NCBI RefSeq assembly: GCF_028807635.1
Contig: NZ_JARBAX010000001.1
Span: 3,488,501-3,552,500 of the forward strand
DNA length: 64,000 bases
From: Streptomyces spiramyceticus
GTDB lineage: Bacteria; Actinomycetota; Actinomycetes; Streptomycetales; Streptomycetaceae
Reading direction: 5' to 3'
The notes under the pieces are model-generated. The model was not told where the DNA came from. It was given only the letters and a program-made list of their open reading frames with translations, and did not search any database. A program made the position numbers and the translations under genes. Below, in pieces: positions 1 to 64,000 of the stretch. Every line of letters starts with the position of its first letter. Within the stretch, counting starts at the first letter, position 1.

Positions 1-926
1 CGCTGCAACCGCCACGCGAGCCCGCCCGCCGTGGCGATCCGCCCCTCGGCCGACCCCGGCCGCGACGGCAGGAAGCTCATCCCGACATCGCGGCGCCCGG
101 CGAGGACGTACGCGATGGCCCCCTGCGCGACGACCGCGACCGCGATCAGCAGGAGCACCCACCACCGCTCGGCCGCGAACGGCCGGACGTTCTCGGCCCA
201 GCCGAGTGGCGAGAGCCACGTCAGGACGGAAGAGCCGTCGCTCGTCGAGGCATCGCCCGCCGCCCTCAGGACGAACGCGACACCGAGCACCGCCGCCGTG
301 AGCCCCCGCGCCGGCCGGGCGCTCTCCGTGAACTGGGCCATGATCGCGGCCATCCCGGCGAACATCATGCCGACGCCGCCCACCGCGAGCCCCAGCGCGA
401 GCGCCCCGCCCGCGTCCTGCCCGGACAGTCCGCCGGCGATGATCAGGGCGACGACCGCGTTGGCGACGGCGGCCGCGAGCAGCGCCGCCGTCAGCGGCGC
501 GCGCCGGCCCACCGCCGCCGAGGAGATCAGCTCCTGACGACCGCTCTCCTCCTCGTCCCGCGTGTGCCGGATGACGATCATCAGGCTCATCACAGCGGTG
601 AGTACGGCCGCGAAGACCCCGAACCGCCACGCGACGAGCGCGCCGACCGAGTCGTCGAAGACCGGCCCGTACATCGCGCGCAGCGAGCCGTTGGTCATCA
701 GGGACCGGACCAGGCTGTCCCGCTCGGCCTCGGTGTCGTAGAACTGCTCGATCGACCCGGATCCGCTGGTGACCATGAGGCCGATGACCAGCACCCACAC
801 CGGGATCATGACCCGGTCCCGGCGCAGTGCCAGTCTCAACAGGGCGCCGGTCCCCGCCAGTTGACGTGACCCGCCGGTACGCGGAGCGAAACGGGCGCCC
901 GTTGCGCGAGTAGCCGTGGCAGTCAT
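1..926 (-). CDS. ABC-2 type transporter permease (partial, C-terminus outside window)
   Basis: This is the membrane subunit of an ABC exporter, read on the minus strand from an ATG at 926 and running off the left edge. The visible 308 residues begin [13 protein letters not shown] and contain hydrophobic segments such as [32 protein letters not shown] and [22 protein letters not shown]. The sequence [16 protein letters not shown] between the second and third segments is typical of large actinobacterial permeases often annotated as antibiotic or multidrug exporters (family knowledge). Its ATG overlaps the TGA of the ATPase gene in an ATGA arrangement at 923-926, so the two subunits are translationally coupled. 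Substrate cannot be inferred from the sequence. Confidence 0.85.
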
Positions 927-1822
927 CGCGCCGCCACCTCGTCCGTCGTGTAGTGGCGCAGGAAGAGCTCCTCCAGCGTCGGCGGGGTGCTGGTCAGCGA
1001 CCGCACGCCCGACTCGCTCAGCGACTTGAGTACGGCGTTCAGCTTGTCCGTGTCGACCTGGAGCTTCACGCGCTTGCCCTGCACGTCGAGGTCGTACACG
1101 CCCGGCAGGTGCGAGAGCCCGTTGGGCGCTCCGGCCAGCTCGGCGGTGACGCTCGTACGGGTCAGGTGGCGCAGGTCCGCGAGCGAACCGGTCTCCACCG
1201 TCCGGCCCTTGCGGATGATGCTGACGCGGTCGCACAGCGCCTCGACCTCGCTCAGCACGTGGCTGGAGAGCAGGATCGTGCGGCCACGGTCGCGCTCCTC
1301 GGCGACGCACTGCTGGAAGATCTCCTCCATCAGCGGGTCGAGGCCGCTCGTGGGCTCGTCGAGGATGAGCACGTCCACGTCGGACGCCAAGGCGGCGACG
1401 AGGGCAACCTTCTGCCGGTTGCCCTTGGAGTACGTACGCCCCTTCTTGGTGGGGTCGAGTTCGAACCGCTCGACGAGGTCCGCGCGCCTCGTCCTGTCTA
1501 GGCCGCCGCGCAACCGCCCGTACAGGTCGATGACCTCACCGCCGCTGAGGTTGCGCCACAGCGTCACATCGCCCGGTACGTAGCCGATGCGCCGGTGCAG
1601 TTCGACGGCGTCTTTCCACGGGTCCTGGCCGAGGATCTGCGCGGCGCCGGAGTCGGCGCGCAGCAGGCCGAGGAGGACCCGGATGGTGGTGGACTTCCCG
1701 GAGCCGTTGGGGCCCAGGAAGCCGTGGACCTCACCGGTCTCGACCGCGAGGTCGAGGCCGTCCAGCGCATGCGTCCGCCCGAACGACTTGTGCAGTCCGG
1801 CGACGGTGATTGCCTTCGTCAT
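923..1822 (-). CDS. ABC transporter ATP-binding protein
   Basis: This 299-residue protein is the ATPase subunit of the exporter whose permease follows it. The Walker A motif GPNGSGKST lies at residues 37-45, the signature region is the degenerate YSKGNRQK near residue 133, and Walker [13 protein letters not shown] follows. A C-terminal extension of about 80 residues with [16 protein letters not shown] is typical of DrrA/CcmA-type exporters. The gene is the first of a two-gene operon and diverges from the GbsR/MarR-like regulator at 1915. A 16-bp palindrome lies 20 bp upstream of its start, suggesting regulation by that protein (inference). Confidence 0.92.
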
Positions 1823-1842
1823 GATTCAGAACATACGCTACT

Positions 1843-1858
1843 TTCACAAAGTTGTGAA
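1843..1858. promoter_or_regulatory. Palindromic operator between ABC operon and its regulator
   Basis: The arms TTCACAA and TTGTGAA are perfect inverted repeats around AG. Further out, ATACGC (1833-1838) and GCGTAT (1868-1873) form a looser outer pair. The site sits in the 92-bp gap between the divergent ABC operon and the GbsR/MarR gene, next to TATAAA-like bases (1871-1876) that could be the regulator's -10. The likely binder is the adjacent regulator, acting on both promoters; this is an inference from position and symmetry. Confidence 0.55.
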
Positions 1859-1914
1859 GTTAAGGAAGCGTATAAACTCGCTGAGGCGGGCTGAGCAGGG
1901 GAGACGATGAGGCG

Positions 1915-2487
1915 ATGAGCAGCGAGAACGGTGAGAGCAACCAGAACAGTGGTGGCGCCACCGCGACAGGGCCGGACGCAGAAGCTGTATCGCGCTTCGT
2001 GGAGCGCTTCGCGTCCGAATTGACCGAAGCCGGCATGCAGCGGACGGCATCACGCGTCTTCGCGGCGCTGCTCGCCTCGGAGACCGCCAGCATGACGTCG
2101 GCGGAGCTGTCCGAGCGGTTGCAGATCAGCCCGGCCGCCGTCTCCGGCGCGATCCGCTACCTCTCCCAGGCCAACATGGTCGGCAGGGAGCGCGACCCGG
2201 GCTCGCGCCGCGACCGCTATGTCCTGCACAACGAGCTCTGGTACGAGACCTTCACGCGCCGCGACCAGGTCCTGACCCGCTGGGAAAGGGTCCTGCGCGA
2301 CGGGGCGGAAATGCTCGGCCCCGACACGCCCGCGGGGGCGCGGGCGGCCGAGACCGCGGCGTTCTTCGAGTTCCTCCACAACGAATTGCGAACGATGCTC
2401 GACCGGTGGAAGGAACACCGGGCGACCCTCGATCTCGGCCGGTCAGGCGGTCGGGCAGGGCAGTCGGGCGGTCGGGCAGGGCAGTGA
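1915..2487 (+). CDS. GbsR/MarR-family transcriptional regulator
   Basis: The 190-residue protein has a winged-helix region at about residues 40-105 (TSAELSERLQISPAAVSGAI is the helix-turn-helix) followed by helices for dimerisation, the layout of GbsR/MarR regulators associated with exporters. It is divergent from the ABC exporter and probably represses it. GGGGAGACG lies about 10 nt before the ATG. The last 16 residues are a tandem duplication, SGGRAGQ twice, produced by a 21-bp repeat at 2447-2485; the tail is low complexity and probably not functional. Confidence 0.85.
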   Translation: MSSENGESNQNSGGATATGPDAEAVSRFVERFASELTEAGMQRTASRVFAALLASETASMTSAELSERLQISPAAVSGAIRYLSQANMVGRERDPGSRRDRYVLHNELWYETFTRRDQVLTRWERVLRDGAEMLGPDTPAGARAAETAAFFEFLHNELRTMLDRWKEHRATLDLGRSGGRAGQSGGRAGQ

Positions 2488-2492
2488 GGCGG

Positions 2493-3329
2493 TCAGGCCG
2501 GCAGCATCAGCGACCACGCCCCCGGCCGCACCGTCCACGTCCTCGTCCGGACCGGACCCGCGACCAGCGCGTCCGCCCGGTAACGGAAATCCGCGCCCGA
2601 CACCGTCACCGCAAGCGCGTCCGCCCGCACCTGATCACCCGACTCCGGGCTGATCACCACCTCCGCGCGGCCGCCGCGCGAGCACAGCCAGACGTCCTCG
2701 ACCGGCCGGTCCAGGTCGTGCAGCAGCACCCCGTCGGCCTCCACCCGGAGCCTGTGCGTACGTACGGCGGATGGTCCGGACAGCGGCGCGGGCCGCACCA
2801 GGGTCCGTACCAGCGAGCGGCAGGTGTCCCAGACGGAAGCCACCGCAGGGCTGCCGACCGCCCGCACTGCCGGAGCCGCGGCCGCAGCCGGGATCCGCAG
2901 ATCGCCCAGCACCACACCGTCGCTGTCGTCCACCAGCAGATCGAGACGCCGTACGACGCCCTCCAGCACCGCACGGGCCGCGGCCACCGCCGACGTCGGG
3001 ACGCCGAGCGCACGCGCGAGATCCACGCCGACGCCCACGGGGATCAGTGCGAGCGCCCCGGAACCGAGCTCCCGGTCCCGGTGCAGCAGGGCCACGGCGC
3101 GCAGCAGCGCCCGGTCGTCGCCGATGACCACGGGGCGGCGACTGCCCCGGCGGGCCAGGGCCCGCGCGAACTCCTCGGGCCCCTCGGGGAGGCAGATTTT
3201 GGCGTTGGCCGCGGCGCACAGCACGTCCTTGGCGATACGCACGGACTCGCCGTCCGTACGCCGGGCGACCGGGTCGATGACCACCAGCAGCGGATGCGCG
3301 GTGTGCGCGGCGGGCTCTGGAGCCGACAC
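2493..3329 (-). CDS. Diacylglycerol/lipid kinase-like catalytic-domain protein
   Basis: I chose the GTG at 3329 because AGGAAGGA lies 5 nt upstream; a longer reading would start at 3362 within a hairpin. The 278-residue product has an N-terminal Rossmann-like strand (PLLVVIDPVARR) and a segment ALIPVGVGVDLARALGVP, which matches the position of the GTGNDLAR motif of DAGK/LCB5 lipid kinases but with altered residues, so activity is doubtful. The gene ends a few bases after the convergent GbsR/MarR gene and diverges from purA. A protein of this kind next to purA is, as I recall, conserved in Streptomyces. Confidence 0.7.
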   Translation of the reverse strand: MSAPEPAAHTAHPLLVVIDPVARRTDGESVRIAKDVLCAAANAKICLPEGPEEFARALARRGSRRPVVIGDDRALLRAVALLHRDRELGSGALALIPVGVGVDLARALGVPTSAVAAARAVLEGVVRRLDLLVDDSDGVVLGDLRIPAAAAAPAVRAVGSPAVASVWDTCRSLVRTLVRPAPLSGPSAVRTHRLRVEADGVLLHDLDRPVEDVWLCSRGGRAEVVISPESGDQVRADALAVTVSGADFRYRADALVAGPVRTRTWTVRPGAWSLMLPA

Positions 3330-3363
3330 CTCGGTCCTTCCTCGGGTAGCATCTTTGTGCAAG

Positions 3364-3391
3364 AGCCCCTTGCGCTATTGCGCCAGGGGCT
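3364..3391. repeat. Hairpin in the purA/lipid-kinase divergent region
   Basis: AGCCCCTTGCGC and GCGCCAGGGGCT form a 12-bp stem with one mismatched pair and a 4-nt loop (TATT). It lies 35 bp upstream of the GTG of the minus-strand gene and 103 bp upstream of purA. It may fold in one or both 5' leaders. There is no T-run on either side. Confidence 0.6.
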
Positions 3392-3494
3392 TCGTCTATT
3401 CCGGGGCACCCGGTCCGACGGCTCAGTATCAGGTGTACGCCGTACGTACGCCCCCTGACGTTGGACATGCCCCGCCCGGAAGGGGTGTACGCCT

Positions 3495-4778
3495 GTGCCC
3501 GCACTTGTGCTGCTCGGTGCTCAGTGGGGTGACGAAGGCAAGGGAAAGGCCACCGACCTGCTCGGTGGATCTGTGGACTATGTAGTGCGCTATCAGGGCG
3601 GCAACAACGCCGGCCACACGGTTGTCGTTGGCGACCAGAAGTATGCGCTGCATCTCCTCCCTTCCGGAATCCTCACTCCGGAATGCACGCCGGTCATTGG
3701 TAACGGTGTCGTAGTCGATCCGGCGGTCCTGCTCTCCGAGCTGAGCGGTCTGAACGAGCGTGGCGTCGACACGTCCAAGTTGCTGATCAGCGGTAACGCG
3801 CACTTGATCACGCCGTATCACACGACCGTCGACAAGGTGACGGAACGCTTCCTCGGCAAGCGGAAGATCGGCACGACCGGCCGCGGAATCGGTCCGGCCT
3901 ATGCCGACAAGATCAACCGCGTCGGCATCCGCGTCCAGGACCTCTACGACGAGTCGATCCTTCAGCAGAAGGTCGAGGCGGCGCTCGACGGCAAGAACCA
4001 GATCCTGGCGAAGCTGTACAACCGCCGTGCGATCGATCCCGCCCAGATCGTCGAGGAGCTGCTCGGCTACGGCGAGCAGATCAAGCCGTACGTCGCCGAC
4101 ACGACGCTGATCCTCAACAACGCGCTCGACGAGGACAAGGTCGTCCTCTTCGAGGGCGGCCAGGGCACGCTGCTCGACGTCGACCACGGCACGTACCCCT
4201 TCGTCACGTCGTCGAACCCGACCGCGGGCGGCGCCTGCACGGGTACGGGCGTGGGCCCGACGAAGATCAGCCGGGTCATCGGCATCCTCAAGGCGTACAC
4301 GACGCGTGTCGGCGCCGGTCCGTTCCCGACGGAGCTGTTCGACGAGGACGGCGAGGCACTGCGCCGCATCGGTGGCGAGCGCGGTGTCACCACCGGCCGT
4401 GACCGCCGCTGCGGCTGGTTCGACGCGCCGATCGCGCGTTACGCGACGCGGGTCAACGGCCTCACCGACTTCTTCCTCACCAAGCTGGACGTGCTGACCG
4501 GCTGGGAGCAGATCCCGGTGTGTGTGGCGTACGAGATCGACGGCAAGCGCGTCGAGGAGCTCCCGTACAACCAGACCGACTTCCACCACGCGAAGCCGGT
4601 GTACGAGAACCTCCCGGGCTGGTCCGAGGACATCAGCAAGGCGAAGACCTTCGACGACCTGCCGAAGAACGCGCAGGCGTATGTGAAGGCGCTGGAGGAG
4701 ATGTCGGGTGCGCCGATCTCGGCGATCGGTGTCGGTCCCGGCCGCACGGAGACGATCGAGATCAACTCGTTCATCTGA
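3495..4778 (+). CDS. purA: Adenylosuccinate synthetase
   Basis: This enzyme condenses IMP and aspartate with GTP to give adenylosuccinate, the first committed step to AMP. The 427-residue length is normal. The N-terminal signature [11 protein letters not shown] at residues 8-18 holds the catalytic Asp and the P-loop; [25 protein letters not shown] and [14 protein letters not shown] are further family motifs. The GTG start gives the usual [17 protein letters not shown] beginning. It is monocistronic, ending before a 9-bp tandem repeat and a bidirectional terminator. Confidence 0.98.
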
Positions 4779-4790
4779 CGCTCCGTTTCA

Positions 4791-4853
4791 CTGCACGACC
4801 TGCACGACCTGCACGACCCGTATGACCTGCAGGACCCGCACGACCTGCGGGAC
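4791..4853. repeat. 9-bp tandem repeat after purA
   Basis: Seven imperfect copies of CTGCACGAC follow the purA stop directly. The first three copies are identical and the rest carry one to three changes. The array is non-coding and sits just before the terminator hairpin. Confidence 0.85.
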
Positions 4854-4858
4854 TGCGA

Positions 4859-4899
4859 CGGAGGGCCGTGGCGCGACGATCTGGCGCCACGGCCCTCCG
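4859..4899. terminator. Bidirectional terminator purA / Ser-Thr kinase
   Basis: A perfect 16-bp stem (4859-4874 with 4884-4899, core GGAGGGCCGTGGCGC) closes a 9-nt loop. It separates convergent purA and the Ser/Thr kinase gene and lacks a T-run, as is usual in Streptomyces. Confidence 0.9.
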
Positions 4900-4957
4900 G
4901 CCTGTCCGGGACAGGCTTCCCACGCCCTCGCACGCCCCCCCCAACGCTCTCCCGCGC

Positions 4958-7459
4958 TCACTCCGACTTCGAGTACGTGAGCGCTTCCCCACTGGTCGAG
5001 TTCACCCGGCGCAGCCGCCCGTCGGGAAGCAGCGTTACTTCGCTTGCCGCGCCCGGCGTACAGGAGGTCATGGGCTCGCCGACAACGACCTTGGACGGGC
5101 CGATACGCAGGGGCGCGTCGCCGCTCGGGGCGGCGGCGAGCTTCGCCTGGAAGACGCAGTGGTAGGTGCCGCCGCCCTTCATCGGCCCGTCCGCGGTGAG
5201 CGACAGCACGGTGTCTCCGACCCGGCCCTGCTGGAGGGTGAGACGGCGGGTGCTGTACCCCTCGGAGCTGTCGAGCCCGCCGCTCCAGGTGCCGAGGTAT
5301 GCCTCTGGTACGGCGTCGTCGCCCTCTTCGGGAGTGGGCGAGGAGCCGGTGGAGGGCGTGGCACTCTCGTCGCCTCCGGACGACGGCGTTGGTGAGCCGT
5401 TTCGGTTGTCGGTGCGGCCGTCACCCTCGCTGCCGCCGGAGTTCATGAAGGCGTACACGGAACCGCCCGCGGCGAGCGCGACGACCAGCGCGACGGCGAT
5501 GAGCGCGACGGTGGAACGCGTGGTGCGGGGCGGCGGTTCGGGGGAGGGCGGCTGGTAGACGTAATGGGGCGCGGGGTAGCCGTACTGCCCGGGCGGCGCG
5601 GGAGGCCGCGGCTGAGGCCGCGCAAGGGCAGGGGGAGGCCCGGCCGCACTGACAACGGTAGGCATCGCATGCATGCCCCCGGCTCGGGCTCCTGGGGGCA
5701 TGCCTCCGGCGGGGGAACCAGCTGTGGGCGTGCCGACACCCGGCCCCACGCCTCCGGGGCCGGGAGCTCCGGCGTGTGGCTGCCGGGGTGTGGTGGCTGC
5801 GCCTCTGGTGGCTCCGGGTGCTCCGGGCGTGGTGGTATCAGCCCCGGGCGTGTCCGCCCGGGATCCTGCGTTCCTGGGGGCCCCGGCACCTGCTTGCCTG
5901 GGTGTGGCGGCTGCGCCTCCGCCGGCTGCGGGTGGTGGGCTCGTTCGGTCTCCGGGTGGTGCGGCTTCGGCGGAGCCGGTCCGGGGCCCGTCAGCTCCCG
6001 GTCCCGTACTCCTGGGGGCTCCGGCTCCCGGGTGCCCAGGCGCGGCGGCTGGTCCGCCGCCATGCCCGCCGACACCCGCTCCGTGACCGCCGTCGGCGGA
6101 GCCCCCGGCTCGCGCGCCCTCGGTCGCGGCCGCTGCGCTTCCGCCGCCTCCGGGTGCTGCGCCGGTTCCGCCTGGGGCTGCCGCAGAACCCGAGCCGGGC
6201 GTTCCGGCTCCCGCGCCCCCGGGGGCCAAAGATTCGCCGGCTCCGGGCGCCGCTGTTCCCGGTCCGGGGCCTTCGGGCGGGAAGGCTTCGGCTCCTGGGT
6301 GCCCGGGCGCAGCGGCTGCGCCTCCGACGGCTCCCGCTGCTCCGCCCCCTGCCGGGGCGCCCGCGCCTCCCGCTGTGTCGCCTCCGGGCCAGGCACTTCC
6401 GGCTCTCGCTCCGCCGGGCACGCCTCCGGTGCGCGCGTCCCCGCGCGGGGTGGCACCGGACTGGGGCGTCGCGTTCGCGTTTGCCGTTCCGGTCGCGTCC
6501 GGGTTTTCGACCTCCAGCAGTCTTATCGCGTGGCTGCCCAACTGGGCCACCAGTGCTCCCGGCAGCCACGGTTCCCCGTCCCCGCCGCGTGTGCGGGCCA
6601 CGATCTGGTCCGGGGACGGACGTGCCGCCGGGTTCTTGTGGAGGCAGTCGCGAACCAGGTCCTGGAGGCTCTCCGGTACGCCGTCCAGCGTCGGTGGCTC
6701 CGTCGCGATGCGGTACATCAGCGCGTGGACGCCGCTGTCGGCCGTGCCGAACGGCAGCCGGCCGGTCGCCGCGTACGCCAGCACCGCCCCCAGGCAGAAA
6801 ATGTCGCACGCCGGTGTGAGCCGCTCGCCGCGCACCTGCTCCGGGGCCATGAAACCGGGGGAGCCGATCAGGGCGCCGGTTCTGGTCAGGCCGGGGTCCG
6901 CGACCGTCTCCAGCGCACGCGCGATGCCGAAGTCGATGACGCGTGGCCCGTCGATGGTGACCAGGATGTTGGACGGCTTCAGGTCGCGGTGGATGAGACC
7001 GGCGGCGTGGATGTCCCGGAGCGCGTGGGCGAGGCCCGCCCCGAGGATGTGGACAGACCGCTCCGGCAGCGGACCGTGGCCGCCGGAGGAGTGGGCCGCG
7101 CCGTGGCCGCCGGAGGCTTCAGAACCCCGCGCGCGCCCCGCCGCGGGCGAGACGACCGAGTGGAGACTCGGGCCGGCGACGTAACCCGTCGCGACCCACG
7201 GAATCGCCGCCTCCGTGTCCGCGTCCAGGACCGGCGCCGTCCACCGGCCGCCGACGCGCCTCGCAGCCGCGACCTCCTGCCGGAAGCGGGCGCGGAACTC
7301 CTCCTGCTCGGCGAGTTCCTGACGTACCAGCTTGACGGCGACCGTACGGCCCCGGCCCGAGCGGGCCAGATATACCTGCCCCATGCCGCCCGCCCCGAGC
7401 CGCGCCAACAGCCGGTAGGCGCCGATCTGTTGGGGATCGGCCGGTCCCAGCTTCTCCAT
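4958..7459 (-). CDS. Membrane Ser/Thr protein kinase with long Ala/Gly/Pro linker
   Basis: I start it at the ATG at 7459, giving 833 residues; the open frame extends further upstream but that part lacks kinase character. The kinase domain covers residues 12 to about 290: glycine loop GAGGMG (22-27), K43, HRDLKPSN with catalytic D159, DFG at 176-178 and activation segment GSPGFMAPEQ. A 20-residue Gly/His-rich insert (about 109-130) interrupts the domain. About 330 residues of Pro/Gly/Ala low-complexity linker follow, then one transmembrane helix (TVALIAVALVVALAAGGSVYAFM) and a short exported domain (EAYLGTWSGG..., two cysteines) found in other actinobacterial kinases. There are no PASTA repeats. 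Ligand unknown. Confidence 0.92.
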   Translation of the reverse strand: MEKLGPADPQQIGAYRLLARLGAGGMGQVYLARSGRGRTVAVKLVRQELAEQEEFRARFRQEVAAARRVGGRWTAPVLDADTEAAIPWVATGYVAGPSLHSVVSPAAGRARGSEASGGHGAAHSSGGHGPLPERSVHILGAGLAHALRDIHAAGLIHRDLKPSNILVTIDGPRVIDFGIARALETVADPGLTRTGALIGSPGFMAPEQVRGERLTPACDIFCLGAVLAYAATGRLPFGTADSGVHALMYRIATEPPTLDGVPESLQDLVRDCLHKNPAARPSPDQIVARTRGGDGEPWLPGALVAQLGSHAIRLLEVENPDATGTANANATPQSGATPRGDARTGGVPGGARAGSAWPGGDTAGGAGAPAGGGAAGAVGGAAAAPGHPGAEAFPPEGPGPGTAAPGAGESLAPGGAGAGTPGSGSAAAPGGTGAAPGGGGSAAAATEGARAGGSADGGHGAGVGGHGGGPAAAPGHPGAGAPRSTGPGADGPRTGSAEAAPPGDRTSPPPAAGGGAAATPRQAGAGAPRNAGSRADTPGADTTTPGAPGATRGAATTPRQPHAGAPGPGGVGPGVGTPTAGSPAGGMPPGARAGGMHAMPTVVSAAGPPPALARPQPRPPAPPGQYGYPAPHYVYQPPSPEPPPRTTRSTVALIAVALVVALAAGGSVYAFMNSGGSEGDGRTDNRNGSPTPSSGGDESATPSTGSSPTPEEGDDAVPEAYLGTWSGGLDSSEGYSTRRLTLQQGRVGDTVLSLTADGPMKGGGTYHCVFQAKLAAAPSGDAPLRIGPSKVVVGEPMTSCTPGAASEVTLLPDGRLRRVNSTSGEALTYSKSE

Positions 7460-7566
7460 GGCAGCGCCACTCTCCCCGCGGTGTCCCCCGACGAACCGAC
7501 AATAGTGCGCCGGTACGACAATGACGGGCGGGAAGCCGCCTGCGGTTCCCCTGCGGTTCGTGGGCG

Positions 7567-7635
7567 GTCCTACCGGTTTAGTACCAGTCCTACCGGTTCG
7601 TACCGGTCCTACCCGTCCTACCCGTCCTACCGTTC
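7567..7635. repeat. Short direct repeats between kinase and MarR genes
   Basis: Variants of the 10-mer TCCTACCGGT and TCCTACCCG recur about six times. The 176-bp gap holds no gene. The repeat runs into the last codons of the MarR gene. No function is evident. Confidence 0.7.
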
Positions 7636-8100
7636 CTACCGGCCCTGCGGTTCCCGTACGTCCGCCACCGCGTCCAGCGCCTTCGACAGCCGCTCCAGCA
7701 CCCGTACCGTCTCGGCGAACCCCTCCTCGCCCAGCTCCGCCGCGAGCCGCGCGGCCAGCGCCGCGTGCCCCGGATCGATCTTGCGCACGGCGTCCCGGCC
7801 CGCCTCCGTCGGACGCAGCAGCTTCGCGCGACGGTGGGCGGGATTCGTGGCGTACTCCGCCAGGCCCTTCGTCACCAGCAGATCGGCGATGCGCTGCACG
7901 CTCTGCCGGGTGATTCCCATGGTGCGGGCGATCCCGGCGACGGTGAGCGGTTCGCGCAGTACGGCGCCGATGACCTGCCACCACGCGGCGGTGAGGCCCG
8001 CCGGGCGGGCCAATTCCTCCGAAATGGCGAGGAACTGGCCGTTGAGGCGGAAGGTGCCCAGCGCCGTACGGCTGAGCAGGTCCTGCTCCTCCCGGCTCAC
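7636..8100 (-). CDS. MarR-family transcriptional regulator
   Basis: The GTG at 8100 overlaps the stop of the DJ-1 gene (GTGA), giving 154 residues beginning VSREEQDLLSRTALGTFRLN. The winged helix is at about residues 45-110, with recognition region VAGIARTMGITRQSVQRIAD and a wing containing NPAHRRAKLL. It is the second gene of an operon with the DJ-1 protein and probably represses that operon through the palindrome at 8739-8773 (inference). Confidence 0.88.
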   Translation of the reverse strand: MSREEQDLLSRTALGTFRLNGQFLAISEELARPAGLTAAWWQVIGAVLREPLTVAGIARTMGITRQSVQRIADLLVTKGLAEYATNPAHRRAKLLRPTEAGRDAVRKIDPGHAALAARLAAELGEEGFAETVRVLERLSKALDAVADVREPQGR

Positions 8101-8696
8101 GACTCCAGTACCTCGAAGGCGGAGGCGTCCGAGTCGTGGAACAGCCGGTACCACGCGTCGAGCTTTTCGTCCTCGTACACCCCGAGGCGTGCGAAGACCT
8201 CGCGGGCGAACGCGACAGGCTCGGTCGGCCCGGCAGTGATCAGGAGGCCGTCGTCGTCGGTGACGGCGTCCGCCTCCCGGTAGTGCTCGCCGCCCTTGTA
8301 CCCGGTCGCGGCGAGGTAGAAGGAAACGGCGCTGGTGTGCGCGCGGTCGTCGAGCAGCCCCTCGCGCGCCAGCCCCGCCGTCGCCCCGCAGATCGCGGCG
8401 ACCGGCACGCCCGCTTCGAGGAATGCGCGCGCCTTGCGGGCGAAGGGCGCGAGCTCGTCGCCTGTGTCCCACAGGTTCGCGCCGGTGAGGATCAGCAGCG
8501 CGCTGTCCTGCGGCTGTACGTCGTCGAGCGTGAAGTCGGGCTGGATGCGCACGCCGCCCATGGTCGTGACGGGATCGGAGGTCGCGGCGACGGTCTTGAC
8601 GGTGTAGCCGTGCTGGGTGAGGTGGGCGGTGGTGTGGCCCGTCTCCCAGTCGGCGTAGGTGTCGTAAACGGCGAGGTGCACGGTCTTACCAGCCAT
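8097..8696 (-). CDS. DJ-1/PfpI family protein
   Basis: Start is the ATG at 8696, preceded by GGGAGA; the frame extends further upstream but across the operator. The 199-residue protein has the class-I glutamine amidotransferase fold: HLAVYDTYADWETGH at the N-terminus and the nucleophile elbow VAAICGATAGLA with a cysteine near residue 100, as in PfpI/YoaZ-type proteins. It may be a glyoxalase, chaperone or hydrolase; substrate cannot be read from sequence. It is translationally coupled to the downstream MarR regulator. Confidence 0.88.
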   Translation of the reverse strand: MAGKTVHLAVYDTYADWETGHTTAHLTQHGYTVKTVAATSDPVTTMGGVRIQPDFTLDDVQPQDSALLILTGANLWDTGDELAPFARKARAFLEAGVPVAAICGATAGLAREGLLDDRAHTSAVSFYLAATGYKGGEHYREADAVTDDDGLLITAGPTEPVAFAREVFARLGVYEDEKLDAWYRLFHDSDASAFEVLES

Positions 8697-8738
8697 GACG
8701 GTCTCCCTCGGCTCGAAGCCCCGTTGCTCGAAGCTTGA

Positions 8739-8773
8739 TGACAACATCCTGTCGTAATGACAGCATGTTGTCA
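8739..8773. promoter_or_regulatory. Long palindromic operator of the DJ-1/MarR operon
   Basis: TGACAACATCCTGTC and GACAGCATGTTGTCA are 15-nt inverted arms with one mismatch, separated by GTAAT. The site lies 43 bp upstream of the DJ-1 start and 108 bp upstream of the divergent aminotransferase. Such a palindrome is typical of MarR operators, so autoregulation by the co-transcribed MarR is the natural reading. Confidence 0.72.
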
Positions 8774-8880
8774 ATGGCGGCCAGTGGGCCGGACTCGATC
8801 GACACCCTGCCCACGAAAGTGGCGCAGTCCATACAAGGTGGCCATGTCACCCCCCACCTGCGCGTCTTTACGCTGGCCCC

Positions 8881-10281
8881 ATGACCCCTCATGTCGATCC
8901 TTCCCCAAGCTCTCAACTCCGTTCGAGCAGGGGAGGCCCCAAGGCCGGCGCGGCCGTGAAGGCAGCAGACCGTGCGCACGTGTTCCACTCCTGGTCCGCC
9001 CAGGGCCTGATCGATCCGCTCGCCGTCGCCGGCGCCGAGGGTTCGTACTTCTGGGACTACGACGGCAACCGCTACCTCGACTTCACCAGCGGCCTCGTCT
9101 TCACCAACATCGGCTACCAGCACCCCACGGTCGTCGCCGCGATCCAGGAGCAGGCGGCGAAGATGACGACCTTCGCGCCGGCCTTCGCCGTCGAGGCGCG
9201 CTCCGAGGCCGCACGCCTCATCGCCGAGCGCACCCCCGGCGACCTCGACAAGATCTTCTTCACCAACGGCGGCGCCGAGGCCGTCGAGAACGCCGTCCGC
9301 ATGGCCCGTCTGCACACGGGCCGCCACAAGGTGATGGCCGCCTACCGCTCGTACCACGGCGCCACCTCCACGGCGATCAACCTGACCGGCGACCCGCGCC
9401 GCTGGGCCTCCGACAACGGCACGTCGGGCACGGTCCACTTCTGGGCGCCCTTCCTGTACCGCTCGGCGTTCTACGCCCGGACAGAGGCCGAGGAGTGTGC
9501 CCGCGCGCTCCAGCACCTGGAAGACACCATCGCCTTCGAGGGCCCGGCCACGATCGCCGCGATCGTGCTCGAAACCATCCCGGGCACCGCGGGCATCATG
9601 ACGCCGCCGCCCGGCTACCTCGCGGGCGTACGCGAGATCTGCGACCGGCACGGCATCGTCTTCGTCCTCGACGAGGTCATGGCGGGCTTCGGCCGTACGG
9701 GCAAGTGGTTCGCGTCCGAGCACTTCGACGTCGTACCGGACCTGATGACCTTCGCGAAGGGCGTCAACTCGGGTTACGTGCCCCTGGGCGGCGTGGCCAT
9801 CTCCGCCGAGATAGCCGAAACCTTCTCCACCCGCCCCTACCCCGGCGGTCTCACGTACTCGGGCCACCCGCTCGCCTGCGCCGCCGCGGTGGCCACCCTC
9901 CAGGTGATGGACGAGGAGCGTGTCGTCGAGAACGCGGCCCACATCGGCGAGACGGTGATCGCCCCGGGCCTGCGCGAGCTGGCCGAGCGCCACCCGAGCA
10001 TCGGCGAGATCCGCGGTACGGGCATGTTCTGGGCGCTCGACCTGGTCAAGGACCGCGAGACCCGAGAGCCGCTCGTCCCGTACAACGCGGCGGGCGCGGC
10101 CAATGCCCCGATGGCGGCGTTCGGCGCGGCCTGCAAGAAGAACGGCCTCTGGCCCTTCATCAACATGAACCGCACCCACGTAGTCCCGCCGTGCAACGTC
10201 ACCGAGGCGGAGGCGAAGGAGGGCCTGGCGGCCCTCGACGTGGCTCTCGCGGTCGCGGACGAGCACACGACGGCGGCCTGA
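8881..10281 (+). CDS. Class III PLP-dependent aminotransferase
   Basis: The 466-residue enzyme belongs to the omega-amino acid:pyruvate/beta-alanine type aminotransferases. Seen are FWDYDGNRYLDFTSGLVF, FFTNGGAEAVENA (phosphate binding), YRSYHGAT, VFVLDEVMAGFGRTG (Asp binding the pyridine nitrogen) and FAKGVNSGYVPLGG with the PLP lysine. Residues 8-21 are encoded by a copy of the interspersed repeat at 8903-8933. A TACGCT at 8869-8874 is placed for a leaderless transcript starting at the ATG, and there is no ribosome binding site; a GTG at 8956 is an alternative start that excludes the repeat. Amino donor unknown. Confidence 0.9.
   Translation: MTPHVDPSPSSQLRSSRGGPKAGAAVKAADRAHVFHSWSAQGLIDPLAVAGAEGSYFWDYDGNRYLDFTSGLVFTNIGYQHPTVVAAIQEQAAKMTTFAPAFAVEARSEAARLIAERTPGDLDKIFFTNGGAEAVENAVRMARLHTGRHKVMAAYRSYHGATSTAINLTGDPRRWASDNGTSGTVHFWAPFLYRSAFYARTEAEECARALQHLEDTIAFEGPATIAAIVLETIPGTAGIMTPPPGYLAGVREICDRHGIVFVLDEVMAGFGRTGKWFASEHFDVVPDLMTFAKGVNSGYVPLGGVAISAEIAETFSTRPYPGGLTYSGHPLACAAAVATLQVMDEERVVENAAHIGETVIAPGLRELAERHPSIGEIRGTGMFWALDLVKDRETREPLVPYNAAGAANAPMAAFGAACKKNGLWPFINMNRTHVVPPCNVTEAEAKEGLAALDVALAVADEHTTAA
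8903..8933. repeat. Interspersed Streptomyces-type repeat, copy 1
   Basis: The 31-mer runs CCCCAAGCTCTCAACTCCGT then TCGAGCAGGGG and forms an imperfect hairpin (CCCC/GGGG ends). It matches two copies at 47368-47439 with one substitution over the shared core. Here it is in the 5' end of the aminotransferase gene, translated in a different frame from the copies in the NUDIX gene. Confidence 0.85.
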
Positions 10282-10294
10282 TCGAAGGCGCCCT

Positions 10295-10334
10295 GCGGCT
10301 CCTGACGTGCGTAAACGCGCAGGTCAGGAGCCGC
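10295..10334. terminator. Terminator after the aminotransferase
   Basis: GCGGCTCCTGAC and GTCAGGAGCCGC form a perfect 12-bp stem with a 16-nt loop that can itself pair (TGCG/CGCG-like). It lies 14 bp after the aminotransferase stop and 75 bp before the GntR gene. Confidence 0.82.
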
Positions 10335-10408
10335 GACCCACGGCCCTCCGGCAGGTCCCGGACAACACCGCCTAAGGTGTCCGGAGCCATACGAAGGGGA
10401 AAGACGCC

Positions 10409-11125
10409 ATGCCCGCGACCGGAGCTGTGACCCGCAACACCCTGCGGCAGCAGATCGCGGACGCGCTCCGTGACGAGGTGCTGGCAGGGCGTTTGCGGCC
10501 GGGCCAGGAATTCACCGTCAAGCAGATAGCCGAGCAGTACGGCGTCTCCGCGACGCCCGTCAGGGAAGCGCTCGTCGACCTGGCCGCGCAGAGCCTGCTC
10601 GACTCCGACCAGCACCGCGGCTTCCGCGTCTGCGAGATCTCCGTCGCCGACTTCCGGGGCATGGTCGAGGCCCGCTCCCTGATCGCCGACGGCGTCTTCC
10701 GCAAGATCGCCGAGGGCGGTCTCAGTGGTGCGCACGTCGGCGCGCTGATGGCCGTACGGCGGCGGGCGGACGAGGCCGCGCGGGCGGCCAGGGCCGGCGA
10801 CCTGGACATCTTCATCGGGTACGACCTGCGCTTCTGGCGTGAGCTCGGTTCGCTCATCGAAAATCCCCATATCTCGGACTTTCTTCACCAGTTGCGGCTG
10901 CGCTGCTGGGTCTTCTCCGTCCCGCATCTGCGCGGCGACCCGTGCCTCAAGGAGCGGCTGTGGAGCGGCCACTCGGAGGTCGTGGACGCGGTCACGCGCG
11001 GCGACGGCGAGGCGCTGCGGGCGGTGATAGGCGCGTATTACGCGGAGCTGGTCGCGTGGGCGGAGCGCCTGGAGAGCGCGGAAAGCGCAGAGAGCGCAGA
11101 GAGCCTGGAGCGTTCTCAACAGTGA
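10409..11125 (+). CDS. GntR-family regulator (FadR/FCD type)
   Basis: The 238-residue protein has an N-terminal winged helix (TLRQQIADALRDEVLAGRL, then FTVKQIAEQYGVSATPVREA) and an all-helical FCD ligand domain of about 150 residues with the metal-site pattern D...H...H (GHSEVVDAV near residue 190). The ATG at 10409 has AAGGGGAAAG upstream. Its stop overlaps the start of the glycosyltransferase gene, so the two are co-transcribed. The C-terminus is a short Glu/Ser repeat (ESAESAESAESLE). Confidence 0.9.
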   Translation: MPATGAVTRNTLRQQIADALRDEVLAGRLRPGQEFTVKQIAEQYGVSATPVREALVDLAAQSLLDSDQHRGFRVCEISVADFRGMVEARSLIADGVFRKIAEGGLSGAHVGALMAVRRRADEAARAARAGDLDIFIGYDLRFWRELGSLIENPHISDFLHQLRLRCWVFSVPHLRGDPCLKERLWSGHSEVVDAVTRGDGEALRAVIGAYYAELVAWAERLESAESAESAESLERSQQ

Positions 11126-13584
11126 GTGTCGATCTGACGGTCGTCGTCCCCGCGTACAACGAGGAACGGCGACTGGGCCCCACGCTGGACGCCATCTCCG
11201 CCCACCTGCGAGCCGATCCGGGCCGCTGGGACAGCTGGGAGCTGATCGTCGTCGACGACGGCTCGACGGACGGTACGGCCGATGCCGTACGGGCCGCCGC
11301 CGCCCGGGAGCCGCGCATCCAGCTGGTCGAGGCGGGCGCCGAAGGGAACCGCGGCAAGGGCAACGCCCTGCGCCGGGGAGTAGCCGCCTCGCACGGCCGC
11401 ATGGTGCTGGTCACGGACGCCGACCTGGCCACCCCGATCGAGGAGCTCGACCGGCTCGACAAGGAGCTGTCGGACGAGGACGGGCGGCTCAGCGCCACCA
11501 TCGGCTCACGCGCGCACCCCGACTCGGCCATAGACGTGCACCAGCGGCGCATCCGCGAGTGGCTCGGCCGGATGGGCAACCGCCTCATACGGGCCGTCGC
11601 CGTCCCCGGCATACGGGACACGCAGTGCGGCTTCAAACTCTTCGACGGGGACAAGGCGCGTACCGCTTTCGCCGACGCGCGGCTCGACGGGTGGGGCATA
11701 GACGTCGAGATACTGCAGTTCTTCCGCCGGCAGGGATGGCCGGTAGCCGAGGTTCCGGTTCGCTGGGCGCACCAGGAGGGCTCCAAGGTCAGGCCCGCCG
11801 ACTACGGCAAGGTGCTGCTGGAGCTGGTACGCCTGAAGACACGGCCGACGCAGTCGGTACGGCGGCGCCCACGCCCCGTCGACCTCGCCGTCGCAGGTCT
11901 CTTCCTCCTCGCCTCAGTGATCCTCTACAAGGGGCTGTGGGCAGACCTGGATCACCGCTACCTCGCCGACTCGGGCCAGGACCAGAACCAGTGGGAATGG
12001 TTCTTCGCGGTCACCGCCGACAACGTCGCGCATCTGAGCAATCCGCTCTTCACGACCGCGCAGAACTTCCCCGACGGCGTGAACCTCATGGCGAACACCG
12101 TCATGCTCGGCCTGTCCGTCCCGCTCACACCCGTGACGCTCACCCTCGGGCCGACCGTGACCTGGGCGCTCGTCCTGACCGTGGGCCTGGCCGCGACCGC
12201 CGTCGCCTGGTACTGGCTGATCGCGAAGCGGCTCGTACGCAGCCGCTGGGCGGCGGCCGTCGGCGCCGCGCTGTGCGCCTTCGCGCCGCCGATGATCTCG
12301 CACGCCACCGCCCACCCCAACTTCGCGGTGCTGTTCATGATCCCGGTGATCGTCGACAGGGCACTGCGGCTCTGCGAAAGGGACGCCCGCGTCGTACGGG
12401 ACGGGGCCCTGCTCGGCCTTTTCGCGACGTACCAGATCTTCCTCGGCGAGGAGCCGCTGCTCCTCGCCGCCATGGGCATGCTGCTCTTCGCGCTCTCGTA
12501 CGCCCTCGCGAACCGGGAGACGGCACGGGCGGCATGGCGCCCGCTGCTCAAGGGCGTCGGGGTGGCCGCCGCCGTCTGCCTGCCGCTCGTCGCCTACCCG
12601 CTGTACTGGCAGTTCTTCGGGCCGCAGAGCTACCACAGCGTCCTGCACGGCGACAGAGCCGGCAACAGCCCGCTCGCCTTCCTGGAGTTCTCCGGCCGCG
12701 CGCTGTTCGGCGACGAGGCGAGGGCCGACCCGCTCGCCATAAACCGCACCGAGCAGAACGCCTTCTACGGCTGGCCGCTCGTCGGCCTGACCTTCGCGAT
12801 CGTCATCAGCCTGTGGCGCCTCGCCCTGGTCAAGGCGCTCACCTTCACCGCACTCGCGGCGGCGCTGCTCTCCCTCGGCCCCAAGTTCCGCATCCCGTAC
12901 ACGGACATGATCCTTACGGGACCGTGGCGGGCGCTGGCCCACCAGCCGCTCTTCGAGTCGGTCATCGAGTCCCGGGTGGCGATGATCTGCGCCCCGGCAC
13001 TGGGCATCCTGGTGGCGCTGGCAGCGGACCGCCTGAACGCGTTCCCGGACAGCGTCCCCCGTCTCCACCGGACCCTGGCCACAACAGCGCTCGCCCTCGC
13101 ACTCGTCCCCATCGTCCCGACGCCGATGCCGACACGGGACCGCCCGGACGTCCCGGCGTTCATCGCGGAGGGCATGTGGAAGTCGTACGTCGCCGAGGGC
13201 GAATCGGTGGTGCCCGTCCCGCTCCCGGACCCCGGCAACGCGGAGGCCCTGCACTGGCAGTCCGCCACCGCACCCCACTTCCCGGTGGCCCACGGCTACT
13301 TCAACGGTCCCTGGGGCCCGGACCGTATCGGCATTTACGGCGCCTCCCCGCGCCACACTTCCAACCTCCTGCGGGACATCCGTTACGGGGGCCGGATCCC
13401 CACAATCGGCCCCAATTGGCAGGCACAGGCACGTGCGGACCTGACGCACTGGCGGGCGGGCGTCGTCGTACTCGCCCCGCAGGACAACGAGGCGGCGCTG
13501 TACAGGACGGTGTCGAAGCTGCTGGGGCGGCCGGGAGAGCGGGTGGGCGGAGCCTGGATCTGGGACGTGGGCAGTACCGGTTGA
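11122..13584 (+). CDS. Family 2 glycosyltransferase fused to multi-pass membrane domain
   Basis: The GTG at 11122 overlaps the GntR stop (GTGA), giving 820 residues. Residues 1-245 are a dolichyl/polyprenyl-phosphate sugar transferase domain: LTVVVPAYNEERRLGPTLD, VVDDGSTDGT, the DXD-like TDADLATP and DTQCGFKLF, as in ALG5-like enzymes. Residues from about 255 form at least eight membrane helices followed by an extracytoplasmic C-terminal domain, resembling GT-C type membrane glycosyltransferases. The fusion suggests that one protein makes a lipid-linked sugar and then uses or moves it, for instance for glycoprotein or wall glycosylation (inference). The last six codons and stop lie in a tandem duplication. 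Confidence 0.85.
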   Translation: MSVDLTVVVPAYNEERRLGPTLDAISAHLRADPGRWDSWELIVVDDGSTDGTADAVRAAAAREPRIQLVEAGAEGNRGKGNALRRGVAASHGRMVLVTDADLATPIEELDRLDKELSDEDGRLSATIGSRAHPDSAIDVHQRRIREWLGRMGNRLIRAVAVPGIRDTQCGFKLFDGDKARTAFADARLDGWGIDVEILQFFRRQGWPVAEVPVRWAHQEGSKVRPADYGKVLLELVRLKTRPTQSVRRRPRPVDLAVAGLFLLASVILYKGLWADLDHRYLADSGQDQNQWEWFFAVTADNVAHLSNPLFTTAQNFPDGVNLMANTVMLGLSVPLTPVTLTLGPTVTWALVLTVGLAATAVAWYWLIAKRLVRSRWAAAVGAALCAFAPPMISHATAHPNFAVLFMIPVIVDRALRLCERDARVVRDGALLGLFATYQIFLGEEPLLLAAMGMLLFALSYALANRETARAAWRPLLKGVGVAAAVCLPLVAYPLYWQFFGPQSYHSVLHGDRAGNSPLAFLEFSGRALFGDEARADPLAINRTEQNAFYGWPLVGLTFAIVISLWRLALVKALTFTALAAALLSLGPKFRIPYTDMILTGPWRALAHQPLFESVIESRVAMICAPALGILVALAADRLNAFPDSVPRLHRTLATTALALALVPIVPTPMPTRDRPDVPAFIAEGMWKSYVAEGESVVPVPLPDPGNAEALHWQSATAPHFPVAHGYFNGPWGPDRIGIYGASPRHTSNLLRDIRYGGRIPTIGPNWQAQARADLTHWRAGVVVLAPQDNEAALYRTVSKLLGRPGERVGGAWIWDVGSTG

Positions 13585-13611
13585 AAAGACGTGGGCAGTA
13601 CCGGTTGAAAA
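13564..13611. repeat. Perfect 24-bp tandem duplication at a gene end
   Basis: GACGTGGGCAGTACCGGTTG followed by AAAA occurs twice head to tail. The first copy holds the final codons and stop of the glycosyltransferase gene; the second is non-coding. Confidence 0.95.
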
Positions 13612-13702
13612 AGTCCGCCCCCATCCGCCAACTGTGCGCAGCGGGTTCGTAGCACTACGCTGTCCCGACCGTCGCACGAACCCAGTGGAGAGCGAGCCGT
13701 AC

Positions 13703-14353
13703 GTGGCCTGTGACCTGTGGCTGGTCCCCCTCGTCGATGTGCTGTGCCACAGCCCCGACAATCCCTTCGCCGAAGAGATCGCGTCGTACGACAAGGCCCT
13801 CACCGACGAGGGCCTGCCCACCGTTCCCGTATTCGCCTACATGCCGGGCCTGTCGGGAGACGTCGCCCCGGTGGCCGGCTTCGACTACGACGCCCTGCAC
13901 TTCCTGCGCCGCGCGTACCTGCTCCAGATCTGCGGCCTCGAAGTGACCCCGGTGGACGCTCTGGGCGGTGACTACGCGCAGCTCCTGGAGATGTTCGAGT
14001 CGACGGCCCAGCAGTCGCACCTGGTCTGGCACTACGACCACGCGGGCGCTTATGTCCCGGTGGACTTCGCCGCGCCCCTGTCCAACGAGGAACTCCTGGC
14101 CGGCGGCGGCCCATTGGGCTCCACGCAGGGCCTGCTGCGGGAACTGGAATTTGTGGCCGCCTCGATCGGCATCGACGCGGCGAACCCCCCGTCGCCGCCA
14201 CGGCCGCCCGGCCGCCCCACAACCCTGGAAGAACCGGCCGACCCCCTGCCGTACGACGAAAGTCCCTTCGCCCGCGAACGCCACGTCTGGCTGGGCCTGC
14301 ACGCAGCAGCAACCCGAAGCCTCGGCCAAGGCTCCATGATCATCTTTAGCTAG
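13703..14353 (+). CDS. Conserved hypothetical protein
   Basis: I choose the GTG at 13703 (VACDLWLVPLVDVLCHS, 216 residues) with GGAGAG about 10 nt upstream; a GTG at 13685 would add six residues. I do not recognise a domain. The protein is soluble and acidic, with HLVWHYDHAGAYVPVDF and a proline-rich stretch (SPPRPPGRPTT) near the C-terminus. It faces the SLATT gene tail to tail across a strong terminator. As I recall, similar proteins occur at this locus in other Streptomyces. Confidence 0.75.
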   Translation: MACDLWLVPLVDVLCHSPDNPFAEEIASYDKALTDEGLPTVPVFAYMPGLSGDVAPVAGFDYDALHFLRRAYLLQICGLEVTPVDALGGDYAQLLEMFESTAQQSHLVWHYDHAGAYVPVDFAAPLSNEELLAGGGPLGSTQGLLRELEFVAASIGIDAANPPSPPRPPGRPTTLEEPADPLPYDESPFARERHVWLGLHAAATRSLGQGSMIIFS

Positions 14354-14383
14354 AGTGCTTGCGGCGTGAAGCAGCCGCACCGG

Positions 14384-14410
14384 GATGTGGGGTGCCCCGC
14401 ACCCCACATC
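14384..14410. terminator. Bidirectional terminator
   Basis: GATGTGGGGTGC and GCACCCCACATC form a perfect 12-bp stem with a 3-nt loop between two convergent genes. Confidence 0.9.
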
Positions 14411-14433
14411 ACCACTCCGGGGGTCCGCAGCCC

Positions 14434-15255
14434 TCAGCGAGGCGACTCCGGTGGCCGCTGGCGTGGCATGTTCGGCCGTGTGCCCGGGGGCAGCGGGTAG
14501 CGGCCGGCCGACGACCCGCCCTCGCCCCGGGGCCCGCCCACGCCACCCACGCCGCCCACCACGGACTGGATCCCCAGCGGCGCAGGCCCCGCCCGGAACT
14601 CCACCATCCAGTCCGCCGTCTCCGACCGCACCAGCTCCGTCACGTCCTCCGAAAACCGCCGCAGCACACCCAGGCACCGCTCGGCCGCCTCGCTCGCGGT
14701 CCCCTCGGCAGGGCCGAGGACCTCCCGCACACTCTCCGACGCCCAGTCGAACTGCAGCGCCTGCAGCCGCCGGTGCACCGCCTGCGCCGTGGCCATGTCC
14801 CGCATCCAGCCGGACGTGAGCCCGAAGTACCGGTCGCAGCCCATGCACGCCGCGCCGATCAGCAGCGCCAGGTAGCCCCACACCGCCGTCCCGTCCACCG
14901 CCCCGGCCAGGTCGACGAGCGGCAGGGCGGCCCCGGTGATCACGCCGGCCGCTGTCCCGATCCGCAGCGCACGCGCGCTGCGGCGCTTCCACGACCGGTC
15001 GGCCAGGTACCAGTCGGCGGTACGCAGCGCACCCGCCTCCACCCACTGGTAGAGCTCGTCGAGACGCTCGGCGGGCTCGCCCCAGTCGCCGAGCGGGAAC
15101 GGCCGCCCGGTCAGATCGGGCAGATCGCCTTCGCCGTTCGACCGCCCCGAGAATCGCCCGTACGACCGCCCGTGCGACCGCCCGGGCAACCGCTCGTCGG
15201 CGCCCCTGCTCTCCCTCCGGGCGGGCCCCTCGGGCTGCATCTCCGGCTGGCTCAC
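14434..15255 (-). CDS. SLATT-domain membrane protein
   Basis: The GTG at 15255 has GAGGAG 7 nt upstream and gives 273 residues; the longer frame to 15522 would overlap the ybaB promoter. After an Arg/Ser/Gly-rich N-terminus come WVEAGALRTADWYLADRSWK, two close transmembrane helices (GTAAGVITGAALPLVDLAGAV and AVWGYLALLIGAACMGC) and a helix with W..D..TAQ..HRRLQALQFDWA. This two-helix hairpin with flanking helices matches SLATT proteins, which are predicted pore-forming effectors in nucleotide-sensing conflict systems (family knowledge). The C-terminus is Gly/Pro-rich. It diverges from ybaB-recR. Confidence 0.8.
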   Translation of the reverse strand: MSQPEMQPEGPARRESRGADERLPGRSHGRSYGRFSGRSNGEGDLPDLTGRPFPLGDWGEPAERLDELYQWVEAGALRTADWYLADRSWKRRSARALRIGTAAGVITGAALPLVDLAGAVDGTAVWGYLALLIGAACMGCDRYFGLTSGWMRDMATAQAVHRRLQALQFDWASESVREVLGPAEGTASEAAERCLGVLRRFSEDVTELVRSETADWMVEFRAGPAPLGIQSVVGGVGGVGGPRGEGGSSAGRYPLPPGTRPNMPRQRPPESPR

Positions 15256-15548
15256 CGGGCACTCCTCTGCGCTTTGTTCATGACGTGCGGGACGTGACGT
15301 TACGTGACGCAACATGACGTGAAGTAACGCCTGATGCGCGCAGCGCATACGCGTGCCCTTCCTACCGCCGAATGGTGGGCGGCGGGGCCGACATGCCGGT
15401 ATTTCCGGCCGGAAGGAGGTCTTGGTCAGGTAGTGCGCGCAAACCTTCTCACCCGAAAGAGTCGCTTCGTACGGCATGGGGCAGGGCGCCCGGCGAACAC
15501 GTAGGCTCGCCATACCGAACAACCGTCGTCGAAGTGCCAGGAGTGACC

Positions 15549-15884
15549 GTGATTCCCGGTGGTGGCCAGCCCAATATGCAGCAGCTGCTCCAGCAGGCCC
15601 AGAAGATGCAGCAGGACCTCGCGAAGGCCCAGGAAGAACTGGCGAGGACAGAGGTCGACGGCCAGGCCGGCGGCGGCCTCGTCAAGGCGACCGTGAACGG
15701 CTCGGGGGAGCTCCTCGGTCTCACGATCGACCCCAAGGCTGTCGACCCGGACGACACGGAGACGCTCGCGGACCTGATCGTCGCCGCGGTGCAGGCCGCG
15801 AACGACAACGCCCAGCAGCTCCAGCAGCAGAAGCTCGGCCCGCTGGCCCAGGGTCTTGGCGGCATGCCCGGCCTCCCCTTCTAA
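15549..15884 (+). CDS. ybaB: YbaB/EbfC nucleoid-associated protein
   Basis: The GTG at 15549 follows AGGAG by 5 nt and gives 111 residues, the normal size. A helix rich in Gln ([19 protein letters not shown]) and the strand region [20 protein letters not shown] define the family, a dimeric DNA-binding protein usually paired with recR as here. The C-terminus is Gly/Pro-rich. The 293-bp gap upstream holds GACGTGACGTTACGTGACG-like direct repeats at 15288-15330 and presumably the promoter. Confidence 0.95.
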
Positions 15885-15926
15885 GGCGGCCCCGCAGCAA
15901 CTACCGTACGTATTGAGCAAGGCCTG

Positions 15927-15976
15927 CAGGACAAGCAGCACCAGGACGAGCAGCACCAGGACGAGCAGTACCAGGA
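15927..15976. repeat. 15-bp tandem repeat before recR
   Basis: Three copies of CAGGACGAGCAGCAC (variants in copies 1 and 3) plus CAGGA lie between ybaB and recR. The last partial copy supplies the AGGAAGG ribosome binding site of recR. The repeat is open in the recR frame, but no start codon is seen upstream in that frame. Confidence 0.85.
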
Positions 15977-15986
15977 AGGCAATCCG

Positions 15987-16586
15987 TTGTACGAAGGCGT
16001 GGTCCAGGACCTCATCGACGAGTTGGGCAGGCTGCCCGGCGTCGGTCCCAAGAGCGCGCAGCGGATCGCCTTCCACATCCTCCAGGCCGAGCCCACCGAC
16101 GTCCGCCGCCTTGCCCACGCCCTCCTGGAGGTCAAGGACAAGGTCCGGTTCTGCTCGGTGTGCGGCAACGTCGCACAGGAGGAGCGGTGCGGGATCTGCC
16201 GCGACCCGCGCCGCGACCCGGCGGTCATCTGTGTCGTCGAGGAGCCCAAGGACGTCGTCGCGGTCGAGCGGACGCGGGAGTTCCGCGGCCGCTATCACGT
16301 ACTCGGCGGGGCCATCAGCCCCATCGAGGGCGTCGGCCCGGACGATCTGCGGATCCGCGAGCTGCTTGCGCGCCTCGCGGACGGCACCGTCACCGAGCTG
16401 ATCCTGGCCACCGACCCGAACCTGGAGGGCGAGGCAACCGCCACCTATCTCGCCCGGATGGTCAAGCCGATGGGTCTGCGGGTGACACGCCTGGCCAGTG
16501 GACTCCCCGTCGGGGGAGATCTTGAGTACGCCGACGAGGTCACGCTGGGCCGTGCCTTCGAGGGGAGACGATTGCTCGATGTCTGA
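15987..16586 (+). CDS. recR: Recombination mediator RecR
   Basis: RecR helps load RecA at gaps with RecO and RecF. The 199-residue length is standard. The TTG start at 15987 is supported by AGGAAGG 7 nt upstream and by the expected N-terminus [19 protein letters not shown], which contains the helix-hairpin-helix. Zinc ligands are C56, C59, C68 and C71, and the Toprim domain follows ([25 protein letters not shown]). It overlaps the next gene by 8 nt. Confidence 0.97.
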
Positions 16587-17271
16587 CGCAAAGCCTGACG
16601 TCAACGCGAACGCCAACACTAAGCTGCTGCATGCGGTCGCGCAGGACCCGGACGATTTCGCCGTCCAGATCGCGGACCAGATCGAAAGCTTCATCGTCGC
16701 GGTCACGGAAGTGGCCAAGGGCGACGAGCCCGACAGTGCGGTCCCGTTCCTCCTGCTGGAGGTGTCCCAACTCCTCCTGGCAGGCGGTCGGCTGGGCGCG
16801 CACGAGGACATCGTCCCCGACGAGCGGTACGAGCCGGACCTCGGCCCGGAGCCGGACGTGGACGACCTGCGGGAGCGCTTCGCCCGCATGCTCGACCCCA
16901 TCGACGTCTATTCCGAGGTCTTCGACCCGTACGAGCCGCGCAAGGCGCCGGTCGCCTGCCGGATCTCCGACGACCTGGCCGACGTCATCACCGACCTCCG
17001 CCACGGCCTGGCCCACTACCGCGCAGGCCGCACGTCCGAAGCCCTGTGGTGGTGGCAGTTCTCGTACTTCTCCAACTGGGGCTCCACCGCCTCCGCCTGC
17101 CTCCGCGCCCTCCAGTCCCTGGTCGCGCACGTGCGCCTCGACCAGCCCCTGGAGGAGCTGGACGGCCTGGACACGGACCAGGACCTCGGCGAGGAGGAGC
17201 TGGAGAAGCAAGCCGGCAAGGTCATGGCGGAGGAACTGGCGGGCCCGCTCGGCCTGCGCACGGTGACGTGA
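16579..17271 (+). CDS. DUF5063-type conserved protein
   Basis: The ATG at 16579 lies inside the end of recR with AGGGGAG upstream, giving 230 residues. The core [38 protein letters not shown] and [20 protein letters not shown] is a helical domain that I place in DUF5063 from memory. Function is unknown; coupling to recR hints at a DNA-linked role but proves nothing. Confidence 0.8.
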
Positions 17272-17339
17272 CCGTACGCCGCCACGAGCGGTGACCGGCA
17301 TGTGAGCCACCCCACGTTCCGCGTACCGGACGTGCGCCG

Positions 17340-17376
17340 GGGCAGGCATCCTCACCGAGCAGGTCAGAGCCTGCCC
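17340..17376. terminator. Probable terminator after the recR operon
   Basis: GGGCAGGC (17340-17347) pairs with GCCTGCCC (17369-17376) over a 21-nt loop, about 70 bp after the DUF5063 stop and upstream of the ask promoter. Confidence 0.5.
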
Positions 17377-17389
17377 GGGTTGCGTCTTG

Positions 17390-17423
17390 ATCACATCATG
17401 AGCGGGACATCTCAGGATGTGAT
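17390..17423. promoter_or_regulatory. Inverted repeat upstream of ask
   Basis: ATCACATC and GATGTGAT are perfect 8-bp arms 18 nt apart, 70-100 bp before the ask GTG. TAAACT at 17452-17457 could be the ask -10. The repeat may be a regulator site or a 5' leader stem; which one cannot be decided here. Confidence 0.4.
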
Positions 17424-17492
17424 ACGGCGTGGGCGGGCCCGGCCTGCTCGGTAAACTGAGCCGACCGCAGTAATGACTAGCGAGGAGCGCAC

Positions 17493-18764
17493 GTGGGCCT
17501 TGTCGTGCAGAAGTACGGAGGCTCCTCCGTTGCCGATGCCGAAGGCATCAAGCGCGTCGCCAAGAGAATCGTCGATGCCAAGAAGGACGGCCACCAGGTC
17601 GTTGTCGTGGTTTCGGCGATGGGCGACACGACGGACGAGTTGATCGATCTCGCCGAGCAGGTATCCCCGATCCCTGCCGGACGTGAATTCGACATGCTGC
17701 TGACCGCAGGTGAGCGGATTTCCATGGCCCTGCTGGCCATGGCGATCAAAAACCTGGGCCACGAGGCCCAGTCGTTCACGGGCAGCCAGGCAGGTGTCAT
17801 CACCGACTCGGTCCACAACAAAGCGCGCATCATCGATGTCACGCCGGGCCGTATCCGCACCGCCCTCGACGAGGGCAACATCGCCATCGTCGCCGGCTTC
17901 CAGGGTGTGTCCCAGGACAAGAAGGACATCACCACCCTCGGCCGGGGCGGCTCGGACACGACCGCGGTGGCGCTGGCCGCGGCGCTCGACGCCGAGGTCT
18001 GTGAGATCTACACCGATGTGGACGGTGTCTTCACCGCCGACCCCCGGGTCGTGAAGAAGGCCCAGAAGATCGAGTGGATCTCCTTCGAGGACATGCTGGA
18101 GCTCGCCGCCTCCGGCTCCAAGGTGCTGCTGCACCGGTGCGTCGAGTACGCACGTCGATACAACATCCCGATCCACGTCCGCTCGTCCTTCTCGGGCATG
18201 CGCGGGACCTGGGTCAGTCACGAGCCGCAAGGGGACCAGCAGGTGGAGCACGCGCTAATCTCCGGAGTCGCCCATGACGTCTCCGAGGCCAAGGTCACGG
18301 TCGTCGGTGTGCCGGACAAGCCGGGCGAGGCCGCGGCGATCTTCCGTGCCATCGCGGACGCCGAGATCAACATCGACATGGTCGTGCAGAACGTCTCGGC
18401 CGCGACCACCGGCCTGACCGACATCTCCTTCACCCTCCCCAAGACCGACGGCCGCAAGGCCATCGACGCCCTGGAGAAGGCGAAGGCCGCGATCGGGTTC
18501 GAGTCGCTTCGCTACGACGACCAGATCGGCAAGATCTCCCTGGTCGGCGCCGGAATGAAGACCAACCCGGGCGTCACGGCGGGCTTCTTCGAGGCGCTGT
18601 CCGACGCGGGCGTGAACATCGAGCTGATCTCGACCTCCGAGATCCGCATCTCGGTCGTGACCCGCGCCGACGACGTCAACGAGGCCGTGCGCGCCGTGCA
18701 CACCGCCTTCGGCCTGGACAGCGACTCCGACGAGGCCGTCGTCTACGGGGGCACTGGAAGGTGA
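17493..18764 (+). CDS. ask: Aspartate kinase (with probable internal start for beta subunit)
   Basis: This enzyme phosphorylates aspartate, the first step to lysine, threonine, methionine and diaminopimelate. The 423 residues begin [15 protein letters not shown] with the nucleotide-binding KYGGSS; the kinase domain runs to about 240 and two ACT regulatory domains follow. An internal in-frame GTG at 18243 ([12 protein letters not shown]) with AAGGGG upstream matches the position at which the beta subunit of Corynebacterium-type aspartokinase starts, so a 173-residue regulatory subunit may also be made. asd follows after 7 nt. Confidence 0.97.
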
Positions 18765-18771
18765 CTCGCAA

Positions 18772-19830
18772 GTGACTGGCAAGCCGACACTCGCGGTCGT
18801 CGGAGCGACCGGAGCCGTCGGCGCCGTCATGCTCCAGATCCTGTCGCAGCACGCCGACGTCTGGGGCGAGATCAGACTCGTCGCCTCCCCGCGCTCGGCC
18901 GGCCGGAAGCTGGTCGTACGCGGGGAGGAGACCGAGGTTCTGGCGCTGTCGGAGGAGGCTCTGACAGGCGTCGACGTCGCGATGTTCGACGTACCCGACG
19001 ACGTGGCCGCCCAGTGGGCGCCCATCGCGGCCGGCCTGGGCGCGGTCGTCGTGGACAACTCGGCCGCCTTCCGGATGGATCCTGAGGTGCCGCTGGTCGT
19101 GCCCGAGGTCAATCCCCATGCCGTACGGGTCCGCCCGCGCGGCATCGTGGCGAGCCCCAACTGCACGACGCTGTCGATGATCGTTGCCATGGGCGCGCTG
19201 CACGCCGAGTTCGGACTGACCGAGCTGGTCGTGTCTTCGTACCAGGCGGTGAGCGGCGCGGGCCGGGCCGGCGTCGACACGCTGCGCACCCAGCTGTCCC
19301 TCGTCGCCGGTACGGAGCTGGGCATCAGCCCCGGCGACGTACGACGGGCCGTGGGCGACGACAACGGCCCCTTCCCCGGCCCAGTGGCGCTGAACGTGGT
19401 GCCGTGGGCGGGATCGCTGATGGACGACGGCTGGTCGTCGGAGGAGCTGAAGGTCCGCGCCGAGTCGCGGAAGATCCTGGACCGGCCCGATCTGCGGGTC
19501 TCGGTCACCTGTGTCCGGGTGCCGGTGATCACGACGCACTCACTGGCCGTACACGCCCGCTTCGAGGGCGAGGTCACGGTCGACCGGGCGCACGAGATCC
19601 TGGCCACGGCGCCGGGTGTGGTGCTGTTCGACAACCCTGCGGCGGGCGAATTCCCCACGCCCGCGGACGTGGTGGGGACGGACCCGACCTGGGTGGGGCG
19701 CGTGCGGCGGTCGTTGGACGACCCCACCGCACTCGAACTCTTTGTGTGCGGCGACAATCTCCGTAAGGGAGCCGCCCTCAACACCGCCCAGATCGCGGAG
19801 CTCGTCGCAGCGGAGCTTCGAGCCGCGTAA
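18772..19830 (+). CDS. asd: Aspartate-semialdehyde dehydrogenase
   Basis: It reduces aspartyl phosphate to the semialdehyde. The 352 residues start with the NADP-binding [18 protein letters not shown], and the catalytic cysteine lies in [16 protein letters not shown]. The gene forms an operon with ask (7-nt gap; GTG start). Confidence 0.96.
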
Positions 19831-20051
19831 CTCCGGGCGTCGTAGAGCGGAATTCTTTGTAGGATCTGTGAACGCTCTGTGATCAAGTCGAACCTTGAAC
19901 GACTTGGCTGGATTTCACTTGAACGCGGGCGTTGGTGTGTTCGATTATTCGCTCCCCGCCTTACTGCAACCGGCAGTTGGGAGGGGAGCGTCTTTGCGGT
20001 CGCCCCGACAAGGCGTCACGACATATGGGGCATTCAGGAGGGCGGGTACGC

Positions 20052-20222
20052 ATGAGGGCGTTTGTTACACCGTCAAAAGCGGTGCCTCGCGCGTACAACC
20101 CTGGCGGGGGGAAGCGTGTCCAACAGGCGTGGCAGAGGTTCTCGACATCACAGTGGTCCCGGCTCGCGGCGTGGCAGTGCGCCCCCTCCGGCGACCCCGC
20201 ACACCCGGCGGCATGCCGGTGA
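20052..20222 (+). CDS. Possible small leader ORF upstream of ECF sigma gene
   Basis: A 56-codon frame starts at an ATG with a strong AGGAGGG 8-9 nt upstream and overlaps the sigma-factor start by 10 nt (20213-20222). It begins MRAFVTPSKAVPRAYNPGGG. The sigma ATG itself lacks a good ribosome binding site, so translation of this frame could feed the sigma gene. No homology is recognised and codon use is not decisive. Confidence 0.35.
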   Translation: MRAFVTPSKAVPRAYNPGGGKRVQQAWQRFSTSQWSRLAAWQCAPSGDPAHPAACR

Positions 20223-20788
20223 TCGCACCCATGCCGACGGCGCGTCCCGCCCGTATCCCGTCCCCGCGCGAGGGCACTGACGACGCCATGACCGCGGGCA
20301 CCACAGTCGACCACCTCACCGAGACCTACCGCGCGCACTACCGCTCGCTGCTCGGCCTCGCGGCCCTGCTGCTGGACGACACGGCCTCCTGCGAGGACGT
20401 CGTCCAGGAGGCGTTCATACGCGTGCACTCGGCGCGCAACCGTGTGCGCGACCCCCAGAAGACCCTGGCCTACCTGCGCCAGACCGTCGTCAACCTCTCC
20501 CGCTCGGCGCTGCGCAGGCGCATCCTCGGGCTGAAGCTGCTCTCGAAGCCGATGCCGGACATGGCGAGTGCGGAGGAGGGGGCGTACGACCAGCTGGAGC
20601 GCGACGCGCTGATCAAGGCGATGCGCGGCCTGCAGCGGAGGCAGCGCGAGGTGCTGGTGCTGCGTTACTTCGCGGACATGACGGAGGCCCAGGTCGCCGA
20701 GACGCTGGGGATATCGCTGGGCTCGGTGAAGGCGTACGGCTCACGCGGAATAGCGGCGCTGCGCGTCTCCATGGAGGCGACGGCATGA
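20213..20788 (+). CDS. ECF RNA polymerase sigma factor (SigE-like subfamily)
   Basis: I start it at MPVIAPMPTARP (ATG 20213, 191 residues). Region 2 is YRAHYRSLLGLAALLLDDTA then CEDVVQEAFIRVH; region 4 is GLQRRQREVLVLRYFADMTE with helix-turn-helix VAETLGISLGSVKAYGSRGI. Its stop overlaps the start of the next gene (ATGA), which encodes a membrane protein and takes the place normally held by an anti-sigma factor. The 382-bp gap after asd contains TTGAACG twice, 27 bp apart (19892 and 19919), and the small frame at 20052. Confidence 0.92.
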   Translation: MPVIAPMPTARPARIPSPREGTDDAMTAGTTVDHLTETYRAHYRSLLGLAALLLDDTASCEDVVQEAFIRVHSARNRVRDPQKTLAYLRQTVVNLSRSALRRRILGLKLLSKPMPDMASAEEGAYDQLERDALIKAMRGLQRRQREVLVLRYFADMTEAQVAETLGISLGSVKAYGSRGIAALRVSMEATA

Positions 20789-21975
20789 GCGGCAAGCAAG
20801 AGCGGCACGGGCCGGACGGGCCGTTGAACGACCTGACTGGAAAAGCGATTGTGAACGACGTGCCGAACGAGAGCAACGACCTCGGCAAGGACGACGTACC
20901 CGGCAAGAAGGACGACGTACCCGGTACGGACGGGCTCGGTACGGACGAACTCGCCCTGCGCCGCCTGTTGCACGGCGCCGTGGACGAGCTCGAACCCTCC
21001 CAGGGCGCCCTCGACCACCTGCGCAAGGCGGTCCCCGCCCGGCGCGCGAGGCGGCGCCAGGCTGTCGTCGGCATGGCAGCCGCCGCGCTCTTCGTCGGCA
21101 CCGCGATCCCCGCCTTCGTCCATGTGTCGAACTCCGGCAGCGCGTCGGACGACCGCCCCTCGATCGCCGGCCACGGGCAGGAAGCGCACGGCGGCACGGG
21201 CGGGGAGAAGGACGAGGACGGTGGCAAGAAGGAGGCAGGAAACCCCTCGGACAAGCCGACCTCCAAGGACGAGAAGAAAAAGAAGGACAAGGAAAAGGGC
21301 AAGGAGAAGGGTTCGTCGGGCGGCGAGGGCACGGGCAGCGGCTCGGGCGGCGACGTTCCCGGCACGGCGGCCGCGGCCGCGCCGACGTGCGATCCGAGCC
21401 AGCTCGCCGGCACTGCGGGTGTGGGCGTACCCGACGCCGAGGGCAAGGTGTACGGGACCTTCCGCATCGCCAATGTCTCCGGCCAGGAGTGCGCGGTCGC
21501 AGGCAGCGGCGCGGTGAGCTTCCAGGCGATGGGGGCGGCCGACCCGGCACGCATCAACGTGGTCGAGCACACCTCGGGGGACGCGGCGACCGGACTGCCG
21601 GACCCGTCCATGGAGACGACCGGCCTGGTGCTCGCACCGAACATGTCGTACGAGGTGAAGTTCGCCTGGGTGCCGACGGACACCTGCCCGACGGTCGACC
21701 CCACCCCCGACCCCACGCCGACGGAAGACCCCAGCACGGGCGGTACGACGGACGGCGGCGCCGCGAGTGGTGGCGGTGCCGGCGGCGGTGGCGAGGGCGA
21801 AACGGAGCAGACGGGCACCGAGACGCAGCTCGGCAGCGAGGACGGCGGGACCACGGCGGAGGGCAGCATCTCGGTGAGCCACACGCCGGACGTGGGGTCC
21901 CCGAGCTCGCAGGCGACGATCTCCAACGCGTGCGCGGGCACGATTTACCGGACGGGCGTGCTGGCGGCGTCATAA
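20785..21975 (+). CDS. Membrane protein coupled to the ECF sigma factor
   Basis: The 396-residue protein is translationally coupled to the sigma gene. The N-terminal 95 residues are cytoplasmic and include a repeated DDVPG pentapeptide and LRRLLHGAVDELEPSQGALDHL, a helix seen in actinobacterial sigma-linked membrane proteins. One transmembrane helix follows (QAVVGMAAAALFVGTAIPAF). The exported part has a Lys/Glu/Gly-rich stretch (KDEKKKKDKEKGKEKG), a beta-like domain with cysteines (PTCDPSQL, GQECAV, DTCPTVD, NACAG) and Thr/Pro and Gly-rich linkers. It may act as an anti-sigma factor or stress sensor; it lacks an obvious zinc-binding anti-sigma motif. Confidence 0.72.
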   Translation: MSGKQERHGPDGPLNDLTGKAIVNDVPNESNDLGKDDVPGKKDDVPGTDGLGTDELALRRLLHGAVDELEPSQGALDHLRKAVPARRARRRQAVVGMAAAALFVGTAIPAFVHVSNSGSASDDRPSIAGHGQEAHGGTGGEKDEDGGKKEAGNPSDKPTSKDEKKKKDKEKGKEKGSSGGEGTGSGSGGDVPGTAAAAAPTCDPSQLAGTAGVGVPDAEGKVYGTFRIANVSGQECAVAGSGAVSFQAMGAADPARINVVEHTSGDAATGLPDPSMETTGLVLAPNMSYEVKFAWVPTDTCPTVDPTPDPTPTEDPSTGGTTDGGAASGGGAGGGGEGETEQTGTETQLGSEDGGTTAEGSISVSHTPDVGSPSSQATISNACAGTIYRTGVLAAS

Positions 21976-21981
21976 GGCGCA

Positions 21982-22009
21982 AGCCGTCAGCCGTCAGCCG
22001 TCAGCCGTT
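21982..22009. repeat. 7-bp tandem repeat
   Basis: Four copies of AGCCGTC (last one AGCCGTT) lie between convergent genes, 6 bp after a stop codon. No clear terminator hairpin is seen here. Confidence 0.8.
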
Positions 22010-22052
22010 GGCCGTGAGGTGACGGGGCGGGCGCGGCCGGGAGGGCTGCGCC

Positions 22053-22835
22053 TCAGCCGCCGGTGCCGACGGAGGTACGTCCCTCGTCCTCCGGCAGGAT
22101 CCCGAGCGCGAGATCCCGGGCGGCCTCCGCCTCCCGGCGCATGAGCCGGAACCACATGAAGAGCACGAATCCGGCGAAGACGAACCACTCGCCCGTGTAG
22201 CCCAGGTTCTGGAACGCCTTGAGATCGAGGCCACTGCCCTGCGGCGCGACAGCGGGGACGGGCTCCATCCCGCCGTCGGCCTTGCTGAGGGTGATCCAGG
22301 CGTCGTACACGTCGTACGGCACGAGATTCACCAGCGACGCGGCGCTGATCATGCCCAACTGCCCCTGCGGCAGCCCGCCTCCCGCGTGCACACCATCGGT
22401 GCCCGCGTTCTCGGAGGCCTGGAGCGCACCGGTCACGGTGACCTCGCCCGAAGGCACGGCGGGGGCCTTGGTCCCGGCCGGCAGCCACCCGCGCACGACG
22501 GGCAGGGCCTTGCCGTCGTCGGTGCGCAGCAGGGTCAGCACGTAGGAGCCACGCTTGCCGTCGAGCTCCCGCCCGGGCACGACGAACTGCTCCGCGTACC
22601 GCCCGGTGGCCGTGGCAGGCCGCCCCGATGTCTCCTGGTCGACGGGCAGCAGCTCGTCGAGCGGTACGGCGGCCTGCTTGCCGGGGCCGGGCTTCTCCTC
22701 GGCGTCCTGGTGGGACTCGACGCGGTCTTCGAACCGCCCGAGCTGCCACGACCCCATGAAGACACAGAAGGGGATGGCCAGCACGACGAAGAGGTGGATC
22801 CCCCACCAGCGGGGCGTCAGCAGGAACCGGTACAC
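22053..22835 (-). CDS. SURF1 family protein
   Basis: SURF1 proteins help assemble cytochrome c oxidase in the membrane. From the GTG at 22835 the product has 260 residues beginning VYRFLLTPRWWGIHLF with a first membrane helix (LFVVLAIPFCVFMGSWQLGRF, the family's GxWQL-R signature) and a second near the C-terminus (WFVFAGFVLFMWFRLM). RGWLPAG in the middle is also a family motif. A GTG at 22892 would add 19 residues. The ribosome binding site does not settle the start. Confidence 0.88.
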   Translation of the reverse strand: MYRFLLTPRWWGIHLFVVLAIPFCVFMGSWQLGRFEDRVESHQDAEEKPGPGKQAAVPLDELLPVDQETSGRPATATGRYAEQFVVPGRELDGKRGSYVLTLLRTDDGKALPVVRGWLPAGTKAPAVPSGEVTVTGALQASENAGTDGVHAGGGLPQGQLGMISAASLVNLVPYDVYDAWITLSKADGGMEPVPAVAPQGSGLDLKAFQNLGYTGEWFVFAGFVLFMWFRLMRREAEAARDLALGILPEDEGRTSVGTGG

Positions 22836-22916
22836 CCCCCAAAGGTACGTTCCCCCGACCCCCGCCCCACCGCCCGGGGTCCACTCGGCCACCGCGGTGG
22901 GGCGCCCCCACCCGCG

Positions 22917-24704
22917 TCAGCGCAGATACCGCTCCGCGAAGTCGAGCTCTAGCCGCACCTGCTTGATCCGTTCCTCGACCACCAGCGACCCGTGACCGGC
23001 GTCATACCGGTACACCTCGTGCGCCGCGCCCCGCTTCTCCAGGCGCCTCACGTAGTTCTCGACCTGGCGGATCGGGCAGCGCGGGTCGTTGACGCCCGCC
23101 GAGATGTAGACCGGTGCCCGCACCGCGTCGACGTACGTCAGCGGCGACGACGCCTCGAACCTCTCCGGCACCTCCGCCGGTGTACCGCCCAGCAGCGTCC
23201 GGTCCATCGCCTTCAGCGCCTCCATCTCGTCGTGGTACGCCGTGACGTAGTCGGCGACCGGCACCGCCGCCAGCCCCAGCGCCCAGGACTCCGGCTGCGT
23301 GCCGAGCCCGAGCAGCGTCAGATACCCGCCCCACGAGCCGCCCGCCAGCACCAGCTTCGCCGGGTCCGCGAGGCCGGACGAGACCGCCCACTCCCGGACC
23401 GCCGCGATGTCCTCCAGCTCGATCAGCCCGACGCGATGCTTCAGCGCGTCCGTCCACTCGCGCCCGTACCCGGTCGAACCCCGGTAGTTGACCCGTACGA
23501 CCGCATAGCCGTGGTCGACCCAGGCCGCGGGCCCGGCCGCGAACGCGTCGCTGTCGTGCCAGGTCGGCCCACCGTGGATCTCGAAGATCGTCGGGAACGG
23601 CCCCTCACCCGTGGCCGGCCGCTGCACCAGCGCATGGATGCGCCCGCCCGGCCCGTTCACCCATGCGTCCTCCACCGGCACCGACTCCGGCGCCGTCATC
23701 CCCGGAGGGTCGAGCACGACGTCACCCGACGTCGACCGCACCACCGGCGGCTCCGCCGCCGACGACCACAGGTACTCCACCGACCCGTCGGGCCTGGCCG
23801 TCGCGCCCGACACCGTTCCGGTCGGGGTCGGAACCTCCACCAGCTGCCGCGTCGCGAAGTCGTACCGCAGCAGCTCACTGCGCGCCTCGAAGCTGTGGGC
23901 GACGAGCAGCGCGGAACCGTCCGGATACCACTCGGCCGACACGTCGCCCGGCAGCTCGATCCCCAGTTCGGTCTCCTCGCCCGACCTCACGTCCCACACC
24001 ATCGGCTCCCAGCGCCCGCGCCGCTGGTGCCCGACGAGCAGCCGGGTGTCCCCGCCGACCGGCGCGAAGCCGAGCACCTCAAGACCGAGCTCGACCTCTC
24101 CGCCCTTGGTGTCGTCCAGCTCGGCCACCGTCGTGCCGTCCAGCCGCATCACCCGCAGCGCGGGGTGCATCGCGTCGCCGTGCTCGGTGTGCTCGATCGC
24201 GACGAGCGTCCCGTCGTGGGAGAGGTCCCCGACCGCGGCCGACTCCCGGTGCCGGTAGATCTCGACGGGCTCTGCCCCGGGACGTACGACATGGACCGTC
24301 GACCCGTCCTCGTCGGTCGACCGCCCCACGACCGCGGTTCCGTCCCGCCCGATCGCGAGCCCGCCGGGGTACGACGCCTCAAGACCCGGCGTCGCGGGCT
24401 CGTCGTCGCCGCCGCCGAAGGGCTGGCGCATCCAGACTCCGAACTCGTCCCCGTCCGTGTCACTGAACCACCAGATCGACTCCCCGTCGGGAGTCAGCAA
24501 GCCGTCCGTTGTCCCGTTCGGCCGGTCCGTCGCCCGGCGCTGCGCCCCGGTCACCCGGTCCCAGGCGTACAGCTCGTACGTCCCGGTCGCGTTGGACACG
24601 AACAGCGCGCGGTCCGGCGCGTCGTCGGCCCAGTCGGGCAGCGAGACGCGCGGCGCCCTGAAGCGCTTCTCCCAGTCGGGCATGGACCCGGTGATGTCAG
24701 TCAT
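22917..24704 (-). CDS. S9-family prolyl oligopeptidase-like serine peptidase
   Basis: From the ATG at 24704 the protein has 595 residues: a beta-propeller of about 340 residues with repeats such as DGESIWWFSDTDGDE and GTLVAIEHTEHGD, then an alpha/beta hydrolase domain. The nucleophile is in GGSWGGYLTLLG, the Asp in NDPRCPIRQ and the His in DAGHGSLV. This is the S9C acylaminoacyl-peptidase layout. It probably degrades peptides in the cytoplasm, as no signal peptide is seen. Confidence 0.92.
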   Translation of the reverse strand: MTDITGSMPDWEKRFRAPRVSLPDWADDAPDRALFVSNATGTYELYAWDRVTGAQRRATDRPNGTTDGLLTPDGESIWWFSDTDGDEFGVWMRQPFGGGDDEPATPGLEASYPGGLAIGRDGTAVVGRSTDEDGSTVHVVRPGAEPVEIYRHRESAAVGDLSHDGTLVAIEHTEHGDAMHPALRVMRLDGTTVAELDDTKGGEVELGLEVLGFAPVGGDTRLLVGHQRRGRWEPMVWDVRSGEETELGIELPGDVSAEWYPDGSALLVAHSFEARSELLRYDFATRQLVEVPTPTGTVSGATARPDGSVEYLWSSAAEPPVVRSTSGDVVLDPPGMTAPESVPVEDAWVNGPGGRIHALVQRPATGEGPFPTIFEIHGGPTWHDSDAFAAGPAAWVDHGYAVVRVNYRGSTGYGREWTDALKHRVGLIELEDIAAVREWAVSSGLADPAKLVLAGGSWGGYLTLLGLGTQPESWALGLAAVPVADYVTAYHDEMEALKAMDRTLLGGTPAEVPERFEASSPLTYVDAVRAPVYISAGVNDPRCPIRQVENYVRRLEKRGAAHEVYRYDAGHGSLVVEERIKQVRLELDFAERYLR

Positions 24705-24790
24705 TCCCCCATTCTGCTCTGCCCCACTGACAGTCGGTCCGGCGGCCGACGCGGTCCGGCGGCGGAGCCCCAACTACTTCCGCCCACGGC

Positions 24791-25255
24791 TCAGTTACCG
24801 GCCATGGCCCCATAGGCGGCGAGCGCGACGAGAGTGGCAGCACCGGCCAGCACCGCGACGACCAGCCGGGAGGACACCCCCCGCTTCTTCGCCCCCTCCT
24901 TCTTCGCCGGTCTTCGTTGCCGAGCCGGTCCCGATCGCCGCGTCTCGGCGCCGGTGCTCTCGGCGGCGGTGGCGGTGTCCGCCAGGAGGCGGCGGCAGGC
25001 CGCGGCCAGCTCGCCCGTACCGCTGGACAACGGCATCACAGTCTCCGCGCGGGCGGGTGCGGTCGTTCCGCCGTCGAGGAGGCGGCCCGCCCGTATGAGC
25101 ACCTCGCCGCGGGTGCCGGTGGAGGCCAGGCTGATCCACCGATGGATGTGGTCGGCTCGAATGACCATGCCGCCGGTCCGGTCGCGGTACACCGTGTGCT
25201 TCTGCCACAGAATGGCCGCCAACTGGTGTGTCGTATCGCTGAGTTGTGCGCGCAA
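24791..25255 (-). CDS. Small tail-anchored membrane protein, unknown
   Basis: A TTG at 25255 preceded by AAGGGGGG is the best start (154 residues); a GTG at 25276 has no ribosome binding site. The N-terminal half has HQLAAILWQKHTVYRDRTGG and the C-terminus is a single membrane helix (LVVAVLAGAATLVALAAYGA) after a basic stretch (RQRRPAKKEGAKKR). I do not recognise it. Confidence 0.65.
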   Translation of the reverse strand: MRAQLSDTTHQLAAILWQKHTVYRDRTGGMVIRADHIHRWISLASTGTRGEVLIRAGRLLDGGTTAPARAETVMPLSSGTGELAAACRRLLADTATAAESTGAETRRSGPARQRRPAKKEGAKKRGVSSRLVVAVLAGAATLVALAAYGAMAGN

Positions 25256-25319
25256 GGTCCCCCCTTGTTGTGGCACGTACGGGACAAGACCCGCACTCTA
25301 GCGACCGTGACCGACAACT

Positions 25320-25354
25320 CAGGCGTGGCCCTCCTGACTGGAGGACCACGCCTG
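25320..25354. terminator. Terminator after the 59-residue gene
   Basis: CAGGCGTGGCCCTCC pairs with GGAGGACCACGCCTG (one mismatch) around a 5-nt loop. It lies 22 bp beyond the stop of the small gene at 25376-25555. Confidence 0.85.
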
Positions 25355-25375
25355 ACGGGGTGTACGAAGCGTCGC

Positions 25376-25555
25376 CTACGTGATCTTCGACGAGCGCAAT
25401 ATGTCTGCGATCACCGCACGCAAACGGTGCACCAGCTCCCAGCCGGGGTGAACGGCTGCTGATCGGGCGACGTTGGAGAAGTACTCGGCGCTCGACACCT
25501 CCCCCGCCATCCATCGCCGACCGGACTCGATGATCTCTACCTCGGGCTTACCCAT
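25376..25555 (-). CDS. Small unknown protein (59 aa)
   Basis: The ATG at 25555 has GGGGGAT 5-7 nt upstream, and the frame is closed by TAG just before a terminator, which supports a real gene. The product begins MGKPEVEIIESGRRWMAGEV and has SSAEYFSNVARSAAVHPGWE then a basic helix (HRLRAVIADILRSSKI). It is amphipathic and helical with no membrane segment. It lies 75 bp after the GAF-domain gene and may share its transcript. No function is recognised. Confidence 0.6.
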   Translation of the reverse strand: MGKPEVEIIESGRRWMAGEVSSAEYFSNVARSAAVHPGWELVHRLRAVIADILRSSKIT

Positions 25556-25630
25556 TGTGATCCCCCAGGATTGCGGCAGATCGACCTCACGGTAGGGACG
25601 CAGGACGTCTAGCGGGTCAATTCGCCTGTC

Positions 25631-26428
25631 TCAACTCTCCTTACCCGTAATACGGGTAGCCTTACCTCCTTGCTCACCTTGAGCCTGTTGAGGTACGCCA
25701 GTTCCACTTCCGCCGGCCGCGCCGTTACCCATCGCGTGAGCGGTACCAAGCAGTCTCGCCACGGCTCGCACATACGACTCGCGTACACGCTTTTTCGTCA
25801 GCTGATCGGGATTCGGCGCGTCAATAACAAGAACCCCTTGAGGCTCGTTCCCCGCATAGACCGGCGCAACGATGGCGGACCGGCATTTATTGCCCAGGTC
25901 GATGCGCAGATTACCTTCCGTATGCCGGTTGTCGCGAATATAAACGATATCTTTTCCGTTTATGGCGTGGAGAAGGTCGTCCTCGTATCTTTTCTCGAAC
26001 CGGTCCGGCGCATTCTCCACCTTGTGGGACTCCGCCAGCTCCAGGTGCTTCCCGTCGGCCGTCAGCGCGTAGAAGACCGACCGCGCCTTGGAGTTCGCGT
26101 GCTGCGCCGCACAGGTGATCAGCCGCTCCTGGATCTTCGTCAGCCGCTTGGCGGTTTCGGCTGGTCGCGTGGCCAGCATCCCCATCTCGTCGGCCACCGC
26201 TGAAATAACCGCTTCGATCTCGATAATTGCGTTGCGCCGGTCGCGTCGCTGGGCTAGTCGGGTGAGGACAGGAGCCAGGCACGCCGACAGGATTCCGGAG
26301 GCAATGTAGGTGAACCTCAAAGCGCCGGTGCTCCGGGGTATCTGTGTTCCGAAGAAGAAGGTCAATCCCGGTGAAAGGATGGGGAGACTGACAAAGCCGA
26401 GCCATTTGTAAATTTTCTTTATCGACAT
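25631..26428 (-). CDS. Membrane protein with GAF-like sensor domain
   Basis: The ATG at 26428 has GAAGAAGG upstream (265 residues). Two membrane helices near the N-terminus (WLGFVSLPILSPGLTFFFG and FTYIASGILSACLAPVL) lead into a coiled segment and a GAF-like domain (FYALTADGKHLELAES ... AIVAPVYAGNEPQGVLVIDA). There is no kinase, cyclase or DNA-binding domain, so it would need a partner. Its base composition is visibly more AT-rich than neighbouring genes (for example 25900-26000), which suggests acquisition. Confidence 0.75.
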   Translation of the reverse strand: MSIKKIYKWLGFVSLPILSPGLTFFFGTQIPRSTGALRFTYIASGILSACLAPVLTRLAQRRDRRNAIIEIEAVISAVADEMGMLATRPAETAKRLTKIQERLITCAAQHANSKARSVFYALTADGKHLELAESHKVENAPDRFEKRYEDDLLHAINGKDIVYIRDNRHTEGNLRIDLGNKCRSAIVAPVYAGNEPQGVLVIDAPNPDQLTKKRVRESYVRAVARLLGTAHAMGNGAAGGSGTGVPQQAQGEQGGKATRITGKES

Positions 26429-26691
26429 CGCACCTTCTTCGAGAGGCCGAGCCCGCAAAAGTTTTCGTTTTTTCTTCCGATGGGCGGACGAACCGAAGTC
26501 AGCATTATGTCGGAACTCCCGGGGGCAGGGAGCCCCTATAGCGGCCGGAAAAGACCAAGTAAGACCGGCGCATCGAGGCACCCCAGCCACCCCGAACACT
26601 CCGCGCGCCCCCACCGGGCCACCATCCACGACCGCGGGGCAAGCCGCCGGGGCCCCCGCGAGCGGGGAGCGAGGAAGCAGGGCACAAGAAA

Positions 26692-26736
26692 CAGGTCAGG
26701 CCCGGTCCCCCTGAACGGAAGACCAGGCCTGACCTG
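26692..26736. terminator. Hairpin downstream of the truncated tRNA copy
   Basis: CAGGTCAGGCC (26692-26702) and GGCCTGACCTG (26726-26736) pair perfectly, with an inner GGTC/GACC stem. It corresponds in place to the terminator of the intact tRNA-Pro gene at 38836-38871 and was presumably its original terminator before integration. Confidence 0.75.
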
Positions 26737-26789
26737 GTGTTACAGCTGTCGGGGTGGCGGGATTTGAACCCACGACCTCTTCGTCCCGA
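26726..26789. repeat. Attachment-site repeat, left copy (3' half of tRNA-Pro)
   Basis: This 64-bp segment equals 38865-38928 except at 26742 (A versus T). Positions 26749-26789 are the 3' 41 nt of tRNA-Pro from the anticodon loop to the discriminator; identity stops in the anticodon loop, a usual crossover point for tyrosine recombinases. It is not a functional tRNA because the 5' half is absent. Confidence 0.88.
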
Positions 26790-26940
26790 GTAAGACACGG
26801 GACTGACAAGCCGTGAGCTGGCTGCGGAACTCGCCTGGAAACCGGCCCGGGTGAGGGGACTGATGGGGATGCCGGACAGCCGCCCTGTGCTCAGACTCGT
26901 CTGACGAGCTACGCGCGGGGCGGGGCCCGATTCGCGTTGG

Positions 26941-27777
26941 TCAGGCTGCCTTGGGCTGGGAGTCGGCGAGGTCGTTCAGGACCGCGTTGACCACGGGCCA
27001 GCACATGTTCAGTGTGTCGCGGTCCGGGGCGTGAGCCTGGCGGATTTCGGCGCGCGGGTGGACGAAGTTCCGGTACTTGCGTAGCTCGTGGCAGAAGCGC
27101 TCGACGTCGGCGCCGATCCAGCCTGCGTCGTGGCACGTCTTGATCAACGCGTCCAGATGCACGTTGTCCGGGGACCTGTTGCCGAGCAGTGATGCGTCGC
27201 GTTCTTGGACCACATGAACCAGGACGCCTTCGAGGAGGCTGCCGAGCATGATGATGGCGGCCACGTGGGCGCCGTTGGCGTAGCACGTGCGTGCCTCGTC
27301 TAGACGGTGCTGGAGGAGGCCAGCCATCTGCTGGTCGCTGATGAGGTCGGTCATGGCAGCTCTGAGTTCGACCGGGCCCTGGCTGCCCGGGTAGGCGAGA
27401 GAGGGGTCGCAGGCGACGAGGCGGGGGCGTCCACCTGGGTTCTCCAGGCGTACGCCCTCGTGGACAAGGAAGGCGTTGACCGCGGCGACGACGGCGGGCA
27501 GCTGCTCGGGTTCGCCGAAGTATTCGCGCGGGTCGGCGAGTCGGAGCAGGACTTTCTCCAGCTCGGTGGGGTCTTCTCGGCGTTCAGTGAGCCGGGCGAG
27601 GGTCCAGTCCATGCGGTAGCCGTCGTACTCCGGAACCTGCTGCCAGTCGGCGTGCTCCAGGAACTGGGCGATTTCATAGCCCTTTCGGTAGTAGAGGTGG
27701 TCGTCGCCGCAGATGACGCGGGCCAGCTCCTCCAGGGTATTGACGTCCAGGATGCCGAGTGGGGACTGCGGGGTCAT
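26941..27777 (-). CDS. HEPN-like protein coupled to helicase-nuclease
   Basis: The 278-residue protein starts at an ATG that overlaps the helicase stop (ATGA at 27774-27777), so the two are translated together. The N-terminal half (LYYRKGYEIAQFLEHADW...) resembles N-terminal domains of AbiJ-type abortive infection proteins. The C-terminal half is helical with GAHVAAIIMLGSLLEGVLV and ELRKYRNFVHPR at about 231-242; R236 (or R233) with H240 resembles the catalytic R-x(n)-H of HEPN ribonucleases, although the spacing is not the textbook one. It may be a toxin-like RNase or a non-catalytic HEPN adaptor. Both are inferences. Confidence 0.6.
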   Translation of the reverse strand: MTPQSPLGILDVNTLEELARVICGDDHLYYRKGYEIAQFLEHADWQQVPEYDGYRMDWTLARLTERREDPTELEKVLLRLADPREYFGEPEQLPAVVAAVNAFLVHEGVRLENPGGRPRLVACDPSLAYPGSQGPVELRAAMTDLISDQQMAGLLQHRLDEARTCYANGAHVAAIIMLGSLLEGVLVHVVQERDASLLGNRSPDNVHLDALIKTCHDAGWIGADVERFCHELRKYRNFVHPRAEIRQAHAPDRDTLNMCWPVVNAVLNDLADSQPKAA

Positions 27778-30700
27778 GCCGGGCCTTCCGTGCTGTTGAC
27801 GTCGGTTTCGTCGTCTTCGGTCATTTCGAGGGCAGCGACCGGATCGGTCGCGTCTGGGCCATCGGGCGAGTCCGCCAGGCCCTCGTCAGAGGAGAGGTCG
27901 AGCGGGGTCCACTGCACTCCGGCGGACGCGGAGGCCGCATGGGGCCGGTCGTCGGCGCCGTCGAACGTGGCCGGACGGATGCCAAGCCGGTTCAGTTCTT
28001 CCCACAGGCCGGCCAGGGCCTCGTCGGGGTCGAACCGGAACTCGCTTTCGGGGATGCGCCAGAACGTCCAGCCCACCCTCTGCAGTTCGCGATCACGCTG
28101 CTGGTCGTGCCGGATCTGTTCGGATGTCGAGTGGTACCGCTCGCCATCGCACTCCACGGCCAGGCGCCCCCGCGCCCCTACGACGACGAGGTCAATGCGT
28201 TTGCTTCCTGCCGGGCACTGCGGGATGACGTGATACCCGCGGGCTTTCAGACGCAGGTAGACGTGCTGCTCGAAGAGCGATTCGAATGGCTTCTGCGGGA
28301 CCTCGCTCGACACCTCCCCGATGTCGTCGGAGTTGGCCAGTGCGGCTGGTGGGTTCTCCATGTAGGCAAGGAGGTTGAGGCGGAGGTCTCCCGACTTCAG
28401 GCGGTCTGGCGGAACCGAGTAGAAGAGCCGCATCTGGTCCTGGGCTCGGGATGCAGCGACGTTATAAGCCTGTCGCTCGCTGCGTGCGCCACCTGCGATG
28501 CGCGGCGGGTCAGTGGCAACCATCGACAGCAGGATGACGTGCCGCTCGTCGCCCTGGAACGAAGCGGGATTGCCCACCCGGATCTGGTGGCGCTCGCGGA
28601 CCGGCGCCGGAATCCGCTCGTTGATCAGCTGTTCCAGGAACTTGACCTGGCCGATCGGTCCCTGAAGGGTGATGACGCCCATGGTCTTGTCCCGGTAGGC
28701 GGGGTCCTCCACCAGCTGGGCCAGGCAGTCAACGATGGCCTCGGCTTCCTTCGGGTTGCGGAGCCGACTGTCACGTCCCTGGGTGACGGCTCCCTCGACG
28801 AAGTGCGTCACTAGAGGGTCGAGGCGCTCACCGCCGAACTGGCGCAGCGGCTGCAGCTTGTTGTTGTAGAAGGTCTGGGAGGACCAGCCGATGATCTCGG
28901 GCATGCACCGAAAGTGCTCCTCCAGCCGGATCACCTTCGGGAAAAACGTGGAGAGCAGCTGGTAGAGGTTGGTGGCGGGGCCGTAGAGAGTGCGCAGACT
29001 CGGAGGCATGTCCGGCAGGTGGGAGATGAGCCGGTCATGGATCGCCTGGTGACGGCCCATGCCACTGAGCGAGGGCGCGCACTGCTTGTCGTCCCCCACG
29101 ACGATCACGCGAGGAGCGAGCCACATCAGGAACAGCGCGTCCATGCCCGCCTGACTCGCTTCGTCGACGATGACCACGTCGAACGCGTCTCGCTTGGGCG
29201 ACACCATCTCAGCCACCTGCGAGATGGGCATGACCCACGCGGGTACCGCTCCCTGCGCCGTCCTCATGGCGTCGTGCGCCGCGGCACGGTAACGGCCCGC
29301 GCTCCGGCCCTTGCCTTTGCCGTACGAGGCCATGTGGGTGCGGTATGCCTGGAGTGCGGACCGCTGCTCCTGTGTCATGCGCTCCAGGCAGTGCAGCCGA
29401 CCCCAGGTGGCGGCGAGTTCACCGGTCAGAGTCTCCAGGTTCCTCTCGCATTGGGCGAGTTCGCCTTCAAGCTGACGCTCACGGCCCGGGGTGCGCTGGC
29501 GGCGTACAAATGCGGAAGCCATTGCCCAGGCCCACGCCTCGGCCAGTGAGTCCAGCCGCGCCTCCCATGCCGGATCGTCGGGTTCCTGCGTCAGCTGGTC
29601 GGCGAGCAAGGGGTGTGCCCTCCGAACGCTGTCCAGAAGCACGGCGCACCGGCGCCGGCGGTGCTCACGCCGATGTGCTTCCCGCAGTGCCTCGAGCTCC
29701 TTGGCGTAGCGGTCGATGTCTTCCTCTCGGACGGCCTGGGCGGCGGCCAGCGCTTCGGCGGCGGGGTGAGAACCTTCCACCGGCGTACGGAGGTGCTCCT
29801 CCCATGTGGCCAGCTGGGCCATGGCTTCATCGGCCGCCCGCTGACCGGAGAGGGCAGCCAGGGCCGTGGTGAAGTCCTGCCAGGCCGGGCGGGAAGTGAA
29901 GGCGATGTGCAGGCCGTGACGTACGAGCAGTTCGTCGATGCGCTCGCGGAAGGCGCCAAACGCGTCGACGTGCTCCAGGCGTGCGTATGCCTCGGTCAGG
30001 GAGGCTAGACGGAGTTCCACCGGGCCTTCGGATATGGGGACTCCGGCCTGGGCCCACCGCTCTGCGAGCGTGGCAACGGAGGAGCGGGCGCGCAGGTGGG
30101 CGAGGACGGAGTCGAGATCCTCCAGTGTTTCGGGAGAGCGACCGTTTACGGTGCACGTGTCGAGGAGCTCCTGAGCGGCCTTCTGCGCCTTCGCGGCACG
30201 GAAGCTGCCGCGAGCCCGCAGCTTGCCACCCGAGGCGAGGTGGTCGCGCAGTGCAGAGCCGGTCGCGAGCATCGCATCGGCCCGCTCGGCGGAGAGTTGC
30301 TCGGGCACGATGACGCGTTTCATCCCCTGCTTGTCCAACTGGTCAGAGACAGCGGTGAGTTGATCAGCGAGTCGGGATACGCGACGCCATAAGGCGAGGT
30401 TGTCGCGGGAGAGCCGGTCCGAGAGGGCCTTGGTGGTCCACCTGTCGGTATCCCACTGCCTGGCCCACGGTGGCAGACCGAGGTGGTGCAGGGCCGTACG
30501 GCAGTCACCCGCGAGCGAGGTCAGTTCATCGGTGACGGAAGCGTCGAGTTGGGCGAGGTGGCCGCGAATGCCAGCCGCTTCGGGGGAAAGGCCGTCATCG
30601 GTGACGCGGCCGGCCGCGAGTGCCTGGGCCAGGTCATTGGGGGAGGGGAGGGTGTCCGGATCCGGCAGAGTGCCGCCCGCGCGTGGCTCAGCCGCGCCGT

Positions 30701-32411
30701 CGCGCAGCAGGCTCAGCAGTTCTGCTGCCTGCGCGGGGGACAGCGGGGGAACGGATGGGGTCGGCCCCTCATCCGGAACCAGGCCGATCCAGGAGTGACG
30801 TTCGGCGTTGTCGCGGACGCACTGCACGATTGCGGCGAGTGTGCCGGCGTATCCGGGGGCGATTTCCCGGTGCCGGTAGACCTCAGCCTCCCGTAGCGCG
30901 ATCACCTGCTCGGTGAGCGTGCCGATCCTTCCTCGCACCTCTTCCCGGCGTGCGGAGAGCTGACGGATCTCGTCCCGAAGCTGCTCGGGGTCGCTGGCGG
31001 CGACCTGGTCGGTCAGGGCATTGATCGTGCGTTCCAGTTCGTCCGTCCCGTCCTGCCGTGCGGAGCTGAGAAGGAGGACGCACAAGTCCCTCACCGCAGG
31101 CGGAAGCTTGTCCCGCAGGACCGTCAGGGCCTGATCGCGGGCGCTGGTCACCAGGACCCTCTGCCCCTGGGCGAGTAGTGCGGAGACCAGGTTGGCGATC
31201 GTATGTGTCTTGCCGGTACCCGGCGGGCCTTGCACCACCACGCCCGTGTCGTGCTCCAGCCGCCGCAGTACACTCCGCTGCCGTTCGTTGGCCTTCCCCG
31301 GGAAGAGCGGGTCGTCCCCGAAGAGGGGCGGGATCTCACGACCGTCCCAGTTCGTGCGCTCCTCGGAGCTCAGGGGCAGTACCAACTGAGCGAGCCCCAG
31401 GGGCGCGTGCGCCTCGGAGGCCACGCTGTCCGCGATCCGGTCGTAGAAGCCCAGCAGGGCATTGCGGTCCCGTGGACGCACCACCAGCGCAGGAGCGTAA
31501 GTGAGCCGTGCGACTGCCTCCGGCTCGCGTGGCGGCTGCCACTCGGCACTGAACGCCACCGGGCGCTGCAGCACTCGCTCTTGCCACTGGGCCAGCTGCT
31601 CCAGGGCCTCCGCTCCAAGCAGGTGCAGCGACTGGGCGGCTATCTCCTCCGCAAGCGCGGCCGAGCGCTCGGGAGCCCAGCCGTCATCGGTGTCGAGGAA
31701 CGCCTGATCCTCAAGCCGCACCGCCCCCTCGGCCATGAGGCGGACCGTGAGCCGGGCGGTCTTGCGGTCCACCGAGGTCTCCACCCGGTGGGTGAGCAGA
31801 TGGCGGTGGACGGCGTCACCGCGCGGATCGCTCCACGTCAACAGGCCGGTGACCAAGACGAGTTCGAGCTGGTCGTCCTGCTGGGTCAGCTTCTGGTGCC
31901 AGTGGTAGACCTGCTCGTACAGCTCCCGAAGGGCTCGCTCCGCACGCTCCCGCTCCGCCCACCGGCGCCAGCGATCGAGCCACGGACCGTAGACCCGCAG
32001 CACTTCGGCCGCATCCTCTCGGCGGACGGTGTGATCCTCCGCCTCCTCCAACCACTGGCGGCCATCCGCGGCTCGCATCAGCTCCCGCCCCGGTCCCTCG
32101 ATTGCGAGCGGCGGATCACCGCCATCCGCATCCTGGCACCGTTCCGCGGATACCCATCCATCCAGCACATCCGGCAGAGGCGGCGGTGCCGTTTGCGGCA
32201 CGTGGTCGAGCGTGAGCAGTAGACCGTCGACTCGGTCCGACGGGCGCCGTACGGAGGTGGGCAGGTCAGCCAGCCACAGGCGTTCCCGCGAGCGTCGGTC
32301 GTCGCGTAGACGGTTGTGGCTGCTCTGTACGACCTCTTTGAGGAAGCCAATCAGACCGGTGGTCTGTCCAATGACGTCAGGGTCGTTCGCGGCGCGTCGC
32401 GGCACGTTCAC
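27774..32411 (-). CDS. Superfamily 1 helicase with C-terminal Vsr/DUF559-type nuclease
   Basis: I start it at the GTG at 32411 (GAGGGAAG upstream), giving 1,545 residues; an open frame continues to 32621 but overlaps the divergent promoter. An N-terminal region of about 350 residues is of unknown fold. Walker A GPPGTGKT lies at 395-402, Walker B VIVDEAS at about 1080, then GDDKQCAPS, ITLQGPIGQV, ASFQGDERHVI and NVAASRAQ. The roughly 680 residues between the Walker motifs hold a large helical insert. The C-terminus (about 1365-1480) is a PD-(D/E)xK nuclease of the Vsr/DUF559 type: FEQHVYLRLKARGY, RIDLVVVG, AVECDGERYHS and WTFWRIPESEF. The layout matches UPF1-like helicase-nucleases in predicted anti-phage systems. 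Confidence 0.85.
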   Translation of the reverse strand: MNVPRRAANDPDVIGQTTGLIGFLKEVVQSSHNRLRDDRRSRERLWLADLPTSVRRPSDRVDGLLLTLDHVPQTAPPPLPDVLDGWVSAERCQDADGGDPPLAIEGPGRELMRAADGRQWLEEAEDHTVRREDAAEVLRVYGPWLDRWRRWAERERAERALRELYEQVYHWHQKLTQQDDQLELVLVTGLLTWSDPRGDAVHRHLLTHRVETSVDRKTARLTVRLMAEGAVRLEDQAFLDTDDGWAPERSAALAEEIAAQSLHLLGAEALEQLAQWQERVLQRPVAFSAEWQPPREPEAVARLTYAPALVVRPRDRNALLGFYDRIADSVASEAHAPLGLAQLVLPLSSEERTNWDGREIPPLFGDDPLFPGKANERQRSVLRRLEHDTGVVVQGPPGTGKTHTIANLVSALLAQGQRVLVTSARDQALTVLRDKLPPAVRDLCVLLLSSARQDGTDELERTINALTDQVAASDPEQLRDEIRQLSARREEVRGRIGTLTEQVIALREAEVYRHREIAPGYAGTLAAIVQCVRDNAERHSWIGLVPDEGPTPSVPPLSPAQAAELLSLLRDGAAEPRAGGTLPDPDTLPSPNDLAQALAAGRVTDDGLSPEAAGIRGHLAQLDASVTDELTSLAGDCRTALHHLGLPPWARQWDTDRWTTKALSDRLSRDNLALWRRVSRLADQLTAVSDQLDKQGMKRVIVPEQLSAERADAMLATGSALRDHLASGGKLRARGSFRAAKAQKAAQELLDTCTVNGRSPETLEDLDSVLAHLRARSSVATLAERWAQAGVPISEGPVELRLASLTEAYARLEHVDAFGAFRERIDELLVRHGLHIAFTSRPAWQDFTTALAALSGQRAADEAMAQLATWEEHLRTPVEGSHPAAEALAAAQAVREEDIDRYAKELEALREAHRREHRRRRCAVLLDSVRRAHPLLADQLTQEPDDPAWEARLDSLAEAWAWAMASAFVRRQRTPGRERQLEGELAQCERNLETLTGELAATWGRLHCLERMTQEQRSALQAYRTHMASYGKGKGRSAGRYRAAAHDAMRTAQGAVPAWVMPISQVAEMVSPKRDAFDVVIVDEASQAGMDALFLMWLAPRVIVVGDDKQCAPSLSGMGRHQAIHDRLISHLPDMPPSLRTLYGPATNLYQLLSTFFPKVIRLEEHFRCMPEIIGWSSQTFYNNKLQPLRQFGGERLDPLVTHFVEGAVTQGRDSRLRNPKEAEAIVDCLAQLVEDPAYRDKTMGVITLQGPIGQVKFLEQLINERIPAPVRERHQIRVGNPASFQGDERHVILLSMVATDPPRIAGGARSERQAYNVAASRAQDQMRLFYSVPPDRLKSGDLRLNLLAYMENPPAALANSDDIGEVSSEVPQKPFESLFEQHVYLRLKARGYHVIPQCPAGSKRIDLVVVGARGRLAVECDGERYHSTSEQIRHDQQRDRELQRVGWTFWRIPESEFRFDPDEALAGLWEELNRLGIRPATFDGADDRPHAASASAGVQWTPLDLSSDEGLADSPDGPDATDPVAALEMTEDDETDVNSTEGPA

Positions 32412-32700
32412 CTGTCTTCCCTCGGCTGGTGGCGAACGTTCCAGAATGAGGCCGCCCGACAGGCGGGACAACACGTGCACCGAGAATGGCGCGATATACG
32501 CGCTGTTCAGGCTGGATCGACGTGCTGTCACGAAGAGCGCGTCGGTAAGCGACGTGAACACTCGGCCGGGCAGGAACGAGGTCGGCATCCACCGGTGCTC
32601 GTACCGCCGGAGAACAGACATCAGCCACTGGCCGATCTGTGCCCTTACCGATGTCCGTGGGCGCTGCCGAGACTGCTACTCAAGACAGGGGGAGGCGTGG

Positions 32701-33402
32701 GTGGCAGCACGAAAACGACGTCGATCGGCTGCGCGGAAGCGCCGCGAGCAGCGGCTCAAGACGGGCTTGATCGGCGGTGTGGGCTGCGTCGTCCTGCTGG
32801 TCGTGTTCTGGCAGGCGATCTGGCCGTACCTCGTCGGCGGGCTCGTTCTCGGTGGAGCTGCCACTGGCGCGTGGTGGCTGTGGCGTACGAACCGACTGAT
32901 CAAGGGACGTGATCATCGGTGGCGCCGGGAGGAGGCTCTCAAGGCCGGCCACCGAACCCTCACCGAGGTGGATGCGATGTCGGGTGGCGAGTTCGAGGAC
33001 TTCGTCGTGGACCTCTGCCGACGCGATGGATGCACCGAAGTTCGCCGGGTGGGTGGCTCTCACGACGATGGCGCGGATGTGTTGGGGCGTCTGCCGGACG
33101 GCCGGAGCATGGTGATTCAGTGCAAGCGTTACTCACCGAAGAGCAGGATCCCAAGCCATGAGGTCCGAGACCTGCTGGGGTCGAGGGTTCACTTCAGGGC
33201 CGATGTCGCGATCTTCGTTACGACCACGTACTTCACCGGACCATCTGAGCGGACCGCAGTGCAGAACGGCGTCATCGCGGTCCACCGCGACCATCTCGGT
33301 TTGTGGAACAACGGCGCCTCGCTCCTGTCGCTCAGCGAGGTGAACGGGTCGGGGCAGGGTGAGCGCAGGCATCGCGCCCGCTGGAAGCAGACATACGAGT
33401 AG
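32701..33402 (+). CDS. Membrane-anchored Mrr-type restriction endonuclease-like protein
   Basis: The GTG at 32701 follows GGGGGAGG and gives 233 residues. A very basic N-terminus (VAARKRRRSAARKRREQRLK) precedes two membrane helices (about 22-43 and 44-61). The C-terminal domain is Mrr/DUF2034-like: E97 in GGEFEDFV, D126 in HDDGADVLG, and Q140-K142 in MVIQCKRYSPKS, the D...QxK active site of Mrr-type nucleases. It diverges from the helicase operon across 289 bp. A membrane-bound nuclease would suit attack on entering DNA (inference). Confidence 0.85.
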   Translation: MAARKRRRSAARKRREQRLKTGLIGGVGCVVLLVVFWQAIWPYLVGGLVLGGAATGAWWLWRTNRLIKGRDHRWRREEALKAGHRTLTEVDAMSGGEFEDFVVDLCRRDGCTEVRRVGGSHDDGADVLGRLPDGRSMVIQCKRYSPKSRIPSHEVRDLLGSRVHFRADVAIFVTTTYFTGPSERTAVQNGVIAVHRDHLGLWNNGASLLSLSEVNGSGQGERRHRARWKQTYE

Positions 33403-33462
33403 GACCTGCCGCCAGCGGGGTGTCGGGTGCACTGACGGCGCATAGGCTGGGCTGGCCGGGTT

Positions 33463-33642
33463 TCATCGTCTGCTCCGTTGGGCGCTGATTCGGGGACGCA
33501 GCTTGTAGGCGACCTTGGCCACGCCCTCGCGCTCACTCCATAGCCCTGACCCTGATCGCATGAGTGTCCAGCCGCTGACCTCGTAGGGCATGAGTTCGCC
33601 AACTCTGAGCTGCCCCAGGAGGTGGGTCAGCTCCTTTGCCAT
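33463..33642 (-). CDS. Small unknown protein (59 aa), uncertain
   Basis: From the ATG at 33642 the frame reads MAKELTHLLGQLRVGELMPY and ends in a basic tail (KLRPRISAQRSRR). There is no clear ribosome binding site, and an upstream start at 33702 is possible. The composition is coding-like and it does not overlap another convincing gene, but I recognise no family. Confidence 0.35.
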   Translation of the reverse strand: MAKELTHLLGQLRVGELMPYEVSGWTLMRSGSGLWSEREGVAKVAYKLRPRISAQRSRR

Positions 33643-33904
33643 CCGTAGATCATGTTCGCGTACCGTGCATGTCCTCCCCATGGCGCAGAACACTGCCGAC
33701 ACGCTGCATACGCTCGCCTGCGACTACCTGCCCGACGAGATCGCCGAGCGGTGGATCGGACTGCTGCGGCCGGGGCCTGCGCCTGGTGAAGGCTACGGGT
33801 ACAGATCCAATCGTGGGTCGGCCTGCCGGAGGTTCCGCAGAGGAAGCTGCGCGGCGCATTCCGCCAACTTCTACGGGCAGTGGTACGGAACCAGCCCACT
33901 GTCG

Positions 33905-34213
33905 CGGAGAGGAGGAGGACGGCGTCGGCCGCGCGAGGCCGGTGGGAGTGACGTCGACTCGCTCGAGGTCCGCCAGGCCGTCGGCGCGAGGGTGAGCGTC
34001 GTCGCTGACGTGGGGGTCGGCCGCCTGGACCTCCGCGCCCATGCCGATGAGCAGCTCCGCGATCCGCGCCGCCGGCGTCTCGCGGGCGTCTCCGGTGTTG
34101 GCCTTGTAGGCGAGGCCGAGCAGCAGTATCCGGGAGCCGTTCACGGACTTCTTGCGTTTGTTGAGCCCGTCGACCAGGCGCCGGACCACGTAGTCAGGCA
34201 TGTGGTTGTCGTC
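33905..34213 (-). pseudogene. Fragment of UDP-N-acetylmannosamine/UDP-glucose dehydrogenase
   Basis: The translation HMPDYVVRRLVDGLNKRKKS then RILLLGLAYKANTGDARETP and ARIAELLIGMGAEVQAADPH is the C-terminal domain of nucleotide-sugar dehydrogenases. The N-terminal NAD and catalytic domains are missing. Near 33930 the frame shifts: the family pattern LARADAVVLL continues in another frame as ADAVLLLSATVGWF, which points to a one-base loss. The rest is lost. It is a decayed remnant, perhaps of an earlier polysaccharide locus. Confidence 0.75.
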
Positions 34214-34313
34214 TGGGTGATGCGGGCAGCGTCCGTGCTCCAAACCGTAAGCTGCGACTCGCATATGTCACGGGGCATGCAACCGGCAGGCAGTGTGCGC
34301 TTGTGTACCAGGC

Positions 34314-35348
34314 ATGAATCGGAATCTCGCTGGCCCCACAGGTGCCCCTAACCCCAACATGAACGAGCGCACAGTCGAGTTGTGGCGCAAGCGGCGGGTA
34401 CGGAGGCGCTTGACCCACGTACTGGGGGCGCTTGGGTGTCTGATTCTGCTGATCGGAATCCCATGGCTCGTATGGCGCGGACCGTACATACTCGACGGCG
34501 AATACCTGGACCGGGATGAGCTGGCGAAGGGATCAGCGGCGCTCGTCACTGGCCTGCGTAGCGCTCTAGTCTCCATGCTTACCGCGATCGGGGTCGGCGT
34601 TGCCCTGATATACACCGCCCGCACTTATCGCCTCACACGGCGCGGTCAGATCACTGACCGATTCAACAAGGCGCTGGAATGCCTCGGATCCGAGCACGAA
34701 TACGTGCGCATCGGCGGCGTCCTCAACCTGGAGCAGATCGTTCAGGATGCCCCGGAGCAAGCAGCCCCGGACGCCGCCCGCGTCCTCGTGCATTTCATCC
34801 GCAACCGCGCGCCGAAGGCACAACACTCTCGCCGCAAGTGGATGGCGCGCATGCGCAGCGGGGACAACACCTCACTGCCACTCGAACCTGCAGCCGACGT
34901 ACAGGCTGCCCTCACGGCCCTCACCAGCGATGTGATGCGCCTTCACGCCGATCCGCGTGTGGTCGTCCTCGACCTTCACGGACTACACCTGGCGGGATCC
35001 ACGTTGCCCGGTGTCGACCTCACCGATACGCACCTGGAAGGTGTCGACCTTACCGGCGCGGATCTGAACGGCGCGACGCTGGCGATGGCCAACCTGAACG
35101 CAGTGCGGCTCACCTCTGCCAACCTGATTGATGTAGATCTGACCTATGCGGGGCTGGAACAAGCCGATCTTCGAGGAGCAGATCTCCGACTCGCGAAATG
35201 GGACAAGACCGACCTGCGCGGGGCTAACCTTTCGGACGCCAGCGGCCTGCCTGCGAACCTTCATGAGCTCGCGCGCATCGATGACCGGACTGCACTTCCG
35301 GGATATCTTCGGTCCCCGAAAGGAGCCCGAGGAGCAGTGCGCCGCTGA
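34314..35348 (+). CDS. Membrane protein with pentapeptide repeats
   Basis: Starting at the ATG at 34314 gives 344 residues; GTG 34293 and an internal ATG (MNERTVELW) are alternatives and none has a good ribosome binding site. Two membrane helices (LGALGCLILLIGIPWLVW and ALVSMLTAIGVGVALIYTA) are followed by a helical region (RFNKALECLGSEHEYVRIGG) and about 20 pentapeptide repeats of the A(D/N)LXX type, for example GVDLTGADLNGATLAMANL. This architecture is common in Streptomyces accessory DNA. The pentapeptide helix probably mediates protein interaction; function unknown. Confidence 0.8.
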   Translation: MNRNLAGPTGAPNPNMNERTVELWRKRRVRRRLTHVLGALGCLILLIGIPWLVWRGPYILDGEYLDRDELAKGSAALVTGLRSALVSMLTAIGVGVALIYTARTYRLTRRGQITDRFNKALECLGSEHEYVRIGGVLNLEQIVQDAPEQAAPDAARVLVHFIRNRAPKAQHSRRKWMARMRSGDNTSLPLEPAADVQAALTALTSDVMRLHADPRVVVLDLHGLHLAGSTLPGVDLTDTHLEGVDLTGADLNGATLAMANLNAVRLTSANLIDVDLTYAGLEQADLRGADLRLAKWDKTDLRGANLSDASGLPANLHELARIDDRTALPGYLRSPKGARGAVRR

Positions 35349-35478
35349 GCGTACGAGAGTCGGCGGTGGCGCCACGGCTTCGGCCAAGGTCGACGTTGAG
35401 GACGGCGCGCTCGCTGCCGCGATCGCCAAAGACGCCGTGGCCGACTTCAGGCTCCTGCTTTCCCACGCAGCCCTATGA
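35281..35478 (+). CDS. Possible small protein overlapping the pentapeptide gene
   Basis: A 65-residue frame from ATG 35281 overlaps the pentapeptide gene by 68 nt. Its latter half (TASAKVDVEDGALAAAIAKD then AVADFRLLLSHAAL) looks like genuine coding sequence in composition and pattern. It could be a real overlapping gene or the remains of one whose start is lost. No family is recognised. Confidence 0.35.
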   Translation: MTGLHFRDIFGPRKEPEEQCAAERTRVGGGATASAKVDVEDGALAAAIAKDAVADFRLLLSHAAL

Positions 35479-35563
35479 GGCCAGGCCGTTCCCGGTTGCC
35501 GTCCGGTGCGGCCTCGCTGTCTCTCCAGGCGCTACCGAGAGCCAGCTGCGGTGGGTCCACATC

Positions 35564-35601
35564 CGGGAGCCGATTCTGTAGTCGGCTCCCAAATGGCTCC
35601 C
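35564..35601. repeat. Hairpin repeat, left copy
   Basis: GGGAGCCGA/TCGGCTCCC forms a perfect 9-bp stem (35564-35589) and is followed by AAATGGCTCCCA. The 21-mer at 35581-35601 recurs exactly at 38795-38815. The copies are in the same orientation, 3.2 kb apart. Confidence 0.8.
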
Positions 35602-35639
35602 ACAACATCGTAATGAGCCCAGCTGATGGCACCCTCGTC

Positions 35640-36128
35640 TTACTCTCCCGTTGCTGGCGCTCGCCTGATGATGTCGGACAGCGGTCCGCGATAGGTGGTG
35701 CCGAGCTTGCTCACCATGCCCATGGTGGGACCGGGGCCGTTCTTCATACGACTCACGTAGTTTTCGGGTAGCAGTACCCGGTCGCCGACCTCAAGCGGTG
35801 TGCTCCCGCACCAGCGGTAGGCGTATCCGCCGACGTCCACAACCTGATGGCCGTCGATCTCGTACACGCGCTTCGCGTCGTCCAGTTGTTCCTCAAGCGC
35901 TTTGACGCGCTGTTCCAACCGTTCGATCCGGGATCTGGAGAAGCTCGCGCTGCTCTCGCTGCCGGATTTGTAGCCTTCGCTCCATCCGCGTTGGTGAGCC
36001 TCGGCCACGGCTTTGTCCTGCTCCGTGGCATGCGTGCCGCACGCCACGTCCGAGCCCGATATCCGGATCTTGCATGGGTTCCCGGAGCGGGTCGGGCGCC
36101 CGCAGGTGCGGTTGTGCTGGTCGGTCAT
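35640..36128 (-). CDS. Small protein with zinc-binding N-terminus and coiled coil
   Basis: The 162-residue protein has an ATG at 36128 with GGGGGATCTCAC upstream. C9, C19, C30 and H33 (TCGRPT, NPCK, VACGTH) look like a single zinc site. Residues about 64-88 form a coiled coil (RIERLEQRVKALEEQLDDAK) and the C-terminal third is beta-rich (VGDRVLLPENYVSRMK, SH3/KOW-like). I do not recognise the whole protein; a nucleic-acid-binding role is plausible. Confidence 0.7.
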   Translation of the reverse strand: MTDQHNRTCGRPTRSGNPCKIRISGSDVACGTHATEQDKAVAEAHQRGWSEGYKSGSESSASFSRSRIERLEQRVKALEEQLDDAKRVYEIDGHQVVDVGGYAYRWCGSTPLEVGDRVLLPENYVSRMKNGPGPTMGMVSKLGTTYRGPLSDIIRRAPATGE

Positions 36129-36259
36129 GTGAGATCCCCCTGGGAGAAGCTAACCGTGATCCTCTCTCAAGTTTCTGCCGAGGGGACGGCGGAAACCAGA
36201 CATACCTCGGAACTGTTGATTAGTGCGTGGCGGCGCCGTCGACCTGGCTCAATGGACGT

Positions 36260-37102
36260 ATGGAGACCGGGGAACGCTGGGCGTATCGGGCCACACCGAA
36301 GGAGCTGGGTGGCGCGGTGCGCCAGGTGGAGATTGTCCGGGTCCGCGGCTCTGGAAGATCAGGGCGCGTACATGTGCGGTTCCTGGATGGTGATGAGGCT
36401 GGCTTGCAGGAGTGGGTGAGCCCCACCTGCCTGGTGGCCTCGTGGAGTGACGTCGAGTCCTTCAGGGCGGATGACACGGCGGAGCTGGCTCTGGCCGAGG
36501 CGTCGAGGGAGGTCCGGGGCAGCGCGGAGTTCGAGGCGGCCCGGATGATCCTCGGTTTCGTCCGGCCCAAGGGCCGCTTGCGTCTGCGCAGAGCGGTGGC
36601 TGACGCGGGGGTCCTGGAACTGGGCCACCTCGACGAGACGGCACCGCTCGTCGGCGCGGATCCCGCCGGACTACGGGGCGATCCCATGGTCCACGAGGAC
36701 CGCAACGGCCTCTGCACGGCGGGCTGGCCGGTCACCGAGCGGATCGCACGGCAGGTTGCCCGGCGCCTGGCCGAGGAGATCCTGCCCGAGGTAGACCGCA
36801 AGCAGCAGGCAGTGGACGAGGAGCGCGCCCGGCCCGCCTACTACTCGTACCACCGTCGGGACGACCGCAAGCTGGAAGCGGAGGCAGCCGCCTTGCGCAC
36901 GGTGCGGGAGTGGTGCGGTGAGGACAAGACGGAGCGCTATGACGAGCTGGTCGCCCTACGCGCCGAGGTGCTGAGACTTGGAGAACTGGTGGAACGGGCA
37001 GTGAAAGCGCTCCGGGACCGGGGACATGGCGTCATCGCCTCCACCATTGAGCGCGACCTTGGCGTCCATATCGCCAGCCTTGATCCTGACGTACGTCGAT
37101 GA
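36260..37102 (+). CDS. Unknown protein, actinobacterial accessory type
   Basis: From the ATG at 36260 it has 280 residues; a GTG at 36227 is an alternative. The N-terminal 65 residues are beta-rich (GERWAYRATPKELGGAVRQV ... RVHVRFLDGDEAGLQEWVSP), like a small SH3/PWWP-type barrel. The remainder is helical, ending in a coiled coil (ELVALRAEVLRLGELVERAV). I recall related GERWAYRA... proteins in Streptomyces islands, but no function is known to me. Its last 71 nt overlap the convergent gene. Confidence 0.7.
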   Translation: METGERWAYRATPKELGGAVRQVEIVRVRGSGRSGRVHVRFLDGDEAGLQEWVSPTCLVASWSDVESFRADDTAELALAEASREVRGSAEFEAARMILGFVRPKGRLRLRRAVADAGVLELGHLDETAPLVGADPAGLRGDPMVHEDRNGLCTAGWPVTERIARQVARRLAEEILPEVDRKQQAVDEERARPAYYSYHRRDDRKLEAEAAALRTVREWCGEDKTERYDELVALRAEVLRLGELVERAVKALRDRGHGVIASTIERDLGVHIASLDPDVRR

Positions 37103-38660
37103 TGCCTCGCCACGGCTCTGGCTCCGGCTTGGGCGGCGCGGGCTGCGTCACTGGTTTCTCCTTCTCCGGTCGGTGTGGGTGCCAGCCGTCGAGAAACGGC
37201 CGCAGCTGATCTCCCGTCGGCTCCGCGTGGAAGTTGAGGGAAGCCAGGCCCTTGCCGTTCAGGGTGGGGTCGAGCCGGTCGGCCTCCGCCTTCCCCCAAG
37301 CCGACCACTCCCGCAGCCTCTCGGCTTCGATGGCGTTGTCCGACGTGGTGGCGGCGTCATCCAGAGCGGCGCAGAAGGCTCGGATTTCCCCGGCGGCCCG
37401 CCACCGCTCAAGGGCCGTTCCGAAGTGCTCGGCCCGACCCGCCTGAACTGCCTTGATCGAAGCGACGCTGACGACCGCCTCCCACTCCCGCCGCGTGCGC
37501 TCTTCCCGTTCCGCTTCCAGGCGCTGGCGCTCTGCCTCCTGCCGCTCCTCTCGCAGACGCTGCTGCTCCGCCTCACGTTCCAGTCGAGCCCGCTCCTGCT
37601 CCTCCGCGCGTGTCTTCAACGCCCGGAAGACTGAACCGATCTGCTCCTCCAACGGCTTCTTGGCCGTGTCGGCCCATTCCTTCTTCCAGCCGTAGCTGTA
37701 GCCCGATTGCTGGCTGACCAGCAGCTCCAGTTCGCCGGACGGCTCGAACTTCTGGGTTGGGGTGACACGTTGCCAGTCGTACGTACGGCGGCCCGGCTGC
37801 TTGGGGACGTACCGAACCGGTTTCTGCCGTTCGCGGAAGATGACCTCGTACGTCCTGCCGTGGACGGTGAGCAGCGGCCTCGGCTGTCTGCGCTTCTTCG
37901 ACACCGCGATCTCGCCGTGGCGTGCGAGGGCTTGCTCAGCGAGGAGCCGGAGCAGGGAGAGTACCCGGGGGAGGACCTGCTCCGAGATCTCGAAGGCGCT
38001 GTAGTCCGCGGTGACTGCGGCGATCACGTCCTCGACATCGGTGATCACACGGCTGCGCGCCAGCCGGACTCGGTTCCACTCGGTCTCGTCCTCGCCGGTC
38101 ACCCTGAGCAGGCCGAGGAAGAAGTCCCCCTTCGCCCGCCCGCTGTACTTCAGGTGGTATCCCTCGGGGGCACACTGCCGCGCAGCGTCGAACGCCCTGC
38201 GGTAGCGCGCCCGCTCCCCGTCGCTGGGGTTCGGGATCCGGAGGAACCGCCCAGCCTGCCGTACCTCCGCGATCAAAGCGGCGCCGACTTCCGCAGGCGA
38301 CGGCCGCGGGGACTTCGCTGCACGCTGCGGCGCTGGCTCCGTCTCGGCCGAGGCCATGGCTTGCTCCTGTGGTGGAGGGACCGGTCGTGCCTTTGGCTCA
38401 GAAACCCTCGAACGTCGCTTGCGCGGAGCCGGTTCCGGCCGGTCTGGATGATGGCCGTGCTCCAGGTAGTAGCGTCCCGTGTCGGTAATCTCCGTCTGCC
38501 ACTTCCCACCCTGCTTGGGCATGGTGATCAGGCCCCGCCCCTTGAGCGCGCGGGCGGTAACGGCGAGCTCGGGGCTGTCCGACGTGACGGGATCGGTTCC
38601 GTCTCCGATACGGGTGAGGAGGGCGAGCTGCCGATCATTTAACGGAGACCATGGGTGCAT
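37032..38660 (-). CDS. Large unknown coiled-coil protein of the island
   Basis: I start it at MHPWSPLNDRQLALLTRIGD (ATG 38660), giving 542 residues; the open frame runs to 38834 into the tRNA flank. The N-terminus resembles a winged helix (LTRIGDGTDPVTS...ALKGRGLITM). A middle region (YEVIFRERQKPVRYVPKQPG) is rich in strands. A long charged coiled coil covers about 345-400 (EREAEQQRLREERQEAERQR). The DNA end overlaps the convergent gene by 71 nt. No catalytic motif is evident. Confidence 0.68.
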   Translation of the reverse strand: MHPWSPLNDRQLALLTRIGDGTDPVTSDSPELAVTARALKGRGLITMPKQGGKWQTEITDTGRYYLEHGHHPDRPEPAPRKRRSRVSEPKARPVPPPQEQAMASAETEPAPQRAAKSPRPSPAEVGAALIAEVRQAGRFLRIPNPSDGERARYRRAFDAARQCAPEGYHLKYSGRAKGDFFLGLLRVTGEDETEWNRVRLARSRVITDVEDVIAAVTADYSAFEISEQVLPRVLSLLRLLAEQALARHGEIAVSKKRRQPRPLLTVHGRTYEVIFRERQKPVRYVPKQPGRRTYDWQRVTPTQKFEPSGELELLVSQQSGYSYGWKKEWADTAKKPLEEQIGSVFRALKTRAEEQERARLEREAEQQRLREERQEAERQRLEAEREERTRREWEAVVSVASIKAVQAGRAEHFGTALERWRAAGEIRAFCAALDDAATTSDNAIEAERLREWSAWGKAEADRLDPTLNGKGLASLNFHAEPTGDQLRPFLDGWHPHRPEKEKPVTQPAPPKPEPEPWRGIIDVRQDQGWRYGRQGRAQWWRR

Positions 38661-38776
38661 GGCTGTCGTCGTACCGTCTGTGGTCTCCTCGGCACAAGCC
38701 GTGGGGGTGGCTCTTCCGGGGCGCACGCGGCGCACAGCGCGCTCGAAGGCGGAGCGCCGCTCGCTGGGAGCCACCG

Positions 38777-38815
38777 GGGAGCCGGTTCTCGAAGTCGGCT
38801 CCCAAATGGCTCCCA
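38777..38815. repeat. Hairpin repeat, right copy
   Basis: GGGAGCCGG and TCGGCTCCC (38777-38785, 38795-38803) form a 9-bp stem with one G-T pair, followed by AAATGGCTCCCA. The 21-mer at 38795-38815 is identical to 35581-35601. It sits 21 bp before the tRNA-Pro terminator. Confidence 0.8.
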
Positions 38816-38835
38816 AAACGGGTCCGCATAGCAAA

Positions 38836-38871
38836 TCAGGCCCGGTACTGATCTCTCAGTACCGGGCCTGA
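38836..38871. terminator. Terminator of tRNA-Pro
   Basis: TCAGGCCCGGTACTGA and its perfect complement form a 16-bp stem with a 4-nt loop, 17 bp beyond the 3' end of the tRNA gene. Confidence 0.9.
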
Positions 38872-38928
38872 CCTGGTGTTTCAGCTGTCGGGGTGGCGGG
38901 ATTTGAACCCACGACCTCTTCGTCCCGA
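38865..38928. repeat. Attachment-site repeat, right copy (inside tRNA-Pro)
   Basis: The segment matches 26726-26789 in 63 of 64 positions. It runs from the terminator arm through the 3' half of the tRNA and ends in the anticodon loop. With the left copy it defines the island ends. Confidence 0.88.
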
Positions 38929-38961
38929 ACGAAGCGCGCTGCCAAGCTGCGCTACACCCCG
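38888..38961 (-). tRNA. tRNA-Pro(CGG)
   Basis: The 74-nt minus-strand gene folds as a cloverleaf: acceptor CGGGGTG/CACCCCG, D arm TAGCGCAGCTTGGCAGCGC, anticodon stem CTTCG/CGAAG with loop TTCGGGA (anticodon CGG, plus-strand 38925-38927), T arm GTGGGTTCAAATCCCGC and discriminator A. CCA is not encoded. It decodes CCG proline codons. It is the integration site of the island and is kept intact by it. Confidence 0.95.
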
Positions 38962-39056
38962 ATGCCGCGCGCGTTGCGGCGACATCGATTACTTTAGCGG
39001 ACGCGCGGCCGGAGACGAAATCCGGTTTCTGCGGCCGCTGCCACCGTACGCCCGGG

Positions 39057-39995
39057 TCAGGGGCGCTCCGTCAGCGTCAGCAGGGTCGCCTCGGGCGGGC
39101 AGGCGAAGCGGACCGGGGTGTAGCGGTTGGTGCCGCAGCCTGCTGAGACGTGGAGGTACGAGCGGTGGCCGCCGGCCTCGTGGGTGGAGAGGCCCTTGAC
39201 CCGGGCGGTGTCGAGGTCGCAGTTGGTGACGAGCGCCCCGTAGAAGGGGATGCAGAGCTGGCCGCCGTGGGTGTGGCCGCCCAGGATCAGCGCGTAGCCG
39301 TCGGCCGTGAACGCGTCGAGCGAGCGCAGATACGGGGCGTGGACGACGCCGATCGAGATGTCGGCGCCGGACTCCGGGCCGCCCGCCACCTCGTCGTACC
39401 GGTCGCGCCTGATGTGCGGGTCGTCGACGCCGGTGAAGGCGATCTCCATGTCGTCGAGCTTGAGCCGGCCGCGGGCGTTGCTGAGGTTCAGCCAGCCCGC
39501 CGAGTCGAAGGCGTCGCGCAGCCGCTCCCAGGGGTTGTGCACGACGCTGACTGCCGGCGCGTTGCCGTTGAGGCCGTGCTTGCCCTGGGCCTTCTCGATG
39601 AGATAGCGGGCGGGGTTGCGCAGCTTCGGCCCGTAGTAGTCGTTGGAGCCGAAGACGTAGACGCCGGGGAACTCCATCAGCGGGCCGAGCGCGTCCAGTA
39701 CCTCCGGCACGCCCTCCGAGTCGGAGAGGTTGTCGCCCGTATTGACGACGAAGTCGGGGCGCAGGCCCGCCAGCGACTGGAGCCACCGCTGCTTCTTGCG
39801 CTGCCCGCCGACCATGTGGATGTCGGACACCTGGAGTACGCGCAGGGGCCGCGCCCCCGGGGGCAGCACCGGCACGGTGACTCGCCGGAGCCGGAACGAA
39901 CGGGCCTCGAAACCGGCGCCGTAGGCGAGGCAGGCCGCGCCAACAGCCGTGATTCCTGCGGTGACTTTCAGGGGGACCCCGTAACGTGCGCGCAT
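39057..39995 (-). CDS. Metallophosphoesterase (calcineurin-like)
   Basis: From the ATG at 39995 it has 312 residues with one N-terminal membrane helix (VTAGITAVGAACLAYGAGF), so the enzyme is membrane-anchored. Metal ligands are in VSDIHMVG, NTGDNLSD, GSNDYY, VVHAP and GGHTHGGQL, a full YkuE-type dinuclear site. Substrate is unknown; the group includes UDP-diacylglucosamine hydrolases. A longer reading to 40064 has no support. Confidence 0.92.
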   Translation of the reverse strand: MRARYGVPLKVTAGITAVGAACLAYGAGFEARSFRLRRVTVPVLPPGARPLRVLQVSDIHMVGGQRKKQRWLQSLAGLRPDFVVNTGDNLSDSEGVPEVLDALGPLMEFPGVYVFGSNDYYGPKLRNPARYLIEKAQGKHGLNGNAPAVSVVHNPWERLRDAFDSAGWLNLSNARGRLKLDDMEIAFTGVDDPHIRRDRYDEVAGGPESGADISIGVVHAPYLRSLDAFTADGYALILGGHTHGGQLCIPFYGALVTNCDLDTARVKGLSTHEAGGHRSYLHVSAGCGTNRYTPVRFACPPEATLLTLTERP

Positions 39996-40072
39996 ACGAC
40001 CATCGTCGCAGACCACCCGTGCGCAGGAAATCAGCGGGCAGTCATGCGGCCGCACCTGCCACACTGAGCCCC

Positions 40073-40537
40073 ATGACCTCGCTCAAGTCCAAGCTCCAGG
40101 AAGACCTCACCACCGCCATCAGGGCGCGTGACGAGCTGACCTCGTCCACGCTCCGGTTGACTCTCACCGCGATCACCAAGGAGGAGGTCGGCGGCAAGAC
40201 GGCGCGCGAGCTCTCCGACGACGAGGTGCAGAAGGTCATCGCCAAGGAGGCCAAGAAGCGCCGCGAGGCGGCCGAGGCCTTCGCCCAGGGCGGCCGGACC
40301 GAGTCCGCCGAGCGCGAGAAGGCCGAGGGCGCGATCCTCGATGCGTATCTGCCGCAGCAGCTGAGCGACGACGAGCTGACCGCGATCGTCGGGCAGGCCG
40401 TCGAAGAGGCGAAGGCGGCGGGCGCCGAGGGGCCGCGCGCGATGGGTGCGGTCATGAAGATCGTGAACCCGAAGGTCGCAGGCCGCGCCGAGGGCGGCCG
40501 GGTGGCAGCCACGGTGAAGAAGCTCCTGGCGGGCTGA
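40073..40537 (+). CDS. GatB/YqeY-domain protein
   Basis: The ATG at 40073 (MTSLKSKLQEDLTTAIRARD, 154 residues) is the family's normal start. YqeY proteins share the helical domain of the amidotransferase subunit GatB, but a stand-alone function is not established. There is no ribosome binding site and CACACT lies about 8 nt upstream, so the transcript may be leaderless. It diverges from the metallophosphoesterase. Confidence 0.92.
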   Translation: MTSLKSKLQEDLTTAIRARDELTSSTLRLTLTAITKEEVGGKTARELSDDEVQKVIAKEAKKRREAAEAFAQGGRTESAEREKAEGAILDAYLPQQLSDDELTAIVGQAVEEAKAAGAEGPRAMGAVMKIVNPKVAGRAEGGRVAATVKKLLAG

Positions 40538-40570
40538 TCACGGCAGCGGCAGCGCAGCGGTAGTAGGAGT

Positions 40571-40635
40571 ACGCAGTAGGTACGCGAAAGGGGCCCGGTG
40601 GAATCCACCGGGCCCCTTTCGCGTACCTACTGCGT
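40571..40635. terminator. Very long perfect bidirectional terminator
   Basis: A perfect 32-bp inverted repeat (40571-40602 with 40604-40635) has a single central A. The arms include TACGCGAAAGGGGCCCGGTG. It separates convergent yqeY and the penicillin-binding protein, whose stop codon is 2 bp away. Confidence 0.93.
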
Positions 40636-40636
40636 C

Positions 40637-42874
40637 CTACGGCCAGTTCCCGCCGTTGTCGTTCCCGCCGCGGCCGTGGCCGTTGCCGCCGCCGATCAGA
40701 TCCGGCGGGATGGAGATGTCGGGCCAGGGCTTGTCGCCACCGTCGCCGGGCTTGCCGTCGTCGCGGCCGTCGTCGTCGCGGTCTTTGTCCTTGTCCTTGT
40801 TCTTGTCCTTGTCGGGCTCCGGAATGTTGACCGTGTTGAAGCCGGGCGCGGGTTTGCCGGCCAGCGCGCCGCTCATCGCGTCCTTCCAGATCGGACCCGG
40901 GACCTGACCGCCGAACACCTTGTCGTGGTAGACCCCGCCGATCGTGATGTTCACCATGGGGATCTGCTTGGCGCCGGCCGCGCCCACCCAGACCGCGCCG
41001 GCCAGGTTCGGCGTGTAGCCGACGAACCAGGCGTTGTGGCGGCTGTCCGTGGTACCCGTCTTACCCGCGTTGTCCCGGCTCGTGAGTCCCGCCTGCCGGC
41101 CCGTACCGGAGTCGACCACGCCCTTGAGCAGGGTGTTTATGGTGTCCGCCGTCTCCTCGGACATCGCCCGCGAGCAGGTCGACCGGGGTACCGGCAGGTT
41201 CTTGCCCTGTGCGGTCTTCACCGACTCCAGGAAGATCGGCGTGCAGTACGTGCCGCGGTTGGCGAAGGTCGCGTACGCGTTCGCCATGGTCAGCGGCGAC
41301 ATGCCCTCCGTACCCAGCGAGATCGCGGGCACTTCCTTCAGCTTCTCGCCGTTGGCCTGCACCACACCGAGCTTGCCTGCCATCTGCGTCACCGGGCAGA
41401 TGCCGATCTCGGAGATCATCTGGACGAAGTAGGTGTTGACCGACTTCGCCATGGCCTCCTTCATCCGGTACGGGCCGACCTCGGCCTCGTTCTCGTTCTC
41501 GACCTGGTCGCCGCCGGAGTTGACCCAGGGCTTGTCACAGGTCTGTACGGGGCTCGGGTACGGCATGTCGTACGGCGCCGGATAGCTCTTGGTCGCCGGA
41601 ATGCCGGACTCTATGGCCGCCGCCGCCACGAACGGCTTGAAGGTCGATCCGGTCGGGAAGCCGTAGGCCGAGCCGCCCCTGTTCTTGTCGGCCGAGAAGT
41701 TGATCACCGTCTCGTTGGTCCCGAAGCCGTAGGGCCTGGACTGGCCCATGCCGAGGACCTTGCCGGTGCCGGGCTCGACCAGCGTGACGGCCGTCGCGAT
41801 CTTGTCGGACTGGTAGACGTGGTTCTTGATCGACGCCTGCACCGACTCCTGCGCCTGCGGGTCGAGCGTCGTACGGATCTTCAGGCCGCCCTGATTCCAG
41901 ATCTTGGCCCGGTCCTCCTTCGTCTTCCCGAAGGCCGGGTCGGCGTGGAAGACCTCGCGCACGTAGTCGCAGAAGAAGCCCGCGCCGCTGACCGCCGTAA
42001 TGCAGCCGTTCTTCGGCTTGCTGACGTTCAGCTTGATCGGGGTGGCCTTCGCCCGGTCGGCAGCGGCCTGCGAGACGTCGCGGACGTCGGCCATGCGCTG
42101 GAGCACGGTGTTGCGCCGCTTGGTCGCCTCTTCGGCGTCGTTGACGGGGTCGTAGCGGCTCGGCGACTGCACGATGCCGGCGAGCAGCGCGGCCTCCTCC
42201 AGCTTGAGGTCCTTGGCGGACTTGCTGAAGTAGCGCTTGGACGCGGACTCGATGCCGTACGCCTGCTGCCCGAAGAAGGTGATGTTGAGGTAGTTCTCAA
42301 GGATTTTCTTCTTGCCCAGCTCTTCCTCGACCTGGATCGCGTACTTGAGTTCGCGCACCTTGCGGCCGAGCGTCTGCTGGGTGGCCTGGGCGACCTTGGT
42401 GGGGTCGTCGCCGGCCTCCTCGACGAAGACGTTCTTGACGTACTGCTGGGTGAGGGTCGACGCGCCCTGCGACACGCCGCCCGACTGGGCGTTGCGGTTG
42501 ACCGCGCGCAGCACACCCTTGAGGTCGATCGCCCCGTGGTCGTAGAAGCGCGCGTCCTCGATCGCGACGATCGCCTTCTGCATATGGGGGGAGATGTCCT
42601 TCAGGTCCACGACGGTGCGGTCACGCGAGTAGACCGTGGCGATTTGGCCGCCCTGCGCGTCCAGGATCGTGGTGCGCTGACTCAGCGGTGGCGTCTTGAG
42701 GTTGGCGGGGATCTCGTCGAATCCCTCGACCGTTCCCTTGGCCGCGAGACCCAGCGCTCCGGCCGCCGGCAGTGCGATGCCAGCCAGCACGGCTCCGGAC
42801 AGCGCGGCGACACCGACGAATTTGGCGGCCTGCTGGGTCCCCGTGAGACCCCCGCCCGAGCGCTTCTTTGGCAT
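40637..42874 (-). CDS. Bifunctional penicillin-binding protein (transglycosylase/transpeptidase)
   Basis: This class A PBP polymerises and cross-links peptidoglycan outside the membrane. The 745 residues start MPKKRSGGGLTGTQQ, with one membrane helix (FVGVAALSGAVLAGIALPAA). The GT51 domain shows AIEDARFYDHGAIDLKGVLR and GASTLTQQYVKN; the transpeptidase domain has GSTFKPF (SxxK), SVN and GKTGTT. The C-terminus is a Gly/Asp/Lys-rich tail (DKDKNKDKDKDRDDDGRDDG). A promoter is visible at 42908-42937. Confidence 0.95.
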   Translation of the reverse strand: MPKKRSGGGLTGTQQAAKFVGVAALSGAVLAGIALPAAGALGLAAKGTVEGFDEIPANLKTPPLSQRTTILDAQGGQIATVYSRDRTVVDLKDISPHMQKAIVAIEDARFYDHGAIDLKGVLRAVNRNAQSGGVSQGASTLTQQYVKNVFVEEAGDDPTKVAQATQQTLGRKVRELKYAIQVEEELGKKKILENYLNITFFGQQAYGIESASKRYFSKSAKDLKLEEAALLAGIVQSPSRYDPVNDAEEATKRRNTVLQRMADVRDVSQAAADRAKATPIKLNVSKPKNGCITAVSGAGFFCDYVREVFHADPAFGKTKEDRAKIWNQGGLKIRTTLDPQAQESVQASIKNHVYQSDKIATAVTLVEPGTGKVLGMGQSRPYGFGTNETVINFSADKNRGGSAYGFPTGSTFKPFVAAAAIESGIPATKSYPAPYDMPYPSPVQTCDKPWVNSGGDQVENENEAEVGPYRMKEAMAKSVNTYFVQMISEIGICPVTQMAGKLGVVQANGEKLKEVPAISLGTEGMSPLTMANAYATFANRGTYCTPIFLESVKTAQGKNLPVPRSTCSRAMSEETADTINTLLKGVVDSGTGRQAGLTSRDNAGKTGTTDSRHNAWFVGYTPNLAGAVWVGAAGAKQIPMVNITIGGVYHDKVFGGQVPGPIWKDAMSGALAGKPAPGFNTVNIPEPDKDKNKDKDKDRDDDGRDDGKPGDGGDKPWPDISIPPDLIGGGNGHGRGGNDNGGNWP

Positions 42875-42907
42875 GAGGGCAGCCTACGTTCTCATTCGCC
42901 GGACACA

Positions 42908-42937
42908 CGTATATGCCTTGGCCTAAGCTGCTCTCAA
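42908..42937 (-). promoter_or_regulatory. Promoter of the penicillin-binding protein gene
   Basis: On the minus strand TTGAGA and TATACG are spaced 18 nt apart, close to the housekeeping consensus, about 34-63 bp upstream of the PBP start. Confidence 0.55.
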
Positions 42938-43302
42938 CTGTCACAGCGGTGTGGTTTCGCATCAAGCCCCCTGGCATCAAAGGCCTCAACTCCGTCAGTC
43001 CCGAATCTGGCAGAGCTGTGTCCGGAGCTTGTCCAGAGCTGTGTCCGAATCAGCCTTATGCGTCACGTGTTGCCCGTTGTGACTCGGCTGAACTGCCCCG
43101 CTTCGCCGGGTTGATCACGTATGCCCTTGCCTCACTCCGTCGGGTGATCTGTCGCTTACGCATAGTCCGTTCGGGCCATTCAAGATTGGGCCCGAAGGGG
43201 GTGTTGCGCTGTGCCCACCTTCCGTAACGTCCTCAACTGGTGGCGGTGAATATGCCGCTGCCGCCGTGGGGGAGCCTCGATTCGGGAGAGGACGGCGCCG
43301 GC
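42938..43302. other. Long non-coding region upstream of wblA
   Basis: The roughly 365 bp between the PBP promoter and wblA hold no convincing gene. GAGCTGTGTCCG occurs at about 43013 and again at about 43037, with a related GAGCTTGTCC between. CACGTG occurs at 43065. A long upstream region fits a developmentally regulated gene. Confidence 0.6.
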
Positions 43303-43644
43303 ATGGGCTGGGTAACCGACTGGAGTGCGCAGGCAGCCTGCCGCACTACCGATCCGGATGAACTGTTCGTACAAGGTGCAGCGCAGAACAGGGCCAAGGC
43401 GGTGTGCACCGGATGTCCGGTGCGGACCGAGTGCCTGGCTGATGCGCTGGACAACCGCGTCGAGTTCGGCGTTTGGGGCGGAATGACGGAACGGGAGCGG
43501 CGCGCATTGCTGCGCAGGCGCCCCACCGTCACCTCCTGGCGCCGACTGCTGGAAACCGCACGTACTGAGTACGAGCGCAGCACGGGCATTCTGCCCGAAG
43601 GCGAAGAAGACGAGGCGTACATCGAGTACGCAGCGGTGGGTTAG
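43303..43644 (+). CDS. wblA: WhiB-like regulator WblA
   Basis: The 113-residue protein (ATG 43303, MGWVTDWSAQAACRTTDPDE) has the four [4Fe-4S] cysteines C13, C35, C38 and C44, the GVWGG turn and the basic ERRALLRRRP helix of Wbl proteins. The sequence matches my memory of Streptomyces WblA, a pleiotropic down-regulator of antibiotic production that is needed for sporulation. An upstream GTG frame (43240) could add 21 residues. Its stop is interleaved with that of the convergent ATPase gene. Confidence 0.93.
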   Translation: MGWVTDWSAQAACRTTDPDELFVQGAAQNRAKAVCTGCPVRTECLADALDNRVEFGVWGGMTERERRALLRRRPTVTSWRRLLETARTEYERSTGILPEGEEDEAYIEYAAVG

Positions 43645-45053
43645 ACGGACTGGACAGAAGTGCCGAGGGAATCGGCGTGATCGGTGGCGACCAGGTCGCC
43701 GATCGCCCGTAGCCCCGCGAGGTCGTGCACATCGCCGGGCAGGGCAGCCACTTCGGCCACGGCGACCTCGGGGTGGAGTGCGGTGAAGCGGTCGCGCGTT
43801 CGCTGTTCACGCGCGAGCACATGCATGCGTTCGGCATGCAGACGCAGCAGACCCGCAGTCAACTGCTCGACGGAGTGGCCCTGGTTGTTGTCCGATGTGT
43901 CATTGCCCGGGTTGTCATGACCCGCGTTGTCACTGGCCGGGAGGTCATGGTCCGGGAGGTCATTGTCCGGTGAGGGAGCCGGATCCGGGGTGCCCGGTGC
44001 GGTCTCGGCATCGGGAGAGGCGGCCGAGGAGTCACGAACTCCAGCCTTCCCGGCCTCCTGATCCACAATGCGACCCTCGCCAAGATTTTCTGCGGCGGCA
44101 AGTGCCCGCTCGGCCGACAGCTGAGGGGCGCCGCTGCCGTGGACCCTGTTGAGTACGAGTCCGGCCAGCGGCATCTCCTCCGCCGCCAGCCGCTCGACGA
44201 AATACGCCGCCTCGCGCAGCGCGTCCCGCTCCGGGGCGGCGACCACCAGGAACGCCGTGCCGGGCGCCTGGAGCAGCTGGTACGTCGCGTCCGCGCGGGT
44301 GCGGAAGCCGCCGAACATGGTGTCCATGGCGGCCACAAAGGTCTGCACGTCACGCAGCAGCTGGCCCCCCATCAGCTTGCTGAGGGTGCCCGTCATCATC
44401 GACATGCCGACATTGAGGAACTTCATCCCGGCCCGGCCGCCCACCTTCGCGGGAGCCATCAGCACCCGGATGAACTTGCCGTCCAGGAACGACCCGAGCC
44501 GCTTCGGCGCGTCCAGGAAGTCCAGCGCGGACCGGCTCGGCGGGGTGTCCACGACGATCAGGTCCCACTCGTCGCGGGCACGCAACTGGCCCAGCTTCTC
44601 CATCGCCATGTACTCCTGCGTGCCCGCGAAACCGGCTGACAGGGACTGGTAGAAGGGGTTCTCCAGGATCGCGCGGGCCCGCTCGCCGTCCGCGTGCGCC
44701 TCGACGATCTCGTCGAAGGTCCGCTTCATGTCGAGCATCATCGCGGACAGTTCACCACCGGCCGACTCGTCCACGCCCTTCACCCGGCGAGGCGTGTTGT
44801 CGAGCGCGTCGATGCCCATGGACTGGGCGAGCCTGCGCGCCGGGTCGATGGTGAGGACGACGACCTTCCGGCCGCGCTCGGCCGCCCGTACACCCAGAGC
44901 CGCCGCCGTCGTCGTCTTGCCGACGCCGCCCGCGCCGCAGCACACGATGATGCGGGTGGCGGGGTCGTCGAGGAGCGGGTCGACGTCCAGGACGGGAGAC
45001 GCGTCCATGGTGCTGATGCCGGTCATGCTGTCCGTCGTGGTCTTCACGGTCAC
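43641..45053 (-). CDS. ArsA/GET3-like ATPase, second of pair
   Basis: The GTG at 45053 overlaps the stop of the first ATPase (GTGA) and follows GGGGGG, giving 470 residues. The deviant Walker A CGAGGVGKTTTAAALG, the switch VVDTPPSRSALDFLDAP and the MMTGTLSKLMGG region mark the ArsA/GET3 family. A Pro/Asp/Asn-rich insert (about 345-400) includes DNDLPDHDLPASDNAGHDNP. Such ATPase pairs sit beside wblA in Streptomyces and Mycobacterium (as I recall, next to whiB4-type genes). Actual cargo is unknown. Confidence 0.9.
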   Translation of the reverse strand: MTVKTTTDSMTGISTMDASPVLDVDPLLDDPATRIIVCCGAGGVGKTTTAAALGVRAAERGRKVVVLTIDPARRLAQSMGIDALDNTPRRVKGVDESAGGELSAMMLDMKRTFDEIVEAHADGERARAILENPFYQSLSAGFAGTQEYMAMEKLGQLRARDEWDLIVVDTPPSRSALDFLDAPKRLGSFLDGKFIRVLMAPAKVGGRAGMKFLNVGMSMMTGTLSKLMGGQLLRDVQTFVAAMDTMFGGFRTRADATYQLLQAPGTAFLVVAAPERDALREAAYFVERLAAEEMPLAGLVLNRVHGSGAPQLSAERALAAAENLGEGRIVDQEAGKAGVRDSSAASPDAETAPGTPDPAPSPDNDLPDHDLPASDNAGHDNPGNDTSDNNQGHSVEQLTAGLLRLHAERMHVLAREQRTRDRFTALHPEVAVAEVAALPGDVHDLAGLRAIGDLVATDHADSLGTSVQSV

Positions 45054-46039
45054 GAAGTCCCCCCAGGGGCGATAAGGCTCCGCAGTTCCTTCGACAGCCG
45101 GTAGAGCCCGGCGAGGTCCACACCGTCGCCGAGCAGCGGGAGTTCGTACGTCACCAGGTCGAGCCCGGCCAGTACGGCGCGTTGCTCGCGCTCCAGCTCG
45201 ACGCGCTGCGCGTGCTCGGCGGCCTGTTCCAGCAGTGGGTCGACGAGGCGTTCGGCGAGGCCGCCGCGCCGCGCGCCGCCCAGGCCGGCCAGCGACAGCG
45301 TCTTGGCGACGGCGCTGCGCTGCTCGCCCGCCGCGGTGCGCAGCGCCTCCTCGTCGAGGAGGTGCGGGCGGACCATGTTCACGATGACGTTGCCGACGGG
45401 CAGCTCGGCGGCGTGCAGCTCGGCGATGCCGTCGGCGGTCTCCTGGACCGGCATCTCCTCCAGCAGCGTCACCAGGTGCACAGCGGTCTCGGGCGACTTG
45501 AGTACCCGCATCACGGCCTGCGCCTGATTGTGTATCGGGCCGAACCTGGCCAGACCCGCCACCTCGTCGTTCACATTGAGGAAGCGGGTGATGCGGCCGG
45601 TGGGCGGCGCGTCCATCACGACGTAGTCGTACGCGTAACGGTTCTTCTTGTCCCGGCGGCGGACCGCTTCGCATGCCTTGCCGGTCAGCAGCACGTCTCG
45701 GAGACCTGGCGCGATGGTGGTGGCGAAGTCGATCGCGCCGAGCTTCTTGAGCGCCCGGCCGGCCCCTCCGAGCTTGTAGAACATCTGGAGGTAGTCGAGA
45801 AGCGCGCGTTCGGCGTCTATCGCGAGGGCGTACACCTCCCCGCCGCCCGGTGCGACCGCGATCTTCCGCTCTTCGTACGGAAGCGCTTCCGTCTCGAAGA
45901 GCTGCGCGATTCCCTGCCTGCCCTCGACCTCCACGAGGAGGGTGCGTTTGCCCTCTGTCGCGAGGGCGAGCGCGAGGGCCGCGGCCACCGTGGTCTTTCC
46001 GGTACCGCCCTTGCCGCTGACGACCTGGAGCCTGCTCAC
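45050..46039 (-). CDS. ArsA/GET3-like ATPase, first of pair
   Basis: The 329-residue protein begins VSRLQVVSGKGGTGKTTVAA with the deviant Walker A motif (GKGGTGKTT) and has YVVMDAPPTGRITRFLNV as switch region. It is coupled to a second ATPase, and the two probably form a heterodimer. The pair resembles anion-transporting or tail-anchored-protein targeting ATPases. Confidence 0.9.
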   Translation of the reverse strand: MSRLQVVSGKGGTGKTTVAAALALALATEGKRTLLVEVEGRQGIAQLFETEALPYEERKIAVAPGGGEVYALAIDAERALLDYLQMFYKLGGAGRALKKLGAIDFATTIAPGLRDVLLTGKACEAVRRRDKKNRYAYDYVVMDAPPTGRITRFLNVNDEVAGLARFGPIHNQAQAVMRVLKSPETAVHLVTLLEEMPVQETADGIAELHAAELPVGNVIVNMVRPHLLDEEALRTAAGEQRSAVAKTLSLAGLGGARRGGLAERLVDPLLEQAAEHAQRVELEREQRAVLAGLDLVTYELPLLGDGVDLAGLYRLSKELRSLIAPGGTS

Positions 46040-46109
46040 GTCTTTGAGCCTAACCAGTCGATGCCCGGGCTACGCAGGAGGTGTCTGTGGCAGGCACTAC
46101 AGTCGGCGT

Positions 46110-46271
46110 ATGACCAAGTGGGAATACTCGACCGTGCCCCTTCTCGTGCACGCGACCAAGCAGATTCTGGACACCTGGGGCGAGGACGGCTGGGAGCTCG
46201 TCCAGGTCGTGCCCGGGCCGAACAACCCCGAGCAGCTGGTGGCCTACCTGAAGCGGGAGAAGCAGGCATGA
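46110..46271 (+). CDS. DUF4177-type small protein (53 aa)
   Basis: The product MTKWEYSTVPLLVHATKQIL continues with DTWGEDGWELVQVVPGP, the DUF4177 pattern. TACAGT at 46098-46103 ends 6 nt before the ATG and there is no nearby ribosome binding site, so the message is probably leaderless. The stop overlaps the start of the RidA gene (ATGA). Function unknown. Confidence 0.85.
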   Translation: MTKWEYSTVPLLVHATKQILDTWGEDGWELVQVVPGPNNPEQLVAYLKREKQA

Positions 46272-46738
46272 CCGGTGTGGTCGAGGCGAAGCTCGCAGAG
46301 CTCGGCCTGACGCTTCCGGAGGTCGTCCCTCCGATCGCCGCGTACCAGCCGGCCGTGCAGTCGGGCGTGTACGTCTACACCGCGGGCCAGCTCCCGATGG
46401 TCGAGGGCAAGCTTCCGTGCACCGGCAAGGTCGGCGCGGAGGTCACCCCGGAAGAAGCCAAGGACCTGGCGCGTACGTGCGCGCTGAACGCACTGGCCGC
46501 CGTCAAGTCGGTCGCCGGTGACCTGGACCGCATCGCGCGCGTCGTGAAGGTCGTCGGCTTCGTCGCGTCCGCCGCGGACTTCACCGGACAGCCTGCTGTG
46601 CTGAACGGCGCGAGCGAGCTGCTCGGCGCGGTGCTCGGCGACAAGGGCGTCCATGCGCGCAGCGCAGTCGGTGTGACCGTGCTGCCGCTCGACGCCCCGG
46701 TCGAGGTCGAGATCCAGGTCGAGCTGGTCCAGGACTGA
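46268..46738 (+). CDS. RidA-family protein
   Basis: The 156-residue protein is a RidA/YjgF relative (PAVQSGVYVYTAGQLPM, DLARTCALNALAAVKSV, RSAVGVTVLPLDAPVEVEIQ). It is longer than classic RidA and lacks the clear catalytic Arg motif (NxPxARxA), so it may belong to a non-deaminating subgroup. It is translationally coupled to the DUF4177 gene. Confidence 0.88.
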   Translation: MTGVVEAKLAELGLTLPEVVPPIAAYQPAVQSGVYVYTAGQLPMVEGKLPCTGKVGAEVTPEEAKDLARTCALNALAAVKSVAGDLDRIARVVKVVGFVASAADFTGQPAVLNGASELLGAVLGDKGVHARSAVGVTVLPLDAPVEVEIQVELVQD

Positions 46739-46777
46739 CCACTCGAACATCCCGGTAGTTGGTCGTAGCATCCGGCC

Positions 46778-47731
46778 ATGTCCAATGGTCAGTGGTACCC
46801 ACCCGAATGGCCCGACCGGATTCGCGCCCTGGCGAACGGTGACCTCACGGCCGCGACCCCGAAGCGGGCCGCGACCGTGATGCTGCTGCGGGACGGCGAT
46901 TCGGGTCCCGCCGTACACATGCTGCGCAGACGCGCCTCCATGGCTTTCGCCGGAGGCGCGTACGCCTATCCGGGCGGCGGCGTCGACCCGCGCGACGACG
47001 ACCACCAGGTGGGCTGGGCCGGGCCCTCGCTCGATGCCTGGGCGCTGCGTCTGGGCGTGGACCCGGCGTCGGCGCAGGCCATCGTGTGCGCGGCGGTGCG
47101 TGAGACGTACGAGGAGGCGGGCGTGCTGCTCGCCGGCCCGACGGCGGACACCGTGGTCAGCGACACCACGGGCGACGACTGGGAGGCGGACCGGCAGGCG
47201 CTGGTCGCCAAGGACCTGTCCTTCGCGGACTTCCTCCAGCGGCGGTCACTGGTGCTGCGCTCCGACCTGCTGGGCGCGTGGGCGCGCTGGATCACACCGG
47301 AGTTCGAGCCGAAGCGCTTCGACACGTGGTTCTTCGTGGCCGCGCTGCCGACGGGGCAGCGGACCCTCCCCCAAGCTCTCGACTCCGTTCGAGCAGGGGG
47401 AACCCCCATCCAAGCTCTCGACTCCGTTCGAGCAGGGGGGACCCCCATCGCTTCGTCCGAGGCCGACCTCGCGATCTGGATCACTCCGGCGGAGGCGGCC
47501 GCGGGCTACGACAAGGGCGAGCTGCTGATGATGCCGCCGACGATCTCGACGCTGCGCGCACTCCAGCCGTACGCAACGGCCGCCGAAGCCCTTGCGGGGG
47601 CGGCTGGGCAGGACATGACGCCCGTACTCGCGCAGGCGCGGCTGGTCGGCGACGAGCTGGTACTGAGCTGGCCGGGTCATGATGAGTTCACGAAGCACAT
47701 CGCGACGGGGCGGGAGGTGCCGGATGAGTGA
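46778..47731 (+). CDS. NUDIX hydrolase with inserted repeat
   Basis: The 317-residue protein has a NUDIX fold (AATVMLLRDGDSG, AFAGGAYAYPGGGVDP) with a partial NUDIX box (AAVRETYEEAGVLL), like the NUDT19/CoA-type group. Residues about 196-223 are two in-frame copies of a 13-residue unit (QALDSVRAGGTPI) encoded by the interspersed repeat; they lie in a loop before SSEADLAIWITP. The last 8 nt overlap the MBL-fold gene. Confidence 0.88.
   Translation: MSNGQWYPPEWPDRIRALANGDLTAATPKRAATVMLLRDGDSGPAVHMLRRRASMAFAGGAYAYPGGGVDPRDDDHQVGWAGPSLDAWALRLGVDPASAQAIVCAAVRETYEEAGVLLAGPTADTVVSDTTGDDWEADRQALVAKDLSFADFLQRRSLVLRSDLLGAWARWITPEFEPKRFDTWFFVAALPTGQRTLPQALDSVRAGGTPIQALDSVRAGGTPIASSEADLAIWITPAEAAAGYDKGELLMMPPTISTLRALQPYATAAEALAGAAGQDMTPVLAQARLVGDELVLSWPGHDEFTKHIATGREVPDE
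47368..47450. repeat. Interspersed repeat, two tandem copies in NUDIX gene
   Basis: Two copies of a 39-bp unit whose core is CAAGCTCTCGACTCCGTTCG plus AGCAGGGGG lie head to tail (cores at 47372 and 47411). Because 39 is a multiple of three, the reading frame is kept. The core equals the 8903-8933 copy except for one base. Confidence 0.92.
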
Positions 47732-48554
47732 CGCAGCCGCACTGCCGGGTCAGCCCCGTGGCGGGGTGCTCTCCGGGCCCGCCACCGACCGGGCGGTCAA
47801 TGTCCTGGCGCCCAACGCCTCCGCGATGACGCTCGACGGCACCAATACGTGGATCGTCTCCGAGCCGGACTCGGATCTGGCGGTCGTCATCGACCCGGGG
47901 CCGCTCGACGACGTACACCTGCGGACCGTGATCGACACGGCGGAGAAGGCGGGCAAGCGCGTCGCGCTGACCCTCCTCACGCACGGGCACCCCGACCACG
48001 CGGAGGGCGCGGCGCGCTTCGCCGAGCTGACGCGTACCTCTGTACGGGCCCTGGATCCCGCGCTGCGGCTCGGGGACGAGGGGCTGGCGGCCGGGGAGGT
48101 GATCAGCACCGGGGGCTTGGAGATGCGCGTCGTGCCCACACCGGGGCACACCGCCGACTCGCTCTGCTTCCACCTGCCCGCCGACGGGGCCGTACTGACG
48201 GGGGACACGGTCCTCGGGCGCGGCACGACGGTCGTGGCGCACCCGGACGGGCGGCTCGGGGACTACCTCGACTCGCTGCGGCGGCTGCGCTCCCTGGCGG
48301 TCGACGACGGGGTGCACACCGTGCTGCCGGGGCACGGGCCCGTACTGGAAGACGCCCAGGGCGTGATCGAGTACTACCTTGCGCACCGCGCGCACCGGCT
48401 CGCGCAGGTCGAGACGGCCGTCGAGAGCGGGTATGCCAGCGCGTCGGCGGTGGTGGCCCATGTGTATGCGGACGTGGACCGGTCGCTGTGGCCGGCGGCG
48501 GAGCTCTCGGTGCTTGCGCAGCTGGAGTATCTGCGGGAGCACGGCCTGATCTAG
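47724..48554 (+). CDS. MBL-fold metallo-hydrolase (LACTB2-like)
   Basis: The ATG at 47724 (MSDAAALPGQPRGG, 276 residues) overlaps the NUDIX stop. Metal ligands are in LTHGHPDHAEG, TPGHTADSLCF, LTGDTVLG and LPGHGPV. A C-terminal winged-helix-like domain (HRLAQVETAVESGYASASAV) is typical of the LACTB2 endoribonuclease/beta-lactamase-like group. Substrate is not known. Confidence 0.92.
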   Translation: MSDAAALPGQPRGGVLSGPATDRAVNVLAPNASAMTLDGTNTWIVSEPDSDLAVVIDPGPLDDVHLRTVIDTAEKAGKRVALTLLTHGHPDHAEGAARFAELTRTSVRALDPALRLGDEGLAAGEVISTGGLEMRVVPTPGHTADSLCFHLPADGAVLTGDTVLGRGTTVVAHPDGRLGDYLDSLRRLRSLAVDDGVHTVLPGHGPVLEDAQGVIEYYLAHRAHRLAQVETAVESGYASASAVVAHVYADVDRSLWPAAELSVLAQLEYLREHGLI

Positions 48555-48631
48555 GACGCGCGGACGTAGGACGCGCGGACGAGCTGATCCGGCGGGCAGG
48601 CGCGGGGCCTGACAGTACGCCGTATGCACGC

Positions 48632-48672
48632 GAAAGGGCCGCCCCCCTGGTGTTCCAGTGGGCGGCCCTTTC
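48632..48672. terminator. Bidirectional terminator MBL gene / crp
   Basis: GAAAGGGCCGCCC pairs with GGGCGGCCCTTTC, a perfect 13-bp stem with a 15-nt loop between convergent genes. CGCG arms extend it with a one-base bulge. Confidence 0.9.
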
Positions 48673-48697
48673 CGCGGTCGTACGGGCGCGTCGCGTA

Positions 48698-49372
48698 CTA
48701 GCGCGAGCGCTTCGCGAGGCGCTCCACGTCCAGAAGGATCACCGCGCGCGCCTCCAGGCGCAGCCAGCCGCGGCCCGCGAAGTCCGCGAGGGCCTTGTTG
48801 ACCGTCTCGCGGGACGCGCCGACCAGCTGGGCCAGCTCTTCCTGCGTCAGGTCGTGCACGACGTGGATGCCCTCCTCCGACTGCACACCGAAGCGGCGCG
48901 ACAGGTCGAGGAGCGCGCGGGCCACGCGGCCCGGCACGTCGGAGAAGACCAGGTCGGACATCTGGTCGTTGGTCTTGCGCAGTCGGCGGGCGACGGCGCG
49001 GAGGAGGGCCGTGGCCACCTCCGGGCGGGCGTTCAGCCAGGGCTGGAGGTCGCCGTGGCCGAGGCCGAGCAGCTTGACCTCGGTCAAGGCTGTTGCCGTG
49101 GCCGTACGTGGGCCCGGGTCGAAGAGCGACAGCTCACCGATCAGCTCACCGGGGCCGAGCACGGCCAGCATGTTCTCGCGGCCGTCGGGGGAGGTGCGGT
49201 GCAGCTTCACCTTGCCCTCGGTCACCACGTACAGGCGGTCGCCGGGGTCGCCCTCGTGGAAGAGGGCGTCGCCGCGAGCGAGCGTCACCTCACTCATCGA
49301 GGCGCGGAGCTCCGCGGCCTGCTCGTCATCGAGCGCCGCGAAGAGCGGGGCGCGCCGCAGAACGTCGTCCAC
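48698..49372 (-). CDS. crp: Crp-family cyclic-nucleotide-binding regulator
   Basis: The GTG at 49372 (VDDVLRRAPLFAALDDEQ) has GGAGAG 5 nt upstream and gives 224 residues, the size I remember for Streptomyces Crp. The cNMP domain includes LFHEGDPGDRLYVV and GPGELIGELSLFDPGPRTAT; the helix-turn-helix is LTQEELAQLVGASRETVNKA. In Streptomyces it is a global regulator of germination and antibiotic production. A Crp-like half-site pair lies upstream at 49437. The frame extends to 49690, but that part overlaps nth. Confidence 0.95.
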   Translation of the reverse strand: MDDVLRRAPLFAALDDEQAAELRASMSEVTLARGDALFHEGDPGDRLYVVTEGKVKLHRTSPDGRENMLAVLGPGELIGELSLFDPGPRTATATALTEVKLLGLGHGDLQPWLNARPEVATALLRAVARRLRKTNDQMSDLVFSDVPGRVARALLDLSRRFGVQSEEGIHVVHDLTQEELAQLVGASRETVNKALADFAGRGWLRLEARAVILLDVERLAKRSR

Positions 49373-49436
49373 GAGTTCTCTCCTTGTCGACCTGCTCAGG
49401 GGGACCGTGGTCACCATGATGCCGGACGGTAAAACA

Positions 49437-49450
49437 GTGCGATCAATCAC
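49437..49450. promoter_or_regulatory. Possible Crp binding site
   Basis: GTGCGATCAATCAC has the GTG-N8-CAC layout, close to the Crp consensus I recall (GTG-N6-GNCAC) except for A in place of G. It lies 65 bp upstream of crp and 105 bp before nth, so could mediate autoregulation. Confidence 0.45.
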
Positions 49451-49554
49451 AAGTTTGACGTACCGGCGTGCCGGACTGTGCGGCAGGGGGCCGATTGGGT
49501 TGGCAATTGGCTGTGACCGGGGCGGATGTCCGTGCCGGGCTTTAGGCTGGCCGG

Positions 49555-50487
49555 GTGTCCAAAACGCCGGTGAGAGCGCAGGCCAAGGGGGCCGGACAGG
49601 TGACTGAAGGCCGTAATTCCGCTGTGGGCGAACAGTCCCCGGCTCAGCCCAAGCATGCCGCAAAAGTACCCAAATTGCCCAAGGCGGCAAAGAGCCCCGC
49701 GCCCGAGTCGCGCCTGGCCATGGTCCGCCGCGCCCGCCGGATCAACCGTGAACTGGCCGAGGTCTATCCCTACGCCCATCCCGAGCTCGACTTCGAGAAC
49801 GCGTTCGAGCTGCTGGTCGCCACGGTCCTCTCCGCCCAGACCACCGACCTGCGCGTCAACCAGACAACGCTGGCGCTCTTCGCCAAGTACCCGACGCCCG
49901 AGGACATGGCGGCAGCGGACCCGGAGGAGCTGGAGCAGATCATCCGGCCGACGGGCTTCTTCCGCGCCAAGGCCCGGGCGCTGCTTGGCCTGTCAGCGGC
50001 CATCAGGGACAACTTCGGCGGCGAGGTCCCCGGCCGCCTGAAGGACCTGGTCTCGCTGCCCGGCGTCGGGCGCAAGACGGCGTTCGTCGTGCTCGGCAAC
50101 GCGTTCGGAGTGCCGGGCATCACCGTCGACACGCACTTCATGCGGCTCGCCCGGCGCTGGAAGTGGACCGACCAGGACGACCCCGTGAAGATCGAGGCCA
50201 AGATCGCCGAGATCTTCCCCAAGAGCGAGTGGACGATGCTCTCGCACCGCGTGATCTTCCACGGCCGCCGCGTCTGCCATTCGCGCAGGCCGGCGTGCGG
50301 CGCCTGCCCGATCGCGCATCTGTGCCCCTCGTACGGTGAGGGCGAGACGGATCCCGAGAAGGCCAAGAAGCTCCTCAAGTACGAGATGGGGGGCCAGCCG
50401 GGGCAGCGGCTGAAGCCCCCGGCGGCGTATGTGGAAGCGGGAGGTGCTCCCGGGAAGCCGGCGCCGCCCGTGGGCGAGGCCGGGTGA
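49555..50487 (+). CDS. nth: Endonuclease III (DNA glycosylase/AP lyase)
   Basis: It removes oxidised pyrimidines. The 310-residue protein has a basic N-terminal extension of about 55 residues, then the HhH-GPD core: [29 protein letters not shown] with the catalytic Lys, [11 protein letters not shown] with the catalytic Asp, and the cluster ligands C-x6-C-x2-C-x5-C ([17 protein letters not shown]). TAGGCT at 49543-49548 suggests a leaderless transcript from the GTG at 49555; an inner ATG would remove most of the extension. It diverges from crp. Confidence 0.95.
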
Positions 50488-50576
50488 CGGCACTACGCGG
50501 CCGGATTGCGCGGCCGCGGACGGCATTACGCGGAACCATCCGGCCCGTGACGGGCGTTGTGACGACGGGGGTGCCT

Positions 50577-51308
50577 ATGACACGTGGGAGCGAGACGTAC
50601 GACGGCAGGACGGCCGAGGCGGCCGGGCTGCCCGAGGTCACCGTGACGAGCCGTGGGCTGCCCGAGTGGCTCGAACCGGTGGAGCGTGTCGCCCGGTCCG
50701 TACGCCCCGAACAGCTCAGCCGCTTCCTGCCGCCCGAAAGCGGTGCGGGGCGCCAGTCGGCCGTACTGATCCTGTTCGGCGAGGGCAGCAGCGAGAACGG
50801 CGGGCCCGAGCTGCTGCTCATGGAACGGGCAGGCAGCCTGCGCTCGCACGCCGGGCAGCTGAGCTTTCCCGGCGGCGCCCTCGATCCCGTCGACGGCGAC
50901 CCGGAGACGGCCGGACCCCTGCGGGCGGCGCTCCGCGAGGCCGAGGAGGAGACCGGACTCGACCCCTCCGGCGTCCAGATCTTCGGCGTGCTGCCGCGCC
51001 TCTACATCCCGGTCAGCAGCTTCGTCGTGACGCCAGTCCTCGGCTGGTGGCGCGAGCCGAGCCCGGTCGGCGTGGTCGATACGGCCGAGACGGCCAGCGT
51101 TTTCACGGTCCCCGTGGCGCATCTCACGGACCCGGCCAACCGCGTGACGAGCGTGCACCCGCGCGGCCACACCGGACCGGCATTCCTCGTCGAATCCGCC
51201 CTGGTCTGGGGTTTCACAGCGGGCGTCATCGACAAGATCCTTCACTTCGCGGGCTGGGAGCGGCCCTGGGACCGCTCCCGTCAGGTCCCGCTCGACTGGC
51301 ACGCATGA
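50577..51308 (+). CDS. CoA-type NUDIX pyrophosphatase
   Basis: The ATG at 50577 follows GGGGG by 5 nt (243 residues); a GTG at 50484 overlapping the nth stop is an alternative. The core LRSHAGQLSFPGGALDP and LREAEEETGL is the NudL/CoA-pyrophosphatase variant of the NUDIX box (the preceding RSHAGQ(L/I) is the family extra motif). It likely cleaves CoA or its oxidised derivatives. Confidence 0.9.
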   Translation: MTRGSETYDGRTAEAAGLPEVTVTSRGLPEWLEPVERVARSVRPEQLSRFLPPESGAGRQSAVLILFGEGSSENGGPELLLMERAGSLRSHAGQLSFPGGALDPVDGDPETAGPLRAALREAEEETGLDPSGVQIFGVLPRLYIPVSSFVVTPVLGWWREPSPVGVVDTAETASVFTVPVAHLTDPANRVTSVHPRGHTGPAFLVESALVWGFTAGVIDKILHFAGWERPWDRSRQVPLDWHA

Positions 51309-51321
51309 CAGGGTGGCTCAC

Positions 51322-52521
51322 GTGAACGTCCTGGACATCGTGTTGCTGGTCGCGGCGGTTTGGTTCGCGATCGTCGGATATCGGCAGGGATTCGTCGTCG
51401 GAATCCTGTCGGTGATCGGCTTCCTCGGCGGCGGCCTCGTCGCGGTCTATCTGCTTCCCTTCCTCTGGGACCAGCTGACCGACGGCTCCGAGGTCAGCTC
51501 GACAGCCGCCGTCGTAGCGGTCATCGTCGTGATCGTGTGTGCCTCGGTGGGCCAGGCCTTCACCACCCACCTCGGCAACAAGCTCCGCAGACACATCACC
51601 TGGTCGCCCGCCCGCGCCCTGGACGCCTCCGGCGGCGCGCTGGTCAACGTCGTCGCGATGCTGCTGGTCGCCTGGCTGATCGGCTCCGCGCTCGCCGGTA
51701 CCTCCCTGCCCACGCTGGGCAAAGAGGTCCGTAACTCCAAGGTGCTCCTCGGCGTCTCGCGTGTGATGCCCGAGCAGGCGGACACCTGGTTCACGGACTT
51801 CAGCTCGGTCCTCGCGCAGAACGGCTTCCCGCAGGTCTTCAGCCCCTTCTCCAACGAGCCGATCACCGAGGTCCGGGCCCCGGACCCGGCGCTGGCGGGC
51901 AGCCCCGTGGCCGCCCGCGCCAAGAAGTCCATCGTCAAGGTCGTCGGCACGGCCCAGAGCTGCGGCAAGGTCCTCGAAGGCACCGGTTTCGTCTTCGACA
52001 ACCGCCGCGTCATGACCAACGCCCATGTCGTCGGCGGCGTCGACGAGCCGACCGTCCAGATAGGCGGCGAGGGCAGGCGGTACGACGCCACGGTGGTGCT
52101 CTACGACTGGGAGCGCGACATCGCGGTCCTGGACGTGCCGAGCCTTCGGGCACCGGCGCTCCAGTTCACCAGCACCGACGCCCGCAGTGGCGACGACGCG
52201 ATCGTCGCGGGCTTCCCGGAGAACGGCGCGTACGACGTGCGCTCCGCCCGCGTCCGCGGCCGGATCAACGCCAACGGCCCGGACATCTACCACCGGGACA
52301 CGGTCCGCCGTGACGTCTACTCGCTCTTCGCCACGGTCCGTCAGGGCAACTCGGGCGGCCCGCTGCTCACCCCCGACGGCAAGGTGTACGGCGTCGTGTT
52401 CGCCAAGTCCCTGGACGACCCCGACACCGGTTACGCCCTGACGGCCGACGAGGTCCGCGAGGACATCCGTCTCGGCCGGGCCGCCAACCAGCAGGTCGAC
52501 AGCCAGGGATGCGCGCTCTGA
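51322..52521 (+). CDS. MarP-like membrane serine protease
   Basis: The GTG at 51322 follows AGGGTGG and gives 399 residues. An N-terminal CvpA-like domain of four membrane helices (VLDIVLLVAAVWFAIVGYRQ at the start) precedes a trypsin-type protease domain with His in MTNAHVVGG, Asp in ERDIAVLD and Ser in GNSGGP. This matches MarP (Rv3671c) of Mycobacterium, a periplasmic protease for acid and oxidative stress resistance. A cysteine pair (C near residue 215 and the C-terminal DSQGCAL) may form a disulfide, as in MarP. Confidence 0.92.
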   Translation: MNVLDIVLLVAAVWFAIVGYRQGFVVGILSVIGFLGGGLVAVYLLPFLWDQLTDGSEVSSTAAVVAVIVVIVCASVGQAFTTHLGNKLRRHITWSPARALDASGGALVNVVAMLLVAWLIGSALAGTSLPTLGKEVRNSKVLLGVSRVMPEQADTWFTDFSSVLAQNGFPQVFSPFSNEPITEVRAPDPALAGSPVAARAKKSIVKVVGTAQSCGKVLEGTGFVFDNRRVMTNAHVVGGVDEPTVQIGGEGRRYDATVVLYDWERDIAVLDVPSLRAPALQFTSTDARSGDDAIVAGFPENGAYDVRSARVRGRINANGPDIYHRDTVRRDVYSLFATVRQGNSGGPLLTPDGKVYGVVFAKSLDDPDTGYALTADEVREDIRLGRAANQQVDSQGCAL

Positions 52522-52534
52522 GAGGCCTTCACAC

Positions 52535-53962
52535 ATGCGTCTGACGATCCTGGGCGGCGGCGGCTTCCGCGTCCCTCTCGTGTACGGGGCGCTGCTGCGC
52601 GACCGTGCCGAGGGCCGCGTCACCCACGTCACCCTGCACGACCTGGACCCGGCCCGCCTGACAGCCATCGCCCGGGTCCTCGCCGACCAGGCCGACGGGG
52701 TTACGGACGCCCCGGCCGCGCCGTCTGTGAGTGTCACGACCGACCTCGACGACGCCCTGCGCGGCGCCGACTTCGTCTTCTCCGCGATCCGGGTGGGCGG
52801 CCTGGAGGGCAGGGCGGCCGACGAGCGCATCGCCCTCGCCGAGGGCGTCCTGGGCCAGGAGACGGTCGGCGCGGGCGGCATCGCGTACGGACTGCGTACG
52901 GTCCCGGTGGCCGTCGACATCGCGCGTCGCGTGGCGCGGCTCGCCCCCGACGCCTGGGTCATCAACTTCACCAACCCGGCGGGCCTCGTCACGGAGGCGA
53001 TGTCCCGCCACCTCGGCGAGCGCGTCATCGGCATCTGCGACTCGCCCGTGGGCCTCGGCCGCCGCGTCGCCCGCGTCCTCGGCGCCGACCCCGCGCGGAC
53101 ACGGCTCGACTACGTGGGCCTGAACCATCTCGGCTGGCTCCGCGGCCTGTACGCCGACGACGCCCCCGACCACGACTTGCTGCCGGCCCTGTTCGCCGAC
53201 GAAAGCGCCCTGACCTCCTTCGAGGAGGGCAAGCTCTTCGGCGCCGACTGGCTGCGCTCGCTGGGCTCGGTGCCCAACGAGTACCTGCACTACTACTACT
53301 TCAACCGCGAGGCGGTCACCGCCTACCGCGAGGCGAAGCAGACCCGAGGCGCCTTCCTCCGCGACCAGCAGGCACGCTTCTACGACGACATGGCGGACCG
53401 CACCTCCGGCGCCCTGGCCGCGTGGGACCGTACGCGCGCCGAGCGGGAAGCGACGTACATGGCGGAGAACCGGGAGGCGGCGGGCGCGGGGGAACGTGCC
53501 GCCGACGACCTGGAGTCAGGCGGCTACGAGTACGTCGCGCTGGCCCTGATGCGGGCCATCGCGCGCGACGAGCGCACCACGCTCATCCTCAACGTCCGCA
53601 ACGGCGCCACACTCTCCGTGCTCGACGAGGCAGCCGTCATCGAAGTCCCGTGCCTGGTCGATGCGACCGGAGCCCGGCCCGTAACCCCTGTTTCGCCGCT
53701 GACGGGCCATGAGGCGGGCCTGGTGGCCGCCGTCAAGGCCGTCGAGCGGTGCGTACTGGAGGCGGGGGAGAGCGGGTCGGAGCGTGCGGCGGTGAAGGCG
53801 TTCGCCCTGCACCCGCTCGTCGACTCCGTCCAGGTGGCGCGGCGGCTGCTGGAGGGCTACCGCAGCGCGCACCCGGGACTCGGCTACCTCAGGCGCGACA
53901 CTCGCGACACTCGGGATATTCGCGACACCCGAGACGCTCGCGACGCTCAGTCGCGAGGATGA
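52535..53962 (+). CDS. Glycoside hydrolase family 4 (6-phospho-beta-glucosidase-like)
   Basis: The 475-residue protein starts MRLTILGGGGFRVPLVYGAL, the NAD-binding motif of GH4 enzymes, which cleave glycosides by an NAD- and Mn-dependent oxidation-elimination route. FTNPAGLVTEAMSRH, CDSPVGLGRRVA (metal-binding Cys) and YVGLNHLGWLRG (metal-binding His) are seen. There is no PTS gene nearby. The last 20 residues are a degenerate Asp-Thr-Arg repeat (DTRDTRDIRDTRDARD) with no counterpart in the family fold. Confidence 0.93.
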   Translation: MRLTILGGGGFRVPLVYGALLRDRAEGRVTHVTLHDLDPARLTAIARVLADQADGVTDAPAAPSVSVTTDLDDALRGADFVFSAIRVGGLEGRAADERIALAEGVLGQETVGAGGIAYGLRTVPVAVDIARRVARLAPDAWVINFTNPAGLVTEAMSRHLGERVIGICDSPVGLGRRVARVLGADPARTRLDYVGLNHLGWLRGLYADDAPDHDLLPALFADESALTSFEEGKLFGADWLRSLGSVPNEYLHYYYFNREAVTAYREAKQTRGAFLRDQQARFYDDMADRTSGALAAWDRTRAEREATYMAENREAAGAGERAADDLESGGYEYVALALMRAIARDERTTLILNVRNGATLSVLDEAAVIEVPCLVDATGARPVTPVSPLTGHEAGLVAAVKAVERCVLEAGESGSERAAVKAFALHPLVDSVQVARRLLEGYRSAHPGLGYLRRDTRDTRDIRDTRDARDAQSRG

Positions 53963-54267
53963 CGGAGCCGCGCCGAGACCCAGCGGGCCCGGCGGCGGAG
54001 AATGCGTGGAATGCCCATTGCCCGGGGAGGCGGGCCGTGGCCCTGATCCTGCGGACCGCCCCCTTCGTGGGTGCTCAGCGCTGTGGCGGAGCGGCGGTTG
54101 CGTGCTGCGTCACCGTAGTCGTGCGTCCAGCCCATACCCCGACGTTTGCCCGTGCCCCAAGGTCCGTAATCGCTTCGGGGGCGGCCAATTGGCCTATGCG
54201 CCAGGCAATTGGCTGTTCGTAGGACAAGCGTTCAACTTTGCTTACTGGTCGCGTTCAGCGGTCGGCC
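53963..54267. other. Gap between GH4 and epoxide-hydrolase-like genes
   Basis: About 305 bp between convergent genes hold no convincing gene. The palindrome GGCCAATTGGCC lies at 54183 and GGCAATTGGC follows at 54205. No strong terminator hairpin is seen. Confidence 0.6.
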
Positions 54268-55206
54268 TCACCGGTCGGGTTCGGGATCCTTCAGCCAGTT
54301 CACCAGCTCCGTCGAGAACGCCACCGGATCCTCCTCGTGCGGGAAGTGTCCGAGACCGTCGAACAGCCGCCACCGGTACGGCGCTTCGACGTACTCCCCG
54401 GAGCCCGCCGCGCTGCGTGTGCGCATCACCGGGTCCAGCGAGCCGTGCAGATGCAGCGTCGGCACCCGTACAGGACGCTTCATGCGCCGGTTGAACTGGA
54501 TGCCGTCCGGCCGTGCCATCGACCGCACCATCCACCGGTACGGCTCGATCGAGCAGTGCGCCGTCGACGGGATCGACATCGCCCGCCGGTATACGTCGAC
54601 GTCCTCGTCCTCCGGCAGCCGCGGCCCCGACCAGTCGCGGATCAGCCGCCCCACCAACGCCGAGTCGTCCGCGACGAGCTGACGCTCGGGCAGCCAGGGA
54701 CGCTGGAATCCCCAGACGTACGATCCCGCCCGCGACTGCGAGACGTCGGACAGCATCGCCGAGCGCCAGCGCCGCGGATGCGGCATCGAGGACACCGCGA
54801 GCCGCCGCACCAGCTTGGGCCGCATCACGGCCGCGGTCCACGCCAGGTAACCGCCCAGGTCGTGCCCGACGAGCGCAGCGTCCGGCTCCCCGAGTGAGCG
54901 CACCACGCCGGTGATGTCGAGCGCGAGGTTCGCCGGGTCGTAACCTCGGGGCGTACGGTCGCTGCCGCCCACGCCCCGCAGATCCATCGCGACAGCCCGG
55001 AATCCGGCGTCGGCGAGCGCGGTCAGCTGGTGCCGCCACGTCCACCAGAACTGCGGGAAGCCGTGCAGCAGAAGCACCAGCGGCCCGTCACCGGCTTCCA
55101 CGATGTGGAAGCGCGCGCCATTGGCCGCGACGTCCCGGTGGGTCCATGGACCATCGGGACGTACGACAGAAGCTGGCGTGCCGGAGCCGTTATCAGGGGC
55201 GGTCAT
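54268..55206 (-). CDS. Epoxide-hydrolase-like alpha/beta hydrolase
   Basis: The 312-residue protein starts at an ATG that overlaps the stop of the holin-X gene. HGFPQFWWTWRHQ is the HGxP oxyanion motif, GHDLGGYLAW holds the nucleophilic Asp, HGSLDPVM the acidic residue and FDGLGHFPHEE the His. The Asp nucleophile points to the epoxide hydrolase/dehalogenase group. Substrate unknown. Confidence 0.9.
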   Translation of the reverse strand: MTAPDNGSGTPASVVRPDGPWTHRDVAANGARFHIVEAGDGPLVLLLHGFPQFWWTWRHQLTALADAGFRAVAMDLRGVGGSDRTPRGYDPANLALDITGVVRSLGEPDAALVGHDLGGYLAWTAAVMRPKLVRRLAVSSMPHPRRWRSAMLSDVSQSRAGSYVWGFQRPWLPERQLVADDSALVGRLIRDWSGPRLPEDEDVDVYRRAMSIPSTAHCSIEPYRWMVRSMARPDGIQFNRRMKRPVRVPTLHLHGSLDPVMRTRSAAGSGEYVEAPYRWRLFDGLGHFPHEEDPVAFSTELVNWLKDPEPDR

Positions 55207-55661
55207 GAGGTCGAGCGTGCCACAACCTCGCCCTTGACACCGACCTGGCGGGGGTGCGGCTTGACGCTCTGGAGTACGGCGGCGGTCTGCTTGGCCGAAG
55301 AGATGGACTTCTCCGGCGGCTTGACCTTCTTGAACTTCGAGACGGCCAGCAGCGCCAGGAGTCCTGCCAGCAGCAGAAACGCTCCGCCCACGATCAGGAA
55401 CGACCAGGCGAGCCCGAGCCCCAGGTTGTGGATGCCGTACGCCGCGGCGAAGCTCAGCACCGGCAGGGAGAAGAGCGCGAACACCCCCGCGATCCCAATG
55501 GCGGTGCCGCCCAAGCCGACGCGCTTGACGTCCTGCCGCAGTTCGGCCTTGGCCAGCGCGATCTCGTCGTGGATCAGGCCGGACATTTCCGCGGTCGCCG
55601 ATGCGACCAACTGGCCGAGGCTGCGGTCGACATTGTCAGCGGTGCGGACGGGGTCGCTCAT
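55203..55661 (-). CDS. Holin-X (phage holin superfamily III) membrane protein
   Basis: The ATG at 55661 has GAGGGAGAGAG upstream (152 residues). It begins MSDPVRTADNVDRSLGQLVA, has a helix EIALAKAELRQDVKRVG, and two membrane helices (GGTAIGIAGVFALFSLPVLS and LAWSFLIVGGAFLLLAGLLA), the actinobacterial holin-X pattern. Despite the name it is a chromosomal protein of unknown role. It is coupled to the hydrolase gene. Confidence 0.88.
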   Translation of the reverse strand: MSDPVRTADNVDRSLGQLVASATAEMSGLIHDEIALAKAELRQDVKRVGLGGTAIGIAGVFALFSLPVLSFAAAYGIHNLGLGLAWSFLIVGGAFLLLAGLLALLAVSKFKKVKPPEKSISSAKQTAAVLQSVKPHPRQVGVKGEVVARSTS

Positions 55662-55729
55662 CGCTCTCTCCCTCTTCTCGTCTGCATCCACATCCACAAC
55701 CACATGCAGATGGTGGATCTGATGTCAGA

Positions 55730-57142
55730 TCATGCCGGACTGTCGTTGTTGGTGCGTGATGCACCCGCGAGTTCCGCCAGCCGTCGGTGCTCCGCGGCCT
55801 TCGCCTCGTGGATCGCGGCCATCCGCAGGTGGTACGCGGGCTCGTCCTGCTCGTAGATGTCCGGAATGCCGTCGTGGTCCTCGTCGCGCTCCTCCTCCTC
55901 GCAGAGCGCGCGGTACCTGCGTACCCGCAGCTTGAGCAGGATCCCGGAGAGTACGGCGGCGATCAGCGACCCGATGAGTACGGAGGCCTTGACCTGGTCG
56001 GTCAGCCCGGCGTCACCCGCGAAGGCGAGTTCGCCGATGAGCAGCGAGACGGTGAAGCCGATGCCGGCCAGCGCGGCGACGGCGAAGACGTCGGGCCAGG
56101 CCAGGTCGTCGTTGAGTTCGGCCTTGGTGAAGCGGGCCGCCAGCCACGTACCGCCGAAGATGCCGACGGCCTTGCCGACCACCAGGCCGAGGACGACGCC
56201 GAGGGTCTCCGGCCGGGTGAACACCTCGCCGACCGCGTTGCCGGAGATGGTGACACCGGCGGAGAAGAGTGCGAACAGCGGCACGGCGAGGCCGGCCGAG
56301 ACGGGACGTACGAGGTGCTCGATGTGCTCGCCGGGGGAGTGCGCCTCGTCGGCGTCCTTGGTACAGCGCAGCATCAGGCCCATCGCGACACCGGCGATGG
56401 TGGCGTGGACGCCGCTGTTGTACATCAGGCCCCAGATGACCAGGGCGAGCGGTACGTAGATGTACCAGCCGCGCACGCGCTTGCGCAGCAGCACCCAGAA
56501 GACGGCGAGACCGGCGACGGCGCCGCCGAGCGCGGCGAAGTTGAGGTCGCTGGTGAAGAAGACCGCGATGATCAGGATCGCGAAGAGGTCGTCCACGACG
56601 GCCAGGGTGAGGAGGAAGGCGCGCAGCGCGGACGGCAGCGAGGTGCCGATGACCGCGAGGACGGCGAGTGCGAAGGCGATGTCGGTGGCGGTGGGGACGG
56701 CCCAGCCGTCCATGGAGCCGTCGCCGATGACGTTGACCAGGGCGTACACAAGGGCGGGTGCGGCCATGCCGGACAGCGCGGCTATGACGGGGAGGGCGGC
56801 GGCTTTCGGGTCGCGCAGTTCACCGGCGACCAGCTCACGCTTGAGCTCGATGCCGGCGACGAAGAAGAACACGGCGAGCAGACCGTCGGCCGCCCAGTGC
56901 TGGACGGAGAGGTCGAGGCCGAGCGAGGCAGGTCCGATGTGGAAGCTGCGTATGGACTCGTAGCTCTCGCTGAGCGTGGTGTTTGCCCAGATCAGCGCGG
57001 CGATCGCGGCCACGAGAAGGAGCACGCCACCGACGGTCTCGGCGCGCAGTGCGTCCGCGAGGAAGGTGCGCTCGGGGAGTGAGAGGCGTCCGAGGAATTT
57101 GCGCTGGTTGGACGGGGTGGGCGTGCGGGTGGGCGCGGGCAC
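55730..57142 (-). CDS. nhaA: Na+/H+ antiporter NhaA
   Basis: The 470-residue protein (GTG 57142, GGAGGTCC upstream) has about twelve membrane helices. AVPTATDIAFALAV and LAVVDDLFAILII carry the paired aspartates needed for ion exchange. Compared with E. coli NhaA it has a longer cytoplasmic C-terminus with EEEERDEDHDGIPDIYEQDE, an EF-hand-like acidic stretch. It exports Na+ in exchange for protons. Confidence 0.94.
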   Translation of the reverse strand: MPAPTRTPTPSNQRKFLGRLSLPERTFLADALRAETVGGVLLLVAAIAALIWANTTLSESYESIRSFHIGPASLGLDLSVQHWAADGLLAVFFFVAGIELKRELVAGELRDPKAAALPVIAALSGMAAPALVYALVNVIGDGSMDGWAVPTATDIAFALAVLAVIGTSLPSALRAFLLTLAVVDDLFAILIIAVFFTSDLNFAALGGAVAGLAVFWVLLRKRVRGWYIYVPLALVIWGLMYNSGVHATIAGVAMGLMLRCTKDADEAHSPGEHIEHLVRPVSAGLAVPLFALFSAGVTISGNAVGEVFTRPETLGVVLGLVVGKAVGIFGGTWLAARFTKAELNDDLAWPDVFAVAALAGIGFTVSLLIGELAFAGDAGLTDQVKASVLIGSLIAAVLSGILLKLRVRRYRALCEEEERDEDHDGIPDIYEQDEPAYHLRMAAIHEAKAAEHRRLAELAGASRTNNDSPA

Positions 57143-57291
57143 GGGCGAGGACCTCCGGTCGGGTGGGCAGCATGAAGCACGTTGCCGACCAGACTTCCCG
57201 GCGCACCTGTCGAGTATTGACGCGTTCCTGACGCAGCCAACACTCTACCGGGGGCGCGCAAGGGCATATCCGGCGATCTTCACCATACGAG

Positions 57292-57332
57292 GAGGAAGGG
57301 CACCCGGCGCGCGGAGCCGGATGCCCTTCCTC
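57292..57332. terminator. Terminator after acs
   Basis: GAGGAAGGGCA and TGCCCTTCCTC pair perfectly (11 bp) with an inner CCGGC/GCCGG stem. It lies 59 bp beyond the acs stop. Confidence 0.85.
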
Positions 57333-57384
57333 TGGTTGCGCTCTTGGTTGTGCTTTTGGTCGTGCTTTTGCTTGTGCTTTTGTG
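57332..57384. repeat. 12-bp tandem repeat after acs
   Basis: Four imperfect copies of TTGGTTGTGCTT plus TTGTG fill the space between the terminator and the acs stop. It is unusually T-rich for this genome and could aid termination for the minus-strand gene only as A-rich transcript, so a role is unclear. Confidence 0.85.
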
Positions 57385-57390
57385 ACCAGG

Positions 57391-59346
<1,956 letters not shown>

Positions 59347-59507
59347 GACATCTCCCTTTCCCAGGGCGTCCGGTGTGTCCCGTGCCTAGCTCATCAGTCC
59401 CGTGCCCGGGTGACAAGAGCCTTCCGGGAATTGGTTTAGACCTCTGAGCTGCGGCAGACCGCATCCGAGAGGGCCATACGGTCTCACGTACGGGGGGCCT
59501 GTCCGGT

Positions 59508-61787
59508 TCAGGCACGCGAATCTTCGAGTGCCGCGGGGCCGATGCGGTCGAAGACCTCGGCCGTTTCGCCGGTCCGGGAGCCGTCCTCCAGCAGGTACGC
59601 CTGGGCCTCGCCGACATGGAAGTACATGCCGTGCAGTTCGAGCGTGCCTTCGGCGAGCCGCCGCCGCACCGCCTCGTGCATGCGCAGGTGCTCCAACTGC
59701 TGGACCACATTGGTCAGGCAGAGCTGCTCGATCGCATCGGTCGGCAGCCGTCCGGAGATCCTTGCCCACGAGTGGTGCCTGCTCTTCATCCGCTGCAGGC
59801 TGGGCAGTCCGTGCTGAAGCCAGCGCCGCAGCGGTGTCTGCCCGGCGCCCGGCGTATCGAGGGGCGTGTCGAGCGGCGTATTGAGCAGGGCCTGCATCGC
59901 GCCGCAGCCGGAGTGGCCGCAGATGGTGATGGTCTCCACCTGGAGCACGTCCACGGCGTATTCGACGGCCGCGCCGACCGAGTCGTCCGAACTCTCCGCG
60001 CCGGGCGGCGGAACGAGATTACCCACGTTCCGTACGGTGAAGAGGTCACCGGGACCGCTGGCCGTGATCATGCTCGTGACGAGCCGGGAGTCGGCGCAGG
60101 TAATGAAGAGCTGCGACGGCTGCTGCCCCTCGCGGGCGAGGCGGGCCAGCTCTTCGCGCACCAGCGGCGCCGTATTGCGCTGGAACGCGCTGACCCCGCT
60201 GGCGAGTTGGCCGCTGCCGGTTCGGCCGCCCGGCGCGACGGGCGGGGTGGCCGCGTGGTCGTCGCAGTGGTGGTTGCGCCAGGGTGTCCAAGGCCGGCAG
60301 CAGATGTGGGCGGCCGTGGCGGGTCCCGAGAACTTGCCCGAGCGCCCGGCGACCTCGACCCGGCCGCCGTGCGCGACATGCGAGTCCTGCCAGTCCTGGA
60401 GCGCTTCGTACGCCGCGTGGTCCATGAAGGACCCGTCCAATTCGACGACGACGTCGGTGCCTTGCGGGACCTGGTTGAGTGTCCGGCTCAGGCGGGGAAC
60501 GGCCAGAAAGGTCAACTGACCGCGAACCCGCACATGCTGGACGCCGTCCGGCGTCGTCTCGGTGGTGATGCGCGTCTTGGCCAGCCGGTGCAGCGCGACC
60601 CCGACCGCGACCGCGCCGCCGATCGCCACGCCTTCCAGTACGCCCGCGAGCACGACGGCGGCCAGTGTCACGGCGTACACCAGCATTTCGCGGTGGCGTG
60701 TCACGGTCCTGAGGTGGGTGATGCTCACCATCTGGACGCCTACGACCATCACCAGCGCGGCCAGGGCGGCCAGTGGGATCAGGTCGAGGACAGGCACGAG
60801 GAGCAGGGCCGCGATCACGATCCACAGGCCGTGCAGCATGGTGGAGTGCCGGCTGACTCCGCCCGCCGCCACGTTCGCGGCGCTGCGGACGGCGACTCCG
60901 GTGACGGGCAGTCCGCCGAGCGCGCCCGAGACGATGTTGGCCGCGCCCTGCCCGGCCAGCTCCCGGTCGAGGTCTGCACGCGGAATCCTGACCGTCGGAC
61001 GCTTGCGGGCGGCCACCAGCTTGTCGACGGCGACGGCGGACAGCAGGGACTCGACGCTGCCCACCAGGGTGATGGTGAGCACAGCCGCGAGAATGCCGAG
61101 AACCGGGCCTTCGGGCAGCTCGGGCAGGGCGTGGCTGCGCCAGGACGGCAGGTCGACGCGCGGCAGGCTCAGCCCGGCGAACGCCGCGACGGCGGTGGCG
61201 GCGGCCACCGCGGCGAGGGCGGCCGGGATTTTCCGGACCATCCGGCCCGTACGCCCCGGAACGCGTGGCCAGAGCAGCAGGACGGCGATGGTCAGGGCGC
61301 TCACGGAGAGCGCGACGGGGTGCAGGTCGGCCAACTGGGCGGGCAGGCCCCGGACGTTGTCGACGGCCGAGCTCTGCGGCGTGCCGCCGAGGACGATGTG
61401 CAATTGGGCGAGGGCGATGGTGACGCCGATGCCGGCCAGCATGCCGTGCACGATCGCCGGGCTGACGGCGAGGGCGGAGCGGGCTACCCGCACGGCGGAC
61501 AGGGCCAGTTGGGCGACACCGGCGAGGACGGTGATGGCGCACGTGGTGCGCCAGCCGTAGTGCTGGATCAGCTCGGCAGTGACTACTGTGAGCCCGGCGG
61601 CGGGCCCGCTGACCAGCAGCGGAGCACCGCCGAACCGGCCGGCCACGATGCCGCCGACGGCGGCGGCGACGAGGCCGGCCTGGAGTGGTGAGCCGGTGGC
61701 GAGGGCGATGCCGAGGGATAGCGGCAGCGCGATCAGAAACACGGAGATCGATGCGGAGACATCCGCGGTGGTGGGGCAGGCAGGCAT
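59508..61787 (-). CDS. SulP anion transporter fused to beta-carbonic anhydrase
   Basis: The ATG at 61787 follows GAGACGGGA and gives 759 residues. Residues to about 400 are a SulP transporter (ISVFLIALPLSLGIALATGS, IVSGALGGLPVTGVAVRSAA), then a STAS-like region (RVRGQLTFLAVPRLSRTLNQ). The last 250 residues are a beta-carbonic anhydrase with zinc ligands C564 (CADSR, dyad D566/R568), H625 and C628 (GHSGCG). The fusion suggests bicarbonate uptake coupled to CO2/HCO3- interconversion. A small LDTPLDTP duplication lies in a loop of the enzyme domain. Confidence 0.93.
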   Translation of the reverse strand: MPACPTTADVSASISVFLIALPLSLGIALATGSPLQAGLVAAAVGGIVAGRFGGAPLLVSGPAAGLTVVTAELIQHYGWRTTCAITVLAGVAQLALSAVRVARSALAVSPAIVHGMLAGIGVTIALAQLHIVLGGTPQSSAVDNVRGLPAQLADLHPVALSVSALTIAVLLLWPRVPGRTGRMVRKIPAALAAVAAATAVAAFAGLSLPRVDLPSWRSHALPELPEGPVLGILAAVLTITLVGSVESLLSAVAVDKLVAARKRPTVRIPRADLDRELAGQGAANIVSGALGGLPVTGVAVRSAANVAAGGVSRHSTMLHGLWIVIAALLLVPVLDLIPLAALAALVMVVGVQMVSITHLRTVTRHREMLVYAVTLAAVVLAGVLEGVAIGGAVAVGVALHRLAKTRITTETTPDGVQHVRVRGQLTFLAVPRLSRTLNQVPQGTDVVVELDGSFMDHAAYEALQDWQDSHVAHGGRVEVAGRSGKFSGPATAAHICCRPWTPWRNHHCDDHAATPPVAPGGRTGSGQLASGVSAFQRNTAPLVREELARLAREGQQPSQLFITCADSRLVTSMITASGPGDLFTVRNVGNLVPPPGAESSDDSVGAAVEYAVDVLQVETITICGHSGCGAMQALLNTPLDTPLDTPGAGQTPLRRWLQHGLPSLQRMKSRHHSWARISGRLPTDAIEQLCLTNVVQQLEHLRMHEAVRRRLAEGTLELHGMYFHVGEAQAYLLEDGSRTGETAEVFDRIGPAALEDSRA

Positions 61788-62065
61788 AGTTCCCGTCTCC
61801 TCCGGGGCAGCGCGGTCGCGGAACGTGGGACGCGGCCGTGGGTCACGGCATGCAGCGGCGGGATTTCTCAACTCTCGGTAAATGAATCGTAATGCAGAGT
61901 AAAGAGCGAAGGGGTGATTTCCGGCGCATATGGGTCAGCCATTCACCCGATCCGGTGATTAAGCATTTTTACCGGCTTGTCACACAATTCCTTCCGCTCG
62001 GGCGTGCGAGGTTGGCCGCGCCGTGTCGGCTTCAGCGCAGGGAACCCGAGGGAAGAGGTGGGCGG

Positions 62066-63481
62066 ATGATGGCCGCCACGAAGAGGATTGCCGTCGGCGT
62101 CGCCGCCTTCACCATGGCGGGTGGGCTCGCAGCCTGTTCCGGCCTCGGTGTCGGATTCGGTTCAGGATCCGGTGAATCCGGTGAACTCGGTACGGAACAA
62201 GGCGCCCACGGCGCGAAGAAGGAAGCCCCTGCCGCGCCCAAGAGTGCGGTGCGTCTGATCGGCGACGGCTCCACTGCGTACACCGGAACTCAACCCCATC
62301 AGCTCAAGCCCCATCGCCTGAAGGCGGGTCAGAGGCCTCCGCAGTTCGTGGTCTTCTCCTGGGACGGAGCGGGCGAGGACAGCCAGCGGCTCTTCTCCCA
62401 CTTCCGCAACGTGGGCAAGAAGTACGACGCGACGATGACGTACTTCCTCAGCGGCGTATATCTGCTGCCGGAGGACAAGAGGCACCTCTACGAACCACCA
62501 CAGCACCCGGCGGGCCGGTCCGACATCGGCTTCAACGACGTCGTGGGAATCAGCGACACCGTGGACCAGCTCCGCGGTGCCTGGCTTGAGGGCAACGAGA
62601 TCGGTACGCACTTCAACGGCCACTTCTGCGGCAAGAACGGTGGCGTGGGCACCTGGTCCAAGGAGGAGTGGAAGAGCGAGATCGCGCAGGCCAAGGCCTT
62701 CGTGAAGCGCTGGAAGACCAACGCGGGCCTGAAGAACACCGAGCCCCTGCCGTTCGACTACGACAAGGAGCTCGTCGGCGCCCGCACGCCCTGCCTGGAA
62801 GGGCAGCGGAACATGATCCGGGCCGGAAGAGAGCTGGGTTTCCGCTACGACTCCAGCGGCGTCGGCAAGCAGGTGTGGCCGAAGAAGACCGACGGCCTGT
62901 GGGACCTGCCGCTGCAGTTGGTCCCGGTGCCGGGACGGGCCCTTGAAACGCTCTCGATGGACTACAACTTCATGGTCAACCAGTCGGGAACCGTCAAGGG
63001 TGATCCTTCGCAGCACGAGGTCTGGGGCAACCAGATGCGCGACGCACTGCTCCGGGCCTTCGGCCGTTCGTACAACGGAAACCGCGCCCCGCTGATCATC
63101 GGCAACCACTTCGAGTCCTGGAACGGCGGCACGTACATGCGCGCCGTCGAGGAGACGATCAAGACGGTCTGCGTGCAGAAGGAGGTGCGCTGCGTCTCCT
63201 TCAGGCAGCTCGCCGACTGGCTGGACGCGCAGGACCCGGCGGTGCTGGAGAAGATGCGCACCCTGGATGTCGGCCAGGCCCCGAAGGAGGGCTGGGCATC
63301 ATTCCTGACCGCCCAGCCCGAGGCCGCCTCGCCCATGCCTGCCCCGCCCGCTGCCGCTCCGCCCGCTGCCGTCCCGCCCGGGGCCGTCCCGAACGTCGTC
63401 GGCCCGCCTGCCGACGCCCACACACAGCTGACCCCCGGCACGGGAGCGACGCATCCGGTCACGCCGGCTGAGGGGCGCTGA
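62066..63481 (+). CDS. Secreted lipoprotein with polysaccharide-deacetylase-like fold
   Basis: From the ATG at 62066 it has 471 residues: a lipoprotein signal (RIAVGVAAFTMAGGLAACSG, lipidated Cys), a Gly/Ser linker, then FVVFSWDGAGEDSQRLFSHF, AWLEGNEIGTHFNGHFCG and DYDKELVGARTPCLEG. The D...H-x3-H pattern in GTHFNGHFCG resembles the metal site of NodB/CE4 deacetylases, but the canonical motifs are altered. The C-terminus is Pro/Ala-rich. It probably acts on the cell surface or wall glycans (inference). Its end overlaps the convergent ATPase gene by 23 nt. Confidence 0.82.
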   Translation: MMAATKRIAVGVAAFTMAGGLAACSGLGVGFGSGSGESGELGTEQGAHGAKKEAPAAPKSAVRLIGDGSTAYTGTQPHQLKPHRLKAGQRPPQFVVFSWDGAGEDSQRLFSHFRNVGKKYDATMTYFLSGVYLLPEDKRHLYEPPQHPAGRSDIGFNDVVGISDTVDQLRGAWLEGNEIGTHFNGHFCGKNGGVGTWSKEEWKSEIAQAKAFVKRWKTNAGLKNTEPLPFDYDKELVGARTPCLEGQRNMIRAGRELGFRYDSSGVGKQVWPKKTDGLWDLPLQLVPVPGRALETLSMDYNFMVNQSGTVKGDPSQHEVWGNQMRDALLRAFGRSYNGNRAPLIIGNHFESWNGGTYMRAVEETIKTVCVQKEVRCVSFRQLADWLDAQDPAVLEKMRTLDVGQAPKEGWASFLTAQPEAASPMPAPPAAAPPAAVPPGAVPNVVGPPADAHTQLTPGTGATHPVTPAEGR

Positions 63482-64000
63482 CCTCCGCGAATCGCTCACT
63501 GAGCACGAAGGCGGGGTCGACCTGCGCAGCCAGGTCGACGCCCGTCTTCGCGTTTCCCCAGCTCTCCGCGTTCTTCAGGTGGAAGTGCACCATCTGGCGC
63601 GTGTAGCGCTCCCAGTCGCGGTGCGCGTACGAGTCCTCCGCGGCGTTCTGCAGCGCCTGGAGGGCCAGGCGATTGTCCGCCTCCAGCAGCTCGAAGCGGG
63701 ACGGGCGGCCCTTCTCCATCGCACGGACCCACTCCGATGCCCCGACGGTGATGAGGAGGTCGTCGCCCACCTGCTCGCGCAGGAAGTCGATGTCGTCCTG
63801 ACCGTGCACCTTGTTGCCGACGACCTTGAGGGATACGCCGTAGTCCCGGGCGTACTCCTTGTACTGGCGATAGACGGACACGCCCTTTCGGGTCGGCTCC
63901 GCCACCAGGAATGTCATGTCGAAGCGGGTGAACATGCCGGAGGCGAAGGAGTCGGAACCGGCCGTCATGTCCACCACGACGTACTCTTCGGGGCCGTCGA
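63459..64000 (-). CDS. ParA/CobQ-like ATPase (partial, N-terminus outside window)
   Basis: The visible 180 residues run from the right edge (DGPEEYVVVDMTAGSDSFAS) to a stop at 63459. YVVVDMTAGSDSFASGMFTR is a Walker B-like switch, and TFLVAEPTRKGVSVYRQYKE followed by LKVVGNKVHGQDDIDFL fits MinD/CooC/CobQ-type P-loop ATPases. The P-loop itself is outside the window. Target unknown. Confidence 0.8.
   Translation of the reverse strand, partial: DGPEEYVVVDMTAGSDSFASGMFTRFDMTFLVAEPTRKGVSVYRQYKEYARDYGVSLKVVGNKVHGQDDIDFLREQVGDDLLITVGASEWVRAMEKGRPSRFELLEADNRLALQALQNAAEDSYAHRDWERYTRQMVHFHLKNAESWGNAKTGVDLAAQVDPAFVLSERFAEVSAPQPA

Follow-up and report, generated by a model that had tools for sequence, protein, structure and literature searches.

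What is a giant helicase gene that overlaps the gene of a small HEPN-like protein doing on the chromosome of Streptomyces spiramyceticus? The two lie in a 64,000-nucleotide stretch (hereafter the window) of a 7.08-Mb genome in two contigs that has a single copy of the helicase. A sequence-only reading had taken them for a candidate defence system, perhaps a split or new variant of the one named Hhe. We class the pair among the defence candidates built on an MTES_1575 helicase, as a form in two genes whose DUF4145-like HEPN protein is supplied in trans, and the libraries used here give it no name. The features are collected in Table 1.

Table 1. Features of the helicase-HEPN island (positions in the window)
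Feature	Position	Strand	Basis or description
Left 68-bp direct repeat, attachment-site-like	26722..26789	.	repeat search
Partner gene (278 aa), HEPN domain of DUF4145-like type behind an N-terminal domain	26941..27777	-	ORF, Pfam, model
HEPN motif R233-K-Y-R236-N-F-V-H240	27058..27081	-	alignment
Partner N-terminal domain, aa 1-142, mostly helical	27352..27777	-	model, pLDDT about 90 to aa ~120
ATGA overlap, helicase stop and partner start	27774..27777	-	sequence
Helicase-nuclease gene, 1545 aa, GTG start	27774..32411	-	UPF1-type SF1 helicase, C-terminal MTES_1575 nuclease
MTES_1575 Vsr-like PD-(D/E)xK nuclease domain, aa 1380-1473	27993..28274	-	Pfam, model
Helicase motifs II to VI, aa 1083-1326	28434..29165	-	Pfam and alignment
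Helical insert separating motifs I and II, ~600 residues, aa ~455-1055	29247..31049	-	AlphaFold2 model
Motif I (Walker A) GPPGTGKT, aa 395-402	31206..31229	-	alignment
N-terminal region, aa 1-385, kept across homologues	31257..32411	-	Pfam; modelled part aa 346-385 only
Divergent Mrr_cat endonuclease, N-terminal hydrophobic segments (by eye)	32680..33402	+	Pfam, PADLOC
Right 68-bp direct repeat, 97% identical, over 3' end of tRNA-Pro	38861..38928	.	repeat search
tRNA-Pro (CGG), probable integration site	38887..38961	-	tRNA gene

The larger protein is a UPF1-type SF1 helicase joined to an MTES_1575 nuclease. The SF1 helicase with motifs at about 400-1,300 that had been read from the sequence was confirmed (motifs I-VI, aa 395-1326; Pfam AAA_11 and AAA_12), as was the Vsr-type nuclease at its C-terminus, where MTES_1575 (PF18741) scores 102.3 bits against a gathering score of 38.2 and the AlphaFold2 model of aa 346-1545 (pLDDT 77.8, pTM 0.57) has the order alpha-beta3-alpha-beta-alpha. 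The helical insert between motifs I and II is present too, but is modelled at about 600 residues, not the roughly 680 claimed. In an alignment of 21 sequences, the window helicase plus 20 homologues at 45-91% identity, neither the helicase motifs nor nuclease residues D1407, E1420, D1422 and H1427 vary; the catalytic D...ExD is present. Senataxin, IGHMBP2, Dna2 and Upf1 are among the best Foldseek chains for the model, with E values of 5e-8 to 1e-6; we therefore assign the helicase to the UPF1 type, and the sequence profile agrees. The N-terminal region had been regarded as an extra one, which it is not; aa 1-385 are conserved in homologues. At E <= 0.1 no Pfam domain was found in this region, DUF4011 (PF13195) included, and the same library detects DUF4011 in the helicase of another locus, L138, at 1e-8.

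The smaller gene also bore out what had been said of it, namely that it is HEPN-like and coupled: the ATGA overlap is there, and the C-terminal half of the product models as a HEPN fold. By this modelled fold the partner belongs to the HEPN superfamily. DUF4145 (PF13643) matches the window partner at 22.7 bits, below the gathering score of 23.1, and matches 20 of 26 members of the family at E <= 1 (best 6.7e-6); the other Pfam matches of the 26 are four single weak rows. A search of solved-structure sequences with the family profile returned one weak FEN-1 row. Conservation among 161 partners is 159 for R236, 157 for N237, 157 for H240, 159 for E183 and 150 for R233. Set against the Rx4-6H motif, the spacing is R236-x3-H240 or R233-x6-H240, and because this R-N-x-V-H motif is unusual the RNase activity of the protein is only predicted. 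Searched alone, the N-terminal domain gave 73 matches of 195-307 aa, a range that the length filter of the search favours. In Prevotella a full-length partner-like protein stands with no such helicase adjoining (the next ORF is caspase-like by eye), so that the two-domain HEPN protein is portable on its own account.

Both genes are in accessory DNA: they sit within a 12.1-kb island carried at tRNA-Pro, whose 68-bp repeats are 12,139 bp apart. Past the right repeat the genes resemble the core chromosome, from a metallophosphoesterase onward. The flanks of the island are about 14 kb apart here and about 3.5 kb apart in one relative (G018), the spacing to be expected of a chromosome that lacks the island. 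No tyrosine integrase was found inside the island, all nine tyrosine-integrase matches of the genome being outside it, so the island may be non-autonomous or decayed. The divergent Mrr gene was considered as a core part and rejected, its cluster occurring in 3 of 32 compared regions, window included; it is probably a loosely associated neighbour outside the core. In other genomes the neighbours of the pair include JetC, Avs3a, SduA, DpdE/ZorD and Mrr-type proteins. PADLOC matched 111 of 114 called genes near the pair (11 of 17 fetched regions) versus 111 of 186 control genes, the families listed being the best 25 of 49 and 25 of 90. Those listed for the controls include GajB, RTasHel and PD-T4-6, and the control matches are in our judgement housekeeping helicases and kinases. 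We consider the enrichment no more than suggestive.

Do the two genes keep company elsewhere? The partner was used as query in 199 genomes of the same genus and in 394 of the class. It matched in 17 of the 199, with full-length copies in 14 genomes (15 loci) and fragments alone, of 36-47 residues, in three; in the class survey seven of the 394 matched, these being the source genome itself, four further full-length cases and two partial ones. Every full-length partner (19 of 19, own included) has an MTES_1575-type helicase directly upstream on the same strand, and a second look with Pfam at eight of these genomes, which include the five that have the other type of helicase, put the MTES_1575 domain above the cut-off in every one. 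The five partial matches all lack the helicase within the sequence covered, 20 kb in three cases and about 3 kb in the other two. Measured to the nearest start codon, the gap between the genes is -4, -1 or +1 nt in 18 of 22 loci, of which 18 are full-length partner loci (all of the 19 except that of the window) and four are named loci that the helicase search brought in; the gaps of L003 and L133 become +1 with the start of the gene caller, and those of L001 and L144 are -14 and +58.

Seen from the helicase, the picture depends on the type. The window type occurs in 11 of the 199 same-genus genomes and is accompanied by the partner in all 11 (Fisher p 1e-15). Of the 12 genomes with the longer group-b helicase only one has the partner, and there it stands behind a window-type copy of the helicase. 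A wider draw of helicase loci gave the partner in 4 of 80, the other 76 being without the HEPN family of the window partner. The neighbour check suggested for the locus came out in favour of the linkage for full-length partners and against it for the wider helicase family, which is mostly without this HEPN. What the sequence-only reading had said would count against it, homologues outside accessory DNA and partnerless, or a missing nuclease fold, did not turn up among close homologues. Four of 12 window-type loci in the genus survey have a broken helicase. In comparisons with three relatives the helicase has a dN/dS of 0.13-0.15, two of the three comparisons beginning at a later start, and the partner one of 0.08-0.15.

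Four Streptomyces plasmid records have the partner, and the three that were opened (H1, H3 and H4) all have the helicase directly upstream; in one, the pair is beside TIGR02678-TIGR02680 genes, which we take to be Wadjet-like. Six further plasmid records match the partner weakly, and such a helicase is absent from the three opened. No relative was found among the 17 pattern stretches from IMG/VR, and no match was found in phage records.

A tree of the C-terminal helicase-nuclease part was built with 105 rows. Eight loci were left out because the remaining match was too short (L052, L056, L059, L062, L068, L072, L108 and L124), and L120 and L123, the pieces of one broken gene, were both kept. 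The same-genus locus L122 and that of S. diastatochromogenes (L026) have identical helicase cores. On this tree the HEPN label requires three changes and falls in two distant clades. Clade A, the type of the window, has 19 rows, 18 of them with the partner (two of these being pieces of one gene). Clade B has five rows, L136-L138 from the same genus and L144 and L145, a count that is biased because all five entered via the partner query; the R, N, V and H of the HEPN motif are kept in all five partners. Against the PDC-S37 model the L136 and L138 helicases reach 825 and 873 bits, and against Hhe about 420. In clade A a single row is without HEPN, L012 of Actinoplanes liguriensis, whose helicase is in two frames and which the tree joins to L007 by long branches. 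Its partner slot is taken, likewise with an ATGA overlap, by a protein of 292 aa in which Pfam recognizes a DpnII-MboI REase domain (2e-35).

The neighbouring clade of six rows is without a HEPN partner of the window family, the contig of L008 ending about 350 bases on. Its L002 helicase has an Lsr2 DNA-binding tail, that of L004 an extension which weak Pfam rows mark as winged-helix-like, and the remaining four have neither partner nor module and extensions of 3-19 aa. Elsewhere, by eye, the L227 tail is Lsr2-like and the L229 tail resembles that of L004; four tails of group-b or related Streptomyces helicases match the GreA/GreB C-terminal domain (two above the cut-off), and in a relative from the Actinoplanes group the last domain is an arginase. 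Pfam searches of ten C-terminal extensions gave GreA/GreB-type domains in five (two above cut-off) and DUF3320 in one above cut-off and one weakly; the others were weak wHTH-like, arginase or nothing clear. Fusion of the window-family HEPN to the group-b helicases (frames of 1744-2149 aa) was considered and rejected, since 19 C-terminal extensions gave no significant match to the partner profile (best E 0.03, L004). Perhaps UPF1-type helicases with MTES_1575 serve as a chassis for defence, with a C-terminal slot for an effector or an aiming module that can be exchanged. In trans the slot would be filled by a coupled HEPN RNase (two distant clades) or by a nuclease of DpnII-MboI type, in cis by Lsr2 (aimed at foreign AT-rich DNA), a winged helix or GreA/GreB (aimed at RNA polymerase), HEPN in trans being a distinct unnamed two-gene type. 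We hold this only tentatively: the four rows with neither partner nor module argue against a strict slot rule and make it less likely. If true, the exchange of just one module would give the same sensor engine a new target or a new weapon.

What does the pair do? Probably it is a two-gene operon against mobile elements, most likely phages, in which foreign nucleic acid is engaged and cut by the helicase-nuclease, while the HEPN protein, as a second effector, cuts RNA and so halts growth of the infected cell. The direct evidence is the architecture, the modelled folds, the coupling, the conservation of both genes, the island location and the different effector-type gene in the slot of one relative. 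UPF1-type helicases travel along single strands. That of the pair would load on foreign DNA, its presumed substrate, or on intermediates of its replication or transcription, with a phage as the likely trigger, and the MTES_1575 tail would cut the nucleic acid so engaged. The translationally coupled HEPN protein, presumably in complex with the helicase, would be held inactive by it and be activated upon engagement; its predicted RNase activity would then stop growth of the infected cell, probably an abortive outcome. The same two-step logic appears in the prediction for one-chain HEPN-SF-I helicase-Vsr proteins, as far as the available part of PMC3710099 goes.

Could the pair be closer to a toxin-antitoxin module, with a HEPN toxin, a helicase that is mainly guard or antitoxin, and upkeep of the island as the chief benefit, phage resistance being secondary? 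Genes that overlap or touch, full-length partners that are always paired in two surveys, and a mobile island that is flanked by att-like repeats and contains no tyrosine integrase would all suit such a module. We nevertheless think it unlikely: an ATPase-nuclease of 1545 aa whose catalytic residues are conserved far exceeds what an antitoxin needs, 76 of the 80 helicase loci lack such a partner, and all five partial partner matches are without the helicase, though these fragments are likely dead.

The nearest solved folds, Senataxin and IGHMBP2 among them with Dna2 and Upf1, together with relatives that have GreA/GreB C-terminal domains or an Lsr2 tail, would also fit a Sen1/Senataxin-like role in transcription or R-loop quality control, cutting RNA or DNA where RNA polymerase meets conflicts, with HEPN as an RNA-trimming subunit and immunity not the primary role. 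A patchy distribution (the 11 of 199 genomes), the tRNA island and the restriction-type fold that fills the slot in one relative make this very unlikely. There is as little to expect from a reading in which the helicase-nuclease is by itself a restriction-like defence and the HEPN-like protein a catalytically dead structural or RNA-binding subunit. The odd spacing of R-N-x-V-H speaks for it, as do the many helicase relatives that do without a window-family partner and the one that has a DpnII-MboI-fold protein; near-invariant R236, N237, H240 and E183, and the R, N, V and H kept in clade B, speak against it.

If the anti-mobile-element reading is true, a conserved two-gene defence type of Streptomyces and relatives, unnamed in the libraries used, is added, and the predicted one-chain HEPN-helicase-Vsr proteins are linked to a form whose RNase is a separate protein. 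The trigger from helicase to RNase would be testable with separable proteins, and the DpnII-MboI-type protein in the L012 slot would be a natural experiment on the signal from helicase to effector.

How does the pair compare with known systems? No description of it was found among the matches listed from open-licence PMC texts or in the available parts of PMC3710099, PMC10250203 and PMC10925250. The name Hhe presumably stands for HEPN-helicase-Vsr, with HEPN on the one polypeptide. Membership in Hhe is rejected: NF042953 scores 122.4 bits against a cut-off of 2000, DUF4011 was not found, and the HEPN protein, DUF4145-like here, is a separate gene (the structural model of the helicase covers aa 346-1545); that the pair is a split of Hhe, as had been suggested, is not supported. 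The likeness is in the UPF1-type SF1 helicase with an MTES_1575/Vsr nuclease, the Hhe model aligning through the nuclease region, and the available part of PMC10925250 assigns the Hhe helicase to UPF1-type SF1. The PADLOC check that had been suggested did give a best match, to PDC-S37 (PDLC05009; 178.5 bits), of partial coverage: the best stretch runs from mid-insert to nuclease and takes in profile positions 636-1341 of 1550, about half of the model, and the window helicase is without the DUF4011 match. The high-scoring helicases L136 and L138, of PDC-S37 type, have a homologous HEPN partner. The name PDC-S37 is absent from open-licence PMC texts. ProA (NF058533) is likewise rejected at 180.7 bits against a cut-off of 1500, its best stretch being 752-1562 of a 1615-aa reading, and among the matches listed from those texts there is no paper on such a protein. 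Mokosh MkoA/MkoC share a UPF1-type helicase (PMC10925250, available part) and score 83-122 bits in PADLOC, but over the helicase core only (about 1142-1398). Hachiman HamAB, as far as the same source goes, offers a functional analogy, a helicase sensor plus a separate nuclease effector in two genes, though with an SF2 Ski2-type helicase and another nuclease, and we do not claim homology. Closest in composition are the one-chain HEPN/SF-I helicase/Vsr (MTES_1575) proteins predicted as defence in the available part of PMC3710099: those are single polypeptides with an SWT1/Abi2-family HEPN and a wHTH, whereas the window has two genes, a DUF4145-like HEPN and no wHTH tail that we could see, and both have the same nuclease family, an SF-I helicase, a linked HEPN and no methylase.

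The tRNA-Pro(CGG) with the metallophosphoesterase gene alongside it (window 38861-38961) looks like an integration hotspot, because second att-like copies are found approximately 1.6 to 51 kb from this tRNA in the relatives G005, G006, G007, G009, G015 and G016. Further genes and repeats in and near the island are listed in the table below. The dehydrogenase gene fragment is probably a remnant, and the 27-bp direct repeat could possibly be a recombinase or replication site. The large ORF beside the tRNA had no Pfam match. The inverted repeat is possibly a terminator.

Further genes and repeats in the window
Feature	Window position	Remarks
Partial UDP-binding domain of UDP-glucose/GDP-mannose dehydrogenase	33650-34264	gene fragment; inside island
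Pentapeptide-repeat protein	34293-35348	hydrophobic segments at N-terminus; inside island
Direct repeat, 27 bp, 96%	35580-35606 and 38793-38819	inside island; one copy near right end
Large charged ORF	37032-38834	adjoins tRNA, at the place expected for an integrase
Inverted repeat, 35 nt, near-perfect, loop 1 nt	40568-40638	between two convergent genes

Are such helicase systems confined to one per genome? Additional MTES_1575 matches occur in two genomes that already have the coupled helicase-HEPN pair, G439 (C388, C199 and C187) and G176 (C5), and several MTES_1575-type systems may therefore coexist in one genome. HEPN-like proteins are also found in other settings. In a Prevotella locus (L219, 7989-10306) a partner-like protein, with an N-terminal domain and HEPN, is followed by a caspase-like ORF, in surroundings that by eye look like a conjugative element. 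On a Paraburkholderia plasmid (L220, 7563-16163), a HEPN-like protein is found with an integrase, a PIN-domain gene and Qat genes.

Related helicases carry various C-terminal modules. Two sister helicase-nucleases have an Lsr2 DNA-binding tail in place of the HEPN partner, as detected by Pfam in L002 and by eye in L227. The long C-terminal extensions of five other helicases match the GreA/GreB C-terminal domain, above the cut-off in L109 and L026 and below it in L110, L113 and L017. Lastly, a helicase frame of the Actinoplanes group (L042) ends in an arginase domain (Pfam, 1e-31), and the tail of another frame of this group (L077) closely resembles it by eye.
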